Below, in pieces: positions 1-34,853 of a stretch of DNA of 34,853 nt. How positions within the stretch are numbered: the stretch's first letter is position 1; each line of letters opens with the position of its first letter. The translations under genes and the position numbers were made by a program. The stretch is taken from contig JABMNN010000070.1 in the NCBI GenBank assembly GCA_013204545.1, positions 1 to 34,853 of the forward strand, read 5' to 3'. A model generated the notes under the pieces. The model had not been told where the DNA came from. It did no database searches and was given only the letters and a program-made list of their open reading frames with translations. This stretch comes from Chloroflexota bacterium (lineage in GTDB: Bacteria > Chloroflexota > Dehalococcoidia > Lucifugimonadales > Lucifugimonadaceae).

Positions 1-836
1 AATCTTGACAGCACAATTCCCTCTGAGGCATAGGCGTTCAAGATCATTTCCGGGGTGAGCTGATCACTCAGCCGGTATTCAGTTTGTCCCCCTCTACCAG
101 CTTGATGCTGAGCTCCTGGTAGGAATCTAGGGTGCGATGTCGCCTCGACCAACACAGAGTTAGCCCCGCGTGCCACGCGAATTTCATGCAGGTCGCCAAA
201 CAAAATCAGGCGACTATCGGCGATCAAAGCGACACGTTCACTCATTTCTTCAACATCAGAGAGCACGTGCGTGCTAAAAATCACTGTCGCACCACGGTTC
301 TGTTCAATAGCTAACATCTCTTTCATCAACTGAACATTGAGTGGGTCGAGACCTGAAAATGGCTCATCGAGAATAATTAGATCAGGTTGATGAATAAGAG
401 AAGCTACGAACTGAACCAGTTGAGTCATCCCGCGTGAAAGCCCCTCGACTTTCTTGTCCCTGTGCTCATAGAGACCGACTCGATGAAGTAGTTCCAGTCC
501 TCGGTCCAACGCGTCCGTCTTCGATAATCCTCGGAGACGGCCCAAGTACCGAAGAATGTTCGAAACTTTCTCTTTCCGAAGTAATCCACGTTCCTCCGGT
601 AGATACCCTACCCGTGGCATCGCATCGGTCGCGCTCAAGCCATTGAGAAGTCTGATTTCACCAGCATCCTGCCGGAGTATTCCAAGCGCTGTCCGAATAG
701 TGGTCGTCTTACCAGATCCGTTCGGACCTAGAAAGCCAAAAACCTCGCCTTCATCGACTGTGAACGAAATATCGTTCACCACCGTTTTGTCGCCAAAACG
801 TTTGGTCAGGCCCTCTATTTCGAGCGCATACGCCAT
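1..836 (-). CDS. ABC transporter ATP-binding protein (NatA-like), truncated by the window edge
   Basis: ATPase subunit of an ABC-2 type exporter, powering a membrane permease that should lie beyond the left edge. Reading the minus strand from the ATG at 834-836 gives an uninterrupted frame of about 278 codons to position 1. It shows a Walker A (GPNGSGKTT, residues 37-45), a signature in the LSRGM form (typical of NatA-type ATPases rather than LSGGQ), a Walker B with LILDEPFSGLD, and the switch His in FSTHVLSD. The region after the nucleotide-binding domain resembles the extra C-terminal domain of NatA-like proteins. Seen: motifs and frame. Inferred: export direction; substrate unknown. The 3' end is missing. 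It follows threonine aldolase on the same strand with a 36-bp gap. Confidence 0.93.
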   Translation of the reverse strand, partial: MAYALEIEGLTKRFGDKTVVNDISFTVDEGEVFGFLGPNGSGKTTTIRTALGILRQDAGEIRLLNGLSATDAMPRVGYLPEERGLLRKEKVSNILRYLGRLRGLSKTDALDRGLELLHRVGLYEHRDKKVEGLSRGMTQLVQFVASLIHQPDLIILDEPFSGLDPLNVQLMKEMLAIEQNRGATVIFSTHVLSDVEEMSERVALIADSRLILFGDLHEIRVARGANSVLVEATSHPRFLPGAQHQAGRGGQTEYRLSDQLTPEMILNAYASEGIVLSR

Positions 837-872
837 AAAACCAGTCCAGAGATATTTACGCGGGTAGATCGG

Positions 873-1907
873 TTAAGCAATTTCTTTCATCACACGATCG
901 AGAGCTGAAATAGCGAACTCATAGTCATCTCCAGACACGCCGTAATGAGTCACGATGCGAAGATCCGAATCACCACCATTGATATATACGCCCTCTTCTT
1001 TGAGTCTGGCGGCAATTTCGTTGCCCGTGTGCGTTGGAACTCCAAACCGGATAATATTTGTTTGGATGTGTTCCGGATCGACCGATATTCCCTTAATCTC
1101 GGTCATACGCGATGCAATATGCCGTGCATGATCATGATCTTCCTGCAATCGATCGATCATCGAGTCGAGTGCGACCAAACCGGCGGCAGCAACGATTCCG
1201 ACCTGTCGCATGCCCGATCCGAGCATCTTGCGCCATCGATCAGCTTCCTGAACGAAATCTTTTGAACCCACGACAATCGATCCAATCGGGCACGCAAGTC
1301 CCTTTGAGAGACAGAATGTTGCCGTATCGACGTGTTTAGTCAAATCCGAAGCTGGAACACCAAGTGCTACAGCAGCGTTGAAAATCCGCGCCCCGTCGAG
1401 ATGCACATTCAAGCCTTTTTGATGCCCGGAATCTGCCATCGCCTTCATCTGATCTGAATTCAACGCTCGACCGCTTGAAGCGTTGTGGGTGTTCTCGATT
1501 GTCAACAGGCGAGTTGGAGCTTTGTGATAATCTCGAGGCTTCACAGCCGCTTGAATGAGATCAGGTTCTAGAAAGCCAAACTGGTCGGTCTTGATTGGAT
1601 ACAGCACAACACTGCCCAGCACCATTGTGCCCCCGGCTTCGCTGTTCATGATGTGGCACTGATCACCAACAAGCACTTCATCACCACGCTGTGCCTGCGC
1701 AAGTACCGCCACCAAGTTGCCTTGAGTACCTGAGGAAACGAACAGACCCGCTTCTTTTCCGAGCATGTCCGCAGCGCGTTGCTGCAGCTCGTTGACTGTG
1801 GGGTCATCTCCGTAAACGTCGTCGCCGAGTTCGGCCTCGTACATAGCCTTTCGCATCTCAGGGCTTGGGTGTGTGACAGTGTCACTCCGCAGGTCAACTC
1901 GTATCAT
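873..1907 (-). CDS. ltaE: Low-specificity L-threonine aldolase (PLP-dependent)
   Basis: Cleaves L-threonine or L-allo-threonine to glycine and acetaldehyde; cytosolic fold-type I PLP enzyme. The start at 1907 gives 344 residues, the usual family length, beginning MIRVDLRSDTVT, the conserved N-terminus of the family. The frame remains open upstream to 2135, but those 76 extra residues resemble nothing and overlap lspA on the other strand. Visible motifs: SSGTQGN near residue 58 (PLP phosphate contact), HLDGARIFN near 169 (Asp for the pyridine nitrogen), and CLSKGL with the Schiff-base Lys at about 202. It is divergent from lspA with a shared 158-bp upstream region and lies upstream of the ABC ATPase. 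Confidence 0.95.
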   Translation of the reverse strand: MIRVDLRSDTVTHPSPEMRKAMYEAELGDDVYGDDPTVNELQQRAADMLGKEAGLFVSSGTQGNLVAVLAQAQRGDEVLVGDQCHIMNSEAGGTMVLGSVVLYPIKTDQFGFLEPDLIQAAVKPRDYHKAPTRLLTIENTHNASSGRALNSDQMKAMADSGHQKGLNVHLDGARIFNAAVALGVPASDLTKHVDTATFCLSKGLACPIGSIVVGSKDFVQEADRWRKMLGSGMRQVGIVAAAGLVALDSMIDRLQEDHDHARHIASRMTEIKGISVDPEHIQTNIIRFGVPTHTGNEIAARLKEEGVYINGGDSDLRIVTHYGVSGDDYEFAISALDRVMKEIA

Positions 1908-1996
1908 GTCGATGGTTCTCCACCATAAAATAGTGCTTACTCTGATATTGATATCGCCCGCAGATTCTATCTGCAAGACGGCTACACGCATACGGT

Positions 1997-2043
1997 CCGA
2001 ACGTATACTTGAAATCGAATTCCAATATAGGCATACCGTTCGG
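1997..2043. promoter_or_regulatory. Inverted repeat between divergent ltaE and lspA
   Basis: CCGAACG (1997-2003) is repeated in inverted orientation as CGTTCGG (2037-2043) with 33 bp between. The similarity extends inward with a one-base offset (GTAT against ATAC). It lies between the two divergent starts, so an operator is possible, but no promoter boxes of good quality could be assigned here. A weak call. Confidence 0.25.
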
Positions 2044-2065
2044 ATGCAACCATGATCAATACAGA

Positions 2066-2650
2066 ATGACAATCGTGTCCACCGACAAATCCAGCAAATC
2101 AGCCGTGAAACGTCGATCGAAACTGGCAGATCCACTTCCGTGGATCATCATGTTAGCTGCGTTGATTCTCGACCAGCTAACGAAGTGGACAGTAGTCGAA
2201 AATCTGGCAGTTGGCGAGTCGTGGCCTACGTCAGGTTTCTTTCGCTTCACTCACGCATGGAATACCGGCACAGCCTTCTCGTTATTTCAGGGACAAGGGG
2301 ACATTCTTACGTGGGTTTCACTTGGTGCCGTCGCCGTACTGGGGTGGATCTACAGGTCAATAGACAATCCTCCATGGGTGCTTCGGATCGCATTTGGACT
2401 CCAATTTGGCGGAGCGATTGGGAATATTGTTGACCGAATACGATTGGGGCATGTGACAGATTTCTTCGACGTCGGCCCTTGGCCTGTGTTCAACATCGCC
2501 GATTCGTCTATCGTCATAGGGATCGGTTTGATGATTTATTACTTCTGGTTCCTCGACGAAGGTTCGAAGCGACGCGAGGATTCTGAGGAACAACCAGCAG
2601 AGCCGATCATCAGTTCCGACGCGAACGCGTCACTAGATACGTCCGAATAG
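2066..2650 (+). CDS. lspA: Lipoprotein signal peptidase (signal peptidase II)
   Basis: Inner-membrane aspartyl protease that removes signal peptides from diacylglyceryl-modified prolipoproteins. The start ATG at 2066 gives 194 residues; an upstream in-frame ATG at 2009 would add 19 residues that do not look like family sequence. About four membrane segments are visible (residues 25-37, 80-95, 106-120, 146-163). The catalytic pair is present: Asp123 in GNIVDR and Asp146 in FNIADSS, and DQLTK near 36 is also conserved. A charged, Ser/Glu-rich cytosolic tail of about 28 residues follows. The rluD start is 15 bp downstream, the common lspA-rluD arrangement, suggesting co-transcription. Confidence 0.95.
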   Translation: MTIVSTDKSSKSAVKRRSKLADPLPWIIMLAALILDQLTKWTVVENLAVGESWPTSGFFRFTHAWNTGTAFSLFQGQGDILTWVSLGAVAVLGWIYRSIDNPPWVLRIAFGLQFGGAIGNIVDRIRLGHVTDFFDVGPWPVFNIADSSIVIGIGLMIYYFWFLDEGSKRREDSEEQPAEPIISSDANASLDTSE

Positions 2651-2665
2651 ATTGTTGGATTTACA

Positions 2666-3574
2666 TTGATTGATTTCACAGTTTCTGACGAACAGTCTGG
2701 ACTACGGCTAGATGTGTTCCTGACAGAAAACTGGGAACATGCCCAGTCTAGATCGAACGTTCAACGGGCGATAAAAGCCGGTGAAGTTTCTCTCGATGGA
2801 CGTGTTATTTCTCGCGTCTCGGTCAAACTCAGCGAACGCCAAACCGTTCAGATTGCTACAGTTGAAAACTCGGTTCTCGACACGGTCGTTCCCACTAATA
2901 TTCAGCTGAACGTCGTGTACGAGGACGTGGATATCGCAGTAATCGACAAGCCGGTTGGTATGACAGTTCACCCGGGCGCCGGTCATGTGAGCGACACTCT
3001 GGTGAATGCGGCTGTTTACAGGTGGCCGCTGATACTAGGAATTGGGGAAGCTGATCGTCCCGGCATCGTACACCGTCTCGATCGAGACACCAGCGGTCTC
3101 ATGGTCATAGCTCTCAGTGAGCGAGCCTACACGCGTCTATCGGAAATGATTCGTAACAGGGAAATAACCCGGATTTACTCAGCGCTAGTATATGGCACCC
3201 CGAAGCCACCTCAGGGCGTGATCGACGCGCCGATCGGGCGCGATCGTCATAACCGTATTCGGCAGGCAATAAGTGAAGATGGTCGACCGTCGCGCACTCA
3301 CTACAGAGTAGATTATCTACTAGGTGATTTCACCTTTCTGGAAATTCGGCTCGAAACCGGACGAATGCACCAAATACGAGTGCACATGGATGCAATCGGT
3401 CACCCAGTCCTAGGCGATCAAACCTATGGGAGACGTAAAAATCTGCCTAATCTTAATCGTCAATTTCTACATGCCTCTAAGCTTGAGTTCAAGCACCCAA
3501 TATCGAACGAACATATTTCGATCATGTCCGAGCTGCCCGGCGATCTACAATCGGTGCTCAAATACCTAAAATAA
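2666..3574 (+). CDS. rluD: 23S rRNA pseudouridine synthase, RluD family
   Basis: Isomerises uridines to pseudouridine in 23S rRNA (helix 69 for RluD itself; exact sites here are inferred). It starts with TTG at 2666 and is 302 residues long, normal for the family. An N-terminal S4 RNA-binding domain (about residues 12-75) precedes the synthase domain. The catalytic motif HRLDRDTSG at 136-144 carries Asp139; KPVGMTVHPG and RMHQIRVH are further family blocks. It follows lspA by 15 bp and is followed 56 bp later by gltX. Distinguishing RluD from RluC or RluA-like paralogues is not possible by eye, although S4 plus length fits the RluC/RluD group. Confidence 0.93.
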   Translation: MIDFTVSDEQSGLRLDVFLTENWEHAQSRSNVQRAIKAGEVSLDGRVISRVSVKLSERQTVQIATVENSVLDTVVPTNIQLNVVYEDVDIAVIDKPVGMTVHPGAGHVSDTLVNAAVYRWPLILGIGEADRPGIVHRLDRDTSGLMVIALSERAYTRLSEMIRNREITRIYSALVYGTPKPPQGVIDAPIGRDRHNRIRQAISEDGRPSRTHYRVDYLLGDFTFLEIRLETGRMHQIRVHMDAIGHPVLGDQTYGRRKNLPNLNRQFLHASKLEFKHPISNEHISIMSELPGDLQSVLKYLK

Positions 3575-3630
3575 CCCGTCGTGCTCCACGTTTCATTTCT
3601 TCTGCTGCCAGTCGCTGCTAAAGTTTTTCT

Positions 3631-5142
3631 ATGACTAGTCCAATCTCTCCTGTTCGTGTTCGCTACGCACCTAGCCCAACCGGCATCCCACACATCGGAA
3701 ACATTCGTACCGCCCTCTTCTGCTGGGTACTCGCCCAACAGACAAACGGTCAGTTCATTGTTCGTATCGAAGACACTGATAGATCCCGATACGACGCCGA
3801 CGCCGAAAAGGCGATATTTGAATCTCTGGAATGGCTAGGACTCACATTTGACGAAGGTCCTAGAAAAGGTGGACCGCACGCGCCATACGTACAGTCGGAG
3901 CGTCAGCAAACGTACGTCGACACCGCATTACAGCTCGTTAAATCAGGTCACGCTTATTTCGATGACACAACTCCGGAGCAACTTCATGCGCTACGGGAGC
4001 GACAGCGCGCAGCTAAGCAGCCTCCAAGGTACGACGGGCGAGGTCGACATCGTAGTCCTGAGGAAATCGAGGAGTCTCGAAAAGAGGGGCTTCCGATCAC
4101 AATTCGCCTGAGGGTACCCGACCATGGTTCGGTTTCGTTCGTCGACGCCGTTCGAGGCAAGATCACGTTTGAGTTAAAAGAGTTAGATGATTTCGTAATA
4201 TTGAAATCGGATCAAATGCCGACCTACCATCTAGCCCACGTTCTCGACGATCGAGCGATGGGTGTGACCCACGTGATACGCGGAGACGAATGGATATCAA
4301 GCACGCCACGACATCTGTTGATTCATCAAGCTCTTGGCATTGAGCCACCAGCCTATGTCCACGTGCCGCTTATTCTTGGAAAAGACAAAACTAAACTCAG
4401 TAAGCGGCACGGTGCCACTTCTGCCCTTGAATATCGCGACCAAGGGTTCTTGGTAGATGCTGTGTTCAATTTCATCTGCCTGCTTGGTTGGTCACCCGGC
4501 GATGACACCGAAGTTATGACCCGTGAAGAAATCATCCGTCGGTTCAGCATCGACCGGATAAACGATTCACCGGCAATCTTCGACGTAGAAAAGCTCGAAT
4601 GGATGAACGGTGTATATATCCGCAACATGGATGAAGATTCGCTTATGACCGAGTTACTCCCTTTCATGGAGCGAGAAGAGGCCGAGGGCGGACTTCCCGA
4701 TTCAGTTGCTCGACCGATAGATCGCATATACCTCAAACGTCTTCTACCGCTCGTTCACGAGCGATTGAAGTTACTGACCGAAGGCACTGAAACTTTAGAC
4801 TGCTTCTTCGCCGACAATGTGAAGCCAGAGGCCGAAGACCTACCCGGTCGAAATATGGACATACCGATGACAGAACAAGCTCTTGAATCGGCTCTAAAAC
4901 TTTGTAAGTCCGTATCGCCTTTCGAGCCTGAACATCTCGAAGCCGAGTATCGCGCACTGGCTGAAAATATCGAGATGAAGCCGGGACAACTCTTCTCGCC
5001 GATTCGTGTTGCAATAACAGGGAAGGCATTCGCCCCACCGTTATTCGACACGATGTCGGCAATCGGTCAAGACCGGTGTGTTGAGCGACTCCAAAATGCG
5101 CTTATGATTATTGGATCAATCGAGACACCTCGTCCCGATTAA
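3631..5142 (+). CDS. gltX: Glutamyl-tRNA synthetase
   Basis: Class I aminoacyl-tRNA synthetase charging tRNA-Glu with glutamate in the cytosol; it may be non-discriminating if the organism makes Gln-tRNA by amidation (inference). ATG at 3631; 503 residues, normal length. Class I signatures are HIGN at 21-24 inside APSPTGIPHIGN and KLSKR at 255-259. The insertion near 107-130 (GHAYFDDTTPEQ) lacks the Cys residues of the zinc-binding form found in Escherichia coli, so this is a zinc-free type. The C-terminal anticodon-binding helical domain is complete. It is followed by the rpsU promoter. Confidence 0.97.
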   Translation: MTSPISPVRVRYAPSPTGIPHIGNIRTALFCWVLAQQTNGQFIVRIEDTDRSRYDADAEKAIFESLEWLGLTFDEGPRKGGPHAPYVQSERQQTYVDTALQLVKSGHAYFDDTTPEQLHALRERQRAAKQPPRYDGRGRHRSPEEIEESRKEGLPITIRLRVPDHGSVSFVDAVRGKITFELKELDDFVILKSDQMPTYHLAHVLDDRAMGVTHVIRGDEWISSTPRHLLIHQALGIEPPAYVHVPLILGKDKTKLSKRHGATSALEYRDQGFLVDAVFNFICLLGWSPGDDTEVMTREEIIRRFSIDRINDSPAIFDVEKLEWMNGVYIRNMDEDSLMTELLPFMEREEAEGGLPDSVARPIDRIYLKRLLPLVHERLKLLTEGTETLDCFFADNVKPEAEDLPGRNMDIPMTEQALESALKLCKSVSPFEPEHLEAEYRALAENIEMKPGQLFSPIRVAITGKAFAPPLFDTMSAIGQDRCVERLQNALMIIGSIETPRPD

Positions 5143-5164
5143 TAGATTCGATTAGATTTTCTGT

Positions 5165-5194
5165 TTGACCTTGCACTGGGCTACTACCTATACT
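5165..5194 (+). promoter_or_regulatory. Sigma-70 type promoter for rpsU
   Basis: TTGACC (5165-5170) and TATACT (5189-5194) are separated by 18 bp, each one or two mismatches from consensus. The predicted transcription start is near 5201, about 75 bp before the rpsU start codon. Together with the terminator at 5516 this makes rpsU a likely monocistronic unit. Confidence 0.65.
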
Positions 5195-5276
5195 TGAAAG
5201 TAGCGCATCTGCTTTTCAGATGAATATTTTCTGGTCACGTGTTGCACGTTACCCAAATTACGAATTAGGATCACCG

Positions 5277-5471
5277 TTGGTAGAACTACGAATCAACGAA
5301 GGTGAGAGCTTTGAAGGCTTTCTCCGACGCTTCACAAAGCGTGTACAGCAGGAATCGATCATATCTGAGGCTCGGCGCCGTCAGCACTTCGAGTCCCCAA
5401 GCATCGTTCGCAAGAAAACTGCTGCAGCGAAGTACCGCAAGAGCGTCAAGGCGACACTAAAAGCAATGTAA
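5277..5471 (+). CDS. rpsU: 30S ribosomal protein bS21
   Basis: Small-subunit protein that helps expose the anti-Shine-Dalgarno end of 16S rRNA during initiation. The longer frame from the ATG at 5220 adds 19 residues unlike the family. TTG at 5277, preceded by AGGA at 5267-5270, gives 64 residues beginning VELRINEGES, which matches the bS21 N-terminus. The core GFLRRFTKRVQQESIISEAR and the following basic region (RRRQHFESPSIVRKK) are typical, and the tail is Lys/Ala-rich. It sits between its own promoter and terminator. Confidence 0.93.
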   Translation: MVELRINEGESFEGFLRRFTKRVQQESIISEARRRQHFESPSIVRKKTAAAKYRKSVKATLKAM

Positions 5472-5515
5472 TCGAATTCAGAGAACATCAATTGGTTCTC
5501 GGTTCGATTGTGATA

Positions 5516-5550
5516 ACACCTCGGTAAATTGTCCGGGGTGTTTTTGTTTG
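5516..5550 (+). terminator. Rho-independent terminator after rpsU
   Basis: A 10-bp stem (5516-5525 AACACCTCGG with 5534-5543 CCGGGGTGTT, one U-G wobble) closes an 8-nt loop. It is followed by TTTGTTT, which with the stem end makes a U-rich tail. It lies 45 bp after the rpsU stop. No ORF is seen in the remaining interval to purQ. Confidence 0.85.
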
Positions 5551-5743
5551 TCGAGAAATAAGCCGCATAGCCTATAACTCGTACCCGAAGGAATGAAGCT
5601 TGTGAGATCTGGTGAAATTTCACATTAGGTTAACAAATATCCCAACGATTACCGTGATTTTGTGGTCGGGAGAGGTGACAATAGATATTCGGCTCTAGAG
5701 TCGAGGAATTTCTCGGCACAAATGCCTCAACGGAGCAATTAAG

Positions 5744-6445
5744 TTGAAGTTTGGAATCGTTGTCTTCCCAGGTACTTGGAGCGAAAAAGACACTCATTAT
5801 GCAGTGAATGGTGTCTTAGGTCAGGATGCGGAGTACATCTGGCATGGAGATGGGCAACTTGATCAATACGACGCAATTGTGTTACCTGGTGGATTCTCAT
5901 ACGGTGACTTTCTCAGATGTGGAGCGATCGCGCGATTCTCACCTGTGATGGAAGCGGTACGTGAGTTCGCTAATCGTGGCGGTCCGGTACTCGGGATCTG
6001 CAACGGTTTCCAAGTTCTCTGTGAATCCGGCTTACTTCCCGGTGTACTCATGCGAAATGACCACCTTGAGTTTCGTTGTATCTGGACTGATCTCAAAGTC
6101 GAAAATGCCTCGACGATGTTCACCTCTGCAGCGGCAGATGGTCAAACGCTTCATATTCCCATGTCACATGGTGAAGGCAACTATCAGGCTGATGAAGCAA
6201 CGATTGAACAACTCGAAGGCAACGGGCAGGTCGTTTTCCGTTATGCCGACGCCGCAGGCAACGTGACATCCGAGATCAACCCCAACGGGTCGATCAACAA
6301 TATTGCCGGAATTGTGAACGACCGTGGCAACGTTATGGGTATGATGCCTCACCCAGAGAAAGCCAGCGAAAAACTTATCGGCGGAGACGATGGAAACATA
6401 ATTTTCAACTCGATGATCGAAAACATCGTCAGCTCATTTGCGTAG
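5744..6445 (+). CDS. purQ: Phosphoribosylformylglycinamidine synthase, glutaminase subunit
   Basis: Hydrolyses glutamine and supplies ammonia to PurL for FGAR to FGAM conversion in purine synthesis. TTG start at 5744 with GGAG at 5732-5735; 233 residues, normal length. The class I glutamine amidotransferase triad is visible: Cys86 in GICNGFQ, and His203 and Glu205 in MPHPEK. The oxyanion motif VLPGGFSYGD is at 47-55. purL follows 54 bp downstream. The small third subunit PurS, usually encoded beside purQ, is not found in this window although this PurL is of the PurS-requiring short form. Confidence 0.97.
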   Translation: MKFGIVVFPGTWSEKDTHYAVNGVLGQDAEYIWHGDGQLDQYDAIVLPGGFSYGDFLRCGAIARFSPVMEAVREFANRGGPVLGICNGFQVLCESGLLPGVLMRNDHLEFRCIWTDLKVENASTMFTSAAADGQTLHIPMSHGEGNYQADEATIEQLEGNGQVVFRYADAAGNVTSEINPNGSINNIAGIVNDRGNVMGMMPHPEKASEKLIGGDDGNIIFNSMIENIVSSFA

Positions 6446-6499
6446 CCGCTACTCCAGATATTATCCAAAGCAACTCAGCGAACGGGACGAATCAACCAC

Positions 6500-8710
6500 A
6501 TGACGGTAAGCAAGGAAACACTCGACGAAATCGCTCTTAGTCGATCTGAATACGAAGCGATTGTCGAACGATTAGGCAGAGAGCCAGAACCGCTTGAGCT
6601 TGGTTTATTCGGTGCATTATGGTCCGAGCACTGCGGATACAAGCACACGAAAGCGCTCCTTCGCACCCTGCCGTCTTCGTCAAAGCGTCTATTGGTGGCT
6701 CCCGGAGCAGAGAATGCCGGTGTCATCGACCTAGGTGATGGTCTTGCTGTTGCATTCAAAATTGAGTCACACAACCACCCATCAGCGATTGAGCCGTTCG
6801 AAGGAGCGGCCACAGGTGTCGGCGGGATTATTCGAGACATATTTGCGATGGGTGCCCGACCAATCGCCTTACTCAACTCTCTTCGATTCGGTCAACCCGA
6901 CAACGCACGTACCCGCTACTTGCTGAACGGTGTAATTGGTGGAATATCTTCGTACGGTAACTGCATCGGGATTCCTGATGTCGGCGGCGAAATTTTCTTC
7001 TCGGACGCCTACAAGGGCAACCCACTAGTGAACGCCATGTGCATTGGCCTCATCGAGGATGGGAAAATGGCGAGTGCTTCGGCCAAAGAACCGGGCGACT
7101 TGCTTTTGTTAGTCGGTGCCGACACCGGGCGAGACGGTATACATGGAGCTTCTGGCCTTGCATCACGGTCATTCGAAGATCAGGCCGAAATGCGGTCAGC
7201 CGTTCAGGTTGGAAACCCTTTCCTTGAGAAAGTATTGATCGAGGCATGCCTTGAGGCATTAGATTTGCCTGGAGTAGTCGGACTGCAAGATTGTGGCGCA
7301 GCTGGGATCACGTCAGCCGCGATCGAGATGGCTGAGCGCTCAGGTATGGGCCTAAAACTGCTGATCGATGAAGTGCCTCGCCGTGAAGAAGGCATGACTC
7401 CATACGAGGTCATGCTTTCGGAATCTCAAGAACGAATGCTTCTCGCCGTCACACCTGGAAAAGAAGGTCCTGTACTCGACCTGTTCGAGAAGTGGGATCT
7501 CGATGCCACGATTATTGGTGAATTCGAGTTGGGCGAAAATGTACGAATTTTCGATAACGGAGTTGAACTAACCTCGACTCCGGTCATTATTCTCACAGAC
7601 GCTCCAGAATACAAGTTCATTAGCGTGAAGCCAGAGTGGTTGACGGTTCTACAAAACGCCGACCTTTCAGCAGTTCCTGTTCCTTCAGAGTCACCCGCCA
7701 GTGTTCTTTTGAAGATGCTGGCGGCGCCTAATATCGCTTCTCGTTTCCCTATATTTCGTCAGTATGACTACCACGTACAGACGAACACCGTGGTTGAGCC
7801 GGGTGGTGATGCAGCGGTACTACGCCTAAAAGGGTCTAAGCGAGGTATCGCCTTATCCACTGATTGCAATGGCAGGATTTGCTATCTAGACCCAGAAGTC
7901 GGCACAGCCATCGCAGTCGCGGAAGCATGTCGGAATCTGTCAGTGACCGGTGCTGTGCCTGTTGCGCTTACTGATGGACTCAACTTCGGAAACCCTGAAA
8001 CCCCCGACGTGCAATTCCAGTTGAACGAGTCGATTGCCGGCATGAGCCGGGCAGCGGAAGCATTCGGTATCCCGATCGTTAGCGGAAATGCCAGCATGTA
8101 TAACCAGTCAGCAGGAAAAGATATATACCCGACCCCAATCATCGGGTCACTTGGATTGCTCGAAGACGTAGAAAAACACTCGACTGCAGGGTTTAAGTCC
8201 AAAGGTGATGTGATTGTCCTGCTGGGTACCGACTCGGTGTGGGATGACATCGACGGGCTTGCTGGCAGTGAATATCTAGACTTTATCCACCGCAAAGTCG
8301 AAGGTCAGCCAAAACTTGATCTCGAGCTTGAAATTCGAACTCAGGCCGCCTGCAGAGAAGCCATTGCTAGTGGACTTGTAGCTTCTGCACACGATGTATC
8401 TGATGGCGGAGTTGCAATTGCGATAGCGGAGAGCGCGGTCATTGGTGGTATCGGCGCCACGATCACTGAAGGACCTGGTGACCGCTGGGATGCAGCAATG
8501 TTCGGCGAATCACAGTCGAGAATCCTCCTAAGTGTCTCGCAGGAAAACCTGAAAAAACTTGAAGCTGTCACAGGCTTCAGTAACGTGCCGATGACCGTCA
8601 TCGGAACGGTTGGTGGCGACTCACTGTCGTTCGGCGACTCGATTTCAGTCCCATTAGCAGAAGCTGACAATGCCTGGAAAAACGGCTTCAGCCTCGCCAC
8701 TTCCGACTAA
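6500..8710 (+). CDS. purL: Phosphoribosylformylglycinamidine synthase, large synthetase subunit
   Basis: ATP-dependent amidation of FGAR to FGAM in de novo purine synthesis, acting with PurQ (and normally PurS). ATG at 6500; 736 residues, the length of the small PurL form without fused glutaminase. Family blocks include LWSEHCGYKHTK near residue 40, the ATP/FGAR-binding block ESHNHPSAIEPFEGAATG near 88, and DCGAAGITSAA near 264. The second AIRS-like half contains GNASMYNQ and AHDVSDGG. It is followed only 7 bp later by the HAD gene, so the three genes from purQ are probably one operon. Confidence 0.97.
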   Translation: MTVSKETLDEIALSRSEYEAIVERLGREPEPLELGLFGALWSEHCGYKHTKALLRTLPSSSKRLLVAPGAENAGVIDLGDGLAVAFKIESHNHPSAIEPFEGAATGVGGIIRDIFAMGARPIALLNSLRFGQPDNARTRYLLNGVIGGISSYGNCIGIPDVGGEIFFSDAYKGNPLVNAMCIGLIEDGKMASASAKEPGDLLLLVGADTGRDGIHGASGLASRSFEDQAEMRSAVQVGNPFLEKVLIEACLEALDLPGVVGLQDCGAAGITSAAIEMAERSGMGLKLLIDEVPRREEGMTPYEVMLSESQERMLLAVTPGKEGPVLDLFEKWDLDATIIGEFELGENVRIFDNGVELTSTPVIILTDAPEYKFISVKPEWLTVLQNADLSAVPVPSESPASVLLKMLAAPNIASRFPIFRQYDYHVQTNTVVEPGGDAAVLRLKGSKRGIALSTDCNGRICYLDPEVGTAIAVAEACRNLSVTGAVPVALTDGLNFGNPETPDVQFQLNESIAGMSRAAEAFGIPIVSGNASMYNQSAGKDIYPTPIIGSLGLLEDVEKHSTAGFKSKGDVIVLLGTDSVWDDIDGLAGSEYLDFIHRKVEGQPKLDLELEIRTQAACREAIASGLVASAHDVSDGGVAIAIAESAVIGGIGATITEGPGDRWDAAMFGESQSRILLSVSQENLKKLEAVTGFSNVPMTVIGTVGGDSLSFGDSISVPLAEADNAWKNGFSLATSD

Positions 8711-8717
8711 GTAAACA

Positions 8718-9578
8718 TTGGCGACTCCAACCACCACCACTGCTTCATCTCTGATAGAACGCTACGACGGACTATTCTTCGATTCGTTTGGCGTACTAGT
8801 AGACGGAGTGGATGCTTTACCCGGAGCCGCTGAGCTTGTGAGTCGAATGAACGGCGATGACGTCAACTATTTTATCGTCACCAACGATGCATCAGTATCC
8901 CTTGAGTCGCGTGTCATGACCTTTGCCGCTAATGGGTTAGATATCCCAAAGGAGCGAATTATCAACTCGGGCTCATTGATCGCTGGTTATTTCAGTGAAA
9001 ATGATCTTCAGTGCGCACCGACGTTAGTCCTTGGACCTCAGGACGTCAAGGACTACACGACAGCCGCTGGTGCGACGCTGGTCAACTTGGGTGGCGATGT
9101 CGAGCCGGACGTAGTAGTGCTTGGTCACAGCGGTCCTCATGACTGGGAATCGACCTTAGAAAAGCTTCTTACGCTATTCAGTCGAAGATTTCAGGAAAAA
9201 CACCCGGTTCGACTCGTTCTACCCAATCCAGATTTCATCTATCCGAACGGCCCTGGAGTATTCGGATTTGGTGCAGCGGCGTTCGTAAATTTATTGGAGC
9301 AGGCCATGAAGCGACTTCACGGATCACACGAGTCATTAATAGCAGTGAAGTTAGGCAAGCCATACTCGCCTATCTTCACTGCTGCCGTCGAACGTGCTGG
9401 TACAAACAACGTTGTGATGATTGGTGATCAGCTTGAAACCGACATCACAGGTGCTAATAATGCGGGTATCGATTCTGCTGTTGTTACGACGGGAATCAAT
9501 CGAAGATCCACACCGGACGAGTTCGAACACGTTACCGATATGTTAACTCCTCGGTATATTCTTGCTTCTCTCGTATAA
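8718..9578 (+). CDS. HAD-superfamily class IIA hydrolase (NagD/TIGR01459-like)
   Basis: Predicted phosphatase of the haloacid dehalogenase superfamily with a type IIA cap; substrate unknown. TTG at 8718 gives 286 residues. Motif I is FDSFGVLVDG with the nucleophile Asp at about 22, but the +2 position that is Asp in most HAD phosphatases is Phe. Some IIA families (those with a D-x-W-G-V motif) share this feature. Motif II is VTNDAS, motif III the Lys in KLGKPYSP, and motif IV GDQLETDITGA, all intact. It starts 7 bp after purL, suggesting co-translation and perhaps a nucleotide or sugar-phosphate housekeeping role (inference). Confidence 0.8.
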   Translation: MATPTTTTASSLIERYDGLFFDSFGVLVDGVDALPGAAELVSRMNGDDVNYFIVTNDASVSLESRVMTFAANGLDIPKERIINSGSLIAGYFSENDLQCAPTLVLGPQDVKDYTTAAGATLVNLGGDVEPDVVVLGHSGPHDWESTLEKLLTLFSRRFQEKHPVRLVLPNPDFIYPNGPGVFGFGAAAFVNLLEQAMKRLHGSHESLIAVKLGKPYSPIFTAAVERAGTNNVVMIGDQLETDITGANNAGIDSAVVTTGINRRSTPDEFEHVTDMLTPRYILASLV

Positions 9579-9660
9579 AATTAGACAACAGCTTCGTTAC
9601 TCAAATCCACGCCAATGCTCTTGCACTCGCGTTTTCATGTAGTTCTTACTCCCGCAAAAG

Positions 9661-10041
9661 ATGCCAACTTACGTATATAAGTGCGCTGACCACGGTCACG
9701 TTTTTGAATTAATCCAAAAGTTCACAGACGAGTCAGGTGCTAATTGCCCAACTTGCGGCAGTGAGTCAACTCGTCAGATATTGGCACCGACCGTTATCTA
9801 CAAAGGTTCAGGCTTCTACACCACAGATTATGGATCTGGTTCCAGTTCTGCTTCCAAACCCACCACCGGGGCGAACGGTAGTTCCTCTGATAGCTCTAGC
9901 AGCACCAGTAGTTCTTCTGCCGACTCAGGATCGTCGAGCAGTACGAACTCTGAGCCTAAGTCGAAAAACAGCGGCGATGACAGTTCCAATTCGCATAACG
10001 GAACTAGCCACTCGCACGGCGCTGGCAGCCATACTCACTAA
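9661..10041 (+). CDS. FmdB-type zinc ribbon protein with Ser/His-rich tail
   Basis: Small protein with an N-terminal FmdB regulatory-type zinc ribbon (about residues 1-45), function poorly defined. It opens MPTYVYKCADHGHVFE as in the family, but the usual C-x2-C-G-H knuckle is C8-x2-H11-G-H13, so His replaces the second Cys; the second knuckle CPTC (29-32) is intact. From about residue 58 the protein is a low-complexity Gly/Ser/Thr/Asp stretch ending in a His-rich segment (SHNGTSHSHGAGSHTH), possibly metal-binding. ATG at 9661; 126 residues. It precedes dtd by 17 bp on the same strand. Confidence 0.85.
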   Translation: MPTYVYKCADHGHVFELIQKFTDESGANCPTCGSESTRQILAPTVIYKGSGFYTTDYGSGSSSASKPTTGANGSSSDSSSSTSSSSADSGSSSSTNSEPKSKNSGDDSSNSHNGTSHSHGAGSHTH

Positions 10042-10058
10042 ATCCAGCGAACACACTT

Positions 10059-10535
10059 ATGCGTGCCGTAATCCAACGGGTTAATCGAGCGTCAGTTAGC
10101 GTTTCAGGCGAGCTTATGGGTTTGATAGATCACGGGCTCTGCCTGCTGATAGGAATCAAACACGACGACACCGAAGACGATCTCAAGTACATCGTCGATA
10201 AAACGCTGAACATGCGAATTTTCCCTGAAGAATCAGGTGATTCGGGATTCGATCAATCGGTACTGGATGTTGGTGGCGGCCTGTTGCTTGTCAGTCAATT
10301 CACCCTATATGCGACCACACGAAAAGGTCGACGTCCAGGATTCATCGAAGCCGCTCGACCTGAGCAAGCCGGCCTAATGTTTGATCAACTAGTCGAGTCG
10401 TTTCGGCTGAGTAGCGGACTTCGGGTCGAAACTGGCGTATTTGGAGCATCGATGAAGGTCGACATAGAAAACGCTGGACCGGTCACGATCATTCTCGACT
10501 CTGAAGACAGAAATACGCCGCGCCGCAGTGAATAG
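10059..10535 (+). CDS. dtd: D-aminoacyl-tRNA deacylase
   Basis: Hydrolyses D-aminoacyl (and glycyl-mischarged) tRNAs as a chiral proofreading step. ATG at 10059; 158 residues, slightly longer than the usual 145-150 because of a short charged tail. It begins MRAVIQRVNRASVSV and contains the two active-site signatures SQFTLYA near 87 and NAGPVTI near 139, the latter carrying the Gly-cisPro pair that excludes L-amino acids. It follows the FmdB gene by 17 bp and converges on nadC. Confidence 0.95.
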   Translation: MRAVIQRVNRASVSVSGELMGLIDHGLCLLIGIKHDDTEDDLKYIVDKTLNMRIFPEESGDSGFDQSVLDVGGGLLLVSQFTLYATTRKGRRPGFIEAARPEQAGLMFDQLVESFRLSSGLRVETGVFGASMKVDIENAGPVTIILDSEDRNTPRRSE

Positions 10536-10797
10536 CGCATGACAAATCCTATGTGTTCTACTGGGGCTACCAGATGGCAATGGCCCATTCATGAACTACA
10601 ACCTGAGTTGGTTGTGGAATGAGTTAAGGCTCTATTCGGGCAGTCGATTCGACAGAGGGCGCAAATTCCATGGCGAATGGGTCGCAGCGATTTGCGTGGC
10701 CTGCGCCGACTGCTGCTCAAGAAGCAATTCGATCACGTTATGATTTGAATGCAACGAACACTAAGTGCATTATTACGATGACAGCCAAATTTCGATT
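10536..10797. other. Intergenic interval between convergent dtd and nadC
   Basis: No convincing gene or strong terminator. Two weak hairpins are visible: ACAACC/GGTTGT (10598-10603 with 10610-10615) and AATGCA/TGCATT (10748-10753 with 10766-10771); neither has a T-run. A 49-codon plus-strand ORF starts with ATG at 10670 and runs into the nadC 3' end; it has no recognisable family. Confidence 0.4.
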
Positions 10798-11658
10798 TCA
10801 GGCGTGCTTCGTTTCGTAATCGAGCGAAATATCGAGCGCTCGAACCGAATGAGTTAGTGCACCGATGGAAATGATGTCCACACCACTTCGGGCGACCTCA
10901 GCCACGTTTTCCAAAGTGATGCCTCCTGAAGCTTCAACGACACAATCGGCAGCAATCTGGTCAACCGCTTTGCGCATCTCTTCAGGCGACATGTTGTCGA
11001 GCATCACAATATCAGCACCAGCGGAAACAGCCGCAAACGCCGCCTCTATCGTTTCGACCTCGACTTCGATCTTCACTGTATGCGGGGCTCGAGCGCGTGC
11101 TCGCTTTATTGCCTGACCTAGACTCACACCTTCACCTGCCAGAGCGGCTAAATGATTGTCTTTTATCAGAACACCATCGGTAAGATTCATACGGTGATTG
11201 CGGCCACCACCAATCGACACGGAATATTTGTCTAGCAGCCGTAGCCCGGGAACCGTCTTTCGCGTGTCGGTTATTGACGCAGTGGTACCCTCAACCGCTT
11301 GGACGTACAGGTCAGTCAATGTGGCGATACCGCTCATTCGCTGTAGGAAGTTCAGCGCAGTTCGCTCTGCCGAGAGGATTGATGCCATTGATCCTGAAAT
11401 TGTGGCAACGACTTCACCGCCTTCAACCCGATCGCCATCGAGCAGTTTCTTAATAAACACGAGCTTCGGGTCCACCCTGCGGAACGCGGCTGCCGCCACA
11501 TCAAGGCCGGCAAGTATTCCTGGTTCATGTGGAACGAGAGATGCCCTCGCTTCCAAGTGAGGTGGAATCAAAGCAGACGTAGTGACGTCGGCTCCAATTG
11601 CATCCTCATCCAGTGCACGATCAACAAACACATCAAGTTCGCGCTGGGTAATATACAT
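10798..11658 (-). CDS. nadC: Nicotinate-nucleotide pyrophosphorylase (quinolinate phosphoribosyltransferase)
   Basis: Converts quinolinate and PRPP to nicotinate mononucleotide, CO2 and PPi, the entry to NAD from the de novo route. ATG at 11658; 286 residues, normal length. Recognisable blocks are ALNFLQRMSGIAT, DTRKTVPGLR and GGGRNHRMNLTD (PRPP/quinolinate contacts), KDNHL, and the C-terminal barrel motifs MLDNMSPEE, EASGGI and ISIGALTHS. It lies 40 bp downstream of nadA on the same strand, so nadA-nadC is a likely operon. Confidence 0.97.
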   Translation of the reverse strand: MYITQRELDVFVDRALDEDAIGADVTTSALIPPHLEARASLVPHEPGILAGLDVAAAAFRRVDPKLVFIKKLLDGDRVEGGEVVATISGSMASILSAERTALNFLQRMSGIATLTDLYVQAVEGTTASITDTRKTVPGLRLLDKYSVSIGGGRNHRMNLTDGVLIKDNHLAALAGEGVSLGQAIKRARARAPHTVKIEVEVETIEAAFAAVSAGADIVMLDNMSPEEMRKAVDQIAADCVVEASGGITLENVAEVARSGVDIISIGALTHSVRALDISLDYETKHA

Positions 11659-11698
11659 GCCGGTTCTCTAGGAATATGTGGGAGTTTTGGTAAATGTA

Positions 11699-12913
11699 CT
11701 AACCGGCGATTTCGAGCATGCGCTCGAGGGCGATCAAGGCGTTTCGCCGAGTTTCTGGTTCGACTTCGATACGGTTAATCGCCAGACCTGCCATGATGCC
11801 TTCGAGAACCCACAACACGTATGCCGGGTGGATTCGATACATCGTGGCACATGGGCAAACAATTGGATCCAGACAGAAAATGTCCTTGTCAGGATTCTCT
11901 GCAGCCAGTCGGCGAACCATGCTGATTTCAGTACCAACACCCCACGATGTTCCAGTAGGTGCTTTGGATATCTCGTCTAGGATAAATTCGGTTGAGCCGT
12001 ACATGTCGGCTGCGGCAACAACTTCCTGCGTACATTCCGGGTGAACAATAATCGTCGTTTCCGAATTTCGCTCGCGAGCAGCTTTGATATGGTCAACAGT
12101 GAAACGAGTATGAACGGAGCAATGACCCTGCCAGAGAAGTACCTTTGCATGTTTGATTTCATCTTCAGATAAACCACCCATTGGCAGGAATGGGTTCCAT
12201 ACGACCATATCTTCTTCTGAAATGCCTTTGGCGAGAGCAGTATTTCGACCAAGGTGTTGGTCTGGAAGGAACAGGATTTTCTCACCCCGTTCCAGAGCCC
12301 AATCGAACGCTCTGTCGGCATTCGACGAAGTGCACACCAACCCGCCGTTCTTACCACAGTGGGCTTTGATCGCTGCAGCTGAATTCATATAGGTGATCGG
12401 GATAACGTTCTCAGTAGTACCGAGAACCGATTCGATATCATCCCAACAATCAGTGACGTCGGATGCGGTGGCCATATCAGCCATAGAGCAGCCTGCAGCC
12501 ATGTTTGGAAGCAGTATGTTTTGATCACTTGAAGTGAGAATGTCGGCGGTTTCGGCCATGAAGTGAACACCACAGAAGATGATCCACTTGGCATCCTTCG
12601 TCTCTGCGGCAATTTTCGACAGCTTGTACGAATCACCTGTGAAATCAGCGTACTTAATTACGTCATCTCGTTGGTAGTGATGTGCGAGCACAACAGCTTT
12701 GCTACCAATCTCTTTGCGAGCGAATTCGATGCCTTCTGCGATCTCTTCAGGAGTCAACTTCAGGTAACGGGTCGGCACTTTCTGCCAACGAACACCTGCT
12801 TGAAATTCTTCTTCAAGGGTTTTAGTTCGCAAGTTGCCGTCAGTCTGGCAGAAAGCCGACTGTTCCAATTCGGTAATCGGAATTGTGGTCCGCTTTGTGA
12901 ACACAGTCGTCAT
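11699..12913 (-). CDS. nadA: Quinolinate synthase (4Fe-4S)
   Basis: Condenses iminoaspartate with dihydroxyacetone phosphate to quinolinate using a 4Fe-4S cluster. ATG at 12913; 404 residues, near the long end of the family. Likely cluster ligands are Cys114 in FCGVHFMAET, Cys294 in HPECTQEV and one of the Cys near 353-355 in VCPCATMYRI; assignment is by position relative to family motifs. Substrate-binding AHHYQRDD is near 77. Its ATG overlaps the frame-corrected miaB stop (ATGA), suggesting translational coupling. The iminoaspartate is probably supplied by the nearby aspartate dehydrogenase, since no NadB is seen here. Confidence 0.96.
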   Translation of the reverse strand: MTTVFTKRTTIPITELEQSAFCQTDGNLRTKTLEEEFQAGVRWQKVPTRYLKLTPEEIAEGIEFARKEIGSKAVVLAHHYQRDDVIKYADFTGDSYKLSKIAAETKDAKWIIFCGVHFMAETADILTSSDQNILLPNMAAGCSMADMATASDVTDCWDDIESVLGTTENVIPITYMNSAAAIKAHCGKNGGLVCTSSNADRAFDWALERGEKILFLPDQHLGRNTALAKGISEEDMVVWNPFLPMGGLSEDEIKHAKVLLWQGHCSVHTRFTVDHIKAARERNSETTIIVHPECTQEVVAAADMYGSTEFILDEISKAPTGTSWGVGTEISMVRRLAAENPDKDIFCLDPIVCPCATMYRIHPAYVLWVLEGIMAGLAINRIEVEPETRRNALIALERMLEIAG

Positions 12914-14291
12914 GCGACCGGTACCTTTTCCTTTATCACCGCTGATCCAACTGTTACCAATTCTGATTCAAGCGACCACGGTGAACTATCTTTTATCTCA
13001 ACCTGAACAATCTGACCGGGCAGAGGTTCTAAATTGCCGCGATCAACTAACACGTTTAAGTAAATCAGTTTATCGCTTCGGCTACGCCCGTGTAGTTTAT
13101 CTCGTTTACGACCTTCGACAAGTACGTCAAATTTAGCGCCAATGAGTTTTGCGTTGTTTTTGCTTTGAATTTCCCGCTGGAACTCGTCGACTGTCGCTTT
13201 ACGAGCCTTCTGACATCGCGATCAACATCGTCTGTCATTTTACGAGATGCGAACGTTCCTTCTCGGTATGAATACTCAGATGTATGAACCTTCGCAAATT
13301 CAACAGACCGAAGAATGTCCATAGATCGCTCAAACTGAGCGTCTGTCTCTCCAGTGAAACCGACGATGAGATCGGTTGTAAGGGTGATATCGGGGATTAT
13401 TTCTTTGATCTGGGCGATTTTGTCGAGATACTGCCCGCTGGTGTAACCGCGACGCATATTTGCCAAGATCGTGTCATCGCCAGCCTGGAACGGCAGATTG
13501 ATCATCTCACAGACCTTTGGAAGATCTCGTATTACCTCCAGAATTCGTATCGACATATCGTTGGGATGAGACGTCTGGAATCTAATTCGTTCGAGCCCAT
13601 CGATTTCGTGAACCTGCTCCATCAAATCAGCGAGATCGACCCGAGGTCGAAGGTCATGTCCATATGAGTCGACATTCTGTCCAAGGAGCGTGATGTCTTT
13701 CACACCACGTGCAACCATCATCTCAGCTTCATGAACGATATCGAAACTTGAGCGGCTATTTTCCCGCCCCCTCCGATATGGAATGATGCAAAACGTACAA
13801 AATTTGTCACAGCCGTGGACTATCGGAATAAATGACGCAATGTTGGGATTTTCAGGCACCGCTCCACTCAGGCATCCTTCGGGATCGAGACCATGCCGCA
13901 TCCCGGCAGTTTCGAGTATCGGTTCGAATTCCTGTGGACGTGCCCAAACGTCGACGTACGGGAAGCGTCGCTTGAGTTCTCTCTGCTCTGGACCGACCAT
14001 ACACCCCATCACGGCGATCATTCGTTCGTCATTGCCCTTCATCCTTTTGCCGAGTCGCCCCAGTAATCCTGTAGCTGTGTCTTCGGCAGATTGGCGGACG
14101 ACGCAAGTGTTCAACACAACGACATCGGCATTTGCGATATCGGCGGTCGGTTCGAATCCCATATTTGAAAATCCGCTGGACAAGCGCTCAGAATCAGATG
14201 TATTCATCTGGCAACCGACTGTCCAAACATGATAACTAGGCAATTTTGAGGAGATGGGAACCCGAATTACTGGCCGATCGCTTTGAAACAT
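12910..14291 (-). CDS. miaB: tRNA-2-methylthio-N6-dimethylallyladenosine synthase, frameshifted near the 3' end
   Basis: Radical SAM methylthiotransferase modifying i6A37 of tRNAs. ATG at 14291. The N-terminal UPF0004 domain has cluster Cys at about 27, 63 and 97; the radical SAM CxxxCxxC is C161, C165, C168 in HGCDKFCTFC. After the DDVDRDV segment (13212-13217) the frame runs 50 residues of unrelated sequence to a stop at 13065. Shifting by one base there resumes with ARKATVDEFQREIQ, then a complete TRAM domain (KLIGAKFDVLVEGRKRD, KLHGRSRSDK) and ends at TGA 12910-12912, overlapping the nadA ATG. This is a single-base loss without a homopolymer or slippery heptamer: a draft error or a real lesion. 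Confidence 0.88.
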
Positions 14292-14514
14292 CCAGCCCGA
14301 ACTCGACTTGGTAAATAATTTATCCAGCAGTTAACGTATTAGGATATAGCGACTACCTCCCATGCACCAGAATCAAACCGCCAGAGTTATGGTTCAGCCA
14401 GTTATCATCTAGCATCGTCGTTGTCGATCCATTGGTCAGCGATTTTCACACCGGCGATCACAATACGGGTATGTCGTAATCCACAGAAGTCCTAACAACG
14501 GAGTAATAAAACCA

Positions 14515-15354
14515 GTGCCAGAACAAGTGAATGTCGGACTGATCGGATGTGGGTCGATGGGATCGGAATTGGCACGGGCTGTCCATCGCAAAGAAGCCGG
14601 TTCTGCACGAATTATTGGGCTCTTCGATGAATACCATCTTGGACGCGAGACACTTGCCAAAGAACTGGCTTTCGGGGCAGATTCTGAACCCATTCAAGTT
14701 GATACAGTCGTCGAATTGGTGAGCCTGCCTAATCTCGATCTTGTGATCGAGTGTGCGTCTCAGGCAGCAGTAGTAGCACACTCTGAAACGGTGCTTAACG
14801 CGGGTATATCGTTGCTAGTGATGAGTTCTGGTGCGTTGATATTGCCCGGTTTTATGCGCAAAGTTTCAGCCGCTGCCCACGAATCCGGAGCAACAATCTA
14901 CATTCCATCTGGGGCAGTAGGCGGGATAGATGCACTTAGGGCGTCGAAGGCGCTTCTCGAAGAAGTGACTATCGTCTCAACAAAAAAACCTACATCTCTC
15001 AGTGGCGCACCCGGGTTCGCCGAATGGGAGAACAAGGAGATCACTGAACCAACGGTTATTTTCGAAGGTTCAGCTATTGAAGCGGTCGGACTATTCCCTG
15101 CAAATGTCAATGTTGCGGCAACTGTGAGCCTAGCGGGAATCGGGCCGGACGCTACTAAAGTCAGGGTAATTGCCGACCCAAACTCTCCCGGCAACGTCCA
15201 TGAAATCAATGCGGTGAGCAAAGCCGGAAAGTTCTCGTTCAGGTTCGAAAACATGCCACATGAAACGAACCCAAAGACGAGCTTTCTGGCAGTTTTAGCG
15301 GCGATCGAAACACTTCGTTCAATTTGCGAACCTGGGCTGAGAATCGGAACGTAG
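14515..15354 (+). CDS. nadX: L-aspartate dehydrogenase (NadX type)
   Basis: Oxidises L-aspartate to iminoaspartate with NAD(P)+, feeding quinolinate synthase. GTG at 14515 with GGAG at 14500-14503; 279 residues, slightly longer than typical AspDH. A Rossmann motif GLIGCGSMG is at residues 8-16, followed by a family block IPSGAVGGIDALRA, the PANVNVAATVSLAGIG segment and NVHEINAVSKAG, which holds the conserved active-site region. It is divergent from miaB-nadA-nadC, placing the first three NAD steps together. A generic homoserine dehydrogenase-like oxidoreductase is the alternative, but the blocks and the context favour NadX. Confidence 0.9.
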   Translation: MPEQVNVGLIGCGSMGSELARAVHRKEAGSARIIGLFDEYHLGRETLAKELAFGADSEPIQVDTVVELVSLPNLDLVIECASQAAVVAHSETVLNAGISLLVMSSGALILPGFMRKVSAAAHESGATIYIPSGAVGGIDALRASKALLEEVTIVSTKKPTSLSGAPGFAEWENKEITEPTVIFEGSAIEAVGLFPANVNVAATVSLAGIGPDATKVRVIADPNSPGNVHEINAVSKAGKFSFRFENMPHETNPKTSFLAVLAAIETLRSICEPGLRIGT

Positions 15355-15461
15355 GATCACTCACTAATTGGTGGTTAAAGATTTAACACTGCAGTTTTTC
15401 GACTGACCAAATAGCACGCACCAGTGATCGTTATTGCCACGCAATGATTTTCACCGCAATT

Positions 15462-15499
15462 ATCCGTACTGCATTCATTGTTTCAAATGCGGTACGGAT
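15462..15499. repeat. Long hairpin between nadX and tRNA-Ser
   Basis: A 14-bp stem (15462-15475 with 15486-15499, one G-U wobble) and a 10-nt loop. It lies between the converging nadX and tRNA-Ser transcripts. It has no adjacent T-run, so it is not a canonical intrinsic terminator, but it could protect or end transcripts from either side. Confidence 0.5.
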
Positions 15500-15517
15500 G
15501 GCGGCACAAAAGTAAAA

Positions 15518-15610
15518 TGGCGGAGGGTGCGGGAGTCGAACCCGCGAGGAGGCTTTACACCACCAACCCGCTTAGCAGGCGGGCGCACTAGGCCACTATG
15601 CGAACCCTCC
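15518..15610 (-). tRNA. tRNA-Ser, anticodon GCU (encoded CCA end)
   Basis: The minus strand folds as a class II tRNA of 93 nt. Acceptor GGAGGGT pairs with ACCCTCC, the discriminator is G, and CCA is encoded (15518-15520). The anticodon stem CCCGC/GCGGG encloses loop CTGCTAA with anticodon GCT, reading AGC/AGU serine codons. A long variable arm (GGTGGT, GTAAA loop, GCCTCC) and a T arm GCGGG-TTCGACT-CCCGC complete it. The long variable arm is the serine hallmark. TTTTACTTTT follows the CCA on the transcript strand. Confidence 0.97.
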
Positions 15611-15735
15611 GCGTAAAATGTGCCAATGTGAACATCTTCAATATATATTCTCTCCCCTCAGACGGCAAAGAAGATATTCATGATTCTTGATGGTTATCGA
15701 ACATAATCTCCAAGCTAAGCCTGATTTCTTCCCGC

Positions 15736-16520
15736 TCACTTGATGAGACGGCGTTTCAACAGGAAGATCGCGACCGGCCAAATCACCGCCGTCAATGCGA
15801 CCATGTATAGCGCTGCCCAGAGATGTGACCACGCAAGATGTCCAAGGGCAAATCCACGAGCGATGTGGACTGCAGATGTAAGCGGCATCGCCCAAGCGAT
15901 AGGCTCGACCCAGTTGGGAAGGATCGAAATCGGGAAGAACGAACCGGAGAAAAAAACATCGGCGATGCAACCAACGTGAACACCAATGTCAAAAAGGTTG
16001 TGTGTGGTGCCACAGCAGAGAACAGGAATCCCAGTGCGCCGAACGTGGTTCCCACCATGATTGCAGGAATCAATATGCCAATAGCTTCCCAGTGGTTAAT
16101 CCAGCAGAACATTGCTGCCACGGTAGCTGTTCCAACAACTGTCATGACCGATCTCGTCACAGCCCACAAAATATCTCCCATAGTGATTTCCGTGATGGTA
16201 ATCGGAGTTGTCAGAGCAGTCTCATAAACGTCGTTGTCTAATCGGTTATACGCGTTCCACGACGTTTCGAATAGCGCATGAAACATCGCATTTCCCATGA
16301 TCAAACCAGGCGCCATAAACTCTGCGTACGATGGAGCACCTTCGACTTCATGCACAAGCTTTCCTACACCGAACCCGACGGCAACTAAAATAATTACTGG
16401 TTCAACGAGCACCCACGTGATAATAAATTTCCAGTAACGCACGAACGAGACTGCATGACGAAGCCACAGACCAGTGACACTCCGACGCCTGATACCCGGA
16501 GTTGGAATTGCTAGATTCAC
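15736..16520 (-). CDS. ABC-2 type transport permease (NodJ-like), frameshifted in a 7-base homopolymer
   Basis: Membrane subunit of an ABC-2 exporter partnered with the ATPase just upstream. GTG at 16520 shares its G with the ATPase TAG stop. About five hydrophobic segments are visible before residue 190. The frame then turns to unrelated Ser/Arg-rich sequence at a run of seven A on the plus strand (15950-15956). Restoring one T on the coding strand continues as FSGSFFPISILPNWVEPIAW, then a last membrane segment and a KRR tail ending at TGA 15736-15738. This gives about 261 residues, the normal NodJ-like length. The lesion could be a homopolymer sequencing error, transcriptional slippage, or a real mutation. 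Substrate unknown. Confidence 0.87.
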
Positions 16521-17488
16521 TATTCATCTCTCAGTTCTCGTCCTGTTATCGAAAGGAACACATCTTCAAGATTGCCTGATCTATAGGAACTTCTGACTCC
16601 TTCAACATCCGTCAATCCGGACAGATCGGGCCTATCACCGTTTACACCGGTAACACTTACTAGGGCACCAACCTCTCGGAACGACATTTCCCGCACGTTC
16701 AGATAATCCCGTACTGTTCTCAGTGATGCTGGGTCGACTCTAAGTTGAGCCACTTCTTTCGGTGCGTGCCGCTCAATCATCTGGTCGGGAGTACCTTCAT
16801 CAAGGATCTTTCCGTTATCCATAATAGAAAGCCGGTCGCAGAGTATGGTCGCCTCTTCCATGTAATGAGTAGAGAGAAGCACCGTTACTCCGGCTTCTTT
16901 GAGGATCGCAAGTTCTTCCCAAACTCGGTTACGACTTTGTGGATCGAGACCCGTCGATGGTTCATCCATGACGATCACGGCTGGAGTCGTCATCATTGAG
17001 CGAGCAATGGCCAGTCGACGCTTCATTCCGCCGGAAAGTTCATATACGTTCGATTTCGATCGATCACGCAGTCCGAAAAACTCGAGCACTTCATGTGCTC
17101 GAGCCTTGGATTTCTTTCTCGATAAACCAGCAAGGAATCCATGAAGAAACAAGTTCTGGAACACGGTCAACCCGTTATCTAGGCCGTCATGTTGTGTCAC
17201 AACTCCCATGACTTCTCGAACCGCGCGATTATCCTTAACAACATCGATCCCTGCGACGATAATATTTCCTGAATTCACAGGAGATAGGCCGCTGAGCATC
17301 CGCATAGTCGTGGTTTTCCCAGCGCCGTTAGGACCTAGAAGACCGTATGTTTCACCGGGTTGTACTGCGAACGAAATTCCGTCAACTGCTACGAAATCGC
17401 CGTAGAGTTTCCGAATATTATCAACGTGAATAACTGAGCCATCCGGATTCCGAACAACATCGTTTTTCTGTTGTGTTTCGTTCGTCAA
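16520..17488 (-). CDS. ABC transporter ATP-binding protein (NodI/CcmA-like)
   Basis: ATPase of an ABC-2 exporter, forming a pair with the permease that overlaps it by one base. TTG at 17488 gives 322 residues; the first 17 residues precede the domain and the start is not certain. Walker A GPNGAGKTT (52-60), signature ELSGGMKRR, Walker B VIVMDEPSTGLD and the switch His in STHYMEEA are all intact. The region after about 240 is the C-terminal regulatory extension common to NodI/DrrA-type ATPases. Exported compound unknown. Confidence 0.94.
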   Translation of the reverse strand: MTNETQQKNDVVRNPDGSVIHVDNIRKLYGDFVAVDGISFAVQPGETYGLLGPNGAGKTTTMRMLSGLSPVNSGNIIVAGIDVVKDNRAVREVMGVVTQHDGLDNGLTVFQNLFLHGFLAGLSRKKSKARAHEVLEFFGLRDRSKSNVYELSGGMKRRLAIARSMMTTPAVIVMDEPSTGLDPQSRNRVWEELAILKEAGVTVLLSTHYMEEATILCDRLSIMDNGKILDEGTPDQMIERHAPKEVAQLRVDPASLRTVRDYLNVREMSFREVGALVSVTGVNGDRPDLSGLTDVEGVRSSYRSGNLEDVFLSITGRELRDE

Positions 17489-17555
17489 TTTGCATCTTCA
17501 AACGATAAGTAATGCTGGTAATTCCAGTACCGGTCAATAGCATTCAATTGTGGAA

Positions 17556-18383
17556 CTAGCCAGATAACTCGGACGGATTACCGCTACCGGGGGTCTCGCC
17601 GATCCACACTTCCCCGCCTTCAAAGAGTTCTTTTTTCCAAATCGGAACGATCTCTTTCAGACGATCTACGAAATACAAAGCCGATTCGAACGCCGGTCGC
17701 CGGTGAACCGAACCTACTGCCACGACCATGCTCGTTTCACCGATATCGACTTTGCCAGTGCGGTGGGCAATGGCGATCTTTCCCAGCTCCCACTTGGTTC
17801 GCATTTCATCGACGATTTCGGCGATCTTATTCTCGGCCATCGGCTGATAAGCCTCGTACTCAAGATACGCAACTGTGCGACCTTCGTTCTGGTCGCGCGT
17901 AACACCGAGGAACGTCACAACCGCTCCATCAACTTCCGTCGTAACGAATTCAGTTAAAGGAGCGGGATCAAGCTCATCCGGCGAGATGAAAATCCAATCG
18001 GTAGCCGTATTGATATCACCCGAACCACCACTTACTGGAGGTATCAATGCAATTTCGTCTCCTGCGTTCACGAGATGGTCACCTTGCACGTACTCGCCGT
18101 TCAATGCCAGCATCACGTTCCTTCCCGGTTTTGGATCACTGGGCGTTGCTTTGCACGCAGCATGTACCACATCATCGACTGTCATACCTTCTACCGCATC
18201 GATGCTGACATTCCGAGTACCTGCCCGTTCATGCAACGCGGCGAAGAACAGAATGCGTATTTTTTTGTTGTTGTTCAAGAGAATTAGTTTATTGGTCGAT
18301 GAAGGTTCGATATGAATCAGGGTACTTTCGTACCAGTCTACCCGGGTAAAATCAGACTCACCAGAAGTAGTGGCTTTTGCCAT
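17556..18383 (-). CDS. moaX: MoaD-MoaE fusion protein (molybdopterin synthase, MoaX-like)
   Basis: Makes molybdopterin by transferring sulfur from a MoaD C-terminal thiocarboxylate to precursor Z on MoaE. ATG at 18383; 275 residues. Residues about 41-120 are a ubiquitin-like MoaD (KIRILFFAALHERAG through IALIPPVSGG), with the critical Gly-Gly at 119-120 internal. Residues about 128-262 are MoaE, with FLGVTRDQNEG, VGSVHRRPAFESA and WKKELFEGGE carrying the active-site Lys (250/251). In the known mycobacterial MoaX the fusion is cleaved after the Gly-Gly; the same is inferred here. The first 40 residues are not MoaD-like, and a TTG at codon 36 is an alternative start. It is divergent from the rpsP operon. 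Confidence 0.93.
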   Translation of the reverse strand: MAKATTSGESDFTRVDWYESTLIHIEPSSTNKLILLNNNKKIRILFFAALHERAGTRNVSIDAVEGMTVDDVVHAACKATPSDPKPGRNVMLALNGEYVQGDHLVNAGDEIALIPPVSGGSGDINTATDWIFISPDELDPAPLTEFVTTEVDGAVVTFLGVTRDQNEGRTVAYLEYEAYQPMAENKIAEIVDEMRTKWELGKIAIAHRTGKVDIGETSMVVAVGSVHRRPAFESALYFVDRLKEIVPIWKKELFEGGEVWIGETPGSGNPSELSG

Positions 18384-18401
18384 TAATTTGAAGCTTTACA
18401 G

Positions 18402-18430
18402 TTGACAGGGTCGCAAATCGCTTATGTATT
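18402..18430 (+). promoter_or_regulatory. Sigma-70 promoter P1 of the rpsP operon
   Basis: A perfect TTGACA at 18402-18407, 17-bp spacer, TGTATT at 18425-18430. It is about 140 bp upstream of the rpsP start. Confidence 0.55.
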
Positions 18431-18444
18431 GAACTCAATGCCCT

Positions 18445-18473
18445 TTGACCTACAACGCATTGGCAAATACAAT
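18445..18473 (+). promoter_or_regulatory. Sigma-70 promoter P2 of the rpsP operon
   Basis: TTGACC at 18445-18450, 17-bp spacer, TACAAT at 18468-18473, a close consensus match lying 43 bp downstream of P1. Tandem promoters would suit a ribosomal protein operon. Confidence 0.6.
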
Positions 18474-18570
18474 TTTAGGTCGATCATGTTTGAACTCTGG
18501 CACGTGGCGAGAGTCGGACTACTATTTTTTTCTGCCGTCTCCTTAATTACGGCCCGGAGTGATTTCACGA

Positions 18571-19014
18571 ATGGTTCGAATCCGTCTTAAACGTGTTGGT
18601 GGCAAGAAGCACCCGTTCTACCGAGTAGTTGTAGCTAATCAGCGAGCAGCTCGTGATGGTGCTTTTATCGAACAGATCGGCACCTACGATCCTTTCCCAA
18701 ACCCGCCAGAGATTAAGCTCGACACAGAGAAGCTAAACAAGTGGATCAGTCAGGGTGCACAGCCGTCAGATTCAGTTGCGAGCCTTCTTCGGAGCGAGGG
18801 AATTCTCCCGAAGATTTCAACGGTTACTCCGGTGAAAGAAGCTGCGAAGATCGCCGCCAAACCAGCTAAGGCTGAAAGCACGGCTGCGACCGCTGTTGCA
18901 GAAGTGCCTGTAGAAGTTGAGGAGGAAGCTCCTGTCGCAGCGGTTGTGGTGGAAGACACCCCAACTGACGATTCCCCCGTCGAAGACGCAAAAGAGGAAC
19001 CAACCAGTGGCTGA
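18571..19014 (+). CDS. rpsP: 30S ribosomal protein bS16 with Ala/Glu-rich tail
   Basis: Assembly protein of the small ribosomal subunit. The ATG at 18571 was chosen because [20 protein letters not shown] is the family N-terminus; an ATG 12 bp earlier adds only four residues. 147 residues: the bS16 core spans about 1-85, and the rest is a low-complexity Ala/Val/Glu/Pro extension, as seen in some phyla with long bS16. It overlaps khpA by 8 bp and has two upstream promoters. Confidence 0.96.
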
Positions 19015-19303
19015 AGTCGGTAACGATGCAGCGTCTGAAGAATTAGATGGCGATCCAATATCGCCAGTCGCCTCAATGCGGGAGATGATTGAATACATTG
19101 CCCGTGCGCTTGCTTCGAACCCAGGAGCTGTCGCTGTTACCGAAGAGGATGATGGAGAACGTATTTTCCTCCACTTGTCGGTTGATGATCAGGACAAAGG
19201 AAAAGTAATCGGTCGAGATGGTCGAGTCGCTCAATCGATGCGCTCACTTCTCAGAGTCGCTGCTGTGAAGGCTGACACGCGCGTCAGTCTCGAAATCGAC
19301 TAA
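19007..19303 (+). CDS. khpA: KH-domain RNA-binding protein KhpA
   Basis: Small RNA-binding protein encoded after rpsP in many bacteria, in some species partnering KhpB in cell-size control. GTG at 19007, preceded by GAGGA at 18994-18998, gives 98 residues; the longer frame from 18917 lies inside rpsP and is not family-like. The KH GxxG loop is visible as [12 protein letters not shown] near residue 64, followed by the typical [12 protein letters not shown] helix. It overlaps rpsP by 8 bp, and rimM follows 24 bp later. Confidence 0.93.
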
Positions 19304-19327
19304 CTCGTCCATTTTGGCGCCATTACG

Positions 19328-19873
19328 ATGACCGATTCAAACAATGGATCTTACAATTCGACCGAAGAACTAGTCGTCGTTGGTCGCGTCCGGCGCCCTA
19401 CCGGTCTAAACGGTGCCCTTTTGGTAGAAGTGTATTCTGGACTTCCTGATCGATTTTCTGTCGGTGATCGAGTTATCGTCGACGGCAAGGAATATGAGAT
19501 CATCGAAACTGGAAAGTCAGGTACCTCAGCGAAATTGAAGTTCGCCGCAATTGACTCGATTGAGAAAGCCGACCAATTCAGGGACGCAGAGTTATCAGTC
19601 CGAGCAGACGATCTCCCTGAAAACCCTCCCGGTGTTTACTACCATTACGAGATCATAGGAATTAGTGTTGAGACAGTCGATGGGCAGCAGCTAGGAACCC
19701 TAACTGAGATCATCGAGACAGGCAGCAACGACGTTTTTGTTATTACACTTGAGTCTAAAGTTGCTGAGAAAAAGCCTTCTGAAATTTTAGTGCCCGTTCT
19801 TGAAGGCGTAATTGTTAACGTCGACAAAAACACCGGCACGATGAAGATCGACCTGCCTGAGGGAATACTCTAA
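19328..19873 (+). CDS. rimM: Ribosome maturation factor RimM
   Basis: Assists 30S head assembly by binding uS19 and 16S rRNA. ATG at 19328; 181 residues. The N-terminal beta-barrel opens VVVGRVRRPTGLNGALLVEV (about 16-35); the C-terminal PRC-barrel contains YYHYEIIGISVETVDGQQLG near 105 and the closing ILVPVLEGVIVNVD. It is third in the rpsP-khpA-rimM order; trmD and rplS, which commonly follow, are replaced here by yebC. Confidence 0.95.
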   Translation: MTDSNNGSYNSTEELVVVGRVRRPTGLNGALLVEVYSGLPDRFSVGDRVIVDGKEYEIIETGKSGTSAKLKFAAIDSIEKADQFRDAELSVRADDLPENPPGVYYHYEIIGISVETVDGQQLGTLTEIIETGSNDVFVITLESKVAEKKPSEILVPVLEGVIVNVDKNTGTMKIDLPEGIL

Positions 19874-19950
19874 AGCCACTTATTTCGGTAGACTGTGCGC
19901 TCAGTTCATACGGCTCACGCTGAATCATCATGTAGAGGATGGAAGTCTGA

Positions 19951-20712
19951 ATGTCAGGTCACTCGAAATGGAGCACGATCAAGCACAAAAAAGGTGCAGC
20001 CGACGCTAAGCGCGGTCAACTATTCACCAAGCTTGCCCGCGAAATAATGGTTGCGGCTCGATCTGGCGACGCCAACCCTGAGATGAACTTTCGTCTTCGA
20101 CTAGCAATCGATAACGCTAAGTCGTTAAACATGCCGAAGGACAACATCGACCGAGCAGTTGCTCGTGGGTCAGGTGTTGGTGATGACTCAGCTGTTCTTG
20201 AAGAAATCAGCTATGAAGCATACGGACCTGGGGGGGCAGGAATTATTGTCCAAACACTTACCGACAACAAGAACCGAACTGCTGCTGAGGTTAGGGCAAA
20301 GATAACCCGCGGTGGCGGCAATCTTGCAGGCTTTGGCGCAGTTTCCTGGAATTTCGAGAGTAAGGGACTTATCACCGTAGAAATCATCGATGGAGATCCC
20401 GAAGATATTGCTCTCGAAATTGTTGATGTCGGTGCTGAAGACGTAGAAGTCGATGGCAACACGGTTCTGGTGACAGCACCATACGAGAATTTCGCTGCAG
20501 TCAGGGACAGCGTCGAGGCTCTCCCAGGAGTCAAGATCGAAAGCGGTGAAATTGCTCTCGTGCCGACCACACTCGTGCCTCTGGACGATAAGGGTGCAAT
20601 GCAGACACTCAGGCTTCTCGACATATTGGAAGAGCTAGACGACGTTTCGAAGGTCTATTCAAATGGTGACTTCTCGGATGAAGTTCTTTTGAAGTACGCC
20701 GAAACCCCTTAG
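19951..20712 (+). CDS. yebC: YebC/PmpR family regulatory or translation-associated protein
   Basis: Conserved bacterial protein described as a transcriptional regulator and, for some members, as a factor easing ribosome stalling; its role here is not determined. ATG at 19951 with GGAAG a few bases upstream; 253 residues, normal. It begins with the invariant SGHSKWSTIKHKKGAADAKR, and contains LRLAIDNAKSLNMPKDNIDRA and the YEAYGPGG block near 90. A 77-bp gap separates it from rimM. No ruvC follows, which is its partner in many genomes. Confidence 0.96.
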   Translation: MSGHSKWSTIKHKKGAADAKRGQLFTKLAREIMVAARSGDANPEMNFRLRLAIDNAKSLNMPKDNIDRAVARGSGVGDDSAVLEEISYEAYGPGGAGIIVQTLTDNKNRTAAEVRAKITRGGGNLAGFGAVSWNFESKGLITVEIIDGDPEDIALEIVDVGAEDVEVDGNTVLVTAPYENFAAVRDSVEALPGVKIESGEIALVPTTLVPLDDKGAMQTLRLLDILEELDDVSKVYSNGDFSDEVLLKYAETP

Positions 20713-20867
20713 TTATCCGTCGAGTTGATTACACGCCGAGCAACCGGTAGGTTTCACGTGCCCCACACAGCTATTTCATGCAATAACCTGTGCAATCGGC
20801 ATACATTTCAATTGCTACAAGTAATCTGATGCACTAACGCGTGTGGTTCGATTGGAGTTTCGCCCCA

Positions 20868-21782
20868 GTGACGACAGCGATTTGTACGACAGGGCTGACC
20901 AAGTACTATGGGGCACATCGTGGTGTTCTAGACGTCAATCTTGAAATCAAGCAGGGTGACGTTTTCGGCCTGCTGGGTCCGAACGGTGCAGGTAAAACAA
21001 CGTGCATTCGAATGTTCCTCGACTTCATTCGTCCGACTTCAGGCACGATATCTGTGCTTGGCATGGACTCTCGCGCTGACTCAGTGGAAATTCGAAAACA
21101 TATTGGCTATCTACCTGGTGATTTCATCACTTATGAGAAGCTGACATCAGGTGAATTACTCGAGTATTTTGTCAATCTTAGAGGTGACACTCTCACGAAG
21201 GCAAAAGTACTGGCAGATCGATTCGATCTTGATCTTTCGAGGAAAATTGGCGAGTTATCCAGAGGTAATCGGCAAAAAATTGGCCTTGTTCAGGCGTTCA
21301 TGTCCAATCCTGAACTTCTAATCCTTGATGAGCCCACAACCGGGCTCGACCCACTACTTCAACAAGAATTCCACAAGCTCGTATTGGAAGAAGCCAAAGC
21401 TGGCAAAACACTATTTGTGTCTTCCCATGTGCTATCTGAAGTAGAAGTTATCTGCGATCGAGTGGGAATTATCCGCGAAGGAGCGTTGATCACCGTAGAA
21501 GAGGTTGCAGCCCTCAGGGAACGAGCGCTCACGCACGTAGCGATCGAATTCGAAAACCCTGTCTCACCATCTGATTTCGAAACCGTTGAAGGAGTGACTG
21601 AAGTTGTAGTCACAGAACACAAGATGAGTTGCAACGTGACAGGCAGTATCGACTCGCTGATCAAAGCGGTGGCGAAACACACGGTACACAAGATCGAGTC
21701 CGCACATCCCGGTTTGGAAGAAGTGTTTCTCGCCTTCTACAACGATGATGACACCGAAAAGGAGGATTATTATGCTGAGTAA
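20868..21782 (+). CDS. ABC transporter ATP-binding protein (ABC-2 exporter)
   Basis: ATPase driving the permease encoded just downstream. The GTG at 20868 is chosen because GGAG lies at 20854-20857 and the protein then begins directly before the domain; a GTG at 20841 would add nine residues. 304 residues. Walker A GPNGAGKTT (37-45), signature ELSRGNRQK, Walker B LLILDEPTTGLD and switch His in SSHVLSEV are intact. The C-terminal third is a NatA-like extension. Its last 11 bp overlap the permease start, so the two are co-translated. Substrate unknown. Confidence 0.93.
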   Translation: MTTAICTTGLTKYYGAHRGVLDVNLEIKQGDVFGLLGPNGAGKTTCIRMFLDFIRPTSGTISVLGMDSRADSVEIRKHIGYLPGDFITYEKLTSGELLEYFVNLRGDTLTKAKVLADRFDLDLSRKIGELSRGNRQKIGLVQAFMSNPELLILDEPTTGLDPLLQQEFHKLVLEEAKAGKTLFVSSHVLSEVEVICDRVGIIREGALITVEEVAALRERALTHVAIEFENPVSPSDFETVEGVTEVVVTEHKMSCNVTGSIDSLIKAVAKHTVHKIESAHPGLEEVFLAFYNDDDTEKEDYYAE

Positions 21783-22569
21783 TATCTATCTCAAAACTCT
21801 ACGAGATTCTAGAAAATCAGTCCTTTTCTACTCCATCGGCAGCATTTCGCTTGGTCTTTACGTGACCCTGTTTTACCCAACAATTCGGGACGCTACCGGC
21901 TTCGCTGAATTTCTTGACCAACTCCCGGAAGTGATGCAATCGCTCATCGGCGATGCTGAGACATACACAACCGCTGAAGGCTTCCTGAACGCTGAATTGT
22001 TTAGCTTTATGGGACCACTCGTTATTGGAATTTTCGCGATCATCGCGGGCATGACAGCGATAGCGGGTGAAGAAGAATCGCATACGCTGGATCAGCTCAT
22101 GGCGAATCCGATTTCGCGGACTAATCTATTGGCGCAGAAGATTGGAGCCCTACTCACAAATCTCATGTTCTTGAGCATAGCGATGTGGGTCGGGTTGACC
22201 GGAGGTTCAATACTGGCTGGGTTCGATCTTTCAATCTCTGGCACTACGCAAGCAATTATCAGCCAGTATGCTCTTGGTGCCGTACTAGGTCTTCTCGCTC
22301 TTTCTGTAGGTGCATCGACCGGCAAAAAGGGTCTCGCTGGCGGGGTAGCAGCCGGCGTAGGGCTGGTCGGTTTTTTGCTCGACACATTTTTATCACTGGT
22401 CGACTTGCTGAATCCGGCACGGTTTATCTCAGTGTTCTACTACTTCAATAGCAACGATGTGATCCTCCACGGGATCAACGTTGTGCATTTCCTGACACTG
22501 GTAGCGATCGCTGTCACGGCAATAGCAATTTCACTTTGGAGATTCGAGAGAAGAGATCTGGCAAATTAG
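21772..22569 (+). CDS. ABC-2 type transporter permease
   Basis: Integral membrane partner of the preceding ATPase. ATG at 21772 has an excellent GGAGG at 21761-21765 and overlaps the ATPase stop by 11 bp; the longer frame from 21745 is discarded for this reason. 265 residues with about six hydrophobic segments (around 20-35, 80-105, 125-145, 160-185, 192-215, 235-255). The cytosolic stretch GEEESHTLDQLMANPISR after the second segment is characteristic of ABC-2 permeases. Compound exported unknown. Confidence 0.92.
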   Translation: MLSNIYLKTLRDSRKSVLFYSIGSISLGLYVTLFYPTIRDATGFAEFLDQLPEVMQSLIGDAETYTTAEGFLNAELFSFMGPLVIGIFAIIAGMTAIAGEEESHTLDQLMANPISRTNLLAQKIGALLTNLMFLSIAMWVGLTGGSILAGFDLSISGTTQAIISQYALGAVLGLLALSVGASTGKKGLAGGVAAGVGLVGFLLDTFLSLVDLLNPARFISVFYYFNSNDVILHGINVVHFLTLVAIAVTAIAISLWRFERRDLAN

Positions 22570-22651
22570 TATCGTTCGAAAAAAGGTGGCAGTACACTTT
22601 TACTTGCATTTCTGCTTTTACTTTATGAGATAGATCGGATTCAATTACTAA

Positions 22652-22852
22652 ATGTGTAGAACCACCGCAGGACCGTTACTTGCGATAATCGGTGTTGCTG
22701 GTACGGCAGCCGGAGTGGGCTTGGCAGTAGTTCGCGAAAGACTCGACCGAATCTCTGACTCACGAGCGTCAAAACAAGCGGCTCAAGAAAAAGCCCAGAA
22801 TTCACCAGCCTCAGAAGAATCCCGTACAGCCGAGTCGAACGATATAGACTAG
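22652..22852 (+). CDS. Small single-span membrane protein, unknown function
   Basis: 66 residues from ATG at 22652. A hydrophobic, Gly/Ala-rich segment (about residues 7-26) is followed by a charged, Ala/Glu/Ser-rich cytosolic tail. No family is recognised. It lies 82 bp after the permease on the same strand, and its stop overlaps the convergent yyaL-type stop by three bases. The amphipathic layout and clean end support it, but no clear ribosome-binding site is seen. Confidence 0.5.
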
Positions 22853-24909
22853 CTAAGCTGCTCAACCAACTCAGCAACGCTCGACACAGGCAGCTTGCAG
22901 ACATAGTTTGCACACACGTACGCAGTTGCTTTGCCGTTAACTTGAACTTTTCCTTCCAGCAACGGCGATCTGTTAGTTAAATCTGGGACTGAGCTTATAC
23001 CGGCAAGAACGGTGTTCGGTGCGAACGAACTTCGCAGCTCACGTTTCATCGCAATGACAACCGGATCTGCATCATCACCGATCAACACAACTTGCTGAGA
23101 GTTTGAACGCAAGAAATCGACCGCGGCCAGCCAAGATGTGACCGACGACGGTGATTGTTCCATATACGGTATCAGCGCCTTCATCGAAGCTTCGGCTTTT
23201 GAAGCATAGTCGATGTCACCTGTGAAGATGCTCAACCGTAGGAGTGCCATAGCAGCGATGGCACCTCCAGATGGCAAGGCGTTATCGAGTACGTCTCTCG
23301 GTCGCACCAACAGTTTCGAGTGTTCAAGCGACGTGTCGTAGAATACTTCCCAATCTTGATCCCAAAAACGATTAATCATCTGATCAGCAAGCGACTGTGC
23401 CTCATCGATGTATGAATAGTCGAATGTGGCCTCATAAAGTGTCAGGAGAGCGTCGATCAGGCAGGAATGATCGTCAAGATAGCCGAGGATCCGAGCGTCG
23501 CCCTCTGATTCGTTAGTCGCCTTCCATGTGTGGAGGAGTCGACCCTGTGAGTCCTTGAGTTGATCAAGAAGAAGTCTGGCGTTCTTCTCTGCCGCAGCGA
23601 TCCACTCAGAGTTTTCGAGTACAGCTCCTGCCTCGGCAAATGCTTTGAGCATCATCGAGTTCCACGAAACTAGTATTTTGTCGTCGATATCAGGCGCAAT
23701 TCGCTGGGAACGAGCTTCAAGAAGAAGCCCTCTAATTCGTGTTATATCTCCGACAAGTTCGGATGACTCTCGCATAGTTCGGGAAATAAACTCCAGTCTT
23801 GATATTGGCAAATACAATATATTTGAATCTTCGAAGTTTCCTCCCTCCGTCACCCCCCAGTATGCCTTGGCAAGTTCGGCATCCGACTCGTCGAGGACGG
23901 TGTCGATCTCACCGGATGTCCAGACAAAATATTTCCCTTCGACTCCTTCGGAATCTGCATCAGATGCAGAGAAGAATCCACCAGTTGGGTGAGTCATCTC
24001 TCGCGTCACGTATTCAAGAGTTTCTTCAACTATCCTGATGAACAGTGGGGTTTTGGTGGCTTGATAGGCATGTAGATATAGTGAAACAAGTTGAGCGTTG
24101 TCGTAAAGCATCTTTTCGAAGTGAGGAACCAGCCATCGATCGTCCACCGAATATCGTGCGAATCCTCCGCCGATCTGGTCGTAAATACCACCTTGTGCCA
24201 TTTTTTCGAGGGTAAGTGTGACCATATCTAGCACCTGCGAACTGCCTGTTCGTTTCCAGTACCTGAGGAGAAGTTCGTAAACCATTGGCTGCGGAAATTT
24301 CGGTGCGCCTTTACTACCTCCATGTTCAAGATCCGCTAGACCTACCAGATGAGTGAAGCTACCGAATATCAGAGAATCATCGATCGTGCCATCGATTTTT
24401 TTGGGAGTCGACTGTTCTCGAATCGTGGCTACTATCTGTTGGGAGTTCGCTATGATTTCTTCTCGTCTATTTGCGTAGGCATCTGATATCGCAGCCAATA
24501 CTCTTGGGAACCCTGCCATATTGGGGCGGTCTTCGGGCGGGAAGTAAGTTCCACCAAAGAACGGCTGCCCATCGGGAGAAATGAAAACGGTAAGAGGCCA
24601 GCCACCCGAACCGGTCATAGCCTGAACGGCTGTCATGTAGATAGAGTCGACGTCTGGAAGTTCTTCTCGATCCACTTTGATATTCACAAAACCTGCATTC
24701 ATGACTGCTGCGATAGATTCATTTTCGAATGACTCGTGTGCCATTACGTGACACCAGTGGCATGCCGAATATCCGATTGACAATAAAATCGGTTTGTCGA
24801 GCAGTTTTGCGGCAGCTAGCGCATCTTCACCCCAGGGGTACCAATCGACCGGATTATCCTTGTGCTGAAGCAGATACGGGCTAGCTTCATTAGCCAATCG
24901 GTTGGGCAT
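22849..24909 (-). CDS. YyaL/SSP411-type thioredoxin-domain protein (DUF255)
   Basis: Large conserved protein with an N-terminal thioredoxin-like DUF255 domain fused to an (alpha/alpha)6-barrel region similar to N-acylglucosamine 2-epimerases; biochemical role uncertain. The start at 24909 ([16 protein letters not shown]) matches the family N-terminus and gives 686 residues; the frame opens 20 codons earlier without family sequence. The redox motif CHWC is at residues 50-53 in [11 protein letters not shown], with [11 protein letters not shown] and GGWPLTVF downstream, and [11 protein letters not shown] after that. Barrel blocks include [20 protein letters not shown]. It lies 120 bp after the NHL selenoprotein candidate on the same strand. 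Confidence 0.93.
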
Positions 24910-25029
24910 GGATTTCCTAATCGTTGGAATACTTGATCTGATGAGAATACGACGAGGGTATGCATCCATCAGAACGCTGGGCAGAATCTATCGTGCATAG
25001 CTCTGATCGGTCGGTTCGTGCTTTTTGCT

Positions 25030-26538
25030 TCATAGTCCCGTCAGTACCAACGAATACACCTCATTGGTAGTAAGTTCAATGATTTTGATCTTGTGATTGT
25101 TAGTATCCGCGACATAAATCCGATCACCAACCACCACTAAGCCTGCCGGTTCGCTAAATTGTGCGGTCGTTGAATAGCCATTCACATCACCAAGTTTGCC
25201 TGATCCAGCGACCGTCTTCACCTGTAGTGAACCGATCGCTACTGACTTAACTTTATTGTTGTACGAATCAGCCACGTATATTACGTCGTTATGAACAGCG
25301 AGTCCTTGAGGATGTTGAAAGAGAGCGTCTTTTCCGACCCCATCGACGTCACCGAAATCGAACAGCCCCTTCCCGACAAGGGTAACCACTCTGCCCTCTT
25401 CAGCAATCGCTGAAACCCTCAGGGAACTTGTTTCGCTATCGATAAAGAACACTGCATTGTTTGATACCTCGACACCATATGGCTGAGCGAGTCGAGCAAC
25501 GGTTTTCAGATCATCAACGATATCTTCAAAGCCATCACCAGCGAACGGAGCCAAAGTACCCTCAACGATATTCATTGACCAAAGCTGATGAAATCCTGCC
25601 ATGGCGATGTACAGAACACCGTCGTACAAAGACAGGTCGTAGGGCGAGTTGAGAGGTATCCTGAGTGCCTCCCCACCTTTGTGCTTGTAGAGCGATTGTT
25701 CACCGGTTCCAGCGACAGTGGTCGCAGTTCCGGCGACTAAACTGACTTTCACAATTGTGTGAGTGCCTGCATCTGCGACGTAAAGAGTTTCGCCATCAAT
25801 CACTACACCCTGTGGGTTATCGAACAACGGTTGAGCGAATCCACGCTCGATAAACACAACTTGGCTCGCGTCTTTATTCAGTGGAGATTCGCCATTGCCT
25901 ATGATCACTTCAACTTTGCCTTCAATGTCGGTGATGATGACTCGGCGATTGTTGGAGTCGGAAATAACCAGCCAGTTTCTTTCGGCATCGGCGGTGATCT
26001 TCCCAGGAAACGAAAGTATAGATTTTTCGATGGTCTCTGGTTGAAGTTTGAGAGCCCCGCGTCTGAATAACCCTGATGGTTCGTGCTCGCTAATCATTTC
26101 GGCAATTACTCGATCGAGAACCTCGATAGGAAATTCGCCTTCGTGGCGACCTATTACCTTGCCTGATGGATCGAGGAACATCAGCGTAGGCCAAGCGCGG
26201 GCGGCGTAAGATTTCCAAATCTCGAACTCGGCATCATTTACAACTGGGTGACCGATTCTATACCGCCGAACTGCTTCGCGAACATTGTCAGACGATTTCT
26301 CAGCATTGAACTTCGCTGAGTGCACTCCGACCACACTCAATATGTCAGCATACTTAGTTTCCAGCTTCCGCAACTGCGGAAGTACATGCATGCAGTTAAT
26401 TCAGCAGTAGGTCCAGAAATGGAGTATTACAAGTCGACCTGTAAGATCGGTGAGTGTTATCGGTGAGTCGGTATTGAACCACTCGAGGTCTGCTGGAAAT
26501 TGTGGAGCATGGATCGTACCCTCGTATCTCGTCGCCAT
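25030..26538 (-). CDS. Thioredoxin-like/NHL-repeat protein (NHLRC2-like), candidate selenoprotein with in-frame UGA
   Basis: Predicted redox protein: an N-terminal thioredoxin-like domain (about residues 10-155) followed by an NHL beta-propeller (about 160-500). The ATG at 26538 opens MATRYEGTIHAPQFPADLEW and reads through LVILHFWTYC to a single TGA at 26401-26403, codon 46, then INCMHVLPQL and an uninterrupted frame to TGA 25030-25032. With that codon decoded the protein is 502 residues. NHLRC2-family proteins have TYCCINCMH here, so the UGA replaces the first Cys of CxxC (U46-I-N-C49). The downstream VGVHSAKF and HPVVNDAE blocks are also family hallmarks. A start after the stop (ATG at 26391) would remove the beta-strand and active site of the thioredoxin fold. 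The alternative is a nonsense mutation or base error. Confidence 0.85.
26365..26403 (-). promoter_or_regulatory. Candidate bacterial SECIS element after the in-frame UGA
   Basis: On the transcript, UGA (26403-26401) is followed by 18 nt and then a perfect 7-bp hairpin CUUCCGC-AGUU-GCGGAAG (26382-26376 with 26371-26365, loop 26375-26372). The loop starts 25 nt after the UGA and has G within its first two nucleotides, inside published limits for bacterial SECIS elements (loop about 16-37 nt away, G near the loop start). It lies within coding sequence, as bacterial SECIS elements do. Confidence 0.7.
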
Positions 26539-26654
26539 TCTGTGCCCCCAACTCGCCACTATTCAAACAATACCGTGCGATCAATCAATTCACGCTAAGC
26601 CGACCCATACTTGGCTCAACGAGCCAATCCGAGATCGGTTACCTAGTTTAGTGT

Positions 26655-27587
26655 TTATTCGTCTATAAACACCGGTTGAGTCCATGCGCGTGTTCCGCGT
26701 GACGAATAAACGGTGGCACGAACGTAGCCATCAAGACGAGTTGGTCTATATGACGGCGAATTACTGGTCGATTCGTAGAGCAGGCGACCATTCGTTCCCG
26801 TGAACAAGGTTGTGTACTTAGCCGAAATGCCATCTTTATGATTCGTCTCGGGATGAATATCAAGCTTGATTTCCCGGCGGTTTGACACCATGTCGCCAAT
26901 CGTGACTCCAGTCGAGGAATAGAAAATTCCATCCGACATAGCCGCGAAAATATCCTGCTGGCTTAACTTGGCTGCCTTCACTTGCACCCATCCTCTTCCA
27001 GGATTCGAACGGTTGGCGTTGAATTCACCGGTGTAGTGGTGTGAGTCGTCGACCGCAATTCCCCACACTCGTCGACCATTACTGAGCAATCGATCCCATA
27101 TGCCGTCTGTACTAGATTTCCCGCCGCCGCCCGCATTGTGTGTTTCGGGATGCCCGTTGAAGACCTCCATGAACTTGTACCCTTCAACCTGCATCATGGC
27201 ACCATCATCGAATGCCCATCGGAAGTTTGGGTGATTGATAGAGGCCATTCCCCCAGCAGCAATAATCCGTTCAACGTTCTCCCGCATTGCAGTAACGATG
27301 TCGGTGGAGTCAGACGCCTCGACCAAGTCGGTGACCCCGTAGCCATTCACGTGAACTGGTCCAATGGTGTTTCGGGAAGTGACTTCTTCCCCACTAACCA
27401 GCAAAGGCCATTTAGCCTTCGCTACATCACTATCTTCGAGAATTGTCAGATGGTTGTGGTCCGACAGGCATAGCCAATCGTAACCTTGCTCGTGATACCA
27501 CTCTGCAACGTGCTCCGGTGACTCATCACCATCGCTGTTAGTGGTGTGGGTGTGGAGGTTGCCTTTGAGCCAGCTTTTTATAGTCAT
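26655..27587 (-). CDS. PHP-domain metal-dependent phosphoesterase
   Basis: Predicted trinuclear-metal hydrolase of the PHP superfamily; substrate unknown. ATG at 27587; 310 residues. Metal-ligand motifs are in order: HTHTTNSDG (His12, His14, Asp19), SDHNH (Asp43, His44), SGEEV (Glu67), SINHPN (His119) and VDDSHH (Asp181, His183). The last 75 residues form a beta-rich region outside the PHP barrel, as in many PHP proteins of the COG0613 group. It is first of three minus-strand genes (gap 116 bp to the thioredoxin/NHL gene), so shared transcription is possible. Confidence 0.88.
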   Translation of the reverse strand: MTIKSWLKGNLHTHTTNSDGDESPEHVAEWYHEQGYDWLCLSDHNHLTILEDSDVAKAKWPLLVSGEEVTSRNTIGPVHVNGYGVTDLVEASDSTDIVTAMRENVERIIAAGGMASINHPNFRWAFDDGAMMQVEGYKFMEVFNGHPETHNAGGGGKSSTDGIWDRLLSNGRRVWGIAVDDSHHYTGEFNANRSNPGRGWVQVKAAKLSQQDIFAAMSDGIFYSSTGVTIGDMVSNRREIKLDIHPETNHKDGISAKYTTLFTGTNGRLLYESTSNSPSYRPTRLDGYVRATVYSSRGTRAWTQPVFIDE

Positions 27588-28084
27588 ATTCAGATACTAC
27601 AGATCATTTGGTCTGTCTGAATAGCCGAATGTCGTTGACAGCCGGCATACATGACGAGAGACTCTCACTATGTCGCCGTCAGTCTCAACAGATAGACCAC
27701 AGTTCCAATTTTCGCTCGATCAACGGTGTATCCGATAGCTTGAAGCACTCCGGGTTGCGCGAACTATAAGTTGGCTTTCTAGATTGGACTTCAGATAGTC
27801 GAGTCTGATCCAATAGATCCATCAGATTCCAGACCAGTCACGTTGCCTCTTTACCGCTCAGATGATTGATCGGACGTCGTGGAGATCAGGTGTACAACAA
27901 GTATCTGCCGATGGCATATGAACATTACGAATCAATCATTTCACAGCGTTACGACTGTCGGCGGATTGTGAATTTTCAGATGAGACAGATCGCTCCGCCG
28001 AACTCTAGGATTCAGACCTGTCCAAGTTTGGATCTGAATTAACATTTATCACGTGAATTTATTTGAGGATTTAAGAGCAACAAT
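27588..28084. other. Divergent intergenic region with an inverted repeat
   Basis: 497 bp between the divergent PHP and epimerase genes. No ORF, tRNA or clear sigma-70 promoter is visible. One inverted repeat, ATTCAGA (28010-28016) with TCTGAAT (28033-28039) and a 16-bp centre, sits 46 bp before the epimerase ATG and may be an operator or a leader hairpin. AAGAG just before the ATG is a weak ribosome-binding site. Confidence 0.35.
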
Positions 28085-28999
28085 ATGACAAAACAAAAAG
28101 TATTGATGACCGGAGCGAGCGGCTATATCGCTTCGTTGATGTTGCCGACTATGCGAAGCCACTTCGATCTAGTGCTTGCTGACATTTCTGACAAAGACAG
28201 AAACGGCAACATTATCGAAGGAGTTCATATCGCCGATTTTATAGATACTGATCGCTCGACATACGCCCACTTGTTCGACGGGATTGATGCGGTAATACAT
28301 CTGGCATTCAAGCCACACACCACTCGAGGAGAGAAGCTCATCAAGGAGCCAATTGATCGATTCGATAACGAGCTTGAAAACGTTCAAATGGCGAACAACA
28401 TCTACCGCTCGGCATATGATGCCGGAGTTCGCCGAATAGCAATCGCTAGTTCGAATCATGCCGCAGATTGGTATGAGCATTCACTAATTCATGATCGCAA
28501 GATGGATTTGGTTCGTCCTACAGATTTTCCGATTTCCGACAATTTTTACGGCTGGGCAAAAGCAGCATATGAATTGCTTTCTCATCCGTATGCATGTGGG
28601 GTATTCGGTCGAAAGCTGGAGACGGTGATGCTACGAATCGGATTCACTCGCCCTATCGAGGCCGCAGAGTATCTCTCAAAGGACTCGATGTCGGAGCAGA
28701 CCCGAGGCGGATTGGAAGAATTCAAGCGCAATTTAGGTGCGTATATCAGCCCTCGTGACATCACACAGTTGTTCACTAAGGCGGTAGAGGCATCAAACAT
28801 CGAAAACGAACACGGTGTGCCATTTGTTGTCGTTTATGGCTGTAGCGACAACACACGAAGGTTCTGGTCACTAGAGACAGCACGGAAGTATCTCGACTAC
28901 CAACCACAGGACGATACGGAGATCATCTACTCACAGGAAATCGTCCAGTTGATCACCGGCGATGGTACGAACGTTCGTGGTGGGAAAGTAGGGATATAA
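28085..28999 (+). CDS. NAD-dependent epimerase/dehydratase family (extended SDR), uronate-dehydrogenase-like
   Basis: Short-chain dehydrogenase of the extended type, probably acting on a sugar or sugar acid; the exact substrate is unknown. ATG at 28085; 304 residues. NAD-binding GASGYIA is at residues 10-16; the catalytic Ser lies in IASSNHAADW (about 122-123) and the pair Tyr155-Lys159 in FYGWAK. The SSNHA motif before the Tyr resembles bacterial uronate dehydrogenases, which is the basis for that suggestion. It is flanked by a divergent promoter region and the convergent helicase. Confidence 0.85.
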   Translation: MTKQKVLMTGASGYIASLMLPTMRSHFDLVLADISDKDRNGNIIEGVHIADFIDTDRSTYAHLFDGIDAVIHLAFKPHTTRGEKLIKEPIDRFDNELENVQMANNIYRSAYDAGVRRIAIASSNHAADWYEHSLIHDRKMDLVRPTDFPISDNFYGWAKAAYELLSHPYACGVFGRKLETVMLRIGFTRPIEAAEYLSKDSMSEQTRGGLEEFKRNLGAYISPRDITQLFTKAVEASNIENEHGVPFVVVYGCSDNTRRFWSLETARKYLDYQPQDDTEIIYSQEIVQLITGDGTNVRGGKVGI

Positions 29000-29066
29000 C
29001 CACTACGATCCGTAATATTCTGACAACTCGTAGTTCATTTCTCATGCAATCCGACAACTATATGAC

Positions 29067-30227
29067 TTAGTAGAACGAGAACTTTCGTCTAATCATTTTG
29101 TCTTCACCGATCTTGGCAACGATCTGCTCATGCAATTCAAAGTCCCATTCACCTATAAAACTAACAGCAGTGCCGCGCTTACCCATTCGAGCCGTACGCC
29201 CGATTCGGTGAACGTACTCCTCAATGTTCTCTGGCATATCGTAGTTAATCACATGAGAAATCGCCGGTATATCGAGTCCACGTGCCGCTAGGTTGGTTGC
29301 GACCAACATCTTCAAACTTCCGTCTCGGAACGAGTCCATCACGCGGTTTCGCTCTGACTGCGACATTCCTCCGTGGAGCCCTTTTATCGCAAAACCTTCG
29401 CCTGCTAAACCTTTCGCTAGTCGATCGACTCCTACTTGCATTTTACGAAAAATCAGTACCTGCGAGTCGTCATTAACATCATCGAGAATTTCCAGTATCC
29501 CATCGGCTTTGTCTTGGGACGCTACATCATAGAAAATCTGGTCAACTTCTGCGACTGTCTCAATTCCATTGGAATGAGATACAAGTTGTATCCAACGTGG
29601 ATCATCAAGATATCGGCGAATGAGTCCTCGGATGAACCCGGGAATCGTTGCCGAAAATAGAGATGTCTGGCGAGTGCTTGGAGTTCGTTTGAGAATGAAT
29701 TCCATGTCGTCTGCAAACCCGATATCCAGCATTTCGTCGGCTTCGTCGAGGACTGCAAATCTTACGTACCCCAAATCGAGGATACGACGATTCATGAGGT
29801 CTTTTAATCGACCTGGTGTGCCGACCACAATCGACATACCCTTTTGCAAAGCTCTAATCTGCTTTGCAATCGGTTCACCACCGTATACGGCTACTACACC
29901 AACGCCTCTATCTCGTCCGATCAGCGACAGTTCACGCTGAACCTGCTGAGCAAGCTCGCGAGTCGGAACCAATACCAAACCCTGAACATCTTGTGATTTA
30001 GGATCAACGATATTGCACATTGGAATACCGAATGCAGCAGTTTTGCCCGATCCGGTTACGGCCTGAGCAACAACGTCTCGTCCATTGAGTTGCCAAGGTA
30101 TTGACTCTACTTGGATTTCTGAAGGAGATTCATAACCCATATTCAAGATGGAATTTACGATGGTCTTCTCTAATTCCACTCCACCCCACATTTCCATTCC
30201 GACTAGATCGGGGCGGGGCTGAGTCAC
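29067..30227 (-). CDS. DEAD-box ATP-dependent RNA helicase (core)
   Basis: Unwinds or remodels RNA, probably in ribosome assembly or mRNA turnover. The first standard start codon in frame is GTG at 30227, giving 386 residues: Q motif SEIQVESIP, motif I AVTGSGKT, Ia PTRELAQQ, Ib TPGRL, II VLDEADEML, III SAT, then ATNLAARGLD and HRIGRTARMG. The core is complete and ends shortly after domain 2 (RRKFSFY). The frame, however, stays open far upstream (see next entry), so the real protein is probably longer. It converges on the epimerase gene and is divergent from the GAF/winged-helix regulator. Confidence 0.92.
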   Translation of the reverse strand: MTQPRPDLVGMEMWGGVELEKTIVNSILNMGYESPSEIQVESIPWQLNGRDVVAQAVTGSGKTAAFGIPMCNIVDPKSQDVQGLVLVPTRELAQQVQRELSLIGRDRGVGVVAVYGGEPIAKQIRALQKGMSIVVGTPGRLKDLMNRRILDLGYVRFAVLDEADEMLDIGFADDMEFILKRTPSTRQTSLFSATIPGFIRGLIRRYLDDPRWIQLVSHSNGIETVAEVDQIFYDVASQDKADGILEILDDVNDDSQVLIFRKMQVGVDRLAKGLAGEGFAIKGLHGGMSQSERNRVMDSFRDGSLKMLVATNLAARGLDIPAISHVINYDMPENIEEYVHRIGRTARMGKRGTAVSFIGEWDFELHEQIVAKIGEDKMIRRKFSFY

Positions 30228-30962
30228 AATTTCAGGCTCAGGTTTCTGTTCTCGATCACGGCGTCGAACCGGCTTCCCGCGAACCGGGGTGCGGTTCTTC
30301 GAGTTTGAAGACCCTCGTGCCTGTCGAGGTTCTTCTCTACTCTCGCGGTACTCCGGCTTAGCATATCGATCTTCGATTCGTCTTACAGTAGTACGACGAG
30401 TCGAAGCTAACGATTCGCTTTGGGTTCGACTTACTGGCGGATCATCACGTCGATCACGGAAATCTTCGTTTGGGCCGCGGCCGTCACGATGATCACGTCG
30501 TCCGTTATTTTCCGAACTTAACTCTGAGCGAGACCCACGCCTGATCTCGGATCGAGGTTCATCGTGTCGATCATTTGTTCGAATATCAGGCCTGGCATTT
30601 CGACGAACACGGTCACTTCGGCGTTCTCTATCTCCGCCACGGGGCTGAGAATCAGCGTTTCGCGGTTTTCGTTCATCGGATTGCGATTCGCTTCGACTTG
30701 TGCGATCTTTTCGCTCAGATATTTCACTTGAACGTAGATCGTGTTCGTCATTCCGATTTTTAGATGCCTTAACCGGGGAGCTAGTGATTTTTTTGGAATT
30801 TGGAGTGCGGTTGGCGGTTTTACGTTCGTTACTTTTCGAATGCGACTCAACAGATGTTGATTCGCCGTTCGGATTACCGCGACCGATCAGACTTTTCAGT
30901 CGTCCTATAGTGCCCAGTGTTCTGGTGCCCTTCTTATGGTAGGAATAAGGGTGAGTGTAATT
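30228..30962 (-). other. In-frame Arg/Asp/Ser-rich N-terminal extension of the DEAD-box helicase, no standard start codon
   Basis: The helicase frame is open for 245 further codons, up to a TGA at 30963-30965. The translation is low-complexity and highly charged, for example RRDHRDGRGPNEDFRDRR and REERDR-like blocks, typical of disordered RNA-binding tails. Its first residues, GTIGRLKSLIGRG, look like a folded or amphipathic N-terminus. No ATG, GTG or TTG occurs in this frame. A CTG at 30915-30917 preceded by AGAAGG is possible; otherwise a small indel near 30930-30966 could join the out-of-frame ATG at 30964-30966. Confidence 0.65.
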
Positions 30963-31096
30963 TCATATTGCTTACATCTAGTGTACGTCTTCAAAGTGCA
31001 CTTTCGGCAATCGCCATTCACGAGCTATGGATTCGATCAAACTCCGTCTAGGCGTAAACAGGTATCCGAACGACAATTTTCGGTAACGTGAATAGC

Positions 31097-32284
31097 ATGA
31101 GCATCAGAAATATCGGCCCACTAATAACCGAGTCACACAGTTTCACCCCATCTTTGCTGAAACAATGGATTGTCATATTTTCTGAAAATTGGGTCAAATA
31201 CTCCACATTGGTATTTACAGTTTCGGTTGCAATCATCGCCATCGGGCTCATGTTTAATTCTGTGGGCGCATTTGTATCTACATCACTGCTGTTGATAGCA
31301 GGGAGTGCAGCCATTCACTTGCGTCTTACCAGTCGAAATCGTCTCGTTATGGCTGATTTGTTCAACGCTGAAGAACGATTAGCGAGCGAAGCGAGCGCTA
31401 GAAGGATTCTTGATGGCATTCGCCTATTGCATGGAAACGATTTGCTTAACGCGGATGCCCGACTCGCAGCAGCCGCTCGAATAGCAACCGACTATCCGGC
31501 TGCTATCGTGTTCAACTTGCGAGAGGCCCACGGAGTACTCGTTCCATCGATTTGGAACTACGACGGTCAACTTGCTCAGATCAGGGATGAATTTGAGCCG
31601 GTCAACGGAAATGACCCCGCTGCAGTCGCTGCCAGACAGGGTTCGGCAATAGTGGTTTCAAACACCGAAAGTGGAGTTCAGAATATTCCCAAATGGGCTG
31701 AACAATCAGGATTTTCACAGGGAATAGTCACGCCGATCACTCGAGGTCTTGACACTGTCGGGGTCATTTACGTACTCAATAAGTCTAACAATCTGCCATC
31801 ATTGAATGAAATCGAGCAGCTTGAGTTGATTGTCAGTTTCAGCTCTCTGAACATTCAGATTCCAGATCGTGATGCAGTATCAGCTCATAATGCCCCGTTC
31901 AGGGTCATCGATAAACCTCCTTTTATCAACAATGAACTTCCAGCAACTCTACCAATCCGAATGCCGGGATTCGCCCTGAACCCGGACTCGGAACGAATGG
32001 AGATGGATGACACGATGATTTCGTTGTCTCCTACCGAGTTTTTACTGCTGCACGCTTTGGCATCCACTCCCGAGAAGCCGGTTTCACCAGTGGAATTGAT
32101 GAATCAGTGCTGGACCATGAATTCGAAACCTGCTGACAACGCTATTGACGTCGCAATTTTCCGACTTCGCAAAAAGCTTGATAAAACTCCATCAGGCAGC
32201 GGGTTAATTAAGACCGTCAGGGGGTGTGGGTACATGTTCATTCCGCCACTTGCAAACAATGGTTCTACTGCTGTTGCGGACTAA
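31097..32284 (+). CDS. Membrane-anchored GAF/winged-helix transcriptional regulator
   Basis: Predicted one-component regulator. The ATG at 31097 gives 395 residues; a GTG nine bases earlier is equally possible. Two hydrophobic segments (about 38-53 and 55-75) suggest an N-terminal membrane hairpin. A coiled region with EERLASEASARR leads to a GAF-like domain (about 105-255: IVFNLREAHGVLVPS through GVIYVLNK). A C-terminal OmpR/PhoB-type winged helix follows (about 293-383: MISLSPTEFLLLHALA, DVAIFRLRKKLD, IKTVRGCGYMF). There is no receiver domain or histidine kinase domain. Target genes unknown; the divergent helicase or convergent ftsZ-like gene are only neighbours. Confidence 0.85.
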   Translation: MSIRNIGPLITESHSFTPSLLKQWIVIFSENWVKYSTLVFTVSVAIIAIGLMFNSVGAFVSTSLLLIAGSAAIHLRLTSRNRLVMADLFNAEERLASEASARRILDGIRLLHGNDLLNADARLAAAARIATDYPAAIVFNLREAHGVLVPSIWNYDGQLAQIRDEFEPVNGNDPAAVAARQGSAIVVSNTESGVQNIPKWAEQSGFSQGIVTPITRGLDTVGVIYVLNKSNNLPSLNEIEQLELIVSFSSLNIQIPDRDAVSAHNAPFRVIDKPPFINNELPATLPIRMPGFALNPDSERMEMDDTMISLSPTEFLLLHALASTPEKPVSPVELMNQCWTMNSKPADNAIDVAIFRLRKKLDKTPSGSGLIKTVRGCGYMFIPPLANNGSTAVAD

Positions 32285-32335
32285 CATTGTCACTACAGTT
32301 GGTCTAAATAATCAAGATCTCGCCCGTTAAATGTA

Positions 32336-32366
32336 AACACCGCACCGAGGCGCTTGGTACGGTGTT
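32336..32366 (-). terminator. Probable terminator hairpin between convergent regulator and ftsZ-like gene
   Basis: AACACCG (32336-32342) pairs with CGGTGTT (32360-32366). An inner ACCGAG/CTTGGT stem (32344-32349 with 32353-32358) closes a GCG loop, with one mismatch between the two stems. On the minus strand it is followed by TTTACATTTAA, placing it as a terminator 58 bp after the ftsZ-like stop. On the plus strand it has no T-run, so termination of the regulator transcript there is less sure. Confidence 0.6.
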
Positions 32367-32423
32367 ACACCTGCCGGCCATTAGACCGGGTCCACCAGAA
32401 TATAAACTGAACCAGCGTATTTA

Positions 32424-33479
32424 TTACCCGGTCGGTAACAGAATCGGGCCCCTTGTTCTTCGCGGCGTGGGTGAATCGAATATTGAAGCACTTGGAATTC
32501 GGTTTAGATCATGGAAATGAACAATCGGAGTAATCCTCGCAGACATCTCCATTCCGCTGACAACGCCCCCAAGAATCATGGTTACTTTGATGTCTTGCCC
32601 CATGCCAATCAAGCGTTGGCTCGTAACGTGAATTACAACATTTCGGCCAATTCTTTCTCGCACTGTAGTCACAGCTTCAGCGACCTGTCCGAGTGATAGA
32701 CCGATCCCACCTTCGACGTGAATAACAATCGAGTCCGTTCCACCAATGTTCTTGACTGTGCTATCGAATGCATTAGCAACTGCCGTTCTGCCGCCATGAA
32801 GATCACTCGCCTGACCGGAAAGTACAACCGTTTCACCCGCCGCACTCAGTGTTTGTTTGAGTGAAGTGAATCGTTCAGGTGATGATTCAAGCGCAGTGGT
32901 TATGACGTGCACCGCATCGGCTATATTCTTATCGGCTACCTGAAATGCACCATTTACCGAAGTTCCAGCAGTATTCAGCTTCGCTAGATCGTTATTGCTC
33001 ATCGTTATGATCGCGTTTACAAAGCCTTTGAGCTCATCGTGCGCCCGGATGGCAAATTGATCTCGAAAACTCCCTTCGAATTCGAATGGCATGCTTACCG
33101 CTGCGATAGTCAATACACCTAAGCGTCTTGCAAGTTCAGCGATTTTGGGTGATAGACCTGAACCAGTACCACGACCAAGTCCTGCAAGGAGAATCACTAC
33201 ATCAGCGCCATTTATGAAATTGTTAACATCGTCTGATACCTCAAGGAACTGATCCGCTGCAACCTCGGGACTCCCCCCACTGCCGAAACCACTCCCTAGG
33301 GACATCACCTCGATATTCTCGTAAAGGCCTTGAATAGCAGAGCCGGTATCAATACCGAGCATCCGAATCCTGCCCGAAACGCTTTCAGCGAGGCGGTTCA
33401 ATGTGGAACATCCTGCGCCACCGATACCGATTACTCGAACTTCGGCACTTTTCACTTCCGTTATCTCGCTCAACTTCAT
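32424..33479 (-). CDS. Divergent FtsZ/tubulin-like protein
   Basis: Tubulin-superfamily GTP-binding protein. ATG at 33479 (a GTG one codon earlier is possible); 351 residues. The N-terminal nucleotide fold is clear: VRVIGIGGAGCSTLNRL (about 15-30) and a modified tubulin signature LAGLGRGTGSG (98-108, canonical AGMGGGTGTG). At the T7 loop, where FtsZ has N-x-D-F-A-D to activate the neighbour's GTP, this protein has ESSPERFTSLKQT (198-210), without those Asp and Asn residues. The C-terminal domain (SIVIHVEGGIGLSLGQVAEA) is preserved, and a short Pro/Arg tail replaces the classic FtsZ C-terminal peptide. It stands alone, outside any division cluster. Confidence 0.88.
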   Translation of the reverse strand: MKLSEITEVKSAEVRVIGIGGAGCSTLNRLAESVSGRIRMLGIDTGSAIQGLYENIEVMSLGSGFGSGGSPEVAADQFLEVSDDVNNFINGADVVILLAGLGRGTGSGLSPKIAELARRLGVLTIAAVSMPFEFEGSFRDQFAIRAHDELKGFVNAIITMSNNDLAKLNTAGTSVNGAFQVADKNIADAVHVITTALESSPERFTSLKQTLSAAGETVVLSGQASDLHGGRTAVANAFDSTVKNIGGTDSIVIHVEGGIGLSLGQVAEAVTTVRERIGRNVVIHVTSQRLIGMGQDIKVTMILGGVVSGMEMSARITPIVHFHDLNRIPSASIFDSPTPRRTRGPILLPTG

Positions 33480-34079
33480 CACACGGTCCTACCTTCACTG
33501 CAAATGATCAGGGTTAATTCATTGGCTTACTCCCTGACTTGATCTATAAACTAGCACACTTGTTCTATTTACGGAAGGATATTAGAACGCTGTTCCGAAC
33601 ATTTGTACGCATGCACCTGTTTGCAGGTAAACAGCTGGGTGAGAAAGCCAAATCGTGTGTCACTACGATCGAGTTGACCAAAACGTTCTTGCCAATGCTC
33701 TGAAGCCTGTGCGACCTAGGTCAAAGCTGTTGTAGTCGCCTTATCGAATGCCATAGCGATTGCAGGAATGTCCAGGTCGATCAGAGAGGGCATCGACATT
33801 CGTTCAATTAAATTTCACGACCGGCGTATGTCAGGTGAACCAATTATCAATACATGATGACACCGCGACGAATGGTCAGGACGGCAGGGCTACTGATCAG
33901 TGGAGATTATTGAACCAACGAGCAGTGACAGTTGTCAAAGCCCTCTAATTCAGGTGATACGCGTCGCTCCACATGTTCTAAATGCAATCACCCGCGCAAA
34001 CATCCGTGACCTTATAAAAAGATGTTAAATCTACGTTCGACGAATGCTAGGAACACTGGAGTTAATTTAGATCCGAGAG
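33480..34079. other. Long intergenic region, no gene recognised
   Basis: About 600 bp upstream of the ftsZ-like gene and downstream of the aminotransferase. AAGG and AGGA occur just before the ftsZ-like start. A small hairpin ACCTG-TTTG-CAGGT is at 33615-33628. A 62-codon plus-strand ORF (33760-33948) has no family resemblance and no ribosome-binding site. Otherwise nothing is seen. Confidence 0.4.
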
Positions 34080-34853
34080 CTAGAGAATATTGCGGAGACG
34101 TTCAATCGCCTCGGTGAGGTTCGCTTGAGAGTTTGCGAAAGATATGCGGACGTAGCCATCGCCGAACTTACCAAAGGCAGTCCCCGCTAATAGTGCCACG
34201 CCGGCCTCGTACATTGCCTTTCGAGCGAATTCACTACTGCTCATTCCTGTACCGGTAATGTTCGGAAAGACATAGAACGCTCCATTAGGCGTTGGGCACG
34301 TGACACCCGGAAGTGAGTTCAGACCCGCTACTACTAGGTCCCGTCGTTTAGTGAACTCTTCCATCATCACACCAACAGAATCCTGAGGTCCTTCCAGTGC
34401 TGCGATCGCTGCCATCTGGCTGAATACCGATGTGCAAGAAACGCTGTTTGTCATTAGACGAGTAATTGGCTCAACGAGAAACTCAGGGAATACGCCGTAA
34501 CCAAGACGCCAGCCGGTCATGGCATACGTCTTAGAGAAACCATCAATAATGACCGTTCGCTCAACCATACCGGGCAGTGCGGCGATACTCGGCGCCCGGT
34601 TGTTGTCATATACGAGGCGGGAATAAACTTCATCCGAAATCATCCAGCAATTGTGCTTTTGAGCAGCGGCGGCAATATATTCAAGGTCTGCCTGCGGTAT
34701 AACACCACCGGTAGGATTTGCCGGTGAGTTGAGAACTATGAGGCGCGTTCGATCGTTTACTCTGGTATCGAATGCTTTGAGGTCAAACGAGAAGTTGTTC
34801 TCTTCACTGAGGGGCACCGGCATGGGGATACCGCCGGCAACCTGGATCATAGC
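34080..34853 (-). CDS. Class I aminotransferase (aspartate aminotransferase-like), 5' end outside the window
   Basis: PLP-dependent fold-type I transaminase; aspartate or a related amino donor is likely but the substrate is not settled. The frame is open to the window end, so the N-terminus is missing. About 257 residues show NSPANPTGGV (substrate carboxylate/PLP contact), SDEVYSRLVYD, the Schiff-base Lys in DGFSKTYAMTGWRLGYG, and the C-terminal Arg in YVRISFAN. The C-terminus is complete. A Met visible near the window edge is internal. Confidence 0.92.
   Translation of the reverse strand, partial: AMIQVAGGIPMPVPLSEENNFSFDLKAFDTRVNDRTRLIVLNSPANPTGGVIPQADLEYIAAAAQKHNCWMISDEVYSRLVYDNNRAPSIAALPGMVERTVIIDGFSKTYAMTGWRLGYGVFPEFLVEPITRLMTNSVSCTSVFSQMAAIAALEGPQDSVGVMMEEFTKRRDLVVAGLNSLPGVTCPTPNGAFYVFPNITGTGMSSSEFARKAMYEAGVALLAGTAFGKFGDGYVRISFANSQANLTEAIERLRNIL

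Follow-up and report, generated by a model that had tools for sequence, protein, structure and literature searches.

Among solved structures, the best counterparts of the protein described here come from Arabidopsis and man. Human NHLRC2 combines a thioredoxin-like domain with an NHL propeller and carries the sequence CCINC at residues 89–93 (PMC6107167). It is essential, and FINCA, a fatal disease of childhood, is linked to variants of it; its molecular function is given as unknown (PMC6107167). The authors of the NHLRC2 structure consider the protein a redox enzyme and a conserved cleft between the thioredoxin-like domain and the propeller its binding site; in an insulin reduction assay, it had no activity (PMC6107167). 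SOQ1 of Arabidopsis is a chloroplast protein with other domains besides (PMC6107167).

Selenoproteins with a thioredoxin-type fold form the second point of comparison. A 2026 review puts the number of prokaryotic selenoprotein families and subfamilies at 119, and thioredoxin, thiol-disulfide isomerase-like proteins and a Redoxin family protein are among those with selenocysteine (Sec) at the first Cys of a C-x-x-C pair (UxxC); none of the thioredoxin-like UxxC proteins catalogued in that review is listed with NHL repeats or a propeller (PMC13188914).

How does the present locus compare? We analysed a stretch of 34,853 nucleotides, referred to as the window throughout, in which one gene would, judging from its sequence and that of its relatives, very probably encode a selenoprotein of the NHLRC2/SOQ1 family. 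The predicted protein matches this family over its full length, with a thioredoxin-like domain followed by an NHL propeller. Its best solved match is the lumenal part of SOQ1 (PDB 7djj, E 6.4e-102), followed by human NHLRC2 (PDB 6gc1, E 7.1e-96 over residues 5–494). Both differ from it in having Cys at the place of the UGA (Cys90 in the human protein), and NHLRC2 differs further in being eukaryotic and in having an additional C-terminal β-stranded domain (PMC6107167). DipZ (PDB 2hyx) also matches, at E 2.6e-20 over residues 9–158, though only through its thioredoxin-like part, with the NHL repeats lying outside the match.

The gene, its UGA codon and its neighbours

The frame runs without interruption from ATG to its terminal stop except for a single TGA, at codon 46 (Table 1). 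Around this codon it translates as FWTYC-U-INCMHVLPQLRK; the protein thus reads FWTYC-U-INCMHVLP where SOQ1 reads FWTYCCINCMHVLP. According to this alignment, the UGA falls on the second Cys of CCINC, where the C-x-x-C pair begins, and given the residue span reported for human NHLRC2 (PMC6107167), its position corresponds to Cys90. The family motif CC(I/V)NC accordingly appears as C-U-I-N-C, identical to the motif if Sec is counted as Cys. NHL and Thioredoxin_8 both score above their Pfam cut-offs. A first-pass annotation made from the window had described just this, an NHLRC2-like thioredoxin protein in which UGA replaces the first Cys of the pair, in one frame with no other stop over 502 codons, and all three statements are borne out. 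It had also warned that gene callers would lose the active site. The plain list of open reading frames indeed contains only the part from ATG 26391 (453 aa), from which the active site is absent, so automatic annotation may hide the UGA family.

Table 1. Positions in the window of the NHLRC2/SOQ1-type gene, its proposed recoding signals and the downstream neighbour.
Feature	Position	Strand	Basis
NHLRC2/SOQ1-type gene for a protein of 502 residues, NHL repeats following a thioredoxin-like domain	25030..26538	minus	translation, Pfam, solved-structure matches
Internal UGA at codon 46, putative selenocysteine codon; Cys relatives have the first Cys of their C-x-x-C here	26401..26403	minus	translation, codon table of relatives
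Codon 49, second Cys of the pair; proposed resolving Cys (U-I-N-C)	26392..26394	minus	translation; role conjectural
SECIS-type hairpin CUUCCGC-AGUU-GCGGAAG; stem 26382-26376 with 26371-26365, loop 26375-26372	26365..26382	minus	folding, covariation, published constraints
Terminal TGA, normal stop of the gene	25030..25032	minus	translation
DUF255 (Thioredox_DsbH) protein, Cys form; next gene downstream	22849..24909	minus	Pfam PF03190, 254 bits

The codons on either side of the UGA evolve as translated sequence would. Compared with the relative L022, the 45 codons before the UGA carry 6, 4 and 25 changes at codon positions 1, 2 and 3, respectively; the bias is similar in four other members of the genus, and within the genus change falls mostly on third positions both before and after the UGA. 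Nor is the UGA a lone error, since TGA stands at codon 46 in every one of the 17 genomes from the same family that match at E 1e-20 (six of them, our own included, from the same genus); four further genomes of that family gave no match at this threshold.

Downstream lies a DUF255 gene whose product has a thioredoxin-like domain of its own. The two genes adjoin in 13 of 118 loci, many of which carry little flank, and all 13 are among the 30 loci from the class search; this neighbour was found in none of 28 phylum loci, all with flanks. No conserved neighbours were reported for seven bacterial genomes (PMC6107167). Upstream, a CehA/McbA-type metallohydrolase occupies positions 26655–27587 of the minus strand; its end lies beside the gene in six loci of the genus and in none of the other 112 checked.

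Codon 46 among relatives and the selenocysteine machinery

The source genome (2.95 Mb in 134 contigs, 92% complete) encodes the components of selenocysteine insertion. The genome check proposed with the first-pass annotation found all four genes: selA at C47:1880 (518 bits, cut-off 268), selB at C123:22672 (338 bits including a neighbour in the same frame, cut-off 242), selC at C83:78954 (tRNA-Sec, 65 bits against a cut-off of 47, anticodon UCA by ARAGORN) and selD at C91:10344-11270 (L016 in genome G000, 374 bits). One in-frame TGA also lies close to the start of selD, whose product is itself probably a selenoprotein. Within the window, a match to RF01852 at 15521–15611 (49 bits, cut-off 47) was rejected as a tRNA-Sec, being tRNA-Ser(GCU) at 15518–15610 of the minus strand; a tRNA-Ser that scores above this cut-off is a trap for automatic tRNA-Sec calls.

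What do relatives have at codon 46? A search of the class matched 144 of 393 genomes at E 1e-20, many over the thioredoxin-like part only, and one of the phylum matched 80 of 400 sampled genomes at E 1e-60; in five other genomes examined, we found no homologue at E 1e-20. The class is probably Dehalococcoidia and the phylum Chloroflexota: seven genomes of one family of the class (f29), each a single contig of 1.4–1.9 Mb, carry 20–33 reductive dehalogenase matches apiece, as would be expected of Dehalococcoides and its relatives, and the phylum includes genomes above 10 Mb. Codon 46 was TGA in 46, TGC in 42 and TGT in 2 of the 90 class loci, and TGA in 22, TGC in 4 and TGT in 2 of 28 added phylum loci. 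A further 20 phylum loci, of which 16 had been picked with TGA and 4 without a stop, gave 16 TGA, 2 TGC and 2 TGT. Pooled, and with one shorter paralogue (L112, a TGA locus) excluded, all 137 phylum relatives have TGA (83) or a Cys codon, TGC or TGT (54), so that the codon check proposed with the first-pass annotation comes out in its favour; this ratio is no estimate of frequency, since 20 of the 137 loci were picked by their stop status.

On an unrooted tree built from 115 of the 118 loci read first, without L112 and two fragments, the UGA and Cys states require 6 changes, of which starred branches force 4, compared with a mean of 37 in shuffles; as no root was inferred, gains and losses of UGA look alike on it. 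One Cys form, L036 (G157:C18), clusters with the UGA family of the window with a support of 92, on a branch that is not starred, and its source genome, 97% complete, has no selB above the cut-off. L036 may possibly represent a switch from Sec to Cys.

Several other matches deserve mention in their own right. L112, in genome G239, is a thioredoxin-like paralogue of shorter length whose TGA occupies the corresponding position (FWTYT-U-INCLRTLP), and a match in G357:C193 resembles it and has one TGA; together they are perhaps a second Sec family. Internal stops also occur in other thioredoxin-like matches, namely a TAG in G276:C91, a TGA and a TAG in G378:C5 and two TGA in G024:C80, and the match of one UGA form, L078 (G073:C22), contains an additional TAG. 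A pattern scan of viral contigs returned two stretches, neither of which matched the NHLRC2-like protein at E 1e-3.

If the UGA is read as Sec, do the genomes that carry it have selB? In the class, selB scored above the cut-off in 39 of 41 genomes with the UGA form and in 29 of 39 with the Cys form, a table that covers 80 of 92 genomes and in which three Cys genomes (G129, G184 and G141) were classed by the absence of a stop. Restricted to genomes at least 90% complete, the counts are 34 of 34 and 25 of 32 (Fisher p 0.004), with the proviso that these genomes are not independent, five of the seven Cys genomes lacking selB coming from one genus. In the phylum sample there was no association, selB being present in 50 of 53 UGA genomes and 16 of 17 stop-free ones. 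The UGA genomes without selB above the cut-off (G111, G258, G507, G566 and G680) are 77–83% complete, and in G258 a fragment of selB lies where a contig ends.

A second phylum, probably Planctomycetota, also has the UGA form. There, 100 of 392 genomes matched at E 1e-70, and six of the 100 have one TGA (L172 and L176–L180), in every case at codon 46; 14 other loci read at this codon have TGC or TGT. Hairpins follow the UGA in all six and are mostly unlike those of the first phylum; two of them reach z −3.99 and −4.62 against shuffles, within limits chosen after the fold had been seen. SelB scores above the cut-off in five of the six genomes (in the sixth, a contig start truncates it to a piece) and in 17 of the 34 stop-free genomes covered, out of 94. 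On our reading, the UGA form may have been gained separately in this phylum.

A SECIS-type hairpin behind the UGA

Bacterial SECIS elements are described as having a loop of 3–9 nt with G in its first two positions, a stem of 4–16 bp, a spacing of 16–37 nt and a folding energy of at most −7.5 kcal/mol (PMC13188914). The hairpin behind codon 46 lies within all four of these constraints, with a 4-nt loop (AGUU), 7 bp, 25 nt from the UGA and −10.4 kcal/mol. Taken singly it would be unremarkable: the fold of the window's own sequence barely beats shuffles (z −1.63), as do those of three relatives (z −0.90, −0.87 and −1.40), the same strand of the window holds 34 hairpins of 7 bp with G in the loop among 34,836 positions, and Rfam gave no match within 26200–26600 at E 5. 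Such hairpins are thus not rare and single folds are weak, so the case is carried by conservation and covariation.

In the UGA forms the stem keeps its pairs through compensatory changes. The 67 UGA loci yield 61 distinct sequences, in which standard pairs fill 421 of 427 pair cells; 55 of the 61 stems are complete, and CAGUUG surrounds the loop in 60 of the 61 sequences. Double changes number 20, compared with 3.0 in shuffles, none of 500 of which reaches 20, and sliding one strand by 1–3 columns lowers the pairing to 33–71%. The 48 distinct sequences of Cys forms, by comparison, pair in 154 of 336 cells and have not one complete stem. Likewise, −7.5 kcal/mol or lower is reached by 63 of the 67 UGA loci, the other four missing it, versus none of 50 Cys loci. 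Codon choice follows the same division: over codons 53–57 (L-P-Q-L-R), UGA forms with the commonest residue are nearly single-codon (TTG for Leu56 in 45 of 45, CCG for Pro54 in 45 of 45) and Cys forms vary. Among the 16 UGA loci added later, 12 have all seven pairs, two have six and two (L189 and L191) have a shifted loop.

Rival readings and what the Sec form may mean

Could the gene be dead or misread, and the UGA a genuine stop? The window alone, with its single in-frame stop and behind it a draft assembly of 134 contigs, would be compatible with a pseudogene or a sequencing error; a UGA common to 83 relatives in the phylum, mostly third-position change on both sides of it within the genus and a covarying hairpin refute this, and we regard the chance as negligible. 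We attach equally little credence to the UGA being read as some other amino acid, whether by an altered genetic code or by a suppressor tRNA. Any reading of TGA would leave the frame open, but the same gene terminates with TGA, the relatives read show nothing except TGA, TGC or TGT at codon 46, and the genome has a tRNA-Sec with a UCA anticodon along with selA, selB and selD. Slightly less remote, and still very improbable, is that the UGA mostly terminates and translation restarts at the AUG at 26391, giving a propeller without an active site, perhaps as a selenium-dependent switch. Here, as in 26 of 45 UGA forms of the class, an AUG follows the UGA at a distance of four codons. Against a restart, the remaining 19 have Leu at that place, the 45 N-terminal codons evolve as coding sequence, and the hairpin is kept.

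A different objection grants the selenoprotein and disputes its novelty. The 2026 review lists a Redoxin family protein with a UxxC motif under PF08534 (HEU0032618.1; PMC13188914), and the NHLRC2-like protein, UxxC included, lies just above the PF08534 cut-off (26.9 versus 26.6 bits), the two having been compared by name, domain and motif only. Against this, "NHL" and "propeller" occur nowhere in the main text of PMC13188914, PMC12013277, PMC2398784 and PMC9312934, and none of the 10 listed NCBIfam models reaches its cut-off for the protein. "NHL" is also absent from the available text of PMC9402790 and PMC1088965, and among the matches listed from open-licence PMC, preprints aside, no title or abstract opening mentions a Sec-containing NHLRC2/SOQ1 protein. 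That the family is already catalogued under this or another generic thioredoxin-like entry we consider unlikely, with a real chance of proving true nonetheless. The first-pass annotation knew of no description of the family as a selenoprotein, and the literature covered here shows none; this part of its claim is supported without being certain, as the Redoxin family protein may be the same. Its central proposal, a selenoprotein candidate, has meanwhile gained support from the machinery, the codons of relatives, the covarying SECIS-type hairpin, the association with selB in the class and the second phylum.

How would such a protein work? Under the selenoprotein reading, the hairpin immediately behind the UGA would be bound by SelB together with Sec-tRNA(Sec), and Sec would be inserted as residue 46, so that the C-C-I-N-C of Cys relatives would become C-U-I-N-C. 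By analogy with the family structures, attack in the thioredoxin-like active site would fall to U46 and the resolving step to C49, beside a cleft with the propeller that would hold the partner. From the same structures we infer that a redox role is likely, the negative insulin assay of NHLRC2 (PMC6107167) counting against it. That selenocysteine would stand at exactly one Cys suggests that the Cys at this place is the reactive, attacking residue in the Cys forms too.

We see even chances that the NHLRC2/SOQ1 family is a widespread and so far unnoticed selenoprotein family of two phyla, probably Chloroflexota and Planctomycetota, with Sec common across much of the first, where Sec and Cys would have switched several times, and a separate gain with other SECIS hairpins in the second, and that this identifies Cys90 of human NHLRC2, the second Cys of CCINC, as the residue with which a genuine redox enzyme attacks. 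The selenocysteine form hints that this poorly understood family performs redox chemistry at its active-site Cys, and Sec at one exact Cys offers a direct test for both NHLRC2 and SOQ1.
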